Shown: positions 1 through 64,000 of the stretch, piece by piece
Numbering within the stretch: the first letter of the stretch is position 1
Layout of the letters: the number at the start of each line of letters is the position of its first letter
From: Oxalicibacterium solurbis
Lineage (GTDB): Bacteria; Pseudomonadota; Gammaproteobacteria; Burkholderiales; Burkholderiaceae_D
Length of the DNA stretch: 64,000 bases
Reading direction: 5' to 3'
NCBI RefSeq assembly: GCF_014635845.1
Contig: NZ_BMDP01000001.1
Location: 434,001-498,000 of the forward strand
Translations under genes and position numbers: made by a program
The notes under the pieces: generated by a model
Told to the model about the DNA's origin: nothing
The model's input: the letters and a program-made list of their open reading frames with translations, nothing else
The model's database searches: none

Positions 1-482
1 GGGCGTTTTTCGTTAACAATAAAACTTTCCTTATTCAGCGAAAGGTCTATCTGTCGATCTATCTCCGTAGTCTGGCCATTGAAGTAATTTGTGGCTAACT
101 GACCTTGCAAACTGCTTACAGCAATCAGCCCCGAGGCCATATCGGTATCGAAAGTTGAGCTCGTGCTAATAACTACCTCACCCGAGATTTTGAAAAGATC
201 GCCGATAAGAACTTCGACTGAGAAATCCTTTTGCGGGATCTTATAGGTGACGCGCGACAGTGGTCTACGAGTAGACAAAACATAGACCAGCGCCAAAAAA
301 ACTAAAATGATTAACCCATAGTAGCTATATCGATCTTTCTTATAGATGTTGAAAGCATCTGCCAAATCGACACAAAGGTAAAGGACGCCTACTACGCCCA
401 AAAACTTGCCAATAGCCTCGGCAGAAAAAAGAGCGTAACGCCAATATGCTCGCGTTCCTATCGATTCGAAGAAGTACTTCAC
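1..482 (-). CDS. thsA: Thoeris type II effector ThsA, TM-macro protein (3' end outside window)
   Basis: This is the membrane effector of a Thoeris anti-phage system. In type II Thoeris, a macro-domain protein senses the ADP-ribose-type signal made by the TIR partner (known for the family). The first 160 codons are visible. Two hydrophobic segments at about residues 17-37 and 50-67 precede a macro-like domain, with a GDLFKISGEVVISTSSTFDT stretch followed by SLQGQLATNYF, which is characteristic of ThsA macro domains. The start is a GTG at 482 that overlaps the thsB stop in a 4-base GTGA junction, so the two are translationally coupled. The gene runs off the left edge of the window. The Thoeris assignment rests on the combination of TM pair, macro motif and adjacent TIR gene; a related CBASS-like macro effector is the main alternative. 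Confidence 0.72.
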   Translation of the reverse strand, partial: MKYFFESIGTRAYWRYALFSAEAIGKFLGVVGVLYLCVDLADAFNIYKKDRYSYYGLIILVFLALVYVLSTRRPLSRVTYKIPQKDFSVEVLIGDLFKISGEVVISTSSTFDTDMASGLIAVSSLQGQLATNYFNGQTTEIDRQIDLSLNKESFIVNEKR

Positions 483-979
483 AAGCCCAGCCTCGTGTAA
501 ATATGTTGGTTGTAAAAGTAGTCTCCACTCTTTCCTTCATTACGAAGACGCGAAAATTCCAACGGCCAGTTATCTAATGCAAATTCAATGATGTTGTGCT
601 TAAAGGGCACATAAATCACGAGCTCGTTCTTGATCGTCGGCGGACATTTATCGTCAATTTTTCGACTTCCGTTTAGATTTACGCCAACAATGGGCAGCCC
701 TAATTTCAACGCAACCTCAAGCTCCCACTTCACGAACTTCGTCAAGTAGCGGGTGTTCTCGCCAATCAAGACAATTAGCATTTTTGAGTTTGCGAAGCGC
801 TCACGAAGTTGCCGTTTAATACTTTCCTCTTGGCTTGAATCCCGTGCCGTATTCAAATCATGGGCATTATGGAAGTTTAAAGAAAATCCGTCGTTGGCCT
901 TCCATGCAGTCATCAAACGGTAGTAATGCATGTCGTTATCGCCATCGAACGCGATATATGTCTTATTGCGGTAACTCAT
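479..979 (-). CDS. thsB: Thoeris TIR-domain protein ThsB
   Basis: A small (166 aa) stand-alone TIR-like protein of the ThsB/DUF1863 kind, which senses phage infection and converts NAD+ into a nucleotide signal (family knowledge). Visible landmarks are a first strand KTYIAFDGDND at residues 6-16, NFHNAHD around 35-41, the strand MLIVLIGENTRYLTKFV at 67-83, and KWELEVAL at 84-91, where E86 or E88 is the expected catalytic glutamate. The next strand is LPIVGVNLNG. The length matches ThsB proteins, which are about 160-200 residues. It lies immediately upstream of, and overlaps, the macro-domain gene, giving the canonical thsB-thsA pair. A stand-alone TIR-like protein of unknown role is the alternative, but the neighbour makes Thoeris much more likely. 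Confidence 0.78.
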   Translation of the reverse strand: MSYRNKTYIAFDGDNDMHYYRLMTAWKANDGFSLNFHNAHDLNTARDSSQEESIKRQLRERFANSKMLIVLIGENTRYLTKFVKWELEVALKLGLPIVGVNLNGSRKIDDKCPPTIKNELVIYVPFKHNIIEFALDNWPLEFSRLRNEGKSGDYFYNQHIYTRLGL

Positions 980-1108
980 CGAAGCGCCCCCTATGACTAG
1001 TTATTTTTATAGCAATCAAAGTGTAACCCGCGCGACTACAAAAAGTCGACATCGTAGAATTCATACATAGATCGGTGCGCTGCTTGAAAAAAATTAAGCT
1101 GCTGCTAG

Positions 1109-2086
1109 TCACCAGCCGCGGAATAGCACCGAGCGCGCCGTGATACGTTCGCCCGTTGACAGCAGCTGTACCAGCCAATTATTTTTGGAGTTGACGAAGA
1201 CGTTGTTCAGCACGACGTCGAACTTCTTCTTGGATACAACCATAGTCTCGCTGTCCAAGTCAGCCAAAGTACCGGCGAGGTAATCCGGGAGTCTGACCAG
1301 TTCGTCAAAGCGGTGCTTACCGCTCTTCTCAGGAATCTCAAAGCCAAGGGTGGCCAGAGATATTCCAAGATTTTGAGCCTTCCGTTGCTCAGGTGTAGCG
1401 AACTCGATTGCCTGGGTCAGGTAGTACACATATGCCAGGTCGGACACTACGGCATCATGGCGCTCAAAGAGTGCATCTCGGTCAGAAATCCAACGGATTG
1501 CCTTGGCGCTCACAGCCTGATTTAGCATGTTGCAGAGGGTCGCCACCATTGCGGCGACTAGATGAATCTGCCTAGCTAACTTTGCATTCACGCCCTTATG
1601 GCCCAAATCTCGTTCGAAGTCCCTTAGCCGCTTGATGGCACTCTGATGATAATGAATGTCATGGACATCCTGATAGAGAGAAAGACGGTCATTCATGAAG
1701 GATATAGCTCCGGTAACCAGCGATCTCATACCTTCTACGCTCAAATAATCGCGTAGCAATGCTGCATCCCGCCTCATGACGAACGAAATACTAAACGTCA
1801 CAGGTATCTTGCAGGTCAAGTACTGGACTAGGCCCAGCGGAACCTTGCTTGTGTTCTTCAGATCCTTGGGTGCCGCACCAGCTATGTACTCGCAGATGTT
1901 TTCAGCCTTGTCGTGCGGGGCGATGATTACAAAGCTGAAGACGTCGTTACCCTTGTTGACGTCGCCAATGCAATAGTCCGAGACCACTGACCATGGCATG
2001 CCGGCTGGATAGCGAGCGAACCATTGCTTCAACTGCAATCGTGTTGTCGCAGTGGCTTGGACTAAAACGGGAAGCAGGTCAGTCAT
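1109..2086 (-). CDS. Uncharacterised protein paired with the Abi_C gene
   Basis: I do not recognise this 325-residue protein. The ATG at 2086 is preferred to an in-frame TTG two codons upstream. It has no signal peptide or clear membrane segment. The N-terminal part has a strand-like VVSDYCIGD...DVFSFVIIAP stretch. A middle segment contains WISDRDALFERHD, and the C-terminal third contains DELVRLPDYLAGTLADLD. The order of acidic residues in strands is faintly reminiscent of DUF3800-type RNase H-fold proteins, but this is only an impression. It starts 21 bases after the stop of the Abi_C-type gene on the same strand, so the two probably form one operon. Its position between two known defence systems suggests a role in phage defence. 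The 129 bases before thsB hold no gene. Confidence 0.75.
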   Translation of the reverse strand: MTDLLPVLVQATATTRLQLKQWFARYPAGMPWSVVSDYCIGDVNKGNDVFSFVIIAPHDKAENICEYIAGAAPKDLKNTSKVPLGLVQYLTCKIPVTFSISFVMRRDAALLRDYLSVEGMRSLVTGAISFMNDRLSLYQDVHDIHYHQSAIKRLRDFERDLGHKGVNAKLARQIHLVAAMVATLCNMLNQAVSAKAIRWISDRDALFERHDAVVSDLAYVYYLTQAIEFATPEQRKAQNLGISLATLGFEIPEKSGKHRFDELVRLPDYLAGTLADLDSETMVVSKKKFDVVLNNVFVNSKNNWLVQLLSTGERITARSVLFRGW

Positions 2087-2107
2087 GGCCAATGGTAGAG
2101 GTAGAAG

Positions 2108-2944
2108 CTACCTTCCGTGTATTGCCAACTTTGCTAGCAAATAGCTAGCGACCGTGCCAACAGATTCAATTGCTGCCTTAGCCTCAGCATCTGTGAGCGT
2201 CGGCAGCCATGGGCGACCGTGACCAGAGCCCTGCTTGTTTCGGACGCGGTTAATACCAAGCGCAGTAGTAAACAACCCCCGTTCCATTCCGCGAACAGGC
2301 GACTCTCCCTGAACTTCAGGTATTTCCGGAACTGCAAGATCCAGTGCAATAAAGGCCATGCCTAATAAGGTCTGAAAATTGGCACCAGTGGGATAGCTAC
2401 CTCGTATCGTCATGAGCACGTGGGCAGCAGTGGCCTCAAGCAGGTCCTTGCCGGTTCCAGCCACAAGAGCCGCATCCTCGGCGCCTCGTTGAGCACGCCG
2501 CGCATAGCCCAATAGTGCATCAGTCAGCTCTGGGCCACGGAGAGCTGTGAGCACTTTCGGAGCAAGCGTTCCGTCATCGGCAAGGGCAAAGCCGACGCTG
2601 TCGCAGGCCGACCTAGCGTTCGCAATTGCCTCGGAGCCAACGAAATTTGGTGAACCGTCGCGGAAGCCACCACACGCACGAATCTTTCCCAAGAGGCCCA
2701 TGGCGAACTGAGAGGCAGCCATGGGATTGGCTGTCATCGCCTCGTACAGCACAGCCCTGACCCGTTTGGCCTTTCCGATCAGCTGCCCCTGTTGTTTGGG
2801 ATCGAAGGTCGTGAGTCCTGACGCATTAACTTGAAATTCTATATCCGAATGCGATGGCTCTCGATAGCTTCCGCTGTTACCCGAGTCGTCTACCAATTGG
2901 GCAAATGCATGAACGACTGTGTCAGTAATAGGAATGTTCTGCAT
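2108..2944 (-). CDS. Abortive-infection (Abi_C domain, HEPN-like) protein
   Basis: A 278-residue protein whose C-terminal third looks like the Abi_C (abortive infection C-terminus) domain. The key segment at residues 231-246 (INRVRNKQGSGHGRPW) carries an R-N-(x)5-H pattern (R235, H242), the arrangement of catalytic residues in HEPN ribonucleases. It is followed by a helix rich in Ala (TDAEAKAAIESVGTVASYLL) that is typical of the family. The N-terminal region is alpha-helical and unrecognised. The ATG at 2944 is favoured over an upstream in-frame ATG at 3004 because the family-like sequence starts there; this choice is not certain. It is the first gene of a tight two-gene unit with the unrecognised gene downstream. 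Cleavage of RNA during infection is inferred from the domain, not shown. Confidence 0.68.
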   Translation of the reverse strand: MQNIPITDTVVHAFAQLVDDSGNSGSYREPSHSDIEFQVNASGLTTFDPKQQGQLIGKAKRVRAVLYEAMTANPMAASQFAMGLLGKIRACGGFRDGSPNFVGSEAIANARSACDSVGFALADDGTLAPKVLTALRGPELTDALLGYARRAQRGAEDAALVAGTGKDLLEATAAHVLMTIRGSYPTGANFQTLLGMAFIALDLAVPEIPEVQGESPVRGMERGLFTTALGINRVRNKQGSGHGRPWLPTLTDAEAKAAIESVGTVASYLLAKLAIHGR

Positions 2945-3075
2945 AGTGCTGTATCGATAGGGAAATAAACCAATATATGCGATGTGATTCAGCCACCACG
3001 GCATGATTCACCACGCGTTAGCGCCTCACTTCTTGATCAAGAAATGGGCGTATGTTGAAACTCTAATATCTGAAA

Positions 3076-3690
3076 CTAGCGAGATATTTGGTCTGGCACG
3101 TATATTGGCAGTACTCCGTCCAAATACTCAAGGATTGCTACATATGCGTCAAACATTGAACGATAGATGGTTTGATCGATATAAAAGGGATTACCAACTT
3201 TCCCTTGTCCGGTCTTCCTATGAAAGCTTTCGTCAACCATACCCATATTGTGAACTCCAATGTGCCTGACTTGAAACGCGAGTTGAACCGTTTGGATTGA
3301 ACTGGCCACCGGCGCCAGTTCTACTCCCTCAGCCTTTAGTGCCGAAAAAACATCCTCTACTCGCTGAAAGAACCCGAAGGATCGTCCCTGATGGCTATAC
3401 CCGTAGACATCAAACAGTTCTTTGAAAAAGATCTCTATGTCGGAGCAAAGGGATATTACGCAGAACTGAAAGAGTCTTTCATATACGCCTGGGAACATCG
3501 TTTTATAGTCGTAAACCGATTTCACATGCTCGGGCCAATGCATTGCTTGTCTCAAAGAGTCTGGAATAGATCTGTCTTTATCATTATCTGGGGCGTCAAT
3601 AGCGAACATGAACATCGTATTGTTTGTGATCTCCCGAGCTCTATCAAAGTGACGTAAAACTAGATTGTTTGTGAATTCATTGCGTTGCAC
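3076..3690 (-). CDS. Solo HEPN-type protein, putative RNase
   Basis: A 204-residue all-helical protein with an RHIGVHN segment at residues 142-148. This gives the R-x4-H signature (R142, H147) of HEPN ribonucleases, preceded by a helix with paired acidic and aromatic residues (SDIEIFFKELFD at 83-94), as in HEPN proteins of the RiboL-PSP/MAE type. The start is a GTG at 3690 with GGAG six bases upstream. The gene sits 142 bases downstream of the Gabija helicase gene and in the same orientation. It may be an accessory toxin of the same island, or half of a toxin-antitoxin pair whose partner (typically an MNT nucleotidyltransferase) is absent here. No such partner is found next to it. The domain call is by motif only. 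Confidence 0.6.
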   Translation of the reverse strand: MQRNEFTNNLVLRHFDRAREITNNTMFMFAIDAPDNDKDRSIPDSLRQAMHWPEHVKSVYDYKTMFPGVYERLFQFCVISLCSDIEIFFKELFDVYGYSHQGRSFGFFQRVEDVFSALKAEGVELAPVASSIQTVQLAFQVRHIGVHNMGMVDESFHRKTGQGKVGNPFYIDQTIYRSMFDAYVAILEYLDGVLPIYVPDQISR

Positions 3691-3832
3691 GATTTACTCC
3701 AAAGGTTATGGCCGAAAGAGACTCCAAAGTTCGTGTCCGATCTTCGGAAACTGTCACTACTTTACGAGTACTGTAATTTGTCAGGCTTCGCCAAGGGTCG
3801 TTAGAACCTCGTGCTTAGGTTCGATTAAGACG

Positions 3833-5497
3833 TCAAATTGCGTTTTCTGCATAACTAAGAAATTCAGCGTGTTCAGTCCGATCGACATGCCATCTCTTCG
3901 CTTTATCAGGCCGTTCTCTTTGCTCGGCCACTGTCAGAAACAAGCGACGCTTAGCTCGCGAAATTGCAACAAAGAATGTCGACCGCTCTTCCTCCTGATT
4001 TTTCCCAAAAAAAGCTTGTGCTTCAACGCCTAGAACGATTACCGTGTCAAACTCCAATCCTTTGCTCTTGTGAATCGACATGATCCGCACTGCACTATCC
4101 CCGGAAAACGAAGCCAGCGCTGAGACCGGCTCTTCGCCAAACGCCAGCAACTGGTGCACACGAGCCAGTGTCTGTGAGATCAGTTCCTTAAGTCGTTGCG
4201 GCTGAACATATTCAAAGGACATAGCAACGACAGCGTCACGACCTATTTCCTCGATAAGCGCTTGAGTAATGTCGGCGAGATCGTCTCTATCAGCAATATC
4301 TAGTTCACCATCTTTAATCTCGCTCCGTGTATTCGCCAAGAATCGGTTCCACTTCGCGCGCGCTTGATACTCACGTTCGTCATCGAGACCACGGCCAAAG
4401 ACAACTAGGTCAAGAAGGCGGCGGTAAGGTGCCGGCTGGCGCTCGCCCGTGACAACCAGCAGGAAATCGATGATGAGACAGGCAATAGGTTCTGCTGCCA
4501 AATTTTGGTTTGCATCGTCTTCACGATAAGGCACAGCCTGAGCCGTTAGTGCTGCGCATAGTTTTTGGCAGTACAGGCTCTGCTGGTTTCTAACTAAGAT
4601 TGCGATCTCAGAAGGGTTCAAGCATTCATCCTCAATCCACTCGCGAATCTTGGCCGCTACATCAATGGCTTCCAAATCGTCATCATCGAATCGCCAGACT
4701 GCAATCTCGCCCTCGTTCCCTGGGATCGCAGCATCATTCACAGCCCCCGCAGGATCCATGACACGAACCATCGCGTTCTGCATCCGCCGTAATCTAGGTT
4801 TTGAGCGAAAGTTTTGGTAGAGATTAAGTGGAAGTGCCCCAAAGTCCTCAGCATAGGTATTGAAAATGCCTTCTAGCGCTCCGGCCCATCCCATGATGCG
4901 TTGCTTGGTGTCTCCAACGGCCGTCAGAAAAATACCGGTATCCTCAAAGCAGGCCTTAATAAGTCTGTACTGCACAGTTGTGCAATCTTGGAACTCATCG
5001 AGAAAGACGTGACTGTAGGTTTGGCGGATGGCATTACGTGCAATGCGGTTCTTCTCGACGATCTCCACGGCGAGTGGAACCATATCATCGTATGTGATTA
5101 CCCTTCGATGGATTCGATTAGAACCCACTGTGAAATCAGGATCAAGCGCATTCTGTCCAGTCAGCGCCGGGCGGAACCTGTCAATGAGACGCATTGCAAA
5201 AGCGTGAAATGTATGACTGTCGAGCCGTGAAGCTAACTCGTCACCACATCGCTTTTTAACCCGTGCTTTCAAGTTCTGGCTTGCATCGACTTTGAAAGCA
5301 ATGGCAAGGATGCGACGCGGATAGCGACAAGCTCCCGTTCGCAGCAAGAAGTCCGCCCGCTGAGCCAGCATCTCGGTCTTACCCGCCCCGGGACCGGCTG
5401 TTAGTGCGAGATTCCGCCCCGTCTCCTTCGCTGCTGCCAACGCATTCGGCTCAAGTGACGGAACATCAGATGGGAACCATTGTTCCGGGCGAATCAT
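3833..5497 (-). CDS. gajB: Gabija helicase GajB (UvrD-like)
   Basis: A 554-residue superfamily 1A helicase. Visible motifs in order are Walker A GPGAGKT at residues 35-41, motif II VFLDEFQD at 164-171 (D167, E168), the motif III-like VGDTKQRIMGW, motif IV-like YQNFRSKPRLRR, motif V IHKSKGLEFDTVIVLG near 475, and motif VI VAISRAKRRLFL near 510. GajB proteins are short UvrD-like helicases of about 500 residues, and this length fits. It overlaps the upstream OLD-nuclease gene by 4 bases (5494-5497), the usual Gabija gajA-gajB arrangement. In Gabija the pair forms a complex that restricts phage DNA (established). A class 2 OLD/helicase pair is the same thing under an older name. Confidence 0.8.
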   Translation of the reverse strand: MIRPEQWFPSDVPSLEPNALAAAKETGRNLALTAGPGAGKTEMLAQRADFLLRTGACRYPRRILAIAFKVDASQNLKARVKKRCGDELASRLDSHTFHAFAMRLIDRFRPALTGQNALDPDFTVGSNRIHRRVITYDDMVPLAVEIVEKNRIARNAIRQTYSHVFLDEFQDCTTVQYRLIKACFEDTGIFLTAVGDTKQRIMGWAGALEGIFNTYAEDFGALPLNLYQNFRSKPRLRRMQNAMVRVMDPAGAVNDAAIPGNEGEIAVWRFDDDDLEAIDVAAKIREWIEDECLNPSEIAILVRNQQSLYCQKLCAALTAQAVPYREDDANQNLAAEPIACLIIDFLLVVTGERQPAPYRRLLDLVVFGRGLDDEREYQARAKWNRFLANTRSEIKDGELDIADRDDLADITQALIEEIGRDAVVAMSFEYVQPQRLKELISQTLARVHQLLAFGEEPVSALASFSGDSAVRIMSIHKSKGLEFDTVIVLGVEAQAFFGKNQEEERSTFFVAISRAKRRLFLTVAEQRERPDKAKRWHVDRTEHAEFLSYAENAI

Positions 5498-7437
5498 TCC
5501 GGAAGATCCTCCAACTTGCCCTCAATGGAATCAAACATTCGATCGAGAACCTGAGGTAGAGTCTCTAGCAATTCATCGTCGTCGAGCTCAGCTATTGCGC
5601 GAATGTGCCAAGTCGGCTTGCTGCCAATCTTAAACCTACTGTGGTATGAGTCAAAGTATTCAAGTTGACCGTCTTTGTACTGACCTCCAACTATGTCGTG
5701 ATTCTTGCCAAGGACTGCTTTAAGCATTGCCTCGTCAGGCTCCACAAGCTGATCGTCTTCAACCTTGTACGCATCCGGGTACGCCATCAGCATCATGAAA
5801 TCGAGATCAAGAGGCGTCGAGAAGAATACGCCCAGTTTTTCCAAGCGTTCAATCCATCCTTCATCATTCACCATGATCCCGTGGTCTGAATTCCACACAG
5901 GAATACTATCAATATCCTCGTTCGTCAGATCGTTCGGCTCGATGTTCGCATAGGCAAGAAGGTTTTTTGCAGCATACCGGATACGCCCCCAGCCGCCTTG
6001 ATGGCGCGCCACGTCAAGATCCAGGAGGGTCACATATGGAATATCTAAAGCGTTCAGCAAGCGCCAAAAATGATTGACATGCCGACCACCAAGCGGGACC
6101 ACCGAAACAGATGCATCATCGGTCAGGATACCTCGCGCGGCCATCAACCGTGGAAGAACAATCTCTTCACTATCGCCTTCACCAAGAACAACTAGGCGGG
6201 AAAAATACAGTTCCGGGAAGGCCTGTATGCCCTCACGCACATACTTGTGCGCAACTTCTCCTTCCGGCAATACGATAAGACGCACGCTGGTGGTTCGGTC
6301 ATCGTTGAGGCGGAAATACCGAATCGATTCAGGAGGCACCCGTCGCAATAGGGAGGGCGAGTGCGTTGCTATTAGCGCCTGAGCACTATCATCTTCCGAA
6401 AACGCGGTCATGGCCTTAATGACACGTCCAAGGTAGTGAGGCGAAAGGCTGTTCTCAGGTTCTTCAACGGCAATCAAAGTGAATATCGCCGGTCTCAGTT
6501 TGTCGATGTTAAATGCGTCCAGATTACCGCTCAAAACCTCGCTGCCGATATCATGCATGGCTAGCACGAGTGATATGTAGAGCAGTGATTGCTGCCCATC
6601 ACTGAGCCGGGAAAAATCTACAAGCGATTCGCCATGGCCTGGCGAGAACCCGACGCTCAGATGCTTGAGCAGGTTTTCGATTTCGCTTGCGGCGAACGAA
6701 ACGGAAGGGCTCGCATAATAAGCGCCCTTGTGTAATGCAGCCCATTTCTTGGCCAGCGACTCGCCGATACTCTCGATGGCGCCATTACTCTTCAAGGAAC
6801 CCTCGATTTGGCCTGTAAGGTCGCGAATATCATCACGCTCTGCAGTCCAATCTGCAGCTCGCAGGGCTCGGCCGAGCAATGCGTTCGCTGAATAGGAAAT
6901 GTGGTCGGCTGGATTGCGACGCGCTGGAATATAGTGAACCTGAATCGAATTTCGATCTTGCTTAGAGACGCGACTCTCTTCAACAGGCACACCTTCTTCA
7001 TCTTCTCGAATGACGCAGGTAAAAGTTTCCTCGATATCGCCGTCGAGATCGATGGTGGCTTTTAACCTGAATCGCATACGAGCAGGGCCATCCTTCGCAA
7101 CAAGCTGCATATGCGCAAAGTTGCCCGGAACAGCTGGCAGTTCGTCATCCTCGGCATCATCTGTCTCCAACTCGGGGAACTGGAAATCAGCCTCAAGCCA
7201 GAGCTCTCGGCTTTCAGGGGGGGCTCCAGCGACTTCGTCGGAAGGGATGTGGAAGTCTGAAGACTTGATCCTGCGAAGGTTGGGGTCCAAACTGAACATG
7301 CGAGCCAGTGCCTGTAACACGGCAGTCTTTCCTGCACCATTGGGACCAAGAAGGAATGTCAAACCGTCCAAGCCAACAGTGACTGGCGATAGACCAAACG
7401 AGCGAAAGCCCGACAAACGTAGATTTGTCAATTTCAT
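5494..7437 (-). CDS. gajA: Gabija nuclease GajA (OLD family ATPase-TOPRIM)
   Basis: A 647-residue OLD-family protein combining an ABC-type ATPase with a TOPRIM nuclease. Walker A GPNGAGKT is at residues 31-38, the signature LSDGQQSLL at 278-286, Walker B LIAVEEPENS at 321-330, and the H-loop ATHSPSLL near 357-364. The TOPRIM domain begins at LVVLGEGDSEE (E420) and continues with the LLDLD acidic pair (D473, D475). The C-terminal 170 residues contain further acidic clusters. Typical GajA is about 580 residues, so this one is somewhat longer. The ATG at 7437 has GGAG at a good distance. In Gabija, ATP and nucleotide levels gate DNA cleavage by GajA (known). It is the first gene of the leftward defence array and the one nearest to comEC. 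Confidence 0.82.
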   Translation of the reverse strand: MKLTNLRLSGFRSFGLSPVTVGLDGLTFLLGPNGAGKTAVLQALARMFSLDPNLRRIKSSDFHIPSDEVAGAPPESRELWLEADFQFPELETDDAEDDELPAVPGNFAHMQLVAKDGPARMRFRLKATIDLDGDIEETFTCVIREDEEGVPVEESRVSKQDRNSIQVHYIPARRNPADHISYSANALLGRALRAADWTAERDDIRDLTGQIEGSLKSNGAIESIGESLAKKWAALHKGAYYASPSVSFAASEIENLLKHLSVGFSPGHGESLVDFSRLSDGQQSLLYISLVLAMHDIGSEVLSGNLDAFNIDKLRPAIFTLIAVEEPENSLSPHYLGRVIKAMTAFSEDDSAQALIATHSPSLLRRVPPESIRYFRLNDDRTTSVRLIVLPEGEVAHKYVREGIQAFPELYFSRLVVLGEGDSEEIVLPRLMAARGILTDDASVSVVPLGGRHVNHFWRLLNALDIPYVTLLDLDVARHQGGWGRIRYAAKNLLAYANIEPNDLTNEDIDSIPVWNSDHGIMVNDEGWIERLEKLGVFFSTPLDLDFMMLMAYPDAYKVEDDQLVEPDEAMLKAVLGKNHDIVGGQYKDGQLEYFDSYHSRFKIGSKPTWHIRAIAELDDDELLETLPQVLDRMFDSIEGKLEDLPE

Positions 7438-7707
7438 CAGATACTCCGTGAATATTTCATACCGCCAATTCGCCGGAGCATGATTACTTCAACGCATACC
7501 TGCGCAGCTATGGGCAATATGGGAGACAAAGTCCCAAAACGCTTTAATTCGTAACGACCAAACTTGAGGCTGAGAAACTGCTAATGTACTTGTTTGCATT
7601 ATGGAAACTAACCCCATAAATATGGGATTAGTTTAATAGTGTAGCCTTATCGCATCGCCACAGAAAATGTTGCCAATATAAAAAACATAGATGAAATATA
7701 TTCCTCC
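7438..7707. other. AT-rich spacer between gajA and the comEC junction
   Basis: These 270 bases contain no convincing gene. They are AT-richer than the chromosome to the right and must hold the promoter for the leftward defence genes, although I could not single out a strong -35/-10 pair. A nearly perfect 13-base inverted repeat lies at 7605-7634. No integrase, transposase or tRNA fragment is present here. Confidence 0.5.
7605..7634. repeat. 13-base imperfect inverted repeat in the island end
   Basis: AAACTAACCCCAT at 7605-7617 and ATGGGATTAGTTT at 7622-7634 are inverted copies with one mismatch and a 4-base loop. No run of T follows, so it is not a standard terminator. It could be an operator for the defence array or part of the recombination end of the island. 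Confidence 0.6.
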
Positions 7708-8736
7708 TCAATACGCAACACAATTTTTGGTCAGATAAATTACACACAAGGTGCGCTGCGCCGGAACGCCCGCGCCGGCCAGCAGCACATAGATGACAGC
7801 CGCCGATACCCCCGCCAAGGCTGCCGCCTTCTGCGCCGGCAGGCGCAACGGCAACTGCATGCCGGTAAAGAACGAACGCCGCCACAAGAAGAAAACGATG
7901 CCGGCAAACATCGCCGCGATCATCGTGATGTGCAGGCCGGAAATCGAAATCAGATGGCCGATGCCGGTACGGTTGAAGACGTTCCAGCTTTCCTGATCCA
8001 CCGCGCGCTGATCACCGACCACGAGCGCGACGATCACGCCGGCATACGGCTTGCCTTCCAGAGTGTGCTGTACACGCTCACGCAGCCAGCCGCGGCTGCG
8101 CTCGACGACGGCGCGAAATCCCGGCACGAATGCATCCAGCCGTGCATTGGCATGCTCGCCCTGCGGCCCTGCCCGCACGTAACCGGTCGCGCGCACGTTC
8201 TGTTCCAGCAGCCATTGCTCGTAATCGAAACCGTGGGGATTCGCATTGCCATGCGGACGGCGCAGGCGCACCGTCAGGCGCCAGCGTTCGCCCGGCTGTA
8301 CGGCGACGCTCTGCTGAACCGTTTCGTCATCAAAGGAGGAGTACCACGACAACGCGATGTGCGAGGGTATGGCTGGCGTCTCGCCATCGACTGGCAATAC
8401 TTTTTCGACGGCGAATCGGAAACGCAGACCACGTGTGAAATGGTCGGGAAGACTATCGATCGTTCCGACAAGCGTGACATCGCGTCCTTCCCATTCGCGC
8501 GACAATTCCTGCGACAGGTAATGATGCGCAAACAGCGCCGCCCATGCGAAACCGAGCGACAAGCCGGCCGCGATCAACAAAGGAACACGTACTCTCGCTT
8601 GCGTGACGATACGGGCAACGCCGATCGCCAACGCTCCGAACGCGCACAACAGAAGAAGTACCGGCCACGACGGCAGCGTCGCCTGCGTCTGCAACCAGCC
8701 CGCACCGACGACGAAGCCGATGATCGCGCTGCGCAT
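7708..8736 (-). pseudogene. comEC: Truncated competence channel ComEC, interrupted by defence island
   Basis: ComEC/Rec2 is the inner-membrane DNA-uptake channel, normally about 750-850 residues. Here only the N-terminal part survives: TM helices near the start (VVGAGWLQ..., LLLLCAFGALAIGVA), the DUF4131-like soluble region, the GTGIGHLISISGLH stretch that opens the Competence domain, and a helix ending LLAGAGVPAQRTL. After this last leucine codon (about 7747) the frame continues for 12 unrelated residues (CVIYLTKNCVAY) and stops inside AT-rich island DNA. The OB-fold remainder and the metallo-beta-lactamase domain are missing. The ATG is 6 bases after the tatD stop, so it was the last gene of the lolC-lolD-tatD-comEC run. 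Loss of DNA uptake through ComEC is inferred. Confidence 0.85.
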
Positions 8737-8742
8737 CGCGAT

Positions 8743-9549
8743 TTAAAGCAGCGCTTTCAACCGCGGCATTGCCGCGCAGGCATTGCGTGATGTTGCCTCG
8801 GCCACATCGGCAACCGGCATGCCACGCAATTCGGCCAGCACTTGTCCGATGCGCGGCAACTGTTCCGGACTGTTGCGCTGCGGATGCAGCCATGCCGGCG
8901 AGATATCGGGAGCATCGGTTTCCAGCACCAGCGCATCCAGCGGCAATTCGGCGGCCAGTCGCCTGATTTGCAATGCACGCGTGAAAGTCATCGCGCCGCC
9001 GAAACCGAGACGGAAACCGAGATCGATAAAGGTGTTCGCCTGCTGAAAACTGCCGTTGAATGCGTGCGCGATGCCACCCGGTACGGTAATACGGCGCAGA
9101 TATTTCAGAATCTGATCCTGCGATTTACGCACATGCAGCAAAACGGGAAGGTCGAAATCGCGCGCGATCTTCAGTTGCTCCGAATAAAAGAATTCCTGGC
9201 GCTCACGCATTTCCGGCGTCGTCAATATCGGCACGAAGAAATCGAGACCGATCTCGCCAATTGCGACCAGACGCGGATCGTCGATGGTCGCCGCGACCCC
9301 CTCTCTCAACCGTTGCAGATCATCTTCATCTGCCTGCGGCACGAAAATCGGATGAATGCCCAGCGCGTAGGTGCAGTTGATGTGGCGATGTGCCAGTTCG
9401 GCGACGATGGAAAAATTGTCGCGCGCGACGGCGGGAACGACGATCATGCCGACGCCATTTTCGCGCGCAGCTACCGCGACATCATCGAACGCATCGGCTG
9501 TAGCGCCGAATTCCGAGGCATCAAGATGACAGTGCGTATCTATCCACAT
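8743..9549 (-). CDS. tatD: TatD-family metal-dependent DNase
   Basis: A 268-residue TIM-barrel hydrolase of the TatD/YcfH family, which has 3'-5' DNase activity in characterised members. The start MWIDTHCHLD at 9549 gives the N-terminal metal-binding HxH pair at once. Further conserved sites are AIGEIGLDFF (metal-bridging Glu), LPVLLHVRKS (His), GGIAHAFNGS (His), and LVLETDAPDISP (catalytic Asp). A longer in-frame extension upstream lacks family similarity and was not used. It lies 64 bases after lolD and 6 bases before comEC on the same strand, so it is probably co-transcribed with them. Which of several TatD paralogues this is (ycfH, tatD or yjjV type) is not decided by sequence alone. Confidence 0.9.
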   Translation of the reverse strand: MWIDTHCHLDASEFGATADAFDDVAVAARENGVGMIVVPAVARDNFSIVAELAHRHINCTYALGIHPIFVPQADEDDLQRLREGVAATIDDPRLVAIGEIGLDFFVPILTTPEMRERQEFFYSEQLKIARDFDLPVLLHVRKSQDQILKYLRRITVPGGIAHAFNGSFQQANTFIDLGFRLGFGGAMTFTRALQIRRLAAELPLDALVLETDAPDISPAWLHPQRNSPEQLPRIGQVLAELRGMPVADVAEATSRNACAAMPRLKALL

Positions 9550-9613
9550 GGCTGCAGGCAGAAAATGGCAGACGAAAACGGCGGTATGTTCATCGTCCTC
9601 GCTTCCGTCCGAT

Positions 9614-10336
9614 TCATTCGCCGGCCGAATGCAGTCCGGTTTCGGACAGCCGCAGGATGCGATCGCAATGCGCGGCCAGTTCCTCATCGTGCGTGACGAT
9701 AACAAACGCGGTACCCAGCGTATGCGACAGTTCCAGCATCAGGTCGAACGTCTTCTGCGCAGTCGGCCGATCCAGATTGCCGGTCGGCTCGTCGGCCAGC
9801 ACGCAGGCCGGCTGCGTGACCAGTGCACGCGCCAGCGCCGTACGCTGTCGTTCGCCGCCGGACAATTCGCCCGGACGATGGCTGGTGCGATGGCCGAGGC
9901 CGACGCGTTCCAGCATCGCCTTCGCCGTCTGCTGCGCTTCGTCGCGCGGCACACGGCGAATCATCAACGGCATCGCGACGTTGTCGACGGCCGTGAATTC
10001 CGGCAGCAGATGATGGAACTGATAGACGAAACCAAGCGACTGGTTACGCAAATCGCCGCGCGCCTTTTCGTCGAGACTCGCAAAATCGCGCCCTTTCAGC
10101 GTGACCGAACCGGTCGATGGCGTATCCAGCCCGCCCAGCAAGTGCAATAGCGTGGATTTGCCGGAGCCCGATGCACCGACAATCGCCACGCGTTCGCCAC
10201 GCGCGATATCGATATCGACGCCCTTCAACACGTCGACCGCGTATTTCCCTTGCGTGAAAGTCTTTGCCAGATTGCGGCAGGACAGGACGACCCCGCTGTG
10301 CCCGTTGCTGTTTTCAACGTTGTTTTCATTATTCAT
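9614..10336 (-). CDS. lolD: Lipoprotein-releasing system ATPase LolD
   Basis: A 240-residue ABC ATPase that powers release of outer-membrane lipoproteins from the inner membrane to LolA. Walker [10 protein letters not shown], signature [15 protein letters not shown], Walker [13 protein letters not shown] and the switch His in [10 protein letters not shown] are all present, and the Q-loop segment [17 protein letters not shown] is typical of LolD. The ATG at 10336 sits within the last codons of the permease gene (8-base overlap), which supports translational coupling. An upstream in-frame extension would run deep into lolC and was rejected. MacB-type ATPases look similar, but the direct link to a LolC/E-type permease settles the assignment. 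Confidence 0.93.
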
Positions 10337-11594
10337 AACGCAGCGCCTCCGCAGGTTTAACGCGCGCGGCCGCCCAGCTCGGATACAGCGTTGCAAGGAA
10401 AGACAGCACAACAGCAACGCCGCCGATCGTATAGACGTCCGGCCAGCGCAAATCCGATGGCAGTTCGCTGATCAGATAGACATCCTTCGGCAGGAACTGC
10501 ACATGGAACAGATGCTCGATGAATGGCACGATGACGTCGATATTGGAGGCGATCAGCACGCCGCCGCCGACACCCAACGCCGTCCCAAACAGGCCGACCA
10601 AGGCGCCCTGGATCATGAAGATTTTCATGATCGAGCGCGGCGAAGCGCCCAACGTACGCAGGATCGCAATGTCGGCCTGCTTGTCGGTCACCGTCATCAC
10701 CAAGGTCGAGACGAGATTGAATGCCGCCACCGCAATGATCAATGTCAGGATGATGAACATCATTTTTTTCTCGGTCTGCACGGCGGCAAACCAGTTGCGA
10801 TTCTGGCGGGACCAGTCGCGAATCAGCAGATCGCCGCTCAACATCCGCGACAGGTCATAGGCCACCTCCGGCGCACGCTGCATGTCCGTCAGTTTCAAGC
10901 GCAAGCCGGACGGCGCGCCAAGCTGGAACATTTTCATCGCGTCATCCAGATGGATGAAAGCCAGCGTCGAATCGAATTCGAAATGGCCGGAATCGAAGAT
11001 ACCGACCACGGTGAACTGCTTCAGCCTCGGAATGACACCGGCCGGCGTCACCTGCCCCTGCGGCGCAATCATCGTCACCTTGTCGCCCAGATGCACCCCC
11101 ATGCTGCGCGCCAGCTCGGTGCCGAGCACGATATTGAATTCGCCCGGACGCAGAGCGTTGAAACTGCCCTGCTTCGTCTCGGAAGCGACGTCGGACACCT
11201 TCGGCTCTTCCGCCGGCAACACACCGCGCACCGCCACGCCACGCAGCGTTTCGTCGCGCGTCATCATCGCCTGCGCATCGACATAGGGCGCAGCGCCGAC
11301 CACTTCCTTGTCGGCGAAGGCTTCGCGTGCGGTTTTTTGCCAGTCCGGCATGGCGCCGGTCGGATCGAAGATTTCGATATGCGCCAGCACCGACAGCATG
11401 CGGTCGCGCACCTCCTTCTGGAAACCGTTCATCACCGACAGCACCACGATCAGCGCCGCCACGCCAAGCGCAATGCCCGCCATCGAGATCAGCGAAATGA
11501 AGGAAATGAAACTGTTGCGGCCGCTTCGTTTGCCCGCACGCGTATAGCGCACGCCGACCAGCCACTCGAAAGACAGATTTTTTACGATGCTCAA
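10329..11594 (-). CDS. lolC: Lipoprotein-releasing system permease LolC/LolE type
   Basis: A 421-residue inner-membrane permease with the LolC/E layout: one N-terminal TM helix ([26 protein letters not shown] region), a large periplasmic domain and three TM helices at the C terminus (about 272-300, 320-345 and 375-400). The hallmark [11 protein letters not shown] follows the first helix. I set the start at a TTG (11594) because AGGAG lies six bases upstream (11601-11605) and no ATG is in frame between it and the [13 protein letters not shown] motif. Only one permease gene is present in this cluster, so it may act as a homodimer of LolF type, as in many betaproteobacteria (inference). Confidence 0.9.
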
Positions 11595-11776
11595 AGAAGG
11601 CTCCTGAATGCAGCACGCAGTTTGCCACACATTGCCAAATCGCTACCGAATCATTGCAAGGGATGGCAAGAGGCTGCAGCACATTGACTGCAACCGATAC
11701 GGTTCCGTTCCCGTGCCGCACTGGGCGACGCAATCTCAGCAAAAGGCAAGCCGCGATTTGACCTACAATCGCGGGC

Positions 11777-12823
11777 ATGACGCAACTCGACCTTCTTTTC
11801 CCTTTTGCATTGCCACCGCAGGAACTGGCGCGCGATCTGCTGCGCGAATTGAAAGCGCCATCGCTGGCGCTGCTGCTGGCGCGTGCGAAACCTGCCGCCG
11901 CCTCGTCGAACGATGAATTCTCGCGCGCCCTGCCTCATGAACGCTGGCTGGCGCAACACCTTGGCCTGCCCGCCGCGCAGGACAACTCCAGTCCACCGCT
12001 GGCCGCCGGCATGCTGCGCGCGGCCGGCATCGATGCGCCGGACGGCTTCTGGTTTCTGCTGCAGCCAGCCAATTTCCACATCGCTCGCGACCATCTGGTG
12101 CTGACCGATCTGCGGCAACTGGCACTGTCGGAACAGGAAGCGCGCACGCTGTTCGACAGCGCCGCGCCGTTGTTCGCGGAAGCCGGCAAGACATTGCATC
12201 ACGTCGACGCCACTACCTGGCTGTTACGCGCCGACGACTGGCATGCGTTGCAGACCTCGACACCGGATGCCGCCTGCGGTCATAACATCGATATCTGGAT
12301 GCCGCATGGCGCACAGGCGCGCGACTGGCGCCGGCTGCAAAACGAAGTACAGATGCACTGGCATGCGCATCCGGTCAACGAAGCGCGCGAAATGCGCGGG
12401 TCGAAACCGGTCAACACGATCTGGTTGTGGGGCGGTGCGGCGGCGAATGCGCAGAACGACAGTGCAAAGTTCGATACTGCATACACGTCAGGCGATCCGC
12501 ATGCGCCGTTTGCGGCAGCAGCCGGCGCAGTGCACATCGACTCGGTGGAAGCAGTGTGCAGTTCGCAGGGACAATATCCATTACTGTTTCTGGACGACCT
12601 GCTCGCGCCGGCTCTGACCGGCGACTGGGCAGAATGGCTGGTCCGCTTCCAGGCAGCAGACGAACGATGGTTTGCCCCATTGCTGGAAGCCGTCCGCGCC
12701 GGCCGCATCACACGCTTGTCGATGACGTTCAGCCACGGAACGGCGACGGCCAGTTATCGCATCAGCAAGTCCGCACTGTGCAAATTCTGGCGTGCGCCCT
12801 CCCTTTCCCGCCTGTCCGCATGA
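11777..12823 (+). CDS. RpfE-like protein, alkaline-phosphatase/phosphomutase-like family
   Basis: A 348-residue cytoplasmic protein found immediately upstream of recJ in many beta- and gammaproteobacteria. In Xanthomonas the gene at the same place is rpfE, and this is the basis for the name. It has an Ala/Leu-rich N-terminal half and a more conserved C-terminal segment with DIWMPHGAQARDWRRLQNE, followed by HWHAHPVNEAREMRG and PVNTIWLWGGA. Related proteins are sometimes labelled cofactor-independent phosphoglycerate mutase-like. The enzymatic role is unknown, and I see no complete phosphomutase metal site. Its stop overlaps the recJ start (ATGA, 12820-12823), so the two are translationally coupled. 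Confidence 0.7.
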   Translation: MTQLDLLFPFALPPQELARDLLRELKAPSLALLLARAKPAAASSNDEFSRALPHERWLAQHLGLPAAQDNSSPPLAAGMLRAAGIDAPDGFWFLLQPANFHIARDHLVLTDLRQLALSEQEARTLFDSAAPLFAEAGKTLHHVDATTWLLRADDWHALQTSTPDAACGHNIDIWMPHGAQARDWRRLQNEVQMHWHAHPVNEAREMRGSKPVNTIWLWGGAAANAQNDSAKFDTAYTSGDPHAPFAAAAGAVHIDSVEAVCSSQGQYPLLFLDDLLAPALTGDWAEWLVRFQAADERWFAPLLEAVRAGRITRLSMTFSHGTATASYRISKSALCKFWRAPSLSRLSA

Positions 12824-14514
12824 CCCGCATCGCCACCCGCAGCTATTCGTACCGGGATGCCGAACGCCTGCACCAGAGCGGCATCCATCCGGTGATGGCA
12901 CGCTTGTATGTGGCGCGCGGCTTGCTTGATACAAAGGAACTTGCCAGTGAGCTGACCGCGCTGCTGCCACCGCCGGGCCTGTTGCATATCGATGCTGCCG
13001 CCGCCTACCTGGCCGATGCGATCGCAGCGCAGAAAAAGCTGGTCATCGTCGCCGATTATGACTGCGACGGCGCCACCGCCTGCGCCGTCGGCCTGCGCGG
13101 TCTGCGCGCGATGGGCGCCGTCGTCGATTACATCGTGCCGAACCGCTTCGAATACGGTTACGGGCTGACGCCGGAAATCGTCGCACTCGCCGTCCGCGAA
13201 AAATCGCCGGACGTGATCGTCACCGTCGATAACGGCATTGCCAGCATCGACGGCGTGGACGAAGCCAACCGGCGCGGCATCGACGTCGTCGTCACCGATC
13301 ACCATCTGCCGGGCGATCGTCTGCCGGCAGCCAAAGTCATCGTCAATCCGAACCAGCCCGATTGCGGCTTTCCGAGCAAGAACCTGGCCGGCGTCGGCGT
13401 GATGTTCTACGTGTTGCTGGCATTGCGTGCCGAACTGCGCCGACGCGGCGTATTCGACGCGCAGACGCAGCCCAAGCTGGATGCGTTGCTCGATCTGGTT
13501 GCACTCGGCACTGTGGCCGACGTCGTCAAGCTGGATGCCAACAACCGCATCCTGGTCGCGCAGGGATTGAAGCGCATGCGCAGCGGCCGCATGCATGCCG
13601 GCGTTGCCGCATTGTTCCGTGCTGCCGGCCGCGAAGCGCGCCGCGCGTCGCCGTTCGATCTCGGCTTTGCGCTGGGTCCGCGGCTGAACGCGGCGGGCCG
13701 GCTGTCCGACATGTCGCTCGGCATCGAATGCCTGACGACCGATGACGAAGGCCGCGCCTGGGCGATCGCGCAGCAGCTCGACGAAATCAATCGTGAACGC
13801 CGCACGATCGAGGCCGACATGCAGGACACGGCATTGATGCTGCTCGATACCTACAACCCGCAGGACAGGACGACAATCAGCGTCTTCGATCCGAGCTGGC
13901 ACCAGGGTGTGATCGGCATCGTTGCATCGCGGCTGAAGGACAAGTTCTATCGCCCCACGATCACCTTCGCCGATGCTGGCGACGGCTGGATCAAGGGTTC
14001 GGGCCGCTCGATCACCGGCTTCCATCTGCGCGACGCTCTGGATCTGGTGTCCAAGCACGCGCCTAGCCTGATCGACAAGTTCGGCGGACACGCGATGGCG
14101 GCCGGCCTGACGATACGTGCCACCGCGCTCGGCGCATTTACGGATGCCTTCGAGGCAGTCGGCAAATCGCTGCTTGAACGCCATCAGCTGGAACGCGTGA
14201 TCGAAACCGACGGCCCGCTGGAATCCGCCTATTTCACGACGCAGTTCATCGAGCTGCTGGAGTCACAGGTGTGGGGACAAGGTTTTGCACCGCCGCTGTT
14301 CTGCGACGAATTCCGCATCGTCAACCAGCGCATCCTGAAGGAGCGCCACCTGAAGCTGACGGTGGAAAAGGACGGCGGCCGCTACGATGCGATCTGGTTC
14401 GGCCACGCCGACTCGCTGCCGGAACGCGCACGCATTGCCTACCGGCTGGACGCCAACGAATTCAACGGCGTCACGCGCGTGCAACTGCTGATCGAACACG
14501 CCGAAGCGCTGTAA
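12820..14514 (+). CDS. recJ: Single-stranded-DNA exonuclease RecJ
   Basis: A 564-residue 5'-3' ssDNA exonuclease of the DHH phosphoesterase family, acting in RecFOR recombination, mismatch repair and base-excision repair. Motifs visible are VIVADYDCDGATA (motif I), VIVTVDNGIA (motif II), VVVTDHHLPGD (motif III, DHH), and the DHHA1 segment with GHAMAAGLTI, preceded by KGSGRSITGFHLRDAL. The length is close to the 577 residues of the E. coli enzyme. The ATG at 12820 overlaps the upstream gene's stop by 4 bases; a long in-frame upstream extension is only the shadow of the preceding gene. The 13-base gap to the convergent lipoprotein gene contains no clear terminator. Confidence 0.95.
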   Translation: MTRIATRSYSYRDAERLHQSGIHPVMARLYVARGLLDTKELASELTALLPPPGLLHIDAAAAYLADAIAAQKKLVIVADYDCDGATACAVGLRGLRAMGAVVDYIVPNRFEYGYGLTPEIVALAVREKSPDVIVTVDNGIASIDGVDEANRRGIDVVVTDHHLPGDRLPAAKVIVNPNQPDCGFPSKNLAGVGVMFYVLLALRAELRRRGVFDAQTQPKLDALLDLVALGTVADVVKLDANNRILVAQGLKRMRSGRMHAGVAALFRAAGREARRASPFDLGFALGPRLNAAGRLSDMSLGIECLTTDDEGRAWAIAQQLDEINRERRTIEADMQDTALMLLDTYNPQDRTTISVFDPSWHQGVIGIVASRLKDKFYRPTITFADAGDGWIKGSGRSITGFHLRDALDLVSKHAPSLIDKFGGHAMAAGLTIRATALGAFTDAFEAVGKSLLERHQLERVIETDGPLESAYFTTQFIELLESQVWGQGFAPPLFCDEFRIVNQRILKERHLKLTVEKDGGRYDAIWFGHADSLPERARIAYRLDANEFNGVTRVQLLIEHAEAL

Positions 14515-14527
14515 TCCTCGCGCCCTG

Positions 14528-15265
14528 TCAGCGCACCGGCAGGAATTGCAGGAAGGATGCGCCGAGAATGTTCTGCACATAGTTGATGCCGGCACGCCGG
14601 TATTTCTCGGTGGTGAACTCGGCCAGCAGATCGAGGCGACCGACAATCTTGCCGAATTCACGCTCGAAACTCAGGTTGCGCCCGTTTGCACCGATCTCGT
14701 CGGACAGCAGCAGCACGCCGCCATTGGCATTACGCCGGTTCGACAACATCCAGACGGCGATCTCGATATTGCGCGCAGCGTTGTAGATATGCTGCGCATC
14801 GATGCCGTCGGTCAGAAAGAATTCCGTCTTGCCGCCGTGCGCGGTGATGATCATGTCCGCACTGCTGTAGATGAAGGCTGCCACGCGGTCGCCGCTAAAA
14901 TCCGGCGCCAGCGCCAGCGACATCGCTCTGATATCGTGCTGGCCCTGTAAAGCTGGCCATGACTGTCGCAATTCAATTGCATCGCGCACGCGCCTGATGC
15001 TCTCCTCACGGCTGGCAGCAGTCTTCTTCCACTCGGCCGGATTGCGCCGATACAGCTTGTCCATCAACAGGTACAAACTGTGCAGGTTGTCGCGCATGCC
15101 GAGCGTGGCTACCCGATTCAGATCGGATTGGCCCATCTCGTTCCCACTGGCCGATGTTCCTTGCACTTCGCCGCGCGTCGTCGGCGCGTCGTTCATCGTC
15201 GAGCAGCCCGCCAATACACACAGGAATAGGCATAACCACAGGCCGGCGCAATGCGGCTGCTTCAT
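14528..15265 (-). CDS. Predicted lipoprotein of unknown function
   Basis: A 245-residue exported protein. The N terminus has a hydrophobic stretch ending in the lipobox VLAGC (Cys at residue 21), followed by Ser-Thr, so it is probably a lipoprotein anchored in the outer membrane. The mature part is soluble, mostly helical, with SLYLLMDKLYRRNPAEWKK near 63-81 and several acidic-basic helices towards the C terminus (ANGRNLSFEREFGKIVGRLD). I do not recognise a named domain. It converges with recJ and lies upstream of, and divergent from, prfB. Its function is unknown. Confidence 0.8.
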   Translation of the reverse strand: MKQPHCAGLWLCLFLCVLAGCSTMNDAPTTRGEVQGTSASGNEMGQSDLNRVATLGMRDNLHSLYLLMDKLYRRNPAEWKKTAASREESIRRVRDAIELRQSWPALQGQHDIRAMSLALAPDFSGDRVAAFIYSSADMIITAHGGKTEFFLTDGIDAQHIYNAARNIEIAVWMLSNRRNANGGVLLLSDEIGANGRNLSFEREFGKIVGRLDLLAEFTTEKYRRAGINYVQNILGASFLQFLPVR

Positions 15266-15350
15266 GTTTTATTTCTCCCTTGACAAGAATTATCGGAAAA
15301 CCGTCATGCGGAAATCCCCTCCTTCGAGTGGGTGATCGGCGGTATCGCGC

Positions 15351-15379
15351 TTAAAAGCACCGCTCAGCTCGGATATAAT
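15351..15379 (+). promoter_or_regulatory. Putative sigma70 promoter of prfB
   Basis: TTAAAA at 15351-15356 (4 of 6 to the -35 consensus), a 17-base spacer and a perfect TATAAT at 15374-15379. It lies 28 bases before the prfB ATG and probably drives prfB-lysS. Confidence 0.55.
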
Positions 15380-15407
15380 GTCTGGTTTGATCGCAAAAGA
15401 AAATATC

Positions 15408-16512
15408 ATGGAAGCCGAACGCTTAAATTCCCTGCAATCGCTGCTCGACGATCTGACGACGCGCGCGGCCGAACTTCGGAGGTATCTTTGACTTCGATGT
15501 GAAGTCGGAGAAACTCGAACAGGTCAACGGCGAACTCGAAGACCCCGAGGTCTGGAACGACCCTAAACGCGCCCAGGACCTGGGCAAGGAAAAGAAATCG
15601 CTGGAAGCGATCGTCCACACGCTGATGAAGATCGACAGCGAACTCGCCGATGCGCGCGACCTGTTCGCGATGGCGCGTGAAGAAAAGGACGACGACACCA
15701 TCGTCTCCATCGAAGCTGATGCACAAGAGCTGCTGAAGCTGGTGGAAGGCATGGAATTCCGTCGCATGTTCAGCAACCCGATGGACGGCAACAACTGCTT
15801 CATCGACATCCAGGCCGGTGCCGGCGGTACCGAAGCGCAGGATTGGGCATCGATGTTGCTGCGCCAGTATCTGCGCTATTGCGAGCGCAAAGGCTTCAAG
15901 GCCGAAATCATGGAGCAGTCCGACGGTGAGGTTGCCGGCATCAAGACTGCCACCATCAAGGTCGAGGGTGATTATGCCTACGGCTTTCTGCGTACCGAAA
16001 CCGGCGTGCACCGCCTCGTGCGCAAGTCGCCGTTCGACTCGGCCAACGGCCGTCACACGTCGTTCTCCAGTCTGTTCGTCTATCCGGAAGTCGATGATTC
16101 GATCGATATCGAAATCAATCCGGCCGACGTGCGCATCGACACCTACCGCGCCTCCGGCGCCGGCGGCCAGCACATCAACAAGACCGATTCCGCCGTTCGT
16201 CTGACGCACGCCCCGACCGGCATCGTCGTACAGTGCCAGAACGATCGTTCGCAGCACCGCAACAAGGCTGAAGCCTGGGACATGCTGAAAGCGAAACTGT
16301 TCGAACTGGAATTGCGCAAACGCATGAGCGAGCAGCAGAAGCTGGAAGACTCCAAGACCGATGTCGGCTGGGGTCACCAGATCCGCTCCTACGTGCTCGA
16401 CCAGTCACGCATCAAGGACTTGCGTACCAATTTCGAGACCGGCAACACCAAGGCCGTGCTCGACGGCGACCTGGACGATTTCATCGCCGCTTCGCTGAAA
16501 CAGGGCGTGTGA
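15408..16512 (+). CDS. prfB: Peptide chain release factor 2, with programmed +1 frameshift
   Basis: RF2 ends translation at UGA and UAA. The gene is read in two pieces: ATG at 15408 to CTT at 15486-15488, then, after an in-frame TGA at 15489-15491, reading resumes in the +1 frame with GAC at 15490. The slippage site CGG AGG TAT CTT TGA C matches the classic signal, in which an SD-like AGG, a slippery CTT and a poorly terminated TGAC allow autoregulation by RF2 levels. The joined protein is 367 residues. It shows the SPF anticodon-like tripeptide (RKSPFDS) and the catalytic GGQ at residues 252-254 ([15 protein letters not shown]). It is followed 69 bases later by lysS, the usual pairing. Confidence 0.95.
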
Positions 16513-16581
16513 TCGCTTAGCCACTTACGCAAGTCCATTACGCGAACCCATTTTTGATTTCACTCACTGACTTTGCCTTTC

Positions 16582-18111
16582 ATGAACACGCCCAACGACA
16601 ACGCCGCGCCGCAGCTTGACGACAACAAGATCATCGCCGAACGCCGTGCCAAGCTCGCCGCGCTGCGCACGCAAGGCATCGCCTTCCCTAACGATTTCCG
16701 CCCGCAACACAAGGCAGCCGACCTGCATGCGCAGTACGGCGGTAAATCGCGCGAAGAACTCGAAACGAATCCGGTCACCGTCATCGTCGCCGGCCGCATG
16801 ATGCTGCGCCGCGAAGCCGGCAAGAAAGCCGTATTTGCCACGCTGCAGGATGCCTCCGGCCCGCGCGCCGATGGCCGCATCCAGATCTACGTGACGCTGG
16901 ACAACACCGGCGAAGAAGCGATGACTGCATTGCACGGTTACGATCTGGGCGACATTCTCGGCGTCACCGGTACGCTGTTCAAGACCAAGACCGACGAACT
17001 GACGGTCAAGGTCTCCGAACTGCGCCTGCTGACCAAATCGCTGCGTCCGCTGCCGGACAAGTTTCACGGCCTGGCCGATCAGGAAACCAAGTACCGCCAG
17101 CGCTACGTGGACCTGATCACCAGCGAGGAAACGCGCCGCACGTTCAAGGCGCGCACCGCCGCCATGAACTCGATCCGCAAGTTCATGGCCGAACACGAAT
17201 TCATGGAAGTGGAAACGCCGATGCTGCACCCGATTCCGGGCGGCGCGGCAGCCAAGCCTTTCATTACGCACCACAACGCGCTGGACATGCAGATGTTCAT
17301 GCGCATTGCACCGGAACTGTATTTGAAGCGGCTGGTCGTCGGCGGCTTCGATCGCGTGTTCGAAGTCAACCGCAACTTCCGCAACGAAGGTGTGTCGCCG
17401 CGTCACAATCCTGAATTCACGATGATGGAGTTCTACGCGGCCTACGTCGATTACAAGTGGCTGATGGACTTCACCGAAGCGGTGATCCGTCAGGCGGCAA
17501 TCGACGCGCACGGCACAGCAGTGCTGACCTATCAGGGCCGTGAGCTGGATCTGTCCAAGCCCTTCCATCGCCTGACGATCGTCGGCGCCATCAACAAGTT
17601 CGCACCGCAGTACACGAGCGAGCAACTGAACGATGCCGCCTTCCTGAAGGAAGAACTGAAGAAATTCGGCGTCAAGCCGCACGCCCATGCCGGCCTTGGC
17701 GCGCTGCAATTGGCATTGTTCGAGGAAACCGCCGAAGCGCAGCTGTGGGAGCCGACCTATATCGTCGACTATCCGGTCGAAGTGTCGCCGCTGGCGCGCG
17801 CTTCCGACACGGTGCCCGGCATCACCGAACGCTTCGAACTGTTCATCACCGGCCGTGAAATCGCCAACGGCTTCTCCGAGCTGAACGATGCGGAAGACCA
17901 GGCCGCGCGCTTCCAGGCGCAGGTGGCGGCAAAAGATGCCGGCGACGAAGAAGCGATGTACTTCGACGCCGACTACATCCGTGCCCTCGAATACGGCATG
18001 CCACCGACCGGCGGCTGCGGCATCGGTATCGATCGTCTGATGATGCTGATCACCGATTCGCCGAATATCCGCGACGTCATCCTGTTCCCGCATCTGCGCC
18101 GCGAAGATTGA
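16582..18111 (+). CDS. lysS: Lysyl-tRNA synthetase, class II
   Basis: A 509-residue class IIb aminoacyl-tRNA synthetase that charges tRNA-Lys. The N-terminal OB-fold anticodon domain ([19 protein letters not shown]) is followed by class II motif 1 ([16 protein letters not shown]), motif 2 ([20 protein letters not shown]) and motif 3 ([14 protein letters not shown] near the end). ATG at 16582 is preferred over an upstream in-frame TTG three codons earlier. It lies downstream of prfB on the same strand, a pairing conserved across proteobacteria. A strong hairpin terminator follows the stop. Confidence 0.96.
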
Positions 18112-18133
18112 TTTCCTCAAGGAAATTCTCATT

Positions 18134-18166
18134 AAAAAAGGACTGCAAACTGCAGTCCTTTTTTGT
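18134..18166 (+). terminator. Rho-independent terminator after lysS
   Basis: GGACTGCA and TGCAGTCC form an 8-base-pair stem with a 3-base loop, extended by flanking A and T runs, and followed by TTTTTTG. It is positioned 30 bases after the lysS stop. Confidence 0.85.
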
Positions 18167-18301
18167 TTTTGGCAACTCCACGGGATTATCATGATCCAAG
18201 TTACATCGTCTTACATCTGACACAAGATCACGCTTTTCATTTGGTAGTGGCCCGGCAATACTGCATTCACACAAGAACATGTGTGCACTCTGGAGGAAAC
18301 C

Positions 18302-18889
18302 ATGGAAACGCAAAGCACATCGCATCGCATTCATCCGCTGGTCGCCGCTGCTGCAGTCGGCGTCCTGCTTTTCAGTCTGGTCGGTGTGGCCGCAATGACC
18401 GGCCTGCTACCGAATTCGGACAGCAAGAATAGTCCGCAGGAAGAAGTCGCGACCGTCGATACGAAGACGGATACGAACACCGACAAGAAATCCCAGGCTC
18501 CGGTACGCGAAAGCGCCCCGACACGCACAGCATCGGCACCGCCGGCTCCTCCCGCCTGCCACAGCTGCGGCCGCGTGGAAGCCGTTCGTAGTGTACAAAG
18601 CGCAGCGCAACCCAGCGGCGTTGGCGTAGTGGGCGGTGCTGTCGTCGGCGGCCTGCTGGGCAACCAGATCGGTGGCGGCAGCGGCCGCACGCTGGCGACC
18701 GTGGCCGGTGCAGTAGGCGGCGGCTATGCCGGCAACGAAATCGAGAAACGCACGCGCACCCGTACGACTTACGAAGTACGCGTACGCATGGAAGACGGCA
18801 AGATTCGCAACTTCCCGTACAACAATCCGCCGCCGTGGCATGAAGGCGATCGCGTACGCGTTGTCGACGGCTACCTGCGCGCTGTCTGA
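18302..18889 (+). CDS. Glycine-zipper membrane protein (17 kDa antigen-like)
   Basis: A 195-residue protein with one N-terminal TM helix (VAAAAVGVLLFSLVGVAAM, about residues 14-32), a Ser/Thr/Pro-rich linker, a CHSCG pair, and a glycine-zipper segment (VVGGAVVGGLLGNQIGGG then AGAVGGGYAGNEIEKR) of the Rick_17kDa/SlyB family. A short C-terminal beta-like region (TTYEVRVRMEDGKIRNF) follows. Unlike SlyB it has no lipobox and keeps an N-terminal anchor. ATG at 18302 has GGAGG six bases upstream; an earlier in-frame ATG is less well placed. Such proteins affect envelope integrity, but the specific role is unknown. Confidence 0.85.
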   Translation: METQSTSHRIHPLVAAAAVGVLLFSLVGVAAMTGLLPNSDSKNSPQEEVATVDTKTDTNTDKKSQAPVRESAPTRTASAPPAPPACHSCGRVEAVRSVQSAAQPSGVGVVGGAVVGGLLGNQIGGGSGRTLATVAGAVGGGYAGNEIEKRTRTRTTYEVRVRMEDGKIRNFPYNNPPPWHEGDRVRVVDGYLRAV

Positions 18890-18905
18890 TCCCGAATCGA
18901 TGTAT

Positions 18906-18937
18906 GAAAAAAGCGGCCTCACGGGCCGCTTTTTTTA
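18906..18937 (+). terminator. Rho-independent terminator after glycine-zipper gene
   Basis: AGCGGCC and GGCCGCT form a 7-base-pair stem with a 5-base loop, with A run before and TTTTTTT after. It may also serve the convergent isc operon on the other strand, since it has A and T runs on both sides. Confidence 0.85.
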
Positions 18938-18960
18938 TCTGTCGAATCGCGCTTTGGCGA

Positions 18961-19155
18961 TTACTGAGCTTCCTCGATCCACGCCATCTGGATCGCTTCC
19001 AGTATCTTCTCGCCCGAACGCTCAGGATCGTCGTCGAAATCCTCCAGTTCGCACACCCAACGATGCAGATCGGTGAAACGTACGGTCAGCGGATCGATGT
19101 CCGGAAATTTATCATTCAGTTCTTCCGCAATGCGGATGGTGTCGGTCCATTTCAT
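18961..19155 (-). CDS. iscX: IscX, Fe-S assembly adaptor
   Basis: A 64-residue acidic protein that binds IscS and iron and modulates Fe-S assembly. [13 protein letters not shown] at the N terminus, [18 protein letters not shown] in the middle and the C-terminal [12 protein letters not shown] helix are diagnostic for IscX (YfhJ). It is the last gene of the isc operon, 11 bases downstream of fdx. Confidence 0.95.
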
Positions 19156-19166
19156 GATGACGATCC

Positions 19167-19505
19167 TCAGTGATTTTCGCTGGCGTGATTGATCGTGTAG
19201 CGCGGAATTTCGACGACCAGATCCTCATCGGCCACGATGGCCTGGCAGGACAAGCGCGAGTTGGCTTCCAATCCCCACGCCTTGTCCAGCAAATCCTCTT
19301 CCTTTTCCTCGGCTTCGTTCAATGAACCGAAACCCTCGCGCACGACGACATGACAGGTCGTGCAGGCGCAGGACTTTTCGCACGCGTGCTCGATATCGAT
19401 ATCGTTTTCCAGCAGGACGTCACAGATCGATTTGCCGGCAGGCGCCTCGATAACCGCGCCGTCAGGGCATAAGGCGTGATGGGGAAGAACAACGATTTGG
19501 GGCAC
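19167..19505 (-). CDS. fdx: [2Fe-2S] ferredoxin of the isc system
   Basis: A 112-residue adrenodoxin-type ferredoxin supplying electrons for Fe-S cluster assembly on IscU. The cluster ligands lie in [12 protein letters not shown] (first three Cys, C-x5-C-x2-C pattern) and in RLSCQAI (fourth). The C-terminal [12 protein letters not shown] segment is typical of isc ferredoxins. It lies 53 bases downstream of hscA, and iscX follows after 11 bases. Confidence 0.95.
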
Positions 19506-19558
19506 TTGTCACCTCGAGATTGATTTCTTTTCCGGCCAGACCGGTGTTTTGTGTTGCG

Positions 19559-21421
19559 TCAGATTTCTTCCAGCTTGCGGCCGGACAAGGCTGCGCGTAC
19601 GCTGCGGTCCATGCGGCGCGCGGCAAAGTCCTCGGTACCGTGTGCCAGCGCTTCGATTGCTGCCTTGATGGCCTGATGATCGCTGCCTTGCGCCTTCGCA
19701 CGCACATCCGCCAGCATCGCATCGATACCTGCACGCTCGTCATCGGACAGCAAGCCGCCGTCTGCTTCCAGCGCCGATTCGGTCGCCAGGATAATGCGTT
19801 GTGCCTCGACCTGCTCTTCACGCAAGGCACGGGCGGCCATATCCACTTCCGCGGATTTGAACGAATCCTGCAGCATCTGCGCTACCTGATCGTCGGCCAG
19901 TCCGTACGACGGCTTGACCTCGATCGATGCCTCGACGCCGGAACGCAGTTCGCGCGCGGATACCGACAGCAGACCGTCGGCATCGACCTGATACGTCACG
20001 CGAATGCGTGCCGCACCAGCCGCCATCGGCGGAATGCCGCGCAGTTCGAATTTCGCCAGCGAACGGCAATCGCTGACCAGCTCGCGTTCACCCTGCACAA
20101 CATGAATCGCCATCGCAGTCTGGCCATCCTTGAAGGTCGTGAATTCCTGCGCACGTGCACAGGGAATCGTCGAATTGCGCGGGATGACTTTTTCGACCAG
20201 CCCGCCCATCGTTTCGATGCCGAGCGACAGCGGGATCACGTCCAGCAGCAGCCAGTCGTCGCCAGCGGCGCGGTTACCAGCCAGCAGATTCGCCTGCACC
20301 GCTGCACCGAGTGCGACGACCTTGTCCGGATCGATGTTGGCCAGCGGTGTGGACTGGAAGAATTCGCCGACCGCCTTGCGCACATGTGGCATGCGCGTGG
20401 CACCGCCCACCAGCACGACGCCATCGACATCATCGACGGTAAGTTCGGCATCGCGCAGTGCCTTGCGGCTCGGCGTGATCGTCTTGGCGACCAGATGCTG
20501 CGTCATCTCGACGAATTCCTCGGCGCGTACTGTCACGTGTACTTCCTCGCCGGTGCTCAGTACCGCATCGATATGCGTTTCCGCCTTCGACGACAGCAAT
20601 TCCTTCGCTTCGCGCGCCTTTGTCATCAACAGGCTGGTGTCTTCGTCGTTCAGCGGATCCAGCTTGGCCTGATTGATGATCCAGCAGAACAGACGATGAT
20701 CGAAATCGTCGCCGCCCAGTGCGGAATCGCCGCCGGTCGCCAGCACTTCGAATACGCCCTTGGTCAGTTTCAGGATGGAGATGTCGAAGGTGCCGCCGCC
20801 CAGATCGTAGACGGCGTAAATGCCTTCCGAACCGTTATCGAGACCGTAGGCGATCGCCGCAGCCGTCGGTTCGTTCAGCAGGCGCAATACGTTCAAGCCG
20901 GCCAGCTTGGCCGCATCCTTGGTGGCCTGACGCTGCGCATCGTCGAAATACGCCGGCACCGTGATGACGGCGCCGACCAGATCGTCGCCGAGCGCATCTT
21001 CCGCACGTTGTCGCAACGTCGCCAAAATTTCGGCCGATACTTCGACCGGGCTCTTGATACCGGCAGCCGTCTTCAGTTGTACCATGCCGGGCAAATCGAT
21101 GAAATCGTAAGGCAGGTTCTCCGCATAGGCGATGTCCTTCAGCCCGCGCCCCATGAAGCGCTTGACCGAGGCGATCGTGTTCTTCGGATCGGCATTCTGC
21201 TCGGCCTGCGCCTTGTAGCCGATGTGCGCATGGCCGTTCGACAGATAGCGGACGACGGAAGGCAGCAGCGATCGCCCTTCCTCGTCATTCAGGACTTCGG
21301 GAATGCTGTTGCGCACTGTCGCGACCAGGGAGTTGGTGGTGCCCAGATCGATGCCGACCGCCAGCCTGTGCTGATGCGGCGCAGTCGACATGCCGGGTTC
21401 GGCGATTTGAAGAAGAGCCAT
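19559..21421 (-). CDS. hscA: Fe-S protein assembly chaperone HscA (Hsp70 type)
   Basis: A 620-residue specialised Hsp70 that helps transfer clusters from IscU to target proteins, driven by the J-protein HscB. The nucleotide-binding domain begins at [13 protein letters not shown] and includes [21 protein letters not shown] and [14 protein letters not shown], with [10 protein letters not shown] near 350. The substrate-binding domain follows, ending without the EEVD-like tail of DnaK. The length matches HscA (616 in E. coli). The start [12 protein letters not shown] is usual for the family. It lies 66 bases after hscB. Confidence 0.95.
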
Positions 21422-21487
21422 ATTCGTTAATTCGTTCCGATGCGAAAGCCTGTCATCGGCATCCGCGTCATTGGTCTTGCAAGCCGG

Positions 21488-22003
21488 TCAGTCCGGCAAC
21501 AGTTCGAAAGCGTTTGCCACTTCGTCGGCAAACCTTTCCAGAAACATCAGTTGCCGCACCTTTTCAGCAGCCTGCGTGAAATCTTGCGCATCCAGCAATC
21601 CGCCGACCTGTGCCAGCGTTTCTTTGCGCGCACCGCGCAGATCGGATTCCAGCGTTTCCAGTCCGGCACGGTCCTTCTGTCCGCGCGCATCGTCGAGCGC
21701 TTCGCGCCATTCCATCTGCTGCATCAGGAAATCGACCGGCATCGCCGTATTCGATTCGGTCTGCAGATCGACGCCGTTCAATTCACAAAGGTAGGCCGCA
21801 CGCTTGTACGGATTTTTCAGCGTCTTGTATGCCTCGTTGGCACGCGTGGCCCATTGCATCGCCACCCGCTTTTCCGCATCCGATGCACTGGCGAACTTGT
21901 CCGGATGGACCTGATTCTGCACTTCATGATAGGCAGCATCGAGCGCCTTCGCATCGATATCGAACTGCTGCGGCAGATGGAATAACGCGAAATGGTTCTG
22001 CAA
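21488..22003 (-). CDS. hscB: Co-chaperone HscB (J-domain)
   Basis: A 171-residue J-protein that delivers IscU to HscA and stimulates its ATPase. The N-terminal J-domain starts HFALFHLPQQFDID and has the HPD tripeptide in QNQVHPDKFAS; the C-terminal three-helix domain (DFLMQQMEWREALDDA...) binds IscU. The length is the same as in E. coli. The 91-base gap to iscA includes a short hairpin (AGCCTG/CAGGCT, near 22029-22051). Confidence 0.95.
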   Translation of the reverse strand: MQNHFALFHLPQQFDIDAKALDAAYHEVQNQVHPDKFASASDAEKRVAMQWATRANEAYKTLKNPYKRAAYLCELNGVDLQTESNTAMPVDFLMQQMEWREALDDARGQKDRAGLETLESDLRGARKETLAQVGGLLDAQDFTQAAEKVRQLMFLERFADEVANAFELLPD

Positions 22004-22094
22004 CTGGCAACGCCTTCAAATAAAAAAGCCTGCGCGAATTCGACAGGCTCATCAAACATGCGCCACAGACGGCATCAACGCCGCCGGCAAATCG

Positions 22095-22418
22095 TCAGAT
22101 ACGGAAGCTTTCGCCGCAACCGCATTCGTCCTTGACGTTGGGATTGTGGAACTTGAAACCCTCGTTCAATCCCTCGCGGGCGAAATCGAGTTCGGTGCCG
22201 TCGATGTAAGGCAGGCTTTTCGGATCGACAAAGACCTTGACGCCGTGCGATTCGAACACCGCGTCCTCGTTGGCGCTTTCGTCCACGTATTCCAGCTTGT
22301 ACGCCAGACCAGAGCAACCGGTCGTGCGCACGCCGAAGCGCAGGCCGATGCCCTTGCCGCGTCGTTCCAGATAGCGATTGACGTGTTTCGCCGCTTTTTC
22401 AGTCAATGTGATTGCCAT
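22095..22418 (-). CDS. iscA: A-type Fe-S carrier IscA
   Basis: A 107-residue A-type carrier protein. The three conserved cysteines are C35 (TTGCSGLAY), C99 and C101 (DECGCGESF). It transfers [4Fe-4S] clusters to target proteins. It lies between iscU and hscB, 53 bases after iscU, in the canonical order. Confidence 0.96.
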
Positions 22419-22471
22419 GTTTCCTGCCTCGCAAACTGCATCTGGCGCATGCCATCATGCGCCGCCGAAAC

Positions 22472-22876
22472 TCAAGCCGCTTCTTTTGCGTCCGCACCGC
22501 CATGACGGGACTTGTAGTCCTGCACGGCTGCCTTGATCGCGTCTTCCGCCAGGATCGAGCAGTGAATCTTCACCGGCGGCAACGCCAGCTCTTCCGCGAT
22601 CTGCGTGTTCTTGATCGACAGTGCCTGATCCAGCGTCTTGCCCTTCACCCATTCGGTCACCAGCGACGACGATGCAATCGCCGAGCCGCAACCGTAAGTC
22701 TTGAATTTCGCATCTTCGATCACGCCATCGGCGCCGACCTTGATCTGCAGTTTCATCACGTCGCCGCAAGCCGGCGCGCCGACCATGCCGGTACCGATGG
22801 TTTCATCACCCTTGTCGAAAGCGCCGACATTGCGCGGGTTTTCGTAGTGGTCCAGAACCTTGTCCGAGTAAGCCAT
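22472..22876 (-). CDS. iscU: Fe-S cluster scaffold IscU
   Basis: A 134-residue scaffold on which IscS-derived sulfur and iron are assembled. Conserved ligands are C37 (APACGD, with D39), C63 (YGCGSA) and C106 (KIHCSILA). The LPPVK motif at 99-103, recognised by HscA, is intact. It starts 36 bases after the iscS stop. Confidence 0.97.
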   Translation of the reverse strand: MAYSDKVLDHYENPRNVGAFDKGDETIGTGMVGAPACGDVMKLQIKVGADGVIEDAKFKTYGCGSAIASSSLVTEWVKGKTLDQALSIKNTQIAEELALPPVKIHCSILAEDAIKAAVQDYKSRHGGADAKEAA

Positions 22877-22912
22877 TTGATGCTCCTTGAATAAACCGTT
22901 GCTATGCCGCGA

Positions 22913-24166
22913 TCAGTGCGCAGCCCACTGGATCGAATTCAGGTCGATCCCGTCCTTGTACATGTCCCACAGCGGCGACAGTTCGCGCAGCTTGGCAACC
23001 TTTTCCTTGATCAGCTTGATCGTGAAATCCACTTCGTCTTCTGTCGTGAAACGGCCGATCGTGAAGCGGATCGAGCTGTGCGCCAGCTCGTCGCTGCGAC
23101 CCAGCGCCCGCAATACATAAGATGGTTCCAGACTGGCCGAAGTACAAGCAGAACCGGAAGAAACCGCCAGATCCTTGATCGCCATGATCAGCGATTCGCC
23201 TTCGACGTAGTTGAAGCTGACGTTCAGGTTGTGCGGTACACGGTGGTCCATATCGCCATTGATATAGACCTCCTCGATTTCGGTCAGGCCTTTTGCCAGA
23301 CGATCGCGCAGGCCGCGGATGCGTGCCAGCTCGTCATCCATTTCCTCTCGTGCAATACGGAAAGCTTCGCCCATGCCGACGATCTGGTGCGTCGCCAGCG
23401 TGCCGGAGCGCAAGCCGCGCTCATGGCCGCCGCCGTGCATCTGCGCTTCGATACGCACACGCGGCTTGCGACGCACGTACAGCGCGCCAATACCTTTCGG
23501 ACCGTAGGTCTTGTGTGCCGAGAAACTCATCAAGTCGACCTTGGTGTTTTCCAGATCGATCTTCACCTTGCCGGTCGCCTGCGCAGCGTCCGAATGGAAG
23601 ATGATGCCCTTGCTGCGGCACAGTTCGCCGATTTCGGCGATCGGCTGGATCACGCCGATTTCATTGTTGACCAGCATCACGGAAACCAAGATGGTGTCCG
23701 GACGAATTGCTTCGGTCAGTTGCTCGATCGTGATCAGGCCGTTGTCCTGCGGCTGCAGATAGGTCGCCTCAAAACCTTCGCGTTCCAGTTCGCGCACGGT
23801 ATCCAGCACGGCTTTGTGCTCGGTCTTCACCGTGATGATGTGCTTGCCCTTGGTCTTGTAGAAATGCGCGGCACCTTTCAGCGCCAGGTTGTTGCTTTCG
23901 GTCGCACCGGAAGTCCAGATAATTTCGCGCGGATCGGCATTGACCAGCGCCGCCACTTCGGCACGCGCATCTTCCACTGCCTTCTCTGCCGCCCAGCCGT
24001 ACATGTGGCTGCGCGAAGCCGGATTGCCGAACTGCTCGCGCAGGTACGGAATCATCTTGTCGGCGACCCGAGGATCGATCGGCGTCGTCGCCGAATAATC
24101 CATGTAGATCGGAAAATGAGGCGCCTTGATGGTATCGATCAGGCTTTTGTCCAGCGGGGCATTCAT
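22913..24166 (-). CDS. iscS: Cysteine desulfurase IscS
   Basis: A PLP-dependent enzyme that removes sulfur from L-cysteine for Fe-S clusters and tRNA thiolation. I set the start at ATG 24166 (417 residues) because GGAG precedes it at a good distance; an extended N terminus in frame has no family similarity. Landmarks are YMDYSATTP near residue 21, the PLP-binding region TEHKAV, the Schiff-base Lys in [12 protein letters not shown], and the mobile-loop catalytic Cys in [14 protein letters not shown]. The C terminus ends SIQWAAH, similar to the IscU-docking tail of E. coli IscS. It lies 19 bases after iscR. Confidence 0.97.
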
Positions 24167-24185
24167 GTTGACTCCAGGTTGTCTA

Positions 24186-24662
24186 TCAAGCCGCAGCGTG
24201 GTTGCGATGCATGACCACGACGCTTTGTTGTTCCGCAATCTTCTGGTTTTGCTGATCGACCAGATCTTTCAGCGAAACCGAATCCAGGTAATCGACCATC
24301 TTCGCATTCAGCGTGGCCCACAGGTCATGCGTCATGCAGCGCGGTCCGTTTTCGTGTTCGGGACTGTGGCAGTTTTCCTTGCCGCCGCACTGCGTCGCAT
24401 CCAGCGGCTCGTCAACAGCAATGATGATATCGGCCACTGTCACCTGTTCCGCCGGGCGCGCCAGGTTGTAACCACCGCCCGGGCCGCGCACCGATTCCAC
24501 GATTTCGTGGCGACGCAGTTTGCCGAACAGCTGTTCCAGATAGGAAAGGGAAATTTCCTGACGCTGGCTGATGCCGGCAAGCGTGACCGGGCCGTTGTCC
24601 TGGCGCATCGCCAAGTCAATCATCGCCGTCACGGCAAAACGACCTTTTGTAGTCAAACGCAT
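24186..24662 (-). CDS. iscR: Fe-S cluster regulator IscR (Rrf2 family)
   Basis: A 158-residue winged-helix regulator that, with its [2Fe-2S] cluster, represses the isc operon. [18 protein letters not shown] opens the DNA-binding domain and [11 protein letters not shown] forms the wing. The cluster ligands are C92, C98, C109 and H112. The third Cys is five residues further along than in E. coli (C104, H107) because of an inserted SPEHENG-like stretch. First gene of the operon; a near-consensus type 1 IscR site overlaps its promoter, consistent with autoregulation. Confidence 0.95.
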
Positions 24663-24719
24663 GAGAATCCCGACCTCAAAAATCCAATCAAAAACCGGAG
24701 TTGTTGATCATTTTTGTCA

Positions 24720-24748
24720 AGTATAACAAAGTTGACTGAATCTGTCAG
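24720..24748 (-). promoter_or_regulatory. isc operon promoter
   Basis: Read leftward: CTGACA (-35, at 24748-24743), a 17-base spacer, TATACT (-10, at 24725-24720). The iscR ATG lies about 60 bases downstream. Both hexamers differ from consensus at one position. Confidence 0.7.
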
Positions 24749-24752
24749 GTAA
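24728..24752. promoter_or_regulatory. Type 1 IscR-binding site
   Basis: The 21 bases at 24731-24751 (GTTGACT, GAATC, TGTCAGGTA) align with the SYYGACTRWWWYAGTCRRSTA core of the published type 1 consensus with one mismatch. The site spans the -35 element and spacer of the isc promoter, where binding by cluster-loaded IscR would block RNA polymerase. Confidence 0.72.
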
Positions 24753-25132
24753 GCACTATCACCTACAAATCAAGGACTTGTCATTCGAGACGAAGTGTAA
24801 ATGGCCGGATGGAACGGATCATTGATCAAGGTCACGAAGCACAAAAATGGCATGCAGACGTCTTGCCAGGCGGAAAACTCCCTATCGAAACTATTAGAGT
24901 CAGAGTCGGCAATCCCCGCACACACCCTCATCCCTCTTGGATCCGTTAAAAATTTGAATGATCGATCAATCCAATAATCATTATCGAGAAACGCATACAT
25001 GCAAAAACCTTTAGAGGAATCGATCAGGCGCAAATCTCGAAGAAATAATGCAATTCAATGACGAGTTGAACGAACATTCAATTTATACTTGAGGCTTCGT
25101 TTATTGACTGAAACCTCGTTATCTTTCATCGC

Positions 25133-25846
25133 ATGGCTTCCCGCACTCCGCAATCCCCCACCCCCAAAGCCGACAAGAAGCGCGCCGAAGTCCTGAAGGC
25201 TGCAGCCAAATGTTTCCGGAAAAGCGGCTTCCACCAGACGTCGATGCAGCAGATTTGCACCGAAACCGGTCTCGGTCCTGGTGCTGTCTATCGCTACTTC
25301 ACCGGCAAGGAAGCCATCATCGAAGCGATGGTCGAAGAGGAGCGTCGACAGGCGCGCGCCATCCTGTTGCAAATGCGCGACGCAGAATCATTGCCGCAGG
25401 CGCTGCACACAACCACACGCGTATTCGCCGAGCGCTATCGTGCCGGCGGCGATGCCGGCCTGATGACAGAGGTTTATGCGGAAGGCATGCGCAGCAAGCG
25501 CATCGGCGCCGTGCTGCGCAAGATCGAGGCGGAATGGGTAATGGGGTTGACCAACATCCTGCGCGTGGCGCAGGCACGTGGACAACTGGATGCATCGCTG
25601 GATGCCGCGCAGACGGCGCTATTCCTGACCGGCATGTGGGACGGCATGATCATTCGCCAGCATTTCCATGCGCACGACGATCCAAATGCACTGCCAACCT
25701 TCTACGAAACGATGATTGACCGGCTACTGGCACGCGACATCAAGGCCGACAATCGCAAACCCGCCGCCGCGCCGGCTTCGCTGTTTTCCGAACTTGATCA
25801 ACGTATCGCCGCTGCGCAGGATAAGCGGCAGATGAGTCTGATCTGA
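25133..25846 (+). CDS. TetR/AcrR-family transcriptional regulator
   Basis: A 237-residue regulator. The N-terminal helix-turn-helix (KRAEVLKAAAKCFRKSGFHQTSMQQICTE followed by GLGPGAVYRYFTGKEAIIEAM) is typical of TetR. The C-terminal ligand-binding part is helical with no named pocket. No efflux pump or catabolic gene is adjacent, so its target is not evident. It converges with the UDG-like gene, only 4 bases apart at the stops. Confidence 0.9.
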   Translation: MASRTPQSPTPKADKKRAEVLKAAAKCFRKSGFHQTSMQQICTETGLGPGAVYRYFTGKEAIIEAMVEEERRQARAILLQMRDAESLPQALHTTTRVFAERYRAGGDAGLMTEVYAEGMRSKRIGAVLRKIEAEWVMGLTNILRVAQARGQLDASLDAAQTALFLTGMWDGMIIRQHFHAHDDPNALPTFYETMIDRLLARDIKADNRKPAAAPASLFSELDQRIAAAQDKRQMSLI

Positions 25847-25850
25847 TCCG

Positions 25851-26627
25851 TTATTGTTTACGTAGCAGGTGCATCGATCCGAACAGATGCTGCATCGTCG
25901 CGTTGCCGATGAAACTCAGGTTGTATGGGTGTTCGGAGGTTTTCTTCGGAAAGCGACTGTTGGCCGGCAGCGCCTCGAGTTGCACGGCAATCTTGCCCCA
26001 CAACACCAGCGTTGGCGGCTCTTTTCCATGCTTGACCGCATGATCGGCCAACGCGGCCAGTACCGTTTGCAGGAACGGCAGCCAAGCCTTGGCTTCTTTC
26101 AATGGCGGCACGTCAGCGCGATAAACCAGTGTCGCATTCAGCAACAGGAAACCGTGCTTCGTCAGGTTTGCCTGTAGTTCCGGCAACGTCTGGATCACAT
26201 GATCGGACGTACGCGCCTTGTGCGCCACTTCCGATAACACTTCGCCGGTTGTCTGCTCCAGCATCAACTGCCCGTCCGCCACCAATAACATCTTCATGAA
26301 ATTGCGCAGCGACGTCGCGCGATTGACCGGCTTGGACAAGCCCTTCTCCGACCATAACTGCGAAACCGCACCGTCCATGAAACAAACGCCAGTAGCGCTG
26401 TCTGGTCGCGGATACGGCCCCTCACCGACCAGTACATAACGCACCGCATCCAGCGGCTGCGCAAAGGCGGCAAACACCCGCCCACCATTCGGCAGGTAAT
26501 GCCCATCCGCCAGCGTCTCCAGATAATCGGGATAGGCTTCATCGATCGCCCGCAAGCCGGCTTCGATGACCGGCCGCCACGAGGCATGCGCCAGCGCGAT
26601 CTGGGATGTGAACGAATGGGGAATCAC
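25851..26627 (-). CDS. Uracil-DNA glycosylase-fold protein with altered catalytic motif
   Basis: A 258-residue protein related to family 1 uracil-DNA glycosylases. Its motif GEGPYPRPDSATGVCF (residues 68-83) aligns with the GQDPYHGPGQAHGLAF motif of Ung, but the catalytic Asp is replaced by Gly70 and the His by Pro73. A C-terminal SEHPYNLSF aligns with the HPSPLS loop. It may remove a different base lesion, bind DNA without cleavage or be inactive. It lies 135 bases downstream of uvrB on the same strand, so it may be part of a repair-linked transcription unit (inference). Known proteins with this change exist in related bacteria under a generic UDG name, as far as I recall. Confidence 0.65.
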   Translation of the reverse strand: MIPHSFTSQIALAHASWRPVIEAGLRAIDEAYPDYLETLADGHYLPNGGRVFAAFAQPLDAVRYVLVGEGPYPRPDSATGVCFMDGAVSQLWSEKGLSKPVNRATSLRNFMKMLLVADGQLMLEQTTGEVLSEVAHKARTSDHVIQTLPELQANLTKHGFLLLNATLVYRADVPPLKEAKAWLPFLQTVLAALADHAVKHGKEPPTLVLWGKIAVQLEALPANSRFPKKTSEHPYNLSFIGNATMQHLFGSMHLLRKQ

Positions 26628-26762
26628 ATTTACTCCGATAAGGATTGAGACGGCAGCCGGAAAACGTCAGAAATACGACGCAAGCCGATGGCGAAATTTA
26701 AAACAAAACATCAGGAAATGGCAGGAAACGGAAAACCGCTGATACGCGTTCCCTGCAACGCG

Positions 26763-28856
<2,094 letters not shown>

Positions 28857-28974
28857 TGACACCTGACCTTTGGTAGAATTATGAGTCGCATTCTCCACGC
28901 AAGACTTGTGGCCTTGCGCTTCATACAACCCGTCTGCAATCACGTCCTTGCAGCCAACTTTTGATGTTATCACG

Positions 28975-30189
28975 ATGAACGCACCTATTCCTGCCTCGCT
29001 CCTCACCGCCATCGAGATGGCACCCCGTGATCCTATCCTCGGCATCACCGAAGCCTTCAACGCAGACAAGAACCCGAAGAAAGCCAACCTCGGCGTCGGC
29101 GTCTACTACGATGACAACGGCAAGCTGCCGCTGCTCGAATGCGTACGCAAGGCCGAAGCGCAGATGATGGAAAAGCTGTCGCCGCGCGGCTACCTGCCGA
29201 TCGACGGCCTGGTTGCCTACGACAAGGCAGTGCAAGACCTCGTATTTGGTGCCGATAGTTCGGTTGTCAAGGACAAACGTGCAGTGACTGCGCAAGCCAT
29301 CGGCGGCACCGGTGCATTGAAACTGGGTGCAGACTTCCTGAAGCGTTTCTCGCCGAACGCGCAGGTCTGGATCAGCGATCCGAGCTGGGAAAACCACCGC
29401 GCGCTGTTTGAATCGGCCGGCTTCGTCGTCAACACCTATCCGTACTACGAAGAAAGCTCGCACGGCGTGAACTTCGCTGGCATGCTGGATACGCTGAAAT
29501 CGATTCCAGCCGGCTCCATCGTCCTGCTGCACGCCTGCTGTCACAACCCGACCGGCGCCGATCTGACTGATGCGCAATGGAAGGAAGTCATCGCCACCGT
29601 CACATCGCGCGGCCTGATCCCGTTCCTCGATATGGCCTACCAAGGCTTCGGTGACGGCATCGAATCCGACGGCAAGGTCGTGCGCCAGTTCGCCGAAGCC
29701 GGTGGCCCGGTATTCGTCTCGAACTCGTTCTCGAAATCGTTCTCGCTGTACGGCGAACGCGTCGGCGCACTGTCGATCGTTGCCAACAACGCCGAAGAAG
29801 CTGCACGCGTGCTGTCGCAACTGAAGCGCGTGATCCGCACCAACTACTCCAACCCGCCGACACACGGCGGCCAGGTCGTCGCCACCGCGCTGGCCAGCCC
29901 GGAACTGCGCGCCTTGTGGGAAGAAGAACTGGCTGGCATGCGCGTCCGTATCCGCGAAATGCGCCAGGCACTCGTCGAGAAACTGAAGGCGCAAGCGCCG
30001 GGCCACGACTTCGATTTCGTGATCCAGCAGCGCGGCATGTTCTCGTACTCGGGCCTGACCAAGGCGCAAGTGGATCGCCTGCGTGAAGAGTATTCGATCT
30101 ACGCTGTCGATACCGGCCGCATCTGCGTGGCTGCACTGAACAGCGGCAACATCGATTACGTCGTTTCGGCGATCGCGAAGGTTCTGTAA
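28975..30189 (+). CDS. tyrB: Aromatic/aspartate aminotransferase, class I
   Basis: A 404-residue PLP enzyme of the AspC/TyrB subgroup, transferring amino groups between aspartate or aromatic amino acids and 2-oxoglutarate. The Schiff-base Lys lies in [18 protein letters not shown]; the substrate carboxylate-binding Arg is expected near the C terminus. [13 protein letters not shown] and [12 protein letters not shown] are typical for the subgroup. ATG at 28975 is chosen because it starts the family N terminus [20 protein letters not shown]. Sequence alone does not separate aspartate from tyrosine specificity, so the symbol is tentative. Confidence 0.85.
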
Positions 30190-30291
30190 ATGGCGTGAAG
30201 GCTGCGCGAATATTTTTCTGCAGAAAAGCGGAAAAATTGCTGCGTAGCCTTTGACAACCAGAAATTAATCGGCCATAATTTCGTTCTCTGT

Positions 30292-30367
30292 TCCCTGATA
30301 GCTCAGTCGGTAGAGCGACGGACTGTTAATCCGCAGGTCCCTGGTTCGAGTCCAGGTCGGGGAGCCA
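30292..30367 (+). tRNA. tRNA-Asn (anticodon GTT)
   Basis: A complete cloverleaf of 76 bases with encoded CCA. The acceptor stem pairs TCCCTGA with TCGGGGA (one G-T wobble). The anticodon GTT is at 30325-30327 in loop CTGTTAA. The T loop reads TTCGAGT. No truncated copy or integrase is adjacent, so there is no sign of an element inserted here. Confidence 0.97.
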
Positions 30368-30374
30368 CAGAATA

Positions 30375-30410
30375 CAAGGCCCTACGTGAAAACGTGGGGC
30401 CTTTTCTTTT
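30375..30410 (+). terminator. Rho-independent terminator after tRNA-Asn
   Basis: AAGGCCCTACGT and ACGTGGGGCCTT form a long stem with a GAAA-type loop, followed by TTTTCTTTT. Confidence 0.8.
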
Positions 30411-30529
30411 GGTTTTTTAGGCAGAATATAAGGCACTGTCTAATATCAATCGTGATGTATATGCATTAGTCCATTCACATGGATCGCACCGAAAGACGCT
30501 CGCCCACTCAACAATGTTTCGAGGAAAAC

Positions 30530-30739
30530 ATGGCTACACCGGAAGAACTGCTCCATCGGCTTGAAGCTATTCAGACGCGCTTTACCGCAGAAGGATTGAG
30601 CCCTCGTGTACGCGACGAACTCGAAGCGATCGAGGAAGCACTCGTTCTGTCCAGGCAGGAAAATCCCGATGTTGATTACGACGACGTTTCGGACGATATC
30701 GTCGATTTTTCCATCTTCGCCTTCGGCGGCTGCTACTGA
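30530..30739 (+). CDS. Small acidic protein of unknown function
   Basis: A 69-residue protein starting MATPEELLHRLEAIQTRF, with GAGGAAA seven bases upstream of the ATG at 30530. Two amphipathic helices are followed by an acidic segment (NPDVDYDDVSDDIVDF) and an FAFGGCY end. I do not recognise it. It lies between tRNA-Asn and the convergent cfa gene, 20 bases from the cfa stop. Confidence 0.6.
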   Translation: MATPEELLHRLEAIQTRFTAEGLSPRVRDELEAIEEALVLSRQENPDVDYDDVSDDIVDFSIFAFGGCY

Positions 30740-30759
30740 CCGTTGCCACCGGCTGCCGC

Positions 30760-32100
30760 TTATGCGACTGACTTGCCGGCGTAGATATCCTGGCGCGTCA
30801 GCGGCACCGGCGAAATGCCATTGTTCCGTTTCGACGACAGTATCTGATAGATACCCGTCCCGCCCAGTTCGAATTCACGCGCACAAGCGGCCATGTAAAG
30901 TCGCCAGACACGGTATGCCGCTTCGCCGACATGCTGCAAGGCTTCTTCGCGATGCGCTTCCAGCCGGTTGACCCAATGCCGCAACGTCATCGCGTAATGC
31001 GGGCGCAAGGCCTCCACATCGTGAATTTCGAAGCCGGTCTGCTCCATACGCCGCTGGATATTGCTGACCATATCCAGCTCACCATCCGGAAAAACATAGC
31101 GATTGATGAATTCAGTATCGACGGTTTGTTTCCAGCCTTCGCAATCGTGCGTAATGCCATGGTTGAGAAACAGGCCGCCCGGTTTCAGCACGCGCATCAC
31201 CGTCGCGTTGTAGACCGGCAGATTGGCCAGGCCGACATGTTCGAACATGCCGATGCTCGATATCTTGTCGTAGACACCTTCGCCTTCCAGATCGCGGTAA
31301 TCGCGCAACTCCACCGTAACAAGATCTTCCAGCCCTTCGCGACGGATGCGCTGCTGCGCATATTCATGCTGTCTTTCACTCAACGTGATGCCATGCGCCG
31401 TCACGCCGTAGTGCTTGGCCGCCCAGCACACCATCGCGCCCCAGCCGCAGCCGATGTCGAGCAGGCGTTCGCCCGGCTTCAGGCGCAATTTGCGGCAGAT
31501 CAGATCCAGCTTGCCGGACTGCGCCTTTTCCAGCGTATCGTCTGGCGTCTCGAAATAGGCACACGAATAGACCATCTGCTCATCCAGCCATAATCTGTAG
31601 AAATCGTTCGAGACATCGTAGTGGAAGGAAATCGCCTCCTTGTCGCTGTTGCGCGAATGCCGATGCCGGAATCCGCCTGCGGCGAACTGGCCTGCAGGAA
31701 ATTCACGCGGTTTCGACGGCAGGCGCAAGGCATCGCGCACCAGCGCCCAGCGTTTGCCGAGCGAGAAGTCGAAATTCTGGAAATACTGTTTCAGGCCTAA
31801 TGCCGCATACAAATCGCCCTGCACGTCGATCAATCCATTGATATAGGCATCGGCCAGCGGCAGCGGGCTGCGATTGAAGACCAGTTTGCGCAATACCGAC
31901 AGATCACGCAGCAGCAACTTGAACTTCGGCGTCGCGACCTCGATCAGGTTCAATTCGTCGCCAACGGTTTGCAACACGGTCGCACCGGGAAAACTGCCCA
32001 GCAACTGATTGAGTATGCGGACGGCGGCATCGAGTTGGGAAGAATGGGCGGCGTCGATTTCCGCCAGCGAGGAAGAAGCCGAAAGATTGCGATCGTTCAT
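30760..32100 (-). CDS. cfa: Cyclopropane-fatty-acyl-phospholipid synthase
   Basis: A 446-residue SAM-dependent enzyme that adds a methylene bridge to unsaturated acyl chains of membrane lipids, usually in stationary phase or acid stress. The N-terminal lipid-binding part (ADAYINGLIDVQGDLYAALGL) is followed by the methyltransferase domain with SAM motif I LLDIGCGWGAM, HGITLSERQ and ISSIGMFEHVG. The FLNHGITHD and the C-terminal AHREEALQHVGEAAYRVWRLYM segments are usual. It is much larger than typical mycolic-acid methyltransferases, consistent with Cfa. It converges with the small acidic gene. Confidence 0.93.
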   Translation of the reverse strand: MNDRNLSASSSLAEIDAAHSSQLDAAVRILNQLLGSFPGATVLQTVGDELNLIEVATPKFKLLLRDLSVLRKLVFNRSPLPLADAYINGLIDVQGDLYAALGLKQYFQNFDFSLGKRWALVRDALRLPSKPREFPAGQFAAGGFRHRHSRNSDKEAISFHYDVSNDFYRLWLDEQMVYSCAYFETPDDTLEKAQSGKLDLICRKLRLKPGERLLDIGCGWGAMVCWAAKHYGVTAHGITLSERQHEYAQQRIRREGLEDLVTVELRDYRDLEGEGVYDKISSIGMFEHVGLANLPVYNATVMRVLKPGGLFLNHGITHDCEGWKQTVDTEFINRYVFPDGELDMVSNIQRRMEQTGFEIHDVEALRPHYAMTLRHWVNRLEAHREEALQHVGEAAYRVWRLYMAACAREFELGGTGIYQILSSKRNNGISPVPLTRQDIYAGKSVA

Positions 32101-32576
32101 TGTTGCTCCCTATCTGAAGAGGTGCGAACGGCGTGCCACCGAACCATGACCTGATACAACGACAGGATGGTACGGCTGGTCAACGACGGTTGGACTCAGG
32201 CAAAAAAATGGAGTTCGCGGACCTTGCCGTGCAAGGCATGCGCTACTGCGAAACAGGCGCAGGCGGCAATGCGTGCATGCGCAGAAATGGGAAGACGACG
32301 AGGCTGTCGCGGATGAAATCTCATGTAACGCTCTCCTTCTTGGACAAGGCAGAAATCGGTTACGTCAATTCGGTCCGCCCCGGCGGCATGGCCGGGACTG
32401 GGCTGCTGGGCCGTAGGTTCAGCAGCAAGATAGCAGATAAAAAATGAATGTGCTGAAGGACTATTGCAGCACAAGGTATTCGGCGCACATATATCGATTT
32501 TTGCGCATGTTGCAGTTTCCGTCTTGAATTCTGCCCTTCGATATGAGCGGGCTCGCAAGCCCGCCCCGCTTGCTGC
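32101..32576. other. Intergenic region upstream of cfa
   Basis: A 476-base stretch between the cfa start and the next gene's stop. It holds one possible 42-codon gene at 32196-32324 and otherwise short overlapping frames on both strands without SD sites or recognisable products. The cfa promoter must lie here, but I could not pick it with confidence. Confidence 0.5.
32196..32324 (-). CDS. Possible 42-residue small protein
   Basis: ATG at 32324 has AAGGAG about seven bases upstream, a strong SD. The product is basic and rich in Arg, His and Ala (MRFHPRQPRRLPISAHARIA, then a Cys-Ala stretch, ending RELHFFA). It has no known match. It is co-directional with cfa, 95 bases ahead of it. It may be a leader-type ORF for cfa or spurious. 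Confidence 0.35.
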   Translation of the reverse strand: MRFHPRQPRRLPISAHARIAACACFAVAHALHGKVRELHFFA

Positions 32577-32891
32577 TCAAAACCGTGGCAGATCCGCCAG
32601 TGAGCGTCCCGGCACGTTATGGTCGATCGTATCGATATCCTCGATGCCATGTTGGTGCACGACAATATGCACACGCGGCCCCAGCACCATTTCACCGCCG
32701 ACTTCGAAGGCAGTTGCCACTTCATCGCCGAAATGCAGCGCATCGACGACGAGATTCACATCCTGTTCGACCGTAATCGCTTCCCAGCCCGGCGAACCGT
32801 TACCCTTGCGATGGCCTCTTCCCCACCGCACCATTTCCACCTTGTCTCCTGCATCGTTGAATCGCACCGCTTCGATCAAGTGGACTGCCAT
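32577..32891 (-). CDS. Conserved-looking small protein of unknown function
   Basis: A 104-residue protein starting MAVHLIEAVRFND at an ATG with GGAGGAA four bases upstream, which decides this start against an in-frame ATG thirteen codons earlier. It has alternating hydrophobic strands (AITVEQDVNLVVDALHFGDE, EMVLGPRVHIVVHQHGIEDI), which suggests a compact beta fold, and no signal or TM segment. The domain is not recognised. It is divergent from the GGDEF-EAL gene, sharing a 427-base intergenic region. Confidence 0.6.
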   Translation of the reverse strand: MAVHLIEAVRFNDAGDKVEMVRWGRGHRKGNGSPGWEAITVEQDVNLVVDALHFGDEVATAFEVGGEMVLGPRVHIVVHQHGIEDIDTIDHNVPGRSLADLPRF

Positions 32892-33318
32892 CGATTCCTC
32901 CGTCAAAGAAAAAGTGAACTGCGTGCTCATGGTACGCGCGCTGTTGGATGGCAGCAAGATGCCAAACGTTCTTCTATTTACCTCCGGTTAGCCGCGCAAC
33001 CGGGCCGATGGAATGTTAATTTTTCTCTTTGAAAAAGAAAAGGCTATCGTCTTTTTGTTAAACGATACAGGACGATGGCAGCCAAGAGCCGCGCCGGTTC
33101 GGCGTTGTTAAGCCGCATCGTTCAAATCCCCCCCTTCTGCCGCACGCATTTGTTAATTGGATAGACGCAGGGCACCAGCATCCCATGTACATGGGATACA
33201 CATCCCATGATGAATCACTACACTGCCCCGCTTCGCTTGCCTTGTGGAAATACTGGTTAGATCGATATATCGTCATCGCACCGCTTTCCGTCAACCCCTC
33301 CGTTTTCCCGGTCGCTCC
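32892..33318. other. Regulatory region upstream of the GGDEF-EAL gene
   Basis: 427 bases between divergent genes with no trustworthy gene. It contains A/T-rich stretches near 33017-33060 and an 18-base perfect palindrome with an additional half-site at 33180-33209. Confidence 0.5.
33180..33209. promoter_or_regulatory. Palindromic operator-like site
   Basis: ATCCCATGTACATGGGAT at 33180-33197 is a perfect 18-base palindrome, and ATCCCATG recurs at 33202-33209, giving three half-sites. It lies about 110 bases before the GGDEF-EAL start. It resembles a site for a dimeric repressor or activator; the protein is unknown. Confidence 0.6.
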
Positions 33319-35946
33319 ATGCATGTGAAGATTTCCGAAAATCGTTTTCGCGACGGCTGGAGCGGCTTCGTCAGGCGCAACCTGCGTTTTCTGCTGCTAT
33401 ATCCGGGGATTGCGCTGGCCCTGACCGCCATCTTGTGGAGCATCATCGCCGCCAAGCTCGACAACGACAAGGCTACGCTGGAAGAACAGGCACACAGACA
33501 GGCAACGTCGATTTCGCGCACCTATGCGCAGTACCTCACCCGAACCGTCGAACAGCTGGACCAGTTGTCGCGACAAATCAAATACAGCTGGGAACATGAC
33601 GACAACCGCTCCAGTTTCGCCGACATGGCCGACAACGGCCTGTTGAGCATTCCGCAGTTTGTCTCGATTTCCATCTATGACGAAACCGGCAGGCCGGTCA
33701 CCGCCTCGATGCCGATCACGCGTCAATTCACGATCAGCGACCGCGAATACTTCCGCATTCATCGCGACAATCCCGATGGCGAACTGCTGCTCGGCACACG
33801 TACCGTGGGACGGCTGAGCGGGCGCGAGATCATCCAGGCCACGCGCCGCATCGACAAGCACGACGGCTCATTCGGCGGCGTACTGGTGATGGGCGTTGCA
33901 CCCACGTTTTTCTCACTGTTCGCCGGCGATCCGATACTCGACAAGGGCGGCGTCCTCGCCTTTCTCGGCGAGGATGGCCTCGAAAGGATGTGGCAGGCCC
34001 GCGGAGCGGCCGACAACAAGCCTGGTCCATTGAACGCACATCGATATATCGTCGCCGAACAAAAACTGAACGGCTATCCGTTCGTCGCGCTAGTTGCACT
34101 GGATCGCACCCAAGTGCTGCTGACCTACGAACGCGATGCCGCGCTCTATCACCAAGTTGCCGCTGTCGTCAGCATCATCCTGTTTATGTTCGCCATCGCG
34201 GCAAGCTGGGTATCGATTCGCCTGAGCTGGCGGAAACGGCAGGCCGAATCGATACGCGAAACCTATCGGCTCGCGACCGAAGGCGGTAACGAAGGCTTCT
34301 ATATCCTCGTGCCATATCGCGACCGCAGCGGCCTTATCGTCGATTTCGGCATCGGAGACTGCAACGAAAAAGGGGCGTCGCTGTTCAGCATGAACCGACG
34401 CGACTTTCTCCGCACACGCATTTCGACCTTCTATTCCGGCGAATATTTCGAACGGCTGATGCATACCTATCGCGGCGCAATGGAAACCGGCTTCTACGAA
34501 GACGACTATCGTGTACCGGAAGAAAGCCCGATTTCTGCCGAATGGCTGAACCGCAAGTTCGTGCGTTCCGACAATGGGCTGGCCGTCACCGTGCGTGACA
34601 TCAGCGAATCGAAACGTCACGAACGCGAACTGGCCCGGCGCGCCTCTGAAGACGGCCTGACGTCCCTGCCCAACCGCCGCTGGCTGATGCAATACCTGCC
34701 GCAGGCACTGGTTGCAGCGCACGACAACGCCGCGCAGATTGCCATCCTCTTCATCGATCTCGACGACTTCAAGATCATCAACGACACGCTCGGCCATTCT
34801 GCCGGTGACCAGCTGTTATGCGCCGTCGCGGCACGCTTGAAATCCGTGCTGCGTTCGACCGACAAGGTGATACGCATCGGCGGTGACGAGTTCACCGTCG
34901 TGCTGGAAGGCGTGCATGCCGAAGAGGAAGTCGCACACATCGCCTGCGCACTCAACCAGACGCTGTGCGAACCGTTCGAGCTGATGCGCGGCGCACTACC
35001 GCAGAGGCATCGTGTCTGCGCATCGATCGGCATCAGCATGTTTCCGCGCGACGGCCGCGACGTCGATACGCTGCTGAAGAATGCCGACATCGCCATGTAT
35101 GCGGCAAAAAACGGCGGCAAGGGACGGTTCCGTTTCTACGATTGCATGCTGTACGAAACCATCCAGAACCGCCTCGACACCGAACAGGAGCTGATGCGGG
35201 CGATTCGCGACGACCAGTTCCTGATCCACTACCAGCCGCGCGTGCACGCGCAATCGGGCAAGCTGCTTGGCGCCGAGGCGCTGATCCGCTGGCAGCATCC
35301 GCAACGCGGCCTGATCCAGCCGGCCGATTTCATCGCGCTGGCCGAGGAAACCGGCATGATCGGCCAGATCGGCGATATCGTGGTCGACAAGGTTTGTGCG
35401 CAGATGACGGACTGGCGCAGCCAGGGGCTGGACGTGGTGCCGATATCGGTCAACATCTCGGCACGGCAATTCGCCGACAACAAGGTGCGACACGCCATCG
35501 CTGCCGGCCTGGAAAAATACGCGCTACCATCGTCGCTGCTGGAAATCGAACTGACCGAATCCGCAATGATGCGTGGCGACGGCGACCTCTTCGACGAAAT
35601 CGCCGGCCTCAGCGGCATGGGCATCGGCATTCATATCGACGACTTCGGTACCGGTTACTCGTCATTGTCGCAATTGCAGCGCATGGATACCGACGTGTTG
35701 AAAGTCGACCGGACGTTCACATCGCAACTCGGCTGCGGCAAGGAAGGCGAACGCTTCTTTACCGCCATCGTCTCGATGGCAAAAGCGCTCGGCATGCGCG
35801 TCGTCGCCGAAGGCGTGGAGACGGCGGAACAACTGTCGATCCTGCGCACGCTGACCTGCGACGAAATCCAGGGCTTTTTCATTGCCCATCCTCTGCCGGC
35901 CGACGAAATGCGCGAACTGATGCGCCAACCGCATCTGTTTGCCTGA
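33319..35946 (+). CDS. Membrane c-di-GMP enzyme with sensor, GGDEF and EAL domains
   Basis: An 875-residue protein of the composite diguanylate cyclase/phosphodiesterase class. It has a TM helix at about residues 26-46, an extracytoplasmic Cache-like sensor (RTVEQLDQLSRQIKYSWEHD to about 290), a second TM helix near 295-315, a short PAS-like region, a GGDEF domain and an EAL domain. The cyclase motif GGDEF is intact at 521-525, with an inhibitory I-site RSTD at 512-515. The phosphodiesterase motif EAL is intact at 653-655 (EALIRW), with DDFGTGYSSL downstream. Both activities may be possible; net direction cannot be predicted. ATG at 33319 fits the TM start, but an earlier in-frame ATG cannot be excluded. 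Confidence 0.9.
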   Translation: MHVKISENRFRDGWSGFVRRNLRFLLLYPGIALALTAILWSIIAAKLDNDKATLEEQAHRQATSISRTYAQYLTRTVEQLDQLSRQIKYSWEHDDNRSSFADMADNGLLSIPQFVSISIYDETGRPVTASMPITRQFTISDREYFRIHRDNPDGELLLGTRTVGRLSGREIIQATRRIDKHDGSFGGVLVMGVAPTFFSLFAGDPILDKGGVLAFLGEDGLERMWQARGAADNKPGPLNAHRYIVAEQKLNGYPFVALVALDRTQVLLTYERDAALYHQVAAVVSIILFMFAIAASWVSIRLSWRKRQAESIRETYRLATEGGNEGFYILVPYRDRSGLIVDFGIGDCNEKGASLFSMNRRDFLRTRISTFYSGEYFERLMHTYRGAMETGFYEDDYRVPEESPISAEWLNRKFVRSDNGLAVTVRDISESKRHERELARRASEDGLTSLPNRRWLMQYLPQALVAAHDNAAQIAILFIDLDDFKIINDTLGHSAGDQLLCAVAARLKSVLRSTDKVIRIGGDEFTVVLEGVHAEEEVAHIACALNQTLCEPFELMRGALPQRHRVCASIGISMFPRDGRDVDTLLKNADIAMYAAKNGGKGRFRFYDCMLYETIQNRLDTEQELMRAIRDDQFLIHYQPRVHAQSGKLLGAEALIRWQHPQRGLIQPADFIALAEETGMIGQIGDIVVDKVCAQMTDWRSQGLDVVPISVNISARQFADNKVRHAIAAGLEKYALPSSLLEIELTESAMMRGDGDLFDEIAGLSGMGIGIHIDDFGTGYSSLSQLQRMDTDVLKVDRTFTSQLGCGKEGERFFTAIVSMAKALGMRVVAEGVETAEQLSILRTLTCDEIQGFFIAHPLPADEMRELMRQPHLFA

Positions 35947-36101
35947 ACGTCTCTTCCGTCGACACTGCCGGCACCGCCCCGTCAGACGATTTCCTCGCAT
36001 GCCGCAGCTATAATAGCCGGCGTCCGATGCCGCGCCGCTTTTTGCAGCAACGCATCGCACTCGTATCCACGTTTGTTTCAATGCATAGCGATTCCTGTCA
36101 G

Positions 36102-36899
36102 ATGAACACTTCCAGCACGCGTCCCATCGTCCTCTGCCTGTCCGGCCATGATCCCAGCGGCGGCGCCGGCCTACAGGCCGACATCGAAGCACTGATGGCA
36201 CAGGGTTGCCACGCTGCGCCCACCGTCACGGCGCTGACCGTGCAGAACTCGATCGACGTCTCCGATTTTCGTGTACTCGATGCCGCATGGGTGCTGGCGC
36301 AGGTCGATGCCGTCATCTCGGATCTGACGATCGCCGGCGTCAAGCTCGGCATGCTGGGTTCGGTGGAAATGGTCGATACTGTCGTGCAGATCCTGAAGCG
36401 CCTGCCGAATGTGCCGATCGTCTGCGATCCTGTTTTACGTGCAGGCGGCGGCGGTTCGCTGGGCAAGGACGATGTCGGCTATGCGATGCGTGAGCGCCTG
36501 CTGCCGATCGCCACGATCGCCACGCCGAATCTGCCAGAGGCACGTATCCTGGCCGAACTGCCGCAAGGTACGCCGGACCAGTGCGCAGAGAAAATCCTGC
36601 CGTTCTGCCAGCACCTGCTGATCACTGGCGGCCACGGCGACGAACATGAAGTACACAATCGCCTGTATTCGCGCAACGGCTCCTTCCGAACCTTCACCTG
36701 CGAACGGCTGTCGGGCAGCTACCACGGTTCGGGCTGCACATTGGCCAGTACACTGGCCGGCCGTCTGGCACTGGGAGAAGACATGATGCATGCCGTCGAA
36801 AATGCGCTGTCCTATACGTGGCGCGCATTGCGCGACGCCGACAAGCCCGGTGCCGGCCAGCATTTTCCGCGCCGGCTGCCGCTGGATTTCTGCAGCTGA
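36102..36899 (+). CDS. thiD: Hydroxymethylpyrimidine/phosphomethylpyrimidine kinase ThiD
   Basis: A 265-residue ribokinase-fold enzyme that makes HMP pyrophosphate for thiamine synthesis. CLSGHDPSGGAGLQADIEA at the N terminus binds substrate; ALTVQNSI, KLGMLG, CDPVLRAGGGG and the anion-hole GSYHGSGCTLAST with the catalytic Cys/Asp region near 205-215 are all visible. ATG at 36102 or the in-frame ATG at 36081 could be the start; neither has a good SD. A TATAAT at 36009-36014 may be its -10. No TPP riboswitch precedes it and no other thi gene is adjacent. Confidence 0.93.
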   Translation: MNTSSTRPIVLCLSGHDPSGGAGLQADIEALMAQGCHAAPTVTALTVQNSIDVSDFRVLDAAWVLAQVDAVISDLTIAGVKLGMLGSVEMVDTVVQILKRLPNVPIVCDPVLRAGGGGSLGKDDVGYAMRERLLPIATIATPNLPEARILAELPQGTPDQCAEKILPFCQHLLITGGHGDEHEVHNRLYSRNGSFRTFTCERLSGSYHGSGCTLASTLAGRLALGEDMMHAVENALSYTWRALRDADKPGAGQHFPRRLPLDFCS

Positions 36900-36995
36900 T
36901 GGTCACGGCGCAGCGACACAATGCCCGCGTTGCGCCGTGCTCATTCGATACAGGCCGCATCGTCGGCCGCGCGCAGCAGATTGCTCCGCACAAAC

Positions 36996-37024
36996 AAAAA
37001 GCCCGCCTTTCGGCGGGCTTTTTG
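36996..37024. terminator. Bidirectional terminator after thiD / tRNA-Val
   Basis: AAAAAGCCCGCC and GGCGGGCTTTTT form a symmetrical stem with a short TTTC loop. It can serve thiD on the plus strand and tRNA-Val on the minus strand. Confidence 0.85.
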
Positions 37025-37037
37025 CAACTGCATGTTC

Positions 37038-37112
37038 TGGTGGGAAGTACAAGTTTCGAACTTGTGACCTATCGCGTGTGAGGCGATCGCTCTACCCCTG
37101 AGCTAACCTCCC
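37038..37112 (-). tRNA. tRNA-Val (anticodon CAC)
   Basis: A 75-base cloverleaf with encoded CCA. The acceptor stem pairs GGGAGGT with ACTTCCC (one wobble). The anticodon stem ATCGC/GCGAT encloses loop CTCACAC with anticodon CAC, reading GTG. The T stem ACAAG/CTTGT carries a TTCGAAA loop. Confidence 0.95.
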
Positions 37113-37149
37113 GGAGAGAGGCGGATTATGGCACAAAAGCGCCGCCATA

Positions 37150-37857
37150 TCAATGCGCTTCTTCGGCCGCACGCCACACGGATGGCCCTTTTACTTCCTT
37201 GTCCAGACCATCCAGCAAGGATGCATGCGCAGCAAGCTCGTCTGCATCGGCGGCATGCACGATGATCTCGGCCAGCGCCACCACTTCCAACTCCACACCG
37301 GCCGTCGCCACTTCGGGTTCCAGGTCCATCGACAGGCTGTTCTGCCCACGCGTCATCCCCAGATAGACCTCGGCAAGCAGTTCGGCATCCAGCAATGCGC
37401 CGTGCAGCACACGATGCGCATTCGAGATGCCGTAACGATCGCACAATGCATCCAGCGAATTGCGCTTGCCCGGGTACAGGCTCTTGGCTTCCATCAGCGT
37501 ATCGATGACACCGGCAACATGGTCGGTGAATTTTCCCATCGCGACCCGCTTGAATTCCTCGTCCAGAAAGCCGAGATCGAACGGCGCGTTATGGATGATG
37601 ACTTCGGCATCGCGGATATAAGCATGCAGCTCGTCGACGATCTCCGCAAATTTCGGCTTGTCGCTGAGGAAGTCGGTCGTCAGGCCGTGGACTGCCAGCG
37701 CGCCTTCTTCAGAATCCCGCTCCGGATTGATGTAGCGATGGAAGTTGTTGCCGGTCAACTGGCGATTGACCAGTTCGACGCAACCGATCTCGATGATGCG
37801 GTCGCCCGAACGCGCGTTCAGGCCGGTAGTTTCGGTATCGAGCACGATTTGTCGCAT
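37150..37857 (-). CDS. dnaQ: DNA polymerase III epsilon subunit (proofreading exonuclease)
   Basis: A 235-residue DEDDh 3'-5' exonuclease. ExoI motif VLDTETTGLN (D7, E9) lies at the N terminus, ExoII is in VIIHNAPFDLGFLD, and ExoIII with the catalytic His is in HRVLHGALLDAELLAEVY. After the catalytic domain comes a short C-terminal tail that would contact the alpha subunit. It lies 38 bases after rnhA, giving the usual rnhA-dnaQ order (here co-directional, not divergent as in E. coli). Confidence 0.95.
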   Translation of the reverse strand: MRQIVLDTETTGLNARSGDRIIEIGCVELVNRQLTGNNFHRYINPERDSEEGALAVHGLTTDFLSDKPKFAEIVDELHAYIRDAEVIIHNAPFDLGFLDEEFKRVAMGKFTDHVAGVIDTLMEAKSLYPGKRNSLDALCDRYGISNAHRVLHGALLDAELLAEVYLGMTRGQNSLSMDLEPEVATAGVELEVVALAEIIVHAADADELAAHASLLDGLDKEVKGPSVWRAAEEAH

Positions 37858-37895
37858 GCGTTATTCCTTCTGCAATATCTGTCTGTAGGGCTGCA

Positions 37896-38336
37896 TCAAT
37901 TCGCCGCCACGGTTTCCACACCGCGATTGGCGAGCACATCGGCGCGCTCGTTTTCCGGGTGGCCGTTATGACCGCGCACCCACCGCCATTCGACCTGATG
38001 GCGTGCCTGCGCGGCATCGAGCTCCTGCCACAGGTCGGCATTCTTGACCGGCTCCTTCGCTGCCGTTTTCCAACCGCGCGCCTTCCAGCCGTGTATCCAT
38101 TCGCTGATGCCCTTCTGCACGTACTGGCTGTCGGTATGTACGATCACTTCGCACGGCCGCGTCAGTGTGTTCAATGCCTCGATCACGGCTTTCAGTTCCA
38201 TACGGTTGTTGGTCGTGCCCGATTCACCGCCGAACAGCTCCTTCTCGTGCTGACCGAACATCAGCAATGCGCCCCAGCCGCCCGGCCCCGGATTGCCCTT
38301 GCATGCGCCATCCGTGTAAATCTCTACCTTATCCAT
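37896..38336 (-). CDS. rnhA: Ribonuclease HI
   Basis: A 146-residue RNase H that removes RNA from RNA-DNA hybrids. Catalytic residues are visible in [17 protein letters not shown] (Asp), [12 protein letters not shown] (Glu), [13 protein letters not shown] (Asp) and the final [19 protein letters not shown] (His, Asp). Its start overlaps the upstream methyltransferase stop by 8 bases, so the genes are probably translationally coupled. Confidence 0.96.
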
Positions 38337-39114
38337 TTCCGCCCTGTTTATGTATCTTGTTGGTCGCCGGCACTCCCTGCCGCGCTTTTGCCGTGCGCGT
38401 TTTCCATGCCGGGCCGATCAGGCGCATGCCCTTCACACGCTTGATCGCCTGCACGACGTAGACGGCGCCCAATACCGGCCACCAGCGTTCGCCGGCATTT
38501 TCCATGAAGGCGAAGCGGTTCAGCCATTTCTCCGTTTCGCACGGCGGTGCATAACAGCCGAAGCAGCCGCTCGCCGTTTCCATGTTCAGCAGCTTCAGCC
38601 AATCCTTGATGCGCGGCAAACCGATGAAATCACCATCCTGCGGCAGAAAATAATCGTCACTGACGCGCCCCAGCATCTGGCGCGCGCCCCACAGGCTCCA
38701 CGGATTGAAACCACAGATGATGACCTGTCCCTCGGGAATCAGCACGCGCTCCACTTCGCGCAACACCTGATGCGGTTCGGCAACGAATTCCAGCACATGC
38801 GGCAGCACGACCAGATCGATGCTGGCTGATGCGTACGGCAGTTCCTCGAATTCCTGGATCGCCACCAGCGGACGCGCCGCATTATCGTAGTCGGCGGCAG
38901 GAAGTTGCACATCGGTCAACCAGGTATGCGGCATGCGGCTGCCACGCAAGGTTTCGATTTCCGGCAGGCCGATCTGCGTCGCATGAAAACCGAAGATGTC
39001 GGCAGTCAATTTTTCCAGGCAAGCCTGTTCCCAGTTGCGCACATAGCTGCCCGCCGGACTCTGCAGCCAGGCGCCGAGCGATATAATCGATTTTTCAGAC
39101 GAAATATTGTCCAT
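38329..39114 (-). CDS. SAM-dependent methyltransferase
   Basis: A 261-residue class I methyltransferase-like protein. The region [20 protein letters not shown] and the later [16 protein letters not shown] are characteristic of a proteobacterial family always found beside rnhA-dnaQ or gloB. The SAM-binding glycine motif is not obvious in the N-terminal part, so the exact substrate binding is uncertain. The C-terminal region has a short hydrophobic segment ([19 protein letters not shown]). The start ATG at 39114 lies only 3 bases from the divergent gloB ATG. Substrate unknown. Confidence 0.82.
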
Positions 39115-39117
39115 GCC

Positions 39118-39891
39118 ATGCTGAATGTACTGACCGTCCCTGCGTTCAATGACAACTATCTGTGGATCATCCACGATGGCAATCATGCCGCAGTTGTCGA
39201 TCCGGGCGATGCCGCGCCTATCCTGGCCGCATTGAATGCGCACAAGCTGTCGCTGGTTGCTATTCTACTGACACATCATCACGCTGACCATGTCGGCGGC
39301 GTCCCCACCTTGTTGCAGCACGCAAAGGTGCCGGTCTACGCGCCGCGCAACGACCGCATTGCCAATGTCACGCAATCGCTGGGAGAAGGCGACACGGTCC
39401 GCGTTCCAGAACTCGATCTGACGCTGTCGGTGCTCGATGTGCCCGGCCACACGCTGGGCCACATCGCCTACTTCGCGCCGGAGCAGCACTGGCTGTTCTG
39501 CGGCGACACGCTGTTCGCCGGCGGCTGCGGCCGCATGTTCGAAGGCACGCCGAAGCAGTTTCTCGCCTCGCTCGACAAGCTGGCTGCCCTGCCGGACGAT
39601 ACGAAAGTCTATTGCGCGCACGAATACACTTTGTCCAATCTGCGCTTCGCACAGGCCGCAGAACCTGGCAATGACGCCATCGACATGCGCCTGCAAGACG
39701 AACAGCACAAACGCGACAACAACGTGCCGACCGTGCCGTCGACGATCGGGCTGGAAAAGGCGACCAATCCTTTCCTGCGCACGCGCGAAGCCGGTATCGT
39801 CACGCAGCTGGCGTCGGCCGGACGTGCGGCCGGCAACGATCCGGTCGCCGTCTTCGCTGCGTTGCGCGAGTGGAAGAACAATTTCCGCTGA
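39118..39891 (+). CDS. gloB: Hydroxyacylglutathione hydrolase (glyoxalase II)
   Basis: A 257-residue metallo-beta-lactamase-fold enzyme that hydrolyses S-lactoylglutathione, the second step of methylglyoxal detoxification. The metal site [10 protein letters not shown] lies at residues 53-62, with further ligands in [29 protein letters not shown] (bridging Asp) and [14 protein letters not shown]. The C-terminal helical domain ends with FLRTREAGI...[13 protein letters not shown], as is usual. ATG at 39118; a longer upstream frame overlaps the divergent methyltransferase and is rejected. A TATAAT at 39082-39087, inside the start of the divergent gene, may be its -10. Confidence 0.96.
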
Positions 39892-40015
39892 CACAACGCA
39901 GAGGCATATCGTAAAGCCGTCTGGCGATGCGCCGTCGACCTCCCCGTCTGCGCATCCGCCTTGATCTTTTGCTATCTTTCCCGGCTGCAAAGCCTTGCCA
40001 GCTCTACAAATCCGC

Positions 40016-40045
40016 TTGACGCAGGAAAGCAGCTTTCCTTACACT
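40016..40045 (+). promoter_or_regulatory. Putative promoter of mltD
   Basis: TTGACG at 40016-40021, an 18-base spacer, and TACACT at 40040-40045; the mltD ATG lies 55 bases on. One mismatch in the -35 and two in the -10. Confidence 0.5.
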
Positions 40046-40099
40046 CGGTGATTATTTTTTCAGCCGGCTAATCATGGGTCGGTCATTCTGCGAGACCCC

Positions 40100-41638
40100 A
40101 TGCATCCGTCCACACCCAGCCGACTGTTCAAGACTCTTTGCATCGCCGCATTTTCCTTCCTGTTCTCCGGCATTTCCCACGCGAGCGATCTGTCGCTACC
40201 GCCTTATGACTGGGCCAAGAATGCCGCCCTGCAGAACAACCCGGAGCTCGCCAACGATCCGCTCAGCCAGTTCACCGTCGACAGCGACACCGATATCTGG
40301 ATGCGCATCCGTCACGGTTTCGCGATTCCCGATCTGGTCGACAACCCGCTGGTCAACACTCAGACCACGTGGTACGCCTCCCGCCCGGATTACATCGCCC
40401 GCACGACGAAGCGCGCTTCGCTCTATCTGTATCACGTCGTCGAGGAACTGGAAAAGCGCAACATGCCGACCGAACTCGCGCTGCTGCCCTTCATCGAATC
40501 GGCCTTCAATCCGCAAGCCTATTCGTCGGCCAAGGCTGCCGGTATGTGGCAATTCATTCCGTCGACCGGCCGCAGCTACAACCTCAAACAGAACCTGTTC
40601 AAGGACGAGCGCCGCAGCGTCATCGCATCGACCGATGCCGCGCTGACCTATCTGCAGAATCTGTACGACATGTTCGGCGACTGGCAACTCGCGTTGGCAG
40701 CCTACAACTGGGGTGAAGGCTCGGTGCAGCGTGCCATCAAGAAAGCGGAGCGTGCCGGCAAGCCGATCGATTTCAACAGCCTGTCGGCCTACATGCCGGC
40801 AGAAACACGCAACTACGTACCCAAGCTGCAAGCCGTCAAGAACATCATCGCCAGCCCCGAGGCTTACAACATCGTGCTGGAGAAGGTAGACAACGAACCC
40901 TACTTCGTCAGCATCGCCAAGACGCGCGACATCGACGTCAAGCTGGCCGCGCAACTGGCCGAGATCCCGATGGATGAATTCAAGGCGCTGAATCCGCAAT
41001 TCAACCGCCCGGTCATCACCGGCAGCAGCACGACCGAAATCCTGCTGCCGCAAAGTAACGCCGAAAAGTTCAAGACCAATCTGGCGAAATGGACGCATGC
41101 GCTGTCATCGTGGACTGCACACAAGATCACCAACGCACGCGAACGTATCGAAACCATCGCCGCCAAGTTTCATACGACCCCGCAGGTAATCCGCGAGGTG
41201 AATCACATTCCGCCGAAAATGGTGCTGAAGGCAGGCTCGACGATTCTCGTCCCGCGTACTGCCGACATGCAGAAGGACATTACACAGGAAGTCGCCGACA
41301 ACGCCATGCTGGCCATGGCACCGGAGGTGCCGGAAGGCAAGCGCATCCGGTTGACGGTCAAGAGCCGCGATACCTTGTGGTCGCTGGCGAGCCGTTACAA
41401 GGTTTCCGTCGCACAAATTCGCGACTGGAACAACCTGAGCGGCAATCATTTGTCGGCTGGGCAAAAACTGGAACTGTATGTGCACGCAGTTCGCAATGCC
41501 AAGAGCCGCAAGGCAAAAACGGCACGCCATGCATCCGCTGGCAAGATCAGAACCGCAGCTGCCAAATCCGGCAGTACATCGCATGCCAAGGCAAGACTGG
41601 TTTCCGCTCGCGCAAGCGACAAGATCGCCATCAAGTAA
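40100..41638 (+). CDS. mltD: Membrane-bound lytic transglycosylase D-like with LysM domains
   Basis: A 512-residue peptidoglycan-cleaving enzyme. A signal peptide (TLCIAAFSFLFSGISHA) is followed by an SLT catalytic domain with LPFIESAFNPQAYSSAKAAG (catalytic Glu), GMWQFIPSTGRSYNL and LALAAYNWGEGSVQRAI. The C-terminal half has two recognisable LysM-like repeats (IETIAAKFHTTPQVIREVNHI and SLASRYKVSVAQIRDWNNLS), which bind peptidoglycan. There is no lipobox Cys at the cleavage site, so it may be soluble in the periplasm rather than a lipoprotein. The last 50 residues are Lys/Ala-rich. Confidence 0.92.
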   Translation: MHPSTPSRLFKTLCIAAFSFLFSGISHASDLSLPPYDWAKNAALQNNPELANDPLSQFTVDSDTDIWMRIRHGFAIPDLVDNPLVNTQTTWYASRPDYIARTTKRASLYLYHVVEELEKRNMPTELALLPFIESAFNPQAYSSAKAAGMWQFIPSTGRSYNLKQNLFKDERRSVIASTDAALTYLQNLYDMFGDWQLALAAYNWGEGSVQRAIKKAERAGKPIDFNSLSAYMPAETRNYVPKLQAVKNIIASPEAYNIVLEKVDNEPYFVSIAKTRDIDVKLAAQLAEIPMDEFKALNPQFNRPVITGSSTTEILLPQSNAEKFKTNLAKWTHALSSWTAHKITNARERIETIAAKFHTTPQVIREVNHIPPKMVLKAGSTILVPRTADMQKDITQEVADNAMLAMAPEVPEGKRIRLTVKSRDTLWSLASRYKVSVAQIRDWNNLSGNHLSAGQKLELYVHAVRNAKSRKAKTARHASAGKIRTAAAKSGSTSHAKARLVSARASDKIAIK

Positions 41639-41649
41639 AAGAAATAAGC

Positions 41650-41701
41650 GCCTGGCGCGGCGCATGTGGCATGCCGCGTTGCCGGACCGCCAGGTAGTTT
41701 T
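41650..41701. terminator. Branched terminator-like hairpin between mltD and yejF
   Basis: CCTGGCG (41651-41657) pairs with CGCCAGG (41688-41694), enclosing a second hairpin CGCGGC/GCCGCG; TAGTTTTT follows. It lies between convergent genes. Confidence 0.6.
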
Positions 41702-41724
41702 TCCTTCAGCCTTTTCGCTGTCTT

Positions 41725-43320
41725 TTATGCGGCGATACTTTTTCCCGCATCGGCATAGACTGCCGCTGCCAGCAGGCGCTGCGTGTAGGCTTCGCGCGGA
41801 TGCGACAGCACTTCCATCGCCGCGCCGCTTTCCACCACCTTGCCATCCTTCATCACCATCACGCGATGCGCCATCGCACGCATCACGGCCAGATCGTGGC
41901 TGATGAATATATAGGCAATGCCGTATTTGCGCTGCAGGTCGGCCAGCAGCACCAGAATCTGCTGCTGCACCGAGACGTCCAATGCCGACGTCGGCTCGTC
42001 CAGCAGCACCATTTCCGGCTTCAACACCAGCACGCGTGCGATTGCAATACGCTGACGCTGGCCGCCGGAAAATTCATGCGGATAACGCGACATCATCGCC
42101 GGTGACAGGCCGACTTCCGTCAGGACATCCGCCACCGCACGGCGCACGCCGTCCTGCCCCAATTGCGGCTGATGCAGCGCCAGGCCTTCGCCGACGATCT
42201 GCTCGATCGTGCGACGCGGCGACAGCGAAGCGAACGGATCCTGGAATACGATCTGCATGCGTGCCCGCAACGGCCGCAATTCACGGCTCGACAATCGGCC
42301 AAGATCGCGGCCATCGAAATCGACTTCACCGTTCACGCGCGCCTGCGACAGTCGCAGCAAGGCCAGACCCAGCGTCGATTTGCCGGAACCGGATTCGCCG
42401 ACGATGCCTAGCGTCTCGCCACGCTTCACCGTGATCGTCACGTCATCGACGGCAACGAAGGGTTCGCGCTTGAGCCAACCCTTTTTGATGTCGAAGGTGC
42501 AGCGCAGGTGTTCGCCTCGCAGCAATGGCACCGTTCCGGAAGACGTCTCGTCGACAAGACGGTGCGGCTGGCTTGCCAGCAGTTTCTTCGTATAAGCTTC
42601 GCGCGGTTGCTCGAACAGTTCGGCAGTCGGGGCGACTTCCACCATCCGCCCTTTTTCCATCACGCCGACACGATCGGCGAAATGGCGCACCAGATTCAGA
42701 TCGTGCGTGATCATCAGCACGGCCATGTTTTCCTCGCGCTGCAATCGATTCAGCAGTTCGATGATCTGCACCTTGATCGTCACGTCCAGCGCCGTGGTCG
42801 GTTCGTCGGCGATCAACAGCTTGGGCCGGCAAGCCAGTGCCATTGCAATCATCGCGCGCTGGCGCTGGCCCCCGGACAATTGATGCGGGTACGACAGTGC
42901 GCGCCGCTGCGGTTCCGGAATACCGGTCTTGTCCAGCAGTTCGACGGCGCGCAAGGCTGCCGCTTTCGCGCTCAAACCTTCGTGCAGCATCAGCACTTCG
43001 GCGATCTGGTTGCCGATCGTGAACAGCGGATTGAGCGCCGTCATCGGTTCCTGGAAGATCATCGCGACATCCTTGCCGCGCACGGCGCGCATCGCCGCCT
43101 CGCTGCGTTTCAGCAGGTCGTCGTCCTCGAACAGGATGCTGCCGCCATAAGTTGCATCCTGATTCAAACGCAGAATGGACAGTGCCGTCACCGTCTTGCC
43201 GGAACCGGATTCGCCGACCAGCGCGAACTTCTCGCCGGCAGCAATCGAAAAGCCCACATCATCGACGACTCGCGTGCCGTCAAAGGCCACCGTCAGATTG
43301 CGTACGTCAAGCAGACTCAT
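41725..43320 (-). CDS. yejF: Peptide ABC transporter, double ATPase YejF
   Basis: A 531-residue fusion of two ABC ATPase domains powering the YejABEF peptide importer. Walker A occurs twice ([15 protein letters not shown] near 36-45, and [15 protein letters not shown] near 320), with signatures [15 protein letters not shown] and [15 protein letters not shown], and Walker [13 protein letters not shown] and [15 protein letters not shown] at 43320 overlaps the yejE stop (ATGA). The length matches E. coli YejF. Last gene of the operon. Confidence 0.93.
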
Positions 43321-44402
43321 GCGCGCCTCCGCACATCCAGCGCATTGCGCAAGGCATCGCCGATGTTCGTCAGCAGCAACAGCATTACCGTCAGCACGGC
43401 AAACGTGGAAACTGCAATCCACCATGCATCGAGATTGTTCTTGCCCTGTGCCAGCAGTTCGCCAAGGCTTGCCGTACCCGGCGGCACACCGAGGCCCAGG
43501 AAATCGAGGCTGGTCAGCGACAGGATGGCCGCGCTCATGCGGAACGGCAGGAAGGTGACGACCGGCGTCAAACTGTTCGGCAGCACGTGGCGCCAGATGA
43601 TCTGCCGGTTCGACAGGCCCAGCGCGCGCGCTGCCTGCACGTATTCGAGATTCCGGTTGCGCAGGAAATCGGCGCGTACGTAATCGGACAAACCCATCCA
43701 GCCGAACAGCGACAGCAGGATCAGCAGCAGGCCGATGCTGGGCTGGAAGATCGACGCGAAGATGATCAACAGGTACAGCTCCGGCATCGAGCCCCAGATT
43801 TCCATGAAGCGCTGGAAGAACAGATCGGTACGTCCGGCGAAATAGCCTTGTATCGCGCCGGTCAGGATGCCGAGCAGCACGCCGGTCACCGTCAATGCCA
43901 GCCCGAACAGCACCGACACACGAAAACCGTACAGCAGGCGCGCCACCACGTCGCGGCCTCGATCGTCTGTGCCCAACCAGTTCTCGGCCGACGGCGGCGC
44001 GGGGTTCGGCGATTTGGCGAAATAGTTCAGCGTGTCGTAGTGATAGCGATTCGGCGGATAGATCGCCCAGTTACCATCCTTCTCGAACTGTTTCTCGATG
44101 AAAGGATCGAGATAGTCGGCCGGCGTTTCGAAATCGCCGCCGAATTTCTTCTCCGAATAATCGTGGAAAACGGGGAACACGATCTCGCCGTCGTAGCGCG
44201 CAACCAGTGGCTTGTCGTTCGACACAAGTTCGGCGAACAGGCTGAGGAAAAACAGCACGCAGAAAATGATCAGGCTCCAGTAGCCGCGTCGGCTACGGCG
44301 AAAACGCAGCCAGACGCGCTGCCCCGGCGAGATCGCCGTGCCCGAGGCCGGAATCGAAGCCGAGATCGAAGCCGGAACCGCAGAAGTAGAAACGTCGCTC
44401 AT
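43317..44402 (-). CDS. yejE: Peptide ABC transporter permease YejE
   Basis: A 361-residue inner-membrane permease. After a cytoplasmic N terminus rich in Ser/Ala there is one TM helix (SLIIFCVLFFLSLFAELV), a periplasmic stretch with WAIYPPNRYHYDT, and five further TM helices. The EAA-like coupling segment is YVQAARALGLSNRQIIWRHVLPN. ATG at 44402 and the stop both join the neighbouring genes in 4-base ATGA overlaps, a tightly coupled operon. It is part of the uptake system for peptides that, in enterobacteria, includes microcin C. Confidence 0.93.
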   Translation of the reverse strand: MSDVSTSAVPASISASIPASGTAISPGQRVWLRFRRSRRGYWSLIIFCVLFFLSLFAELVSNDKPLVARYDGEIVFPVFHDYSEKKFGGDFETPADYLDPFIEKQFEKDGNWAIYPPNRYHYDTLNYFAKSPNPAPPSAENWLGTDDRGRDVVARLLYGFRVSVLFGLALTVTGVLLGILTGAIQGYFAGRTDLFFQRFMEIWGSMPELYLLIIFASIFQPSIGLLLILLSLFGWMGLSDYVRADFLRNRNLEYVQAARALGLSNRQIIWRHVLPNSLTPVVTFLPFRMSAAILSLTSLDFLGLGVPPGTASLGELLAQGKNNLDAWWIAVSTFAVLTVMLLLLTNIGDALRNALDVRRRA

Positions 44403-45454
44403 CGATTCAGGCTTTCGAACTGCAGGCGCGGATCGGCCCAGACGTAACAGAGATCGCCGATCAGCTTGACCACCAGGCCGATCAGCGTGAACAGGTACAG
44501 CGTGCCCATCACGACCGGATAGTCGCGGCGGATCACCGATTCGTACGACAGCAGGCCGAGCCCGTCCAGCGAAAATAGCGTCTCGATCAGCAGACTGCCG
44601 GCAAAGAAGGCGCCGATGAAGGCGGCCGGAAAACCCGTCACCAGCGGAATCAGCGCGTTGCGGAACACGTGCTTGTACAGCACCGTGCGCTCGCTTAATC
44701 CCTTCGCACGCGCGGTCAGCACGTACTGCTTGCGGATCTCTTCGAGGAAAGTGTTTTTCGTCAGCATCGTCATCACCGCGAACGAACCGGCAACCGATGC
44801 CGTAACCGGTAATGCGATATGCCACAGGTAATCCAGCACCTTGCCCACCAGCGACAGCTGTTCCCAATCGTCCGACGTCAATCCGCGCAACGGGAACCAT
44901 TGCACGAAACTGCCGCCGCCGAATATCACCAGCAGGAACACGCCGAGGATGAAACCCGGAATCGAATAACCGATCAGCACGATCATGCTGGTGATCGCAT
45001 CGAAACGGCTGCCTTCACGTACCGCCTTGGCGATCCCCAATGGCAAGGAAATGAAATACGTCAGGAAGAATGTCCACATGCCGATCGTGATCGACACCGG
45101 CAGTTTGGAAACGACCAGTTGCCAGACATCCATGTGATGATAGAAGCTCTGCCCCAGATCGAAGGTCGCGAAGCCCTTCAACATCTGCCAGAAGCGTTCT
45201 GCGGGCGGCTTGTCGAACCCGTACAACGCCTTGATTTCGGCCACACGTTCTGCATCGATACCCTGCCGGCCGCGGTACTGCGCCCCGCCACCGCTGGCTT
45301 CACCGGCCATGCTCGTTTGCTTCAATTCGGTCAGTGCCTGCTCGACCGGCCCGCCCGGTACGAACTGGATCACCGCGAACGTGATTGCCACCACGCCGAA
45401 CAGCGTTGGCAGCATCAGCAACACGCGCTTCAATATGTAGGACCAGATATTCAT
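44399..45454 (-). CDS. yejB: Peptide ABC transporter permease YejB
   Basis: A 351-residue permease with six predicted TM helices. The N terminus MNIWSYILKRVLLMLPTLFG is typical of DppB/YejB proteins, followed by a long periplasmic loop and the coupling segment YVLTARAKGLSERTVLYKHVFRNAL. It starts 24 bases after the yejA stop and overlaps yejE by 4 bases. Confidence 0.93.
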   Translation of the reverse strand: MNIWSYILKRVLLMLPTLFGVVAITFAVIQFVPGGPVEQALTELKQTSMAGEASGGGAQYRGRQGIDAERVAEIKALYGFDKPPAERFWQMLKGFATFDLGQSFYHHMDVWQLVVSKLPVSITIGMWTFFLTYFISLPLGIAKAVREGSRFDAITSMIVLIGYSIPGFILGVFLLVIFGGGSFVQWFPLRGLTSDDWEQLSLVGKVLDYLWHIALPVTASVAGSFAVMTMLTKNTFLEEIRKQYVLTARAKGLSERTVLYKHVFRNALIPLVTGFPAAFIGAFFAGSLLIETLFSLDGLGLLSYESVIRRDYPVVMGTLYLFTLIGLVVKLIGDLCYVWADPRLQFESLNR

Positions 45455-45478
45455 CGCGTCTCCTTCATCTTCCCTACC

Positions 45479-47278
45479 TCAGCGCGGCGCACTCTGCCAC
45501 CACGTACTGATCACGTAGGGATCGGCACGGTAATACAGCGGTAACCGTTCCGGCATGCCGAAGCGGTTCCAGTAAGCAATGCGATGCGTCGACGAATACC
45601 AGTGCGGAATGACAATCGCCTTGTTCAACAGCACGCGATCCAGCGCGCGTGCTGCAGCCGTCAATTGCCGGCGCGTATCCGCCTTCACCAAAGATGCGAC
45701 CAGGCTGTCGACCGCCGGATCCTTCAGCCCCCAGTAATTGCTCGATCCTTTTTCGTCGGCTGCCTTGGAGCCGAACATGTCGAACATCTCGTTGCCCGGA
45801 CTGTTGATGTCCGGGAAGCGCAGACTGGTCATGTCGAAATCGAAATCGTCCATCCGCTGCTGGATCAGCGCGTAGTCGGCAGTACGCTGCGTGACCTGGA
45901 TGCCGAGCTTCTGCAGATTGCGTGCGTAGACGCTGATGATGCGCGACATCGCGCTCTGGTCATCGAGGATTTCGAACGTGAATGGCTCGCCCTTCACGTT
46001 GCGCAACGCGCCGTCGCGATACGTCCACCCGGCCTGCCGGAACAGTTCGACTGCTTCCAGCAGATTGGAACGCAGCGAATGCGGCGGCGTTGTCGTCGGC
46101 GGTACCGGTGCCGGACCGAACACGGCCGGATCGAGCCTGGCGCGCAACGGCTCCAGCAACGCCAGTTCATCGGCAGACGGCAGGCCGGTCGCCGCCATCG
46201 GACTGTTGTTGAAGAAGGAATAGATGCGCGTGTAAGAGTTGAAGAACAGCTGCCGGTTCAGCCATTCGAAATCTAGCGCCAGCCCCAGTGCGCGGCGCAC
46301 CCGCACGTCCTGGAACTGCGGGCGACGCAGGTTCATGATGAAACCCTGCATACCGGCAGTGTTTTCATGCACAAATTCGCGCTTGACGATACGGCCCTGC
46401 TCGAACGGCTTGCCCTGATAGCTGCGCGTCCAGTTCTTTGCGCTGTATTCGACGACGACATCGAACTCGCCGGCCTTGAATGCTTCCAGCCGCGCCAGAT
46501 CGTCCTTGTAGAAGCGATAGTGGATGCGTTCGAAATTGAACATGCCGCGGCGCACCGGCAGATCCCTGGCCCAGTAATCCGGATTGAGCCTGTATGTAAT
46601 CGCGCGGCCGGTATCGTAGCGATCGATCAGGTAAGGGCCGCTGGCGATCGGCGGCGTCAATTGAATCTTGTCAAAATCGGTGCCCTGCGCCCACTTGCGC
46701 GAGAACACCGGCACATCGCCGACCAGCAGCGGCAATTCGTGATTGCGCGATTTGAAGTCGAAGCGCACGGTGCGTTCGTCGACGACCGTGCAACCCTTCA
46801 CCTCCGCGTAGATCACCTTGAATTGCGGCGCGCCCTTCGCCATCAAGGTGTCGAATGAATATTTGACGTCGGCAGCCAGCACTGGATCGCCGTTGTTGAA
46901 ACGCGCCTTCGGATTCAGGTGAAAGGTCATCGACAGCCGATCGGGCGCCAGTGTCATGTCGTCAGCCAGCAGGCCATACATCGTCGCGACCTCGTCGGCC
47001 GAGCCGGTCGCCAGTGTCTCGAACATCAGGTTGGATACGCCTGCCGCCGCCACACCTTTCAGCGAAAAGGGATTGAACTTGTCGAAACTGGTGCGCCGGT
47101 CGGGATTGGCCAGATACAGATCGCCGCCCTTGGGTGCATCGGGATTGACGTAATCGAAATGCGTGAAATTAGCCGGATACTTCGGCGTGTCGTACAGCGA
47201 AAAGGCAGGAGCGGCGAAGGCATCGCCACCGTGGGCGAGCAGGAAGACCAGCAGAAAAGTGAAGAAAGTCTGGGCCAT
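45479..47278 (-). CDS. yejA: Periplasmic peptide-binding protein YejA (family 5)
   Basis: A 599-residue solute-binding protein of family 5 that delivers peptides to YejBEF. A signal peptide ([18 protein letters not shown]) precedes [27 protein letters not shown], the start of the mature domain. [23 protein letters not shown] is the typical signature. It is the first gene of yejABEF and is divergent from fabI, with 184 bases between them that carry both promoters. Confidence 0.94.
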
Positions 47279-47462
47279 GCGCCGCTATCGATCAGATTAT
47301 TCGGAATGCCCGAGGTGCCGCGATGAAGTTATCGCCGGCTATTCTACAGAAACGCCCGCTCCAGTGGCCGCCGGGCAAAGGTTGCTGATGCGCGCGCCAG
47401 CCCCTACAATCCTGTCCATTCCACCGCAACTGCGGCGCAACCGAGACAAACTGGAGTCGTTC

Positions 47463-48248
47463 ATGGCGTTCTTGCAAGGTAAAAAAATCCTCATCACCGG
47501 CGTGCTGTCGAACCGGTCCATCGCATACGGCATCGCCGCCGCCTGCAAGCGCGAAGGCGCGGAACTGGCGTTCACCTATGTCGGCGAACGCTTCAAGGAT
47601 CGCATCACCGAGTTCGCCAAGGAATTCGACAGCGAACTGATCTTCGAATGCGACGTCGGCAGCGACGAGCAGATCGCCGCACTGTTCATCGATCTCGGCA
47701 AGAAATGGGACAAGCTGGATGGCCTCGTACATGCGATCGGTTTCGCACCGCGCGAAGTGATTGCCGGCGACTTCCTCGACGGCCTGTCGCGCGAGGGCTT
47801 CAAGATCGCACACGACATTTCCGCTTACAGTTTCCCGGCAATGGCCAAGGCTGCGCTGCCGATGCTGAGTTCGAATGCCGCACTGCTGACGCTGAGCTAT
47901 CTCGGCTCGATTCGCGCCCTGCCGAACTACAACACGATGGGCCTTGCCAAGGCATCGCTGGAAGCCAGCGTGCGCTACATGGCCGAATCGCTGGGCCCGA
48001 AAGGCATCCGCGTCAACGGCGTCTCCGCCGGCCCGATCAAGACGCTGGCCGCATCCGGCATCAAGGACTTCGGCAAGATCCTGAACTTCGTTAAGGAAAA
48101 TGCGCCGCTGCGCCGCAACGTGACGATCGAGGACGTCGGCAACGCATCGGCCTTCCTGCTGTCCGACCTGGCGGGCGGTATCACCGGCGAAATCACCTAT
48201 GTCGACGCCGGCTTCTCGCAGGTCGTGCCGGGCATGGGCGGCGAATAA
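47463..48248 (+). CDS. fabI: Enoyl-[acyl-carrier-protein] reductase FabI (NADH)
   Basis: A 261-residue short-chain dehydrogenase-type reductase for the last step of fatty-acid elongation and the target of triclosan. Landmarks are the cofactor site [15 protein letters not shown], the conserved AIGFAP stretch, the catalytic Tyr-x6-Lys in [19 protein letters not shown], and [20 protein letters not shown] at 47463 follows a GGAG-containing sequence. A terminator hairpin follows. Confidence 0.96.
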
Positions 48249-48273
48249 TCGATCCAGAGCATCACCGATACGG

Positions 48274-48304
48274 CAAAAACGGCACCTGTTGGTGCCGTTT
48301 TGTT
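48274..48304 (+). terminator. Rho-independent terminator after fabI
   Basis: AAAACGGCACC and GGTGCCGTTTT pair across a TGTT loop, 27 bases after the fabI stop. Confidence 0.85.
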
Positions 48305-48369
48305 ATGTATTCCCCGTCAACGCAGAATGTTTCTCTTCATGCATTGAATCGTCGTATCTGCAACACGCC

Positions 48370-48399
48370 TCGACAGCGCACGGTCTCCCGGTGTAGAAT
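48370..48399 (+). promoter_or_regulatory. Putative promoter of rhlE
   Basis: TCGACA (48370-48375), 18-base spacer, TAGAAT (48394-48399); each hexamer has one mismatch to the sigma70 consensus. Confidence 0.5.
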
Positions 48400-48660
48400 G
48401 CAAACCTTGCGTTGCGACAGGCAGCGCATTTTGCAGCATCGCGAACCGTTTAGCAGTAACGATAAAGCCCTCCCGCCTATCAGGTGTCGAATTCAGACAC
48501 CGTCCCGGCGCAAAGCTTTTGTGCCGGAATCTCTCCCAGATTTTTTCACGCTGTTTCGTTGGTTGGCGTTGCATTTTTGCGTACGCGATTTTTCATGATG
48601 ACGGTCTGCACCGCCGGCCTCGTCACGAACGTTCGCAGCGCTGATTTCACGAAAGAAGAT

Positions 48661-50130
48661 ATGACTTTTGAATCACTAGGCCTCCATCCGTCCGTCCTCA
48701 AGGCATTGACCGAAGCCGGCTATACCGAGCCGACGCCAGTTCAGGCGCAGGCTGTTCCAGCCGGCATCGAAGGCCGCGACATGATGGTGTCCTCACAGAC
48801 CGGCTCTGGCAAGACTGCAGCATTCATGCTGCCGGCCTTGCACAAGTTCGCCGCTCAAACCGAGACGCAACCGCAAAACGGCAAGACACCGAACCAGCAG
48901 GCGCAAGCAGCGCGTTCGCGCGGCGAACGTCCGCGCTTCAAGGCTGCACAACCGAAAATGCTGGTACTGACGCCAACGCGCGAACTGGCATTGCAGGTGA
49001 CGACTGCGACCGAAAAATACGGCACCTACATGCGCCGCGTGAAAGCGGTATCCATTCTCGGCGGCATGCCTTATCCGAAACAGATGCAGCTGTTGTCGCG
49101 CAATCCGGAAATCCTGGTTGCAACGCCAGGCCGTCTGATCGATCACATGGAGTCGGGCAAGATCGATTTCTCCGAACTGGAGTTTCTCGTTCTCGACGAA
49201 GCCGACCGCATGCTGGATATGGGCTTTGTCGACGACATCGAAAAGATTGTCGCAGCCACACCGGAAACACGTCAGACGATGCTGTTTTCCGCCACGCTGG
49301 ACGGCATGGTCGGCAATATGGCCAAGCGCATCACGAAAGATGCGCTGATCATCCAGATTGCCAGCTCTGCCACCAAGCACGAGAACATCCAGCAGCGCGT
49401 GCACTTCGTCGACGACCTGTCGCACAAGAACCGCATGCTCGATCATCTGCTGCGCGACGAAACGCTGGACCAGGCAGTGGTCTTCACCGCCACCAAGCGC
49501 GATGCCGACACCATCGCCGATCGCCTGAACATCGCCGGCTTCGCTGCCGCTGCGCTGCATGGCGACATGCATCAGGGTGCGCGTAACCGCACGCTGAACG
49601 GTCTGCGCCGCGGCCACATCCGTGTGCTGGTCGCCACCGACGTCGCTGCACGCGGCATCGACGTGCCGGGCGTCACGCACGTCGTCAACTACGATCTGCC
49701 GAAATTCCCGGAAGACTACGTGCACCGTATCGGCCGTACCGGCCGTGCCGGCCGCAAGGGCATCGCCGTCTCGCTGGTGAACCACGCGGAAGGCATGAAT
49801 GTGAAACGCATCGAGCGCTTCATCAAGCAGACGATCCCGGTCGAAGTCATCGAAGGTTTCGAGCCGAAGCGCACCTCGGCGCCACGCTCCGGCAACAAGC
49901 CGGGATGGAAACCGGGCGACGGCCGCGGCGGCTACAAAGGCAACGGCAGCCAGCGCACGTTCTCCAAACCGGGCGCGCCGCGCCAAGGTCAAGGTGGTCC
50001 GCGTCAGGGCGATGGTTATCAGGGTCGCAGGGACGGCAACGGTGGCAATGGCGGTGGCGGCGGTTTCCGCAACGGCCCGCGTCCGGATGGCAATACCGGC
50101 GCACCACGTCGCTCCTACGACGAGCGTTGA
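48661..50130 (+). CDS. rhlE: DEAD-box ATP-dependent RNA helicase, RhlE type
   Basis: A 489-residue RNA helicase. MTFESLGLHPSVLKALTEAGY with the Q-motif (PTPVQAQAVPAGIEGRD), Walker A SQTGSGKTAAF, DEAD box VLDEADRMLDMGF, SAT (FSATLDGM) and motif VI HRIGRTGRAGRKG are all present. An insertion of about 40 polar residues (TETQPQNGK...) lies between motifs I and Ia. The last 90 residues are Gly/Arg/Asn-rich, a disordered RNA-binding tail. ATG at 48661 is preferred to an extended in-frame start at 48484, which lacks similarity. Confidence 0.93.
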   Translation: MTFESLGLHPSVLKALTEAGYTEPTPVQAQAVPAGIEGRDMMVSSQTGSGKTAAFMLPALHKFAAQTETQPQNGKTPNQQAQAARSRGERPRFKAAQPKMLVLTPTRELALQVTTATEKYGTYMRRVKAVSILGGMPYPKQMQLLSRNPEILVATPGRLIDHMESGKIDFSELEFLVLDEADRMLDMGFVDDIEKIVAATPETRQTMLFSATLDGMVGNMAKRITKDALIIQIASSATKHENIQQRVHFVDDLSHKNRMLDHLLRDETLDQAVVFTATKRDADTIADRLNIAGFAAAALHGDMHQGARNRTLNGLRRGHIRVLVATDVAARGIDVPGVTHVVNYDLPKFPEDYVHRIGRTGRAGRKGIAVSLVNHAEGMNVKRIERFIKQTIPVEVIEGFEPKRTSAPRSGNKPGWKPGDGRGGYKGNGSQRTFSKPGAPRQGQGGPRQGDGYQGRRDGNGGNGGGGGFRNGPRPDGNTGAPRRSYDER

Positions 50131-50153
50131 TCGATACTGATCGTCGTTTCTCT

Positions 50154-50183
50154 AAAAACGGGCCCTGCGGGGCCCGTTTTTCA
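50154..50183 (+). terminator. Rho-independent terminator after rhlE
   Basis: AAAAACGGGCCC and GGGCCCGTTTTT form a GC-rich stem with a short TGCG loop, 24 bases after the stop. Confidence 0.88.
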
Positions 50184-50284
50184 TTTCAGCCGTCGGTAAC
50201 AGATGTAAAGAAATGCTTCCTCCTTGGCAAAGAACGCCTTGCAAGCCTATATTTCAGATGTCTCATTCAGACCAAAAGCAACCC

Positions 50285-50647
50285 ATGAAAACCTTGCTCG
50301 CTCTTGCTGCTGCAACCGCCATCGGCGTCACCGCCGTCCTGCCGCTTCCTGCCGCTGCCCAGGTTGGTGTCAGCATCAGTATCGGCACCGCGCCGCCACC
50401 GCCACGATACGAACCTGTGCCATCACCACGAAGCGGCTATGTGTGGGCGCCCGGTTACTGGGACTGGAACGGCCATGCCCACGTGTGGGCGGGAGGCCAC
50501 TGGGTGCAGGCACGCTCCGGATATGACTACGAACCGGCCGCCTGGTATCAGGAAAACGGCCAGTGGTATCTGCGCAAAGGGAAATGGAAACAGGGCAAGC
50601 ACGGCTACCACTGTCCGCCGGGGCAAGCCAAGAAAGGCAATTGCTGA
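50285..50647 (+). CDS. YXWGXW repeat-containing exported protein
   Basis: A 120-residue secreted protein. The signal peptide ends near LPLPAAAQ, followed by a Pro-rich spacer and aromatic repeats of the YXWGXW type (YVWAPGYWDWNGHAHVWAGG, then WYQENGQWYLRKGKW). Such repeats are common in Burkholderiales; their function is unknown. It ends with a CPPGQAKKGNC tail with two Cys. ATG at 50285; an in-frame upstream start overlaps the region of the rhlE terminator and is not favoured. Confidence 0.85.
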   Translation: MKTLLALAAATAIGVTAVLPLPAAAQVGVSISIGTAPPPPRYEPVPSPRSGYVWAPGYWDWNGHAHVWAGGHWVQARSGYDYEPAAWYQENGQWYLRKGKWKQGKHGYHCPPGQAKKGNC

Positions 50648-50672
50648 CGGTTAGCCTCGACAACCGGCGCAT

Positions 50673-51575
50673 TCAGGCGCCGGTTGTCTTTTCCGCCATC
50701 CGAACGACCAGGTAATCGACAAAGGTACGCACCTTGGCCGACAAGTGTTTACGGCTGGGATACAGCGCATAGACCCCGATTTCCGGCGGCCGAAAATCGG
50801 GCAGCAATGCCACCAGCCTTCCAGCATGCAAATCATCGCCGACGATGAAATGCGGCTCACGGATGATGCCTGCACCGTCCAGCGCTGCCGCCAGCAACAT
50901 CTCGCCATTGTTCACGCGCATCGGGCCAGCGATCCGTACTGCATGCCGTTTGCCGTCGCCGCCCTCCAGCACCCATTCTTCGCCGGTACTGGCATAGCTG
51001 TAAATGAGACAGGCATGCTCGCGTAGCGCTTCCGGCGTTGCCGGCGTGCCGCGTCGCCCCAAATAAGACGGAGCAGCACACAACACCACGCGCTCGGTTG
51101 TCAGCTTGCGGGCAATCAATTCCGATTCCGGCACATAGCCGACACGGATCGCCAGATCGTAGCCATCCTCCACCAGATCGACGCGACGATCCGACAAGGT
51201 CACATCCAGTTTCACATCCGGATAACGCTGCATGTAATCGTTCAGCAGCGGTGCGATGCGAATCCTGCCGAACGAAACCGGCATCGTCACGCGCAGCGTG
51301 CCGCGCGGCATCGCCGTCAACTGCCCTGCCACCTGCTCGGCCTCTTCCACGTCCGCGAGAATCTGCACGCAACGCTCGTAATAGGCGCTACCCGATTCCG
51401 TCAGGCTCAGCTTGCGCGTGGTGCGATTCAAGAGGCGCGTACCAAGATGATCCTCGAGATGCCCGACGTATTTCGAGACGACAGCCTTCGACAAATCCAG
51501 TCGCGTACCGGCTGCCGTAAAACTTTCGGTCTCCACCACCGCGGCGAAGACACGCATACAGTTCAGAATGTCCAT
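50673..51575 (-). CDS. LysR-family transcriptional regulator
   Basis: A 300-residue regulator. The N-terminal winged HTH is MDILNCMRVFAAVVETESFT with SKAVVSKYVGHLEDHLGTRL, of the subgroup (CrgA/DsdC-like) that often carries LNRTTRKLSLTESG. The rest is the type 2 periplasmic-binding-protein-like effector domain. ATG at 51575 is chosen at the start of the HTH. It is divergent from fdxA across 101 AT-rich bases; LysR proteins usually control their divergent neighbour, so fdxA and the two genes after it are the likely targets (inference). Confidence 0.92.
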   Translation of the reverse strand: MDILNCMRVFAAVVETESFTAAGTRLDLSKAVVSKYVGHLEDHLGTRLLNRTTRKLSLTESGSAYYERCVQILADVEEAEQVAGQLTAMPRGTLRVTMPVSFGRIRIAPLLNDYMQRYPDVKLDVTLSDRRVDLVEDGYDLAIRVGYVPESELIARKLTTERVVLCAAPSYLGRRGTPATPEALREHACLIYSYASTGEEWVLEGGDGKRHAVRIAGPMRVNNGEMLLAAALDGAGIIREPHFIVGDDLHAGRLVALLPDFRPPEIGVYALYPSRKHLSAKVRTFVDYLVVRMAEKTTGA

Positions 51576-51676
51576 TATCAACAATATGGAAACAATTTTT
51601 ATCAATATAGCTTATTTATAAATGCACTGGAGACGCCTATGCTGCAAATACACAGTAAAAGGAAACGCAAAAACGC

Positions 51677-52006
51677 ATGACCTTCGTCGTCACCGAACCC
51701 TGTATCGCCTGCAAATACACCGATTGCGTGGTTGTCTGCCCAATGGATTGCTTCTTCGAGGGGCCGAACTTCATCGCCATCCATCCGGACGAATGCATAG
51801 ATTGTTCGATGTGCGTGGCCGAATGCCCGGTCGGTGCCATCGTCGGCGATCGCGAATTGCCGCCGGAGCAGCAACATTTTCTGGCCCTGAATCGCGAACT
51901 GGTCGAGCAGCCTGGCTGGCAAAGGCTGACCGCGCGCAAAGAGCCGCTGCCGGATCATGCACAGTGGGCTGCCGTTGCCGACAAATTCGATGAACTGAAA
52001 CGATAA
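51677..52006 (+). CDS. fdxA: 7Fe ferredoxin FdxA
   Basis: A 109-residue ferredoxin with one [3Fe-4S] and one [4Fe-4S] cluster. Cys residues at 9, 12, 17, 21 and 25 and the CxxCxxCxxxCP set at 40, 43, 46 and 50 are present (ECIDCSMCVAECPVGAI). The long C-terminal extension is usual for FdxA of Azotobacter type. It starts a three-gene rightward run with the DUF3861 and dioxygenase genes. Confidence 0.93.
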   Translation: MTFVVTEPCIACKYTDCVVVCPMDCFFEGPNFIAIHPDECIDCSMCVAECPVGAIVGDRELPPEQQHFLALNRELVEQPGWQRLTARKEPLPDHAQWAAVADKFDELKR

Positions 52007-52015
52007 GGAATCGCC

Positions 52016-52339
52016 ATGAGCGCACATCAATACCGCATCACACTCGACTACCTGGGCGGCAAGCATGCCGGCCCGGAAGCGCACGAACCGCTCAGCTTCG
52101 AAGCCGGCAACCATGACGACCTGTTCGTCATCATCGAACGCGTGCGCGCGGCCGGCCTGGCTGATGCAGACGAAGCGACTGCCCTCGCCCTCGGCATGAA
52201 GCTGTTCGGCGAAGTCATGCTGGCGCATCGCAAGGATCCGCTGTTCGCCCCGCTGCAGCCGGCATTTCGCGAATTCATCGGCGCCTTCAAGCAGCGCGTG
52301 CAGAGCGGCAACGAAGGCCAGCCCCAACCCTTGCAGTAA
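52016..52339 (+). CDS. DUF3861-family protein
   Basis: A 107-residue protein starting MSAHQYRITLDYLGGKHAG, with later FEAGNHDDLFVIIERVR and ALALGMKLFGEVMLAHRKDP, which matches what I know of DUF3861. Function unknown. It starts 9 bases after the fdxA stop with GGAA upstream, so it is likely co-transcribed with it. Confidence 0.82.
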   Translation: MSAHQYRITLDYLGGKHAGPEAHEPLSFEAGNHDDLFVIIERVRAAGLADADEATALALGMKLFGEVMLAHRKDPLFAPLQPAFREFIGAFKQRVQSGNEGQPQPLQ

Positions 52340-52372
52340 GACCGCCATAGAGCAAACCGGAGGATGCACATC

Positions 52373-53203
52373 ATGACCGACACACGCCTGCCCACGCTTT
52401 TCATTCCGCACGGCGGCGGTCCATGCTTCTTCATGGACTGGCCCGGCGATCCGCACATGTGGGATCGCATGGCCGCCTTCCTGCGCCGCACAGGAGAAGC
52501 GCTGCGGCCACGCGCCATCCTGATCATCTCCGGCCACTGGGAAGAAGAGGCGTTCACCGTCAACGCGCAGCCGCAGCCATCGTTGCTGTATGACTACTAC
52601 GGCTTTCCGCCCGAAACCTACACGCTGACCTATCCTGCGCCCGGTGCGCCGGCGCTGGCCGCGCGCGTGCAGCAACTGCTGACCGATGTCGGGCTGCCGA
52701 CGGCTGCCGACACGCAACGCGGCTGGGACCATGGCGTCTTCATCCCGCTGAAAGTCATGTATCCGGATGCCGATATTCCAATCGTCCAGCTATCGATGCT
52801 GCGCGGTCTCGATCCGCAGATGCATCTGCGTGCCGGCCAGGCATTGCAGGCGCTGCGCGACGAAGGCGTGCTGATCGTCGGCAGCGGCATGAGCTTTCAC
52901 AACATGCGCGGCTTCACGCCTGCCTTTCGCGAACCGTCGGCACGTTTCGACGACTGGCTGGCCGACGTGGCCGATGCCGGCGCAATCGAACGCAATGCCC
53001 TGCTGCAGAACTGGCAACAGGCACCGCATGCACGCGACGTCCAACCGCACCCCGATCACCTGCTGCCACTGATGGTTGCAGCCGGCGCTGCCGGAGCCGA
53101 CCCAGGTCGGCGCATCTATCGCGATACGGTGATGAATGTGGTCGTCTCCGCGCTGGCCTTCGGCGATTTTCCGTCGGCACAATCGCAACAGGTGTCGCCC
53201 TGA
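52373..53203 (+). CDS. LigB-type extradiol dioxygenase (YgiD-like)
   Basis: A 276-residue enzyme of the LigB superfamily, related to 4,5-DOPA dioxygenase YgiD. Metal-binding His residues are expected in FIPHGGGPCFF near residues 10-20, ISGHWEEEAF near 54-60 and WDHGVFIPLKVMYPD near 120. The start ATG at 52373 is favoured because GGAGG lies 9 bases upstream, while an ATG at 52364 would sit directly on that SD. The natural substrate is unknown. It follows the DUF3861 gene by 33 bases. Confidence 0.85.
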   Translation: MTDTRLPTLFIPHGGGPCFFMDWPGDPHMWDRMAAFLRRTGEALRPRAILIISGHWEEEAFTVNAQPQPSLLYDYYGFPPETYTLTYPAPGAPALAARVQQLLTDVGLPTAADTQRGWDHGVFIPLKVMYPDADIPIVQLSMLRGLDPQMHLRAGQALQALRDEGVLIVGSGMSFHNMRGFTPAFREPSARFDDWLADVADAGAIERNALLQNWQQAPHARDVQPHPDHLLPLMVAAGAAGADPGRRIYRDTVMNVVVSALAFGDFPSAQSQQVSP

Positions 53204-53319
53204 CTTGCCGGCTTTCCGCAAGGATTGACAGCAGTGCAACACCTGCCGTCTATCCTTGCGCAATCCTTACGAATACGTGGGACAAACCACACGGCGCCTG
53301 CATCATCCGGCCGTTTTTC

Positions 53320-53348
53320 TTGACAAGACTGGCGCAATTCCCTAAAGT
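53320..53348 (+). promoter_or_regulatory. Putative leuA operon promoter
   Basis: Perfect TTGACA at 53320-53325, 17-base spacer, TAAAGT at 53343-53348. The expected transcription start is near 53355, directly next to the ATG of the first mini-ORF, and about 435 bases before leuA. Confidence 0.65.
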
Positions 53349-53355
53349 TAGCTGT

Positions 53356-53442
53356 ATGTTTTCCGCATATATCCTCTCCGCACTCCAGCTCGCCGGCATC
53401 CGCCAGGCAGGGCTATCGCTGCGACTACTACGCCTACGTTAA
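53356..53442 (+). CDS. Candidate leucine-rich leader peptide 1
   Basis: A 28-codon frame beginning at the predicted transcription start and ending GLSLRLLRLR. It has eight Leu codons, four of them CTA, which is rare in the surrounding GC-rich genes. It may be translated without an SD. The role in leucine sensing is an inference. Confidence 0.4.
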   Translation: MFSAYILSALQLAGIRQAGLSLRLLRLR

Positions 53443-53558
53443 TCAGGCGTTTCCCCGGCTGCGCGCTCCAAGCCTCCTCAGCCACCAGTTTCCTCCCGTT
53501 GTTGTATAGTTTTCGTTTCGGCCCGTTTGCCGACAGATTTACCGGATTCTTTCCAGCC

Positions 53559-53678
53559 ATGCCCGTCAAGCCCTTTTCAGTCATGCGCATCAACCGCGAT
53601 CCGAGCGCCGGAACGGCGATCTCGCGCGTCCGCGTTCGTTTTGCGCTGCTACTGCTACCGATCGGTTGCCTGACCTAG
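53559..53678 (+). CDS. Candidate leucine-rich leader peptide 2
   Basis: A 39-codon frame (or 31 from an in-frame ATG at 53583) ending RFALLLLPIGCLT. The four consecutive Leu codons (CTG CTA CTG CTA at 53646-53657) lie just before a hairpin arm, the geometry of an attenuation leader such as leuL. No strong SD is visible. Confidence 0.5.
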   Translation: MPVKPFSVMRINRDPSAGTAISRVRVRFALLLLPIGCLT

Positions 53679-53717
53679 CGCAAGTGGCAGTCAGGCAGCC
53701 CCATCGCCACGCCTGAC
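53664..53717 (+). promoter_or_regulatory. Alternative hairpins of a possible leuA attenuator
   Basis: Arm 1 GGTTGCCTGAC (53664-53674) pairs with arm 2 GTCAGGCAGCC (53690-53700), 10 of 11 Watson-Crick plus one wobble. The start of arm 2 (GTCAGGC) also pairs perfectly with arm 3 GCCTGAC (53711-53717). The two pairings exclude each other. No T run follows, so a classical terminator is not evident. Confidence 0.5.
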
Positions 53718-53791
53718 ATGCAATCCCGAATATCGATGAACGTCACCAAAACAGGACGTTCGCAGCAAAGAAATCAAAAGGAAAATTCATC

Positions 53792-55456
53792 ATGATGCTC
53801 AAGAACCCGGCAACCAAATATCAAGCCTTCCCCGTCGTCGGCCTCAAGGACCGCACGTGGCCGAACAATGTCATCAGCAAACCGCCGATCTGGATGAGCA
53901 CCGACCTGCGCGACGGCAACCAGGCGCTGATCGATCCGATGGATTCGGCCAAGAAACTGCGTTTCTTCGAAATGCTGGTGAAGATCGGCGTCAAGGAAAT
54001 CGAAGTGGCCTTCCCGTCCGCATCGCAGACCGACTTCGATTTCTGCCGCAAGCTGATCGAAGAAAAACGCATCCCGGACGACGTCACCGTCGAAGTATTG
54101 ACGCAAGCGCGTGAAGACCTGATCCGCCGCACGGTGGATTCCGTCGTCGGCGCGCGCCGCGCGATCGTCCACATGTACAACGCGACCGCGCCTTCGTTCC
54201 GCAAGATCATGTTCAACATGAGCAAGGAAGAAGTGAAGGCGCTGGCCGTCAACGGCACCAAACTGATCCGCGAACTGACCGACGCGCATCCGGAAACCGA
54301 ATGGGTCTATCAGTATTCGCCGGAAGCCTTCAGCATGACCGAGCTGGATTTCGCGAAGGAAGTCGTCGACGCCGTCTCCGAAGCATGGGGCCCGACGCCG
54401 GAACGCAAGATGATCGTCAACCTGCCGGGCACCGTCGAAGCCAGCACGCCGAACGTCTACGCCGACCAGGTCGAATGGATGCACCGCAATATCGAGCGCC
54501 GCGATTCCATCATCATCAGCCTGCACCCGCACAATGACCGCGGCTGCGCCGTCGCCGCCGCCGAACTCGGCGTGATGGCCGGTGCCGATCGCGTCGAAGG
54601 CTGCCTGTTCGGCAACGGCGAACGCACCGGCAACGTCGACCTCGTCACGCTCGCGCTGAACCTGTACACGCAAGGCATCGATCCGGGACTCGATTTCTCC
54701 GACATCGACGTGATCCGCCAAACCGTCGAGGAATGCAACCAGATTCCGGTACACCCGCGCCACCCGTATGCCGGCGATCTCGTCTTCACCGCGTTCTCCG
54801 GTTCGCACCAGGACGCGATCAAGAAAGGCTTCGCCAAGCAGAAGGCCGACGCAATCTGGGAAGTGCCGTATCTTCCAGTCGATCCGGCCGACCTCGGCCG
54901 CAGCTACGACGCCGTCATCCGCGTCAACAGCCAGTCCGGCAAGGGCGGCATGGCCTATCTGCTCGAACAGGAATTCGGCCTCGTCTTGCCGCGCCGCCTG
55001 CAGATCGAATTCAGCCGCGTCGTGCAGCGCGTCACCGACGAAACCGGCCGCGAAGTCGTCGCCGGCGACATCCACAATATCTTCAAGCAGGAATACGTGG
55101 ATGCGATGACGCCCTACTTCTATCGCAGCCACAAGCTGGTCGATACGAACGGCAACATCGAAATCGAAGTGCAACTGGAAAAAGACGGCAAGCCGATGAC
55201 GGTCAGCGGCAAAGGCAACGGCCCGATCGATGCCTTCGTCGATGCGCTCGGCCTGGACATCAAGTTCATGGACTTCCACGAGCACGCGATCGGCTCCGGT
55301 GCCAACGCCAACGCCGCCAGCTACATCGAACTGCGCGTCAACAACGGCCCGACCCGTTTCGGCGTGGGCATCGACAGCAACATCGTCACCGCCTCGTTCC
55401 GCGCCGTGCTGAGCGCCGTCAACCGCGACAGTGCGTCGAACATGAAAGCTGCCTGA
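53792..55456 (+). CDS. leuA: 2-Isopropylmalate synthase
   Basis: A 554-residue enzyme for the first committed step of leucine synthesis (acetyl-CoA plus 2-oxoisovalerate). It is the longer, fungal/actinobacterial-like LeuA form, starting [24 protein letters not shown]. The TIM barrel has the metal/substrate site [42 protein letters not shown] (HxH) and [20 protein letters not shown]. The C-terminal LeuA dimer/regulatory domain (about 420-554) ends in a [20 protein letters not shown] stretch, the site of leucine feedback. ATG-ATG at 53792 gives two possible starts. A terminator follows. Confidence 0.95.
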
Positions 55457-55476
55457 TACATTAGAACGGGCAATGC

Positions 55477-55508
55477 AAAAAAGCCGCTGGAATCCAGCGG
55501 CTTTTTTT
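55477..55508 (+). terminator. Rho-independent terminator after leuA
   Basis: AAGCCGCTGG and CCAGCGGCTT pair with a 3-base loop, preceded by A's and followed by TTTTTT. Confidence 0.88.
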
Positions 55509-55601
55509 ATGCCTGAATGGCGACAGTACCTGTGCAATCGCGTTGACGGGACCATTAGCCAGACTTACCATGAATCAACCCACGAAACCGCAGGCGGCAT
55601 C

Positions 55602-55976
55602 ATGTCCGACAAAACTCCCGAAGGCAGCAACATCCTCCCGTTCAAGCGCGTCGCCAAGCCTGCTCCACCAAAAGAAAGCGCCATTCCCGAACTGCGCGAA
55701 CTGCTGTCCGTCTACGACCAACTGATTGGTCTACTGCGCGAAACCGACGACGACAGCCTGCACGCGCTGACCGACAATCTCGTCAAGCTGGTCGTGCATT
55801 GCCGTGATGAGATAAAGGATGGCGCGAGCAATGACGCACTATGGGAACTGGTAAAGGAATTACGGAAAGAGTTGCGGGAGATGCCGCAGACTTTGCGGTC
55901 ATTGCTGCCGGGGATCGGGCCACGACTGGGGGAAAGTATTCAGCAGAAGTTGGGGATTCAGTTTTCCAAATATTAA
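55602..55976 (+). CDS. Small cytoplasmic protein of unknown function
   Basis: A 124-residue protein starting MSDKTPEGSNILPFKRVAKP, with a helical middle (LRELLSVYDQLIGLLRE), another amphipathic helix (DALWELVKELRKELREMPQT) and a conserved-looking GIGPRLGESIQQKLGIQF end. No domain recognised. GC-rich codon use agrees with the chromosome. It lies 10 bases before the AT-rich gene that follows. Confidence 0.65.
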   Translation: MSDKTPEGSNILPFKRVAKPAPPKESAIPELRELLSVYDQLIGLLRETDDDSLHALTDNLVKLVVHCRDEIKDGASNDALWELVKELRKELREMPQTLRSLLPGIGPRLGESIQQKLGIQFSKY

Positions 55977-55986
55977 CCAATCAAAA

Positions 55987-56484
55987 ATGACCAATTTCTT
56001 TTTTACTTTACTTTTAGGTATAGCTGGTGGATTTACAGTTCATGCAGTCACGATGAAAGTAAGCTTTAAACAACGAACCATAGATAACAAGATCAAAATC
56101 TTCGATTCTATTATTGGCACGTGGGTAAAGATGAGGAACTTCGTTTTCGCTCATCATCCCGGACACCCAGTAGACTCTGTCCCCCTTCAAATTTCCATAA
56201 ATTTTGATCAGATGTATGGGCAATCACAACAACTTATCGGTGAAACAATATTAATTTGCGAGGATGACAATCTAACGTCACTAATCAATACATTAAACGA
56301 GCGTATATATAGAACATCTTGGCATCTACTGAATATTCATGAAGTGAATACAGAAATGGAAAAGTTTAAAATTGATGCATTCGATGCCGTGAGAAAGATG
56401 CGCCTAGACATAGAAAGAAGTACTCGCTTCGAGCTCTCAGATTTTTTACATATTTATTCTGGTCTTCTCAGAAATAAAAGATAA
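55987..56484 (+). CDS. AT-rich orphan gene, membrane-anchored protein
   Basis: A 165-residue protein with one N-terminal TM helix (FFFTLLLGIAGGFTVHAV) and a helical soluble part (TIDNKIKIFDSIIGTWVKM, then DLTSLINTLNERIYRTS-like). I do not recognise it. Its base composition is strikingly different from its neighbours (about 35% GC in a sampled 60-base line, compared with well over 55% on both sides), and it uses many AT-rich codons, so it was probably acquired horizontally. It ends 4 bases before the convergent egtB stop. No mobile-element hallmark is adjacent. Confidence 0.7.
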   Translation: MTNFFFTLLLGIAGGFTVHAVTMKVSFKQRTIDNKIKIFDSIIGTWVKMRNFVFAHHPGHPVDSVPLQISINFDQMYGQSQQLIGETILICEDDNLTSLINTLNERIYRTSWHLLNIHEVNTEMEKFKIDAFDAVRKMRLDIERSTRFELSDFLHIYSGLLRNKR

Positions 56485-56488
56485 ATTC

Positions 56489-57703
56489 TTATTTTGCCAG
56501 CCTGATTCCCATCACCTGCCATCGCGCCGTCGCCGGAAAAAAATTCCGATAACTGATCCGCGCATGCCCTTCCGGCGTCGCACTTGACGAACCGCGCAGC
56601 ACATACTGGTTCGACATGAACTTGCCGTTATATTCGCCGAGCGCACCATCAGCCGTTTTGAATCCCGGATACGCGGCATAACTGCTGGACGTCCACTGCC
56701 AGCACACGCCGAACAACTGCTTCAATCCCTTGCTGCTACGCGCCGCATGTTCCCATTCCGCTTCGGTCGGCAGGCGTGCGCCAGCCCAGCGTGCATAGGC
56801 ATCGGCTTCGAAGTACGAGATATGTACAGCCGGCGCGTGCGGATCCAGCGTCTGCAAACCATGCAGGCCGAATGTTTTCCAACCGCCCTCGTCTTTCTGC
56901 CAGTAGATCGGACACGCCAGTCCTTCCCTGTTCACCCAATCCCACCCTTCCGACAGCCACATCGCCGGATCGCGATAGCCGCCGGCTTCGATGAAAGCCA
57001 GATATTCGCCGTTCGTGACGAGGCGCAATCCAAGCTGGAAACGTTCGACGAACTGGCGATGGCACGGCAGCTCGTTGTCGAAGCAGAAACCATCGCCTTC
57101 GTGACCGATCTCGACAATGCCGGCATCGAACTTCAGCCATTGCAGCGGTTCGACAGGCGCGTGTGCCGCAGGCTTTCCGTTCGCATAAGCGGGAAACAGC
57201 GGATTGCAGGAGAACAGATGCAGCACGTCGGTCAGCATCAGTTCCTGATGCTGCTGTTCATGCTGCAAGCCAAGTTCCACCAGTTGCGCCAGTTCCGCAT
57301 ACGCGTCGGTACCGGCATGCGAGGCCAGCAATGCCTGCATGCGTGCATCGACATTGCGGCGGTAGGCAATGACTTCCTTCAGCGCAGGGCGCGTCAGCAG
57401 GCCGCGCTTCGGGCGCGCGTGCTTATCGCCGACGCCGTTGTAATAGGAATTGAATAAAACGCGGAAAGCGGAATGGAAAGGCTTGAAATTGCGTTCGCGT
57501 CTTTCCAGCAGAAAGGTTTCGAAAAACCATGTCGTGTGCGCCAGATGCCATTTGATCGGGCTGGCGTCCGGCATCGATTGCGCACAGCAATCTTCCTCGG
57601 ATAACGGCGCAGCCAGTTCCAGCGAATGCGCGCGCACCTGGGCAAAACGGCACGCGAGCGGATCTATCGTGTTGAGAGGAAGGCGGTCGGCTTGTGCATT
57701 CAT
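56489..57703 (-). CDS. egtB: EgtB-like ergothioneine (sulfoxide-synthase) protein
   Basis: A 404-residue protein with an N-terminal DinB-like helical bundle and a C-terminal formylglycine-generating-enzyme/sulfatase-modifying (FGE) domain, the layout of EgtB. Iron-binding His residues are expected in IKWHLAHTTWFFE and LQHEQQHQELMLTDVLH (the HxxxHxH-type motif). The FGE part includes NGEYLAFIEAGGYRDPAMW, WASARLPTEAEWEHAAR-like and a C-terminal GSSSATPEGHARISYRNFFPA. EgtB joins a sulfur donor to trimethylated histidine in ergothioneine synthesis. It lies 102 bases downstream of egtD. Which thiol donor this homologue uses (gamma-Glu-Cys or Cys) is not decided. Confidence 0.85.
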   Translation of the reverse strand: MNAQADRLPLNTIDPLACRFAQVRAHSLELAAPLSEEDCCAQSMPDASPIKWHLAHTTWFFETFLLERRERNFKPFHSAFRVLFNSYYNGVGDKHARPKRGLLTRPALKEVIAYRRNVDARMQALLASHAGTDAYAELAQLVELGLQHEQQHQELMLTDVLHLFSCNPLFPAYANGKPAAHAPVEPLQWLKFDAGIVEIGHEGDGFCFDNELPCHRQFVERFQLGLRLVTNGEYLAFIEAGGYRDPAMWLSEGWDWVNREGLACPIYWQKDEGGWKTFGLHGLQTLDPHAPAVHISYFEADAYARWAGARLPTEAEWEHAARSSKGLKQLFGVCWQWTSSSYAAYPGFKTADGALGEYNGKFMSNQYVLRGSSSATPEGHARISYRNFFPATARWQVMGIRLAK

Positions 57704-57805
57704 GTTAGCCCCTGATGTGGCAGGTCGGCCCTGCCTGAGTTTGTTCGATAGCGGAAACGGATTCGACCCGTTTCCGGTAAATGTTGTTCCGAAATGCCGT
57801 TGCGA

Positions 57806-58768
57806 TCAAGCGGCGCGCGCGTGGCAGACAAGGAACCAGCCGGCAGGATCGGTCCATGCGGCAACATCGCCGAATCCCGCCTGCCGCAGCATGGCGATGA
57901 AATTGTCCTGTGTGTATTTATAACTGTTTTCGGTATGTATGCGTTCGCCGCGTGCAAACTGGCGTTCGCCGCCGGCCCAGGAAACGACCTGGTCGATTTC
58001 CGATTCCAGATGCATTTCGACACGGCTGCGTTCGACATTGAAAAAGCCGCGATGCCGCCATGCGCGCAATTCGAAATCGGCATCGAGCAGCAGATTCAGG
58101 TGGCGCAATATGTTCAGGTTGAATGCAGCTGTCACGCCCAGCGCATCGTCGTAGGCAAGATCGAGCACGCCTTTTTCCTTGACGAGATCCACGCCGATCA
58201 GGATGCCGCCATTTGCCTTGTCGCCGTGCATGCAGGCCGCGTGCACGCGCCGCAGAAAAGCCAATGCTTCGTCCGGCATGAAATTGCCGATCGACGAACC
58301 GGGATAGAAGAACAGGCGATTGTCATCGTTGACAGCCTCCGGCAGCGCCAGGCCGGATGAAAAATCCATGCCGACGCCAATCATGTCGATCTGCGGAAAT
58401 TGCATCTGCAAACGACCCACCGCATCGCGCAAGAAATCGACCGAAATGTCGACCGGCGCATATTGCGACGGCCGCAATGCGGGAAAGAGTTTGGCCGCCT
58501 TCGTGCAATTGCCGGCGCCCAGATCGATCAGCGTGGCACCGCGGCCGACCGAAGCAGCGATCGCTTCGGCACGCTCGGCGAAAATGCCGGCTTCGGTGCG
58601 CGTCGGATAGTACTCGGGGAGTTCGCAGATCGCCTCGAACAGCTTGGAGCCGAGTGCGTCGTACAGATACTTGGGCGAGACATGCGCGTGTTCCGCGTTC
58701 AGTCCCGCTTTCAATTCATCGCGGATATCGTGTTGAGGTGTGGTCAGGCATTGGATGAACCGAGTCAA
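57806..58768 (-). CDS. egtD: L-histidine N-alpha-methyltransferase EgtD
   Basis: A 320-residue SAM-dependent enzyme that trimethylates histidine to hercynine. KYLYDALGSKLFEAICELPEYYPTR is split over residues 35-60; TLIDLGAGNCTKAAKLF is the SAM site, YAPVDISVDFLRDA follows, and FFYPGSSIGNFMPDEAL is diagnostic. I propose a TTG start at 58768 because GGGAG lies just upstream and the family length (about 321) then fits; an ATG 15 codons earlier lacks similarity. First gene of the egtD-egtB pair. Confidence 0.9.
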   Translation of the reverse strand: MTRFIQCLTTPQHDIRDELKAGLNAEHAHVSPKYLYDALGSKLFEAICELPEYYPTRTEAGIFAERAEAIAASVGRGATLIDLGAGNCTKAAKLFPALRPSQYAPVDISVDFLRDAVGRLQMQFPQIDMIGVGMDFSSGLALPEAVNDDNRLFFYPGSSIGNFMPDEALAFLRRVHAACMHGDKANGGILIGVDLVKEKGVLDLAYDDALGVTAAFNLNILRHLNLLLDADFELRAWRHRGFFNVERSRVEMHLESEIDQVVSWAGGERQFARGERIHTENSYKYTQDNFIAMLRQAGFGDVAAWTDPAGWFLVCHARAA

Positions 58769-59028
58769 TGATTTCTCCCGTATTGAATGGCACCGGACTC
58801 GGCCGGTATTCATGGTTGCGCATTATTGCGGACCGCTACTGACAATTACCGTCAGCAGAGCCGTCTGACTAATACGCGCGGCAATCGCAGAAAGTTACAG
58901 CCGATGCAGAATCATCGAATCATAATTGATGCTACTCTACTCTGCTTCGCGCCCCGGCGTTCTATCCGATACGGTAGCGGCAAGGCGGCGCGCTTTGCGT
59001 TAGGTTACGTACAGAATCAATCAATTAC

Positions 59029-60816
59029 ATGAGTTCCACCGCCACAAGTATTCCACGCAAAAGCAGTCTGGCCACGCTGCGCGGCCTGTCGCGTTTCCTG
59101 ATCCCGTATCGCAAACAGTTTGTACTGGCCGGCATTGCGCTGGTCGTTGCCGCCGCGGCGACGCTGGCGATTCCGTATGCCTTTCGCCAGATGATCGATC
59201 TCGGCTTCGGTGCAGCAGGCGCGCAGAGCACGGCGCATATCAACACCTATTTCATCGCATTGTTCGGCACTGCTTGCGTGCTGGGCGTGGCGACTGCGGG
59301 CCGCTATTACATGGTGTCGTGGCTGGGCGAACGCGTGACGGCGGATATCCGCGATGCAGTCTACGCACACGTCGTCACGCAAAGCCCGCAATTCTTCGAG
59401 ACGACGCAAAGCGGTGAAGTGCTGTCGCGCCTGACTACCGATACCACGCTGATCCAGACGCTGGTCGGCACCAGCATCTCGATGGCACTGCGCAACTTCC
59501 TGCTGTTCCTTGGCGGCCTCATGATGCTGTTTTTTACCAGCGTCAAACTGACGTCCATCATCCTGCTGATGCTGATTGCCGTGGTGCTGCCCATCGTCTG
59601 GTTCGGCCGCCGCGTGCGTTCGCTGTCGCGCGATTCGCAGGATCGCGTAGCCGATGCATCGGCGCTGGCCGGCGAAATTTTGAACGCGATGCCGACCGTG
59701 CAGGCGTTCACGCACGAGCGTATCGAGGCCGAACGCTTCGGCGTGTCAGTACAGGAAGCCTTCCTGACCGCCGTGCGCCGCATCCGTGCGCGCGCGCTGC
59801 TGACGATGGTCGCCATCCTGCTGGTATTCGGCGCCATCGTGTTCGTGCTGTGGCTGGGTGCGCATGCGGTGATCGACGGCACCATGAGCGGCGGGCAGCT
59901 TGGTCAGTTCATCCTGTATTCGGCGCTGGTGGCCGGTTCGATCGGTGCGTTGTCCGAGGTGAGCGGCGATGCGCAACGTGCGGCCGGCGCAGCGGAAAGG
60001 CTGCTGGAATTGCTGGCGGCGCAATCCCCTATCGAGCCGCCGGCACAGGCTACGCCGCTGCCGCCGCGTCGCGCCAACGGCGCCTCGCTGATCCTCGACA
60101 GCATAACCTTCTGCTATCCGTCGCGCCCCGGTACACCATCGCTGTCGGATCTGTCGCTGACCATCGCGGCCGGCGAAACGGTCGCCATCGTCGGCCCGTC
60201 CGGTGCCGGCAAGACCTCGCTGTTCCAGCTGCTGCTGCGCTTCTACGATCCGCAGCAAGGTTCGATCGCGCTGGACGGCGTGGACATCCGCGAGCTGGAC
60301 CTGCACGACTTGCGCGACACCATCGGCATCGTGCCGCAGGATACGGTGATCTTTTCCGCCAATGCGATGGAAAACATCCGCTACGGCCGCCCGGATGCCA
60401 GCGACGAGGAAGTCGTCATCGCTGCGAAGCTGGCCGCGGCGCACGAATTCATCGAACGCCTGCCGGAAGGCTATCTGTCCTTCCTCGGCGAACGCGGCGT
60501 GCGGCTATCCGGCGGACAGCGCCAGCGCATCGCGATCGCACGCGCATTGCTGAAGAATCCGCCGCTGCTGTTGCTGGACGAAGCAACCAGTGCACTCGAC
60601 GCCGAATCGGAACGCCTGGTGCAAGGTGCGCTGGAAGCAGCGATGGTCGGTCGCACGACACTGGTCATCGCTCATCGCCTGGCGACCGTGCAGCGCGCCG
60701 ACCGCATCATCGTGATGGAGCACGGCCGCATCGTCGAAACCGGCACGCACGCATCGCTGGTGGCACAGGGCGGACTGTATGCGGGCCTGGCCGCGCTGCA
60801 GTTCGGCCAGACCTGA
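59029..60816 (+). CDS. ABC exporter, MsbA/multidrug type (TM and ATPase fused)
   Basis: A 595-residue half-transporter. Six TM helices occupy residues 25-320 (FLIPYRKQFVLAGIALVVAAA onwards), with the coupling-helix MPTVQAFTHERIEAERF. The ATPase has Walker A GPSGAGKTSLF, Q-loop GIVPQDTVIFSANAMENIRYG, signature [15 protein letters not shown], Walker B PLLLLDEATSALD and H-loop VIAHRLATV. It works as a homodimer in the family. The substrate (lipid or drug) is unknown; it is not adjacent to lpxK as msbA usually is. ATG at 59029. Confidence 0.92.
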   Translation: MSSTATSIPRKSSLATLRGLSRFLIPYRKQFVLAGIALVVAAAATLAIPYAFRQMIDLGFGAAGAQSTAHINTYFIALFGTACVLGVATAGRYYMVSWLGERVTADIRDAVYAHVVTQSPQFFETTQSGEVLSRLTTDTTLIQTLVGTSISMALRNFLLFLGGLMMLFFTSVKLTSIILLMLIAVVLPIVWFGRRVRSLSRDSQDRVADASALAGEILNAMPTVQAFTHERIEAERFGVSVQEAFLTAVRRIRARALLTMVAILLVFGAIVFVLWLGAHAVIDGTMSGGQLGQFILYSALVAGSIGALSEVSGDAQRAAGAAERLLELLAAQSPIEPPAQATPLPPRRANGASLILDSITFCYPSRPGTPSLSDLSLTIAAGETVAIVGPSGAGKTSLFQLLLRFYDPQQGSIALDGVDIRELDLHDLRDTIGIVPQDTVIFSANAMENIRYGRPDASDEEVVIAAKLAAAHEFIERLPEGYLSFLGERGVRLSGGQRQRIAIARALLKNPPLLLLDEATSALDAESERLVQGALEAAMVGRTTLVIAHRLATVQRADRIIVMEHGRIVETGTHASLVAQGGLYAGLAALQFGQT

Positions 60817-60915
60817 GCGCCGATCCTAATGCCATCTGCCCACGCGTTAAAATAGCGTTTTCCTCAATGCCCGCGAGCAGCTTTCCGGCTGCCCGCCCTC
60901 TCGAACGGACGATGC

Positions 60916-61890
60916 ATGAAACAGTATCTTGACTTGGTGCGCACGGTGCTCGACACCGGCACATGGCAGGACAACCGCACCGGCATTCGCACCATCAGCA
61001 TTCCCGGCGCGATGCTGCGCTTCGATCTGCAGAATGACGGCTTTCCAGCCGTCACGACCAAGCGCCTCGCGTTCAAGTCCGTCATCGGCGAACTGGTCGG
61101 TTTTCTGCGCGCATCGCGCAGTGCTGCAGACTTCCGCGCGCTCGGCTGCAAGGTCTGGGACCAGAACGCCAATGAAAACGTCGAATGGCTGGCCAATCCA
61201 TACCGTCTGGAAGAAGACGATCTCGGTCCGGTGTACGGCGTGCAATGGCGCGCATGGCCGGCCTACAAGCTGATCGAGGCCGACAAGAAATCGCAGATCG
61301 TGCATGCGCAGGAACGCGGCTTCCGCGTGGTCGGCGTCGTCAAGGATCAGGGCGTCGACAAGGTGCTGCTGTACCGCGCGATCGACCAATTGCGCGATTG
61401 CCTGGATACCATCATCAAGAATCCGCAAAGCCGCCGCATCCTGTTCCACGGCTGGAACTGTGCAGACCTGGATGCCATCGCGCTGCCGGCCTGCCATCTG
61501 CTGTACCAGTTCCTGCCGAATGTCACGACGAAAGAGATTTCGCTGTGCCTGTACATCCGCAGCAACGATCTCGGACTCGGCACACCGTTCAATCTGGCCG
61601 AAGGCGCGGCATTGCTGCACCTGGTCGGCCGCCTCACCGGCTACAAGCCGAAGTGGTTCACCTACTTTATCGGCGACGCGCATATCTACGAGAACCATCT
61701 GGACATGCTGAACGAGCAGATGCAGCGCGAGCCGTACCCGGCGCCGCAATTGAAAATCTCGGACCGCATCCCCGACTACGCCGTCACCGGCAAGTACGAA
61801 CCGGAATGGCTGGACCAGATCGAGCCTTCCGATTTCTCGCTGGAGGATTACCAGCACCACGCGCCGCTGACTGCGCCGATGGCCGTCTGA
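60916..61890 (+). CDS. thyA: Thymidylate synthase ThyA, extended form
   Basis: A 324-residue enzyme that makes dTMP from dUMP with methylene-tetrahydrofolate. The catalytic Cys193 lies in [22 protein letters not shown]-like dUMP site ([21 protein letters not shown]) is at the N terminus, and [14 protein letters not shown] and [12 protein letters not shown] complete the site. E. coli ThyA has 264 residues; the extra length sits mainly in an insert at about residues 116-160 ([20 protein letters not shown] and following). It lies 13 bases before folA, so folate-cycle enzymes are paired. Confidence 0.95.
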
Positions 61891-61903
61891 ACGAAAGACC
61901 CGC

Positions 61904-62389
61904 ATGTCCCAACTGACCCTCGTCGTCGCCGTCGACGCCAACAACGGCATCGGCATCGACAATCAACTGCCGTGGCACCTGCCGGAAGACCTGGCGCACT
62001 TCAAGCGCACCACTTCCGGCCATCCGATCATCATGGGCCGCAAGACCTTCGACTCGATCGGCCGTCCGCTGCCGAACCGCCGCAACATCGTCATCACGCG
62101 CAACAAGGACTGGCAGCATGACGGCGTGGAAGCCGTGACATCAATCGCTGCGGCAAAAACGCTGGTCGGCAACGCGCCAGCCTTCATCATCGGCGGCGGC
62201 CAGATCTTCGCCGATACGCTGGCCGATGCCGACCGCCTGATCGTCACCCACATCGACAAGACCTTCGACTGCGACGCCTTCTTCCCCGCCATCGATCCGG
62301 CGCGGTGGAAGGAAACGGCACGCGAAAACCACCATTCGGATGCCAACGGTTTCGACTTTTCCTACGTGAGCTACGACCGCATCCGCTGA
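61904..62389 (+). CDS. folA: Dihydrofolate reductase
   Basis: A 161-residue chromosomal DHFR that regenerates tetrahydrofolate used by ThyA. VVAVDANNGIGIDNQLPWHL leads to the active-site Asp29 (LPEDLAHFKR), followed by IIMGRKTFDSIGRPLPNR and the NADPH site FIIGGGQIFADTL. It is of the trimethoprim-sensitive chromosomal type by sequence pattern. It starts 13 bases after thyA. Confidence 0.95.
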   Translation: MSQLTLVVAVDANNGIGIDNQLPWHLPEDLAHFKRTTSGHPIIMGRKTFDSIGRPLPNRRNIVITRNKDWQHDGVEAVTSIAAAKTLVGNAPAFIIGGGQIFADTLADADRLIVTHIDKTFDCDAFFPAIDPARWKETARENHHSDANGFDFSYVSYDRIR

Positions 62390-62564
62390 CGGCGGGCGGG
62401 CAAGGCATCGGGGCGAAATCGTCACGATTCAGTCATATACAACACCGGCGGCATTTGCAGCGGCAAAACTACCGGTTTCTCCCCACAATTTCCGCATATC
62501 TGCGAAAATTCGCATTCTTTCGGGCGGCCATCGCCCGGCACGCGCCTTTCCTGCTGGAGACCTC

Positions 62565-64000
62565 ATGAAATTTCGCTTCCCCATCGTCATCATCGACGAA
62601 GATTTCCGTTCCGAGAACACGTCCGGACTCGGCATCCGCGCGCTGGCCGACGCGATCGAGAAGGAAGGCATGGAAGTGCTGGGTGTGACCAGCTACGGCG
62701 ATCTGGCGCAGTTCGCGCAGCAGCAGTCGCGCGCGTCGGCCTTCATCCTGTCGATCGACGACGAGGAATTCGGCACCGGTTCTTATGAAGACACCGACTA
62801 CGCGCTGAAATCGCTGCGCGCCTTCGTCGGCGAAATCCGTCACAAGAACGCCGACATCCCGATCTACCTTTATGGTGAGACGCGCACCTCACGCGACATC
62901 CCGAACGACATCCTGCGCGAACTGCACGGCTTCATCCACATGTTCGAGGACACGCCGGAATTCGTCGCGCGCCACATCATCCGCGAAGCCAAGTCCTACA
63001 TGGACAGCCTGTCGCCGCCGTTCTTCCGCGCGCTGGTCGAATACGCCAACGACGGCTCCTATTCGTGGCACTGCCCCGGCCACTCCGGCGGTGTGGCTTT
63101 CCTGAAATCGCCGATCGGCCAGATGTTCCACCAGTTTTTCGGCGAGAACATGCTGCGTGCCGACGTCTGCAACGCCGTGGAAGAACTCGGCCAACTGCTG
63201 GACCACACCGGCCCGGTCGCCGCATCCGAACGCAATGCCGCGCGCATCTTCAATGCCGACCATTGCTACTTCGTGACAAACGGCACGTCGACGTCGAACA
63301 AGATGGTCTGGCATTCGACGGTTGCACCGGGCGACATCGTCGTGGTCGACCGCAACTGCCACAAGTCCATCCTGCACTCGATCATCATGACCGGCGCGAT
63401 TCCGGTATTTCTGATGCCGACGCGTAATCACCTCGGCATCATCGGCCCGATCCCGCTGTCCGAATTCTCGATGGAGAACATCCAGAAGAAGATCGAAGCC
63501 AACCCGTTCGCACGCGAAGCGAAGAACAAGAAACCGCGCATTCTGACCATCACGCAATCGACCTACGACGGCGTCGTCTACAACGTCGAAGTGCTGAAGG
63601 ACATGCTGGACGGCAAGATCGACACGCTGCACTTCGACGAAGCGTGGCTGCCGCACGCCACCTTCCATGACTTCTACAAGGACATGCACGCGATCGGCAA
63701 GGATCGCCCGCGCGCGAAGGAATCGCTGATCTTCTCCACGCAATCGACGCACAAGCTGCTGGCCGGCCTGTCGCAGGCGTCGCAGATCCTGGTGCGCGAA
63801 TCCGAAAAGGTGAAGCTGGATCAGGACACCTTCAACGAAGCCTATCTGATGCACACGTCGACCTCGCCGCAGTACTCGATCATCGCCTCGTGCGACGTCG
63901 CTGCCGCGATGATGGAAGCACCGGGCGGTACCGCACTGGTCGAGGAAAGCATTCTCGAAGCGCTGGACTTCCGCCGCGCGATGCGCAAGGTCGAAGCCGA
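62565..64000 (+). CDS. Orn/Lys/Arg decarboxylase (3' end outside window)
   Basis: The first 478 residues of a PLP-dependent group III decarboxylase (biodegradative arginine/lysine/ornithine type). The receiver-like wing domain starts MKFRFPIVIIDEDFRSENT. The PLP domain has WHCPGHSGGVAFLKSP, CYFVTNGTSTSNKMVWHS, HFDEAWLPHATFHDFYKDMH and the Schiff-base Lys in FSTQSTHKLLAGLSQASQ. ATG at 62565 has GGAG at a good distance. The substrate (arginine, lysine or ornithine) cannot be fixed from the visible part. The 175 bases before it hold no gene. Confidence 0.93.
   Translation, partial: MKFRFPIVIIDEDFRSENTSGLGIRALADAIEKEGMEVLGVTSYGDLAQFAQQQSRASAFILSIDDEEFGTGSYEDTDYALKSLRAFVGEIRHKNADIPIYLYGETRTSRDIPNDILRELHGFIHMFEDTPEFVARHIIREAKSYMDSLSPPFFRALVEYANDGSYSWHCPGHSGGVAFLKSPIGQMFHQFFGENMLRADVCNAVEELGQLLDHTGPVAASERNAARIFNADHCYFVTNGTSTSNKMVWHSTVAPGDIVVVDRNCHKSILHSIIMTGAIPVFLMPTRNHLGIIGPIPLSEFSMENIQKKIEANPFAREAKNKKPRILTITQSTYDGVVYNVEVLKDMLDGKIDTLHFDEAWLPHATFHDFYKDMHAIGKDRPRAKESLIFSTQSTHKLLAGLSQASQILVRESEKVKLDQDTFNEAYLMHTSTSPQYSIIASCDVAAAMMEAPGGTALVEESILEALDFRRAMRKVEA

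Follow-up and report, generated by a model that had tools for sequence, protein, structure and literature searches.

The closest described counterparts of the locus analyzed here are the elements that target comM, a competence gene. According to PMC10293859, comM is targeted by a Tn7-like element with TnsF (Tn6022/AbaR) and by Tsy, an element with a tyrosine recombinase, and in A. baumannii the gene is interrupted by AbaR and also by CBASS and Zorya loci, as described in PMC11472951, where a comEC deletion serves as the non-transformable control. A curing hypothesis is set out in PMC12637031, and whether mobile elements sabotage competence to avoid curing is being studied, for instance with the comM gene of Acinetobacter and with pneumococcal prophages (PMC11472951, PMC12637031). 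For Piscirickettsia salmonis, transposable elements of various kinds are reported to interrupt comEC at non-identical positions, with erosion and no intact copy (PMC12955456), and because of this report, the splitting of comEC as such is already in print. The words hotspot and defense are absent from the main text of that report, and the word comEC is absent from the main text of PMC10293859. In the literature outside subscription journals, no paper was found that contains both TniQ and ComEC, and among the papers listed there (titles and the starts of abstracts), no other describes comEC as the target of islands such as those reported below.

The window is the whole stretch of 64,000 nucleotides that was analyzed (G000:C1:434001-498000, where G000 is the host genome), and the sequence to its left was also read. 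Positions 1-7745 of the window are the right end of an island of approximately 27.3 kb (about C1:414475-441745), the bulk of which lies to the left of the window. A 5' fragment of comEC follows on the minus strand (7746..8736; PF13567 and PF03772), which matches the intact comEC of the relative G008 and comprises codons ~1-332 of an 805-codon gene. The other half of comEC is found at G000:C1:413055-414476, 27.25 kb to the left, and both halves align to touching positions of the single 805-codon comEC of G008, which represents the empty site. Additionally, the comEC matches in the searched relatives never pass nt 992 of the right fragment, and most of the top-scoring matches end at nt 986-992, which correspond to window positions 7745-7751. 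Because the two halves touch in G008 and no match passes the border, the island lies within comEC, and ComEC must be truncated in this strain by the insertion. The right end of the element (7438..7745, no strand), with its border taken from the comEC alignments, shares the word TGTTGCGTAT with the left end in inverted orientation, and a tRNA scan of the flanks of the island returned none. The G+C content per kb is 44-54% in window 1-8000 versus 57.5-64.5% across the next 6 kb. The initial annotation, made from the window alone, had proposed a defense island of differing composition inserted at comEC, and the gene calls, the G+C content and the Pfam and PADLOC matches confirm it; the end that it set at 7745 is the true border in the comEC alignments to relatives. 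The position was thus right, but the island does not simply adjoin comEC, as had been thought: it splits the gene. Extension to the left, which had been suggested as a check, revealed the other end of the island together with the second comEC half, and the comparison of comEC in relatives, also suggested, revealed an empty site and other contents, so the same genes are not fixed at this place in all relatives.

Seven co-directional genes on the minus strand occupy window 1-7745, among which Gabija and type II Thoeris are identified. GajA (5494..7437, minus strand; PADLOC GajA, 883 bits; PF13304 and PF20469) combines an ABC-type ATPase with a TOPRIM nuclease, and the adjoining GajB (3833..5497, minus strand; PADLOC GajB, 720 bits; PF00580 and PF13361) is a UvrD-like helicase, as expected of Gabija. 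ThsB (479..979, minus strand; PADLOC ThsB, 263 bits; PF08937, 1e-18) is the TIR protein of Thoeris, and ThsA (1..482, minus strand; PADLOC ThsA, 498 bits; PF20016 ThsA_Macro, 5e-49) is the macro-domain effector of type II Thoeris. The whole ThsA has 292 aa, of which the N-terminal 160 aa lie in the window and the remainder to its left; hydrophobic stretches, possibly membrane helices at its start, are visible by eye in its translation. GajA and GajB overlap by 4 nt, as do ThsB and ThsA, whereas D and E, two of the three genes between these pairs, are 21 nt apart. The gaps that separate the pairs and the third gene, C, from one another are 129-142 nt when later starts of D and E are used. The seven-gene stack of the initial annotation is therefore kept as seven co-directional genes, with the correction that they form three operon-like pairs (GajA-GajB, D-E and ThsB-ThsA) and one single gene (C). 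Its Gabija and Thoeris II pairs are borne out by the PADLOC and Pfam matches, its Abi_C protein by the match of D to PF14355, and its description of known systems bracketing three unexplained genes by the lack of any PADLOC match for C, D and E; the domain searches thus left the defense assignments in place. Its view of the middle as the best place to look for a new system holds in part: the three genes do not travel together in the relatives found, D and E being a mobile pair and C a separate singleton. A more surprising result, the repeated splitting of comEC by unrelated element types, falls outside the coordinates of that annotation.

The left end of the island contains three consecutive tyrosine recombinase genes (376 aa, 571 aa and a split third) and a fourth gene of 166 aa. 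The same four-gene layout is intact in the Cupriavidus plasmid pMOL28 (381, 552, 637 and 166 aa), and the first part of the third recombinase is 42% identical to an annotated pMOL28 recombinase; library searches with both parts gave no match or sub-threshold matches only. The island is thus like the trio element of pMOL28 in its three consecutive recombinases and 166-aa fourth gene, and differs in its site in comEC and in its third gene, which is not intact. A 13.2-kb insert interrupts this gene, and the 12-bp inverted repeat TGAGTATTCGCA and a CATAGC repeat mark its ends. The insert is of the IS21 type, with an IstB and transposase pair inside and ArsB, ArsC-type and the chromate genes ChrA and ChrB as cargo, which gives the island a nested structure. 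Because the third recombinase is split, the parent element looks derelict. The trio may also resemble that of Tn554. The insert also contains an LA2681-type HEPN gene, and an Rv2179c-like exoribonuclease gene with a score under the cut-off was seen in it as well.

Gene D (2108..2944, minus strand) contains a C-terminal Abi_C domain (PF14355, 2e-14; 53.7 bits versus a gathering score of 24). The HEPN motif is defined as R-x4-6-H, and D has a motif of this form, RNKxGxGH, which is invariant in eight aligned sequences. The top Foldseek matches of D are HEPN domains (probabilities of 0.97 and 0.85, best E 0.12; model pLDDT 59, pTM 0.49). Searches of PADLOC, NCBIfam and PHROGs returned no match for D, and no relatives were found in phage records. 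Gene E (1109..2086, minus strand) encodes 325 aa of an unnamed family, for which Pfam, PADLOC, NCBIfam and PHROGs gave no match. Its six best Foldseek matches are RNase H-type nucleases (E 0.1 or worse, TM-scores 0.12-0.34; model pLDDT 67), which do no more than suggest an RNase H-like fold. A PDB sequence search with E and D returned nothing credible. The assignment of E as a DUF3800 protein was considered and found no support: in the one profile comparison made, against a single DUF3800 protein, the probability was 0.9%, and E has no Pfam match.

A genome-wide scan with E (one scan) returned 14 loci, of which one 28-residue match was set aside. The close relatives of E (86-91% identity) come from Rhodoferax, Burkholderia, Halopseudomonas and a MAG labelled Gemmatimonadetes, and in all four D (84-94% identity) accompanies E and ends 14-16 nt before it; because two of these four loci share 97.6% identity across 11.9 kb, they count as three independent cases. 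The unit that is similar at the DNA level spans 1101..2945 on the minus strand (82-88% DNA identity to L033, L034, L035 and L036). Its similarity runs from the start of D, or at most 50 bp before it, to just past E, with borders at 1098-1102 and 2945-2950 (2994 in L035 and L036). With these sharp borders and the presence of both genes in all four close relatives, D-E moves jointly as a mobile pair. The dN/dS values of D and E are 0.06-0.14 (12 comparisons between four genomes, six per gene), and the dS of the two genes is similar within each genome pair; D and E are thus both under purifying selection. The pair seems to have had a third member: a remnant of gene F lies at 1044..1087 on the minus strand (local alignment score of 47; the highest score among 300 shuffles was 27). 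Burkholderia sp. Bp9143 (L034) has an intact F downstream of D-E; F has a HEPN-like motif by eye and matches one PHROG of unknown function, and Pfam and PADLOC searches gave no match. F exists only as a stub in the window and in Halopseudomonas, and G127 retains D and a broken F, between which a stub of the start of E is left. The differing losses in these three loci indicate that D-E-F is probably the older order.

E also has other partners. Among distant E proteins (35-41% identity), a zeta-toxin-like ORF precedes E in 7 of the 17 loci examined and ends 6-7 nt before it (seven loci, with Pfam on one); three of the seven zeta-linked E copies are broken or cut by a contig end. One of the 17 loci has an LmuB-like gene, and the rest have other or no clear partners. 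Defense genes recur near E, with a helicase, an AAA ATPase and an AbiGi antitoxin by annotation in Sphingobium, DarTG and the candidate PDC-S21 in Halopseudomonas, and LmuB in Rhizobium freirei, and E thereby links several defense neighborhoods. Most likely, D would be a HEPN ribonuclease effector and E its accessory partner, either a nuclease or a regulator, with D also able to occur without E. The tight gene order (D and E 14-21 nt apart in five loci) and the zeta-toxin-like ORF just before distant E proteins are also what a toxin-antitoxin system may look like, in which E would restrain the HEPN RNase toxin D, and other E proteins zeta-type kinases. However, D lacks an E match in 8 of the 12 D loci examined (the other four have E), G127 retains D after most of E was lost, neither D nor a zeta-like ORF accompanies E in Pseudomonas and Comamonas, and E is large with many invariant residues, which is unusual for an antitoxin; we therefore consider this arrangement rather doubtful. 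The D-E pair is a credible candidate for a small defense unit of a new kind, and its compact, mobile and unnamed two-gene form recommends it for defense screens.

Gene C (3076..3690, minus strand; 204 aa) has no match in Pfam, PADLOC, NCBIfam or PHROGs. Its RHIGxHN motif is conserved in two sequences, C itself and its single relative on a Pantoea plasmid, and on this basis C is probably a HEPN protein. Among 398 genomes of the phylum and 274 of the class (partly overlapping sets), C was found in the host genome only, and no relatives of C or E were found in viral contigs. For D-E and for C alike, we infer an antiviral action. The genes are contiguous on one strand with gaps of 131-142 nt, which would fit a larger system of C, D and E, or of these and the two Gabija genes. 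In contrast, C, Gabija and Thoeris are all absent from the 7-8 kb on either side of each of the four close D-E loci, the DNA similarity ends at the borders of D-E, and C is a rare singleton whose one relative lies in a plasmid record without D or E. A single larger system is therefore highly improbable, and C, D and E as one system were rejected because the close D-E loci lack C and the similarity stops at the borders of the pair.

To place the insertion among relatives, 294 genomes of the family were searched with the intact 805-aa ComEC protein (threshold E 1e-8). A comEC match was found in 282 of them, and among the matches listed, nearly all span the whole of comEC as one open frame. Re-examination of 54 genomes (all 50 that had at least two matches, plus four with one lower-scoring match) confirmed on the sequence that comEC is split by insertion in at least 8 of the 294, with nine elements; eight is a lower bound, as genomes with a single partial match may conceal more splits, and the split-gene survey covered comEC alone. 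The insertions lie at codon ~332 in G000, ~264-269 in G001, 169 in G951, 244-249 in G035 and ~249 in G009, G014, G827 and G930, and with the shared codon ~249 a Tn7-like clade has a defined target site. The comEC of G014 contains two elements, with the far half continuing on another contig, and in G035, G930 and G951 the two halves are found on separate contigs. Genes broken at or near contig ends were left uncounted (G004, G029, G033, G720, G760, G879, G890 and G920; the contig ends of G033 and G720 were inspected in the sequence, and the other six were judged by coordinates), as were apparently frameshifted or error-ridden copies, among them G755, G770, G785, G808, G897 and G931.

Three element types have repeatedly inserted into comEC: four of the nine elements are Tn7-like (codon ~249), a fifth is Tn7-like by its ends, two carry large serine recombinases and two are recombinase trios. 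G009 has TnsA, TnsB, TnsC and TniQ genes: TnsA (PF08722/PF08721), TniB (PF05621), TniQ (PF06527) and TnsD (PF15978) score above the cut-off and TnsB is at 20.9 bits versus a cut-off of 21.7 (PF09299); homologues of TnsA, TnsB, TnsC and TniQ were found by tblastn in G014, G827 and G930, at the same site. The class of the G035 element rests on its end sequences, which are similar to those of the Tn7-like elements at comEC: tns genes are absent from the listed genes of the stretches read, and no TnsB match was found genome-wide at E 1e-60. A large serine recombinase lies at the comEC junction in G001 (by Pfam) and in G014 (52.6% identical), and in G951 tyrosine recombinase motifs were recognized by eye in three ORFs, with one marginal library match. 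Two of the six closest TnsB matches come from genomes with intact comEC (G750 and G715), which speaks against a strict rule of one clade and one target. A DUF4096-type extra protein of the Tn7-like elements was considered as the selector of comEC and found no support, as it is also present in G750 and G715. The TniQ of G750 matches the comEC-targeting TniQ of G014 over the first 308 residues only, which makes the C-terminal part of TniQ a better lead for comEC targeting. Ten selected cargo proteins from the relatives' islands were compared with PADLOC models, and single proteins do not prove whole systems. By these matches, G009 has a CBASS effector, a cyclase and JAB, G827 a DSR2-like protein and a PD-Lambda-4-like one, G035 GajA and GajB (matching other models than those of the host island), G930 HamB of Hachiman, next to one further protein without a match, and G014 the candidate PDC-S28. 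The island of G001 carries metal-resistance genes, including a ChrA 85% identical to that of the host island, so defense cargo is not to be taken as universal.

On the whole, we consider the following account fairly probable. A site-specific element with three tyrosine recombinases has entered a conserved coding stretch of comEC at codon ~332 with a stack of defense units (Gabija, gene C, D-E and type II Thoeris) and has cut ComEC, the inner-membrane DNA-uptake channel. A loss of natural transformation would shield the element from replacement by homologous recombination with an empty site, and the defense genes would repay the host. Tn7-like transposons and large serine recombinase elements have arrived at the same outcome independently in the family. 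The loss of transformation and the benefit to the element are both presumed here, and the adaptive reading of the repeated splitting of comEC is held with moderate confidence. The cutting of comEC by unrelated elements in some relatives suggests that mobile elements repeatedly disarm the machinery able to remove them. More tentatively, comEC may be an unrecognized hub where at least three unrelated classes of element independently switch off transformation and bring in defense cargo, and E may be the fixed component of an undescribed modular family with exchangeable effectors (HEPN Abi_C protein, zeta-type kinase or LmuB-like ATPase).

A conflict over curing may not be needed at all. Many integrases aim at conserved coding DNA, most of the insertion sites lie in or beside conserved comEC motifs, and comEC may merely be a dispensable gene that tolerates insertions: a passive landing site with stable targets, in hosts that do not use transformation and lose it freely. 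The comEC interruptions at non-identical positions described for Piscirickettsia salmonis (PMC12955456) are in line with such a site. The occurrence of the Tn7-like clade outside comEC as well (G750 and G715) and a confirmed count of no more than 8 among 294 genomes, itself a lower bound and from a survey of this one gene, weigh against the conflict reading. However, a single gene is where three unrelated types of element meet, and the match in 282 of the 294 genomes, nearly all of those listed being whole, indicates that comEC is kept in most lineages; passive landing is accordingly possible, if somewhat doubtful. The loss of comM only lowers transformation, whereas the comEC deletion is non-transformable; as comEC is kept in most genomes and split in some, the hypothesis that the insertions serve elements in conflict with transformation is directly testable. 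The repeated splitting of comEC by unrelated types of island is most likely the part of these results to interest specialists.

A comparison with known systems separates what is ordinary in this island from what is not. No difference from Gabija (GajA and GajB at full length) or from type II Thoeris (TIR ThsB and macro ThsA, with overlapping genes) was seen, and both systems of the island are, by sequence comparison, ordinary. D is like the Abi_C, or abortive infection, proteins (PF14355) in its domain and HEPN-type motif, and its clade differs from them by its joining to E. The host's family is like Piscirickettsia salmonis in that comEC is split by mobile DNA (PMC12955456) and differs in that the insertions are large islands, four of which (five with G035) lie at one place. 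The comEC islands resemble the elements that target comM in that unrelated types converge on a conserved coding motif of one competence gene (PMC10293859), and they add large serine recombinases as a further class. They differ in that comEC is the channel, the loss of which should abolish, rather than lower, transformation. By analogy, the comEC case appears to parallel the known type of conflict at comM with a new target, the DNA channel itself.

The genomes G847, G926, G821, G953, G026 and G779 carry an intact comEC, the DNA-uptake channel gene, together with a partial second copy located 0.2-14 kb away; these partial copies are perhaps scars of elements, or a comEC end of their own that the elements brought with them. 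In the Tn7-like elements of G009, G014, G827, G930, G750 and G715, an extra protein adjoins the transposition protein TniQ, and the G009 copy of this protein matches DUF4096.

In genome G127 (stretch L055, 6013-8749), the Abi_C gene D is followed by F, the gene after E in Burkholderia sp. Bp9143, with just a stub of E between them; F is interrupted by an insertion that, judged by eye, resembles a transposase gene. In Rhizobiales (L025, L028, L037, L039, L042, L043 and L044), a zeta-toxin-like kinase gene directly precedes the E-family gene. The stretches L035 and L036 are 97.6% identical across 11.9 kb despite their different labels (Halopseudomonas and a Gemmatimonadetes MAG), which makes a mis-binned contig likely.

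Left of the window, at L002:5727-7765, the island encodes a 516-aa protein with an LA2681-type HEPN domain, adjoined by a 154-aa Rv2179c-like 3'-5' exoribonuclease, the latter assigned by a weak match below the cut-off. Neither protein has a match in PADLOC, the defence-system profile library, and the two genes may constitute an unlisted defence pair.
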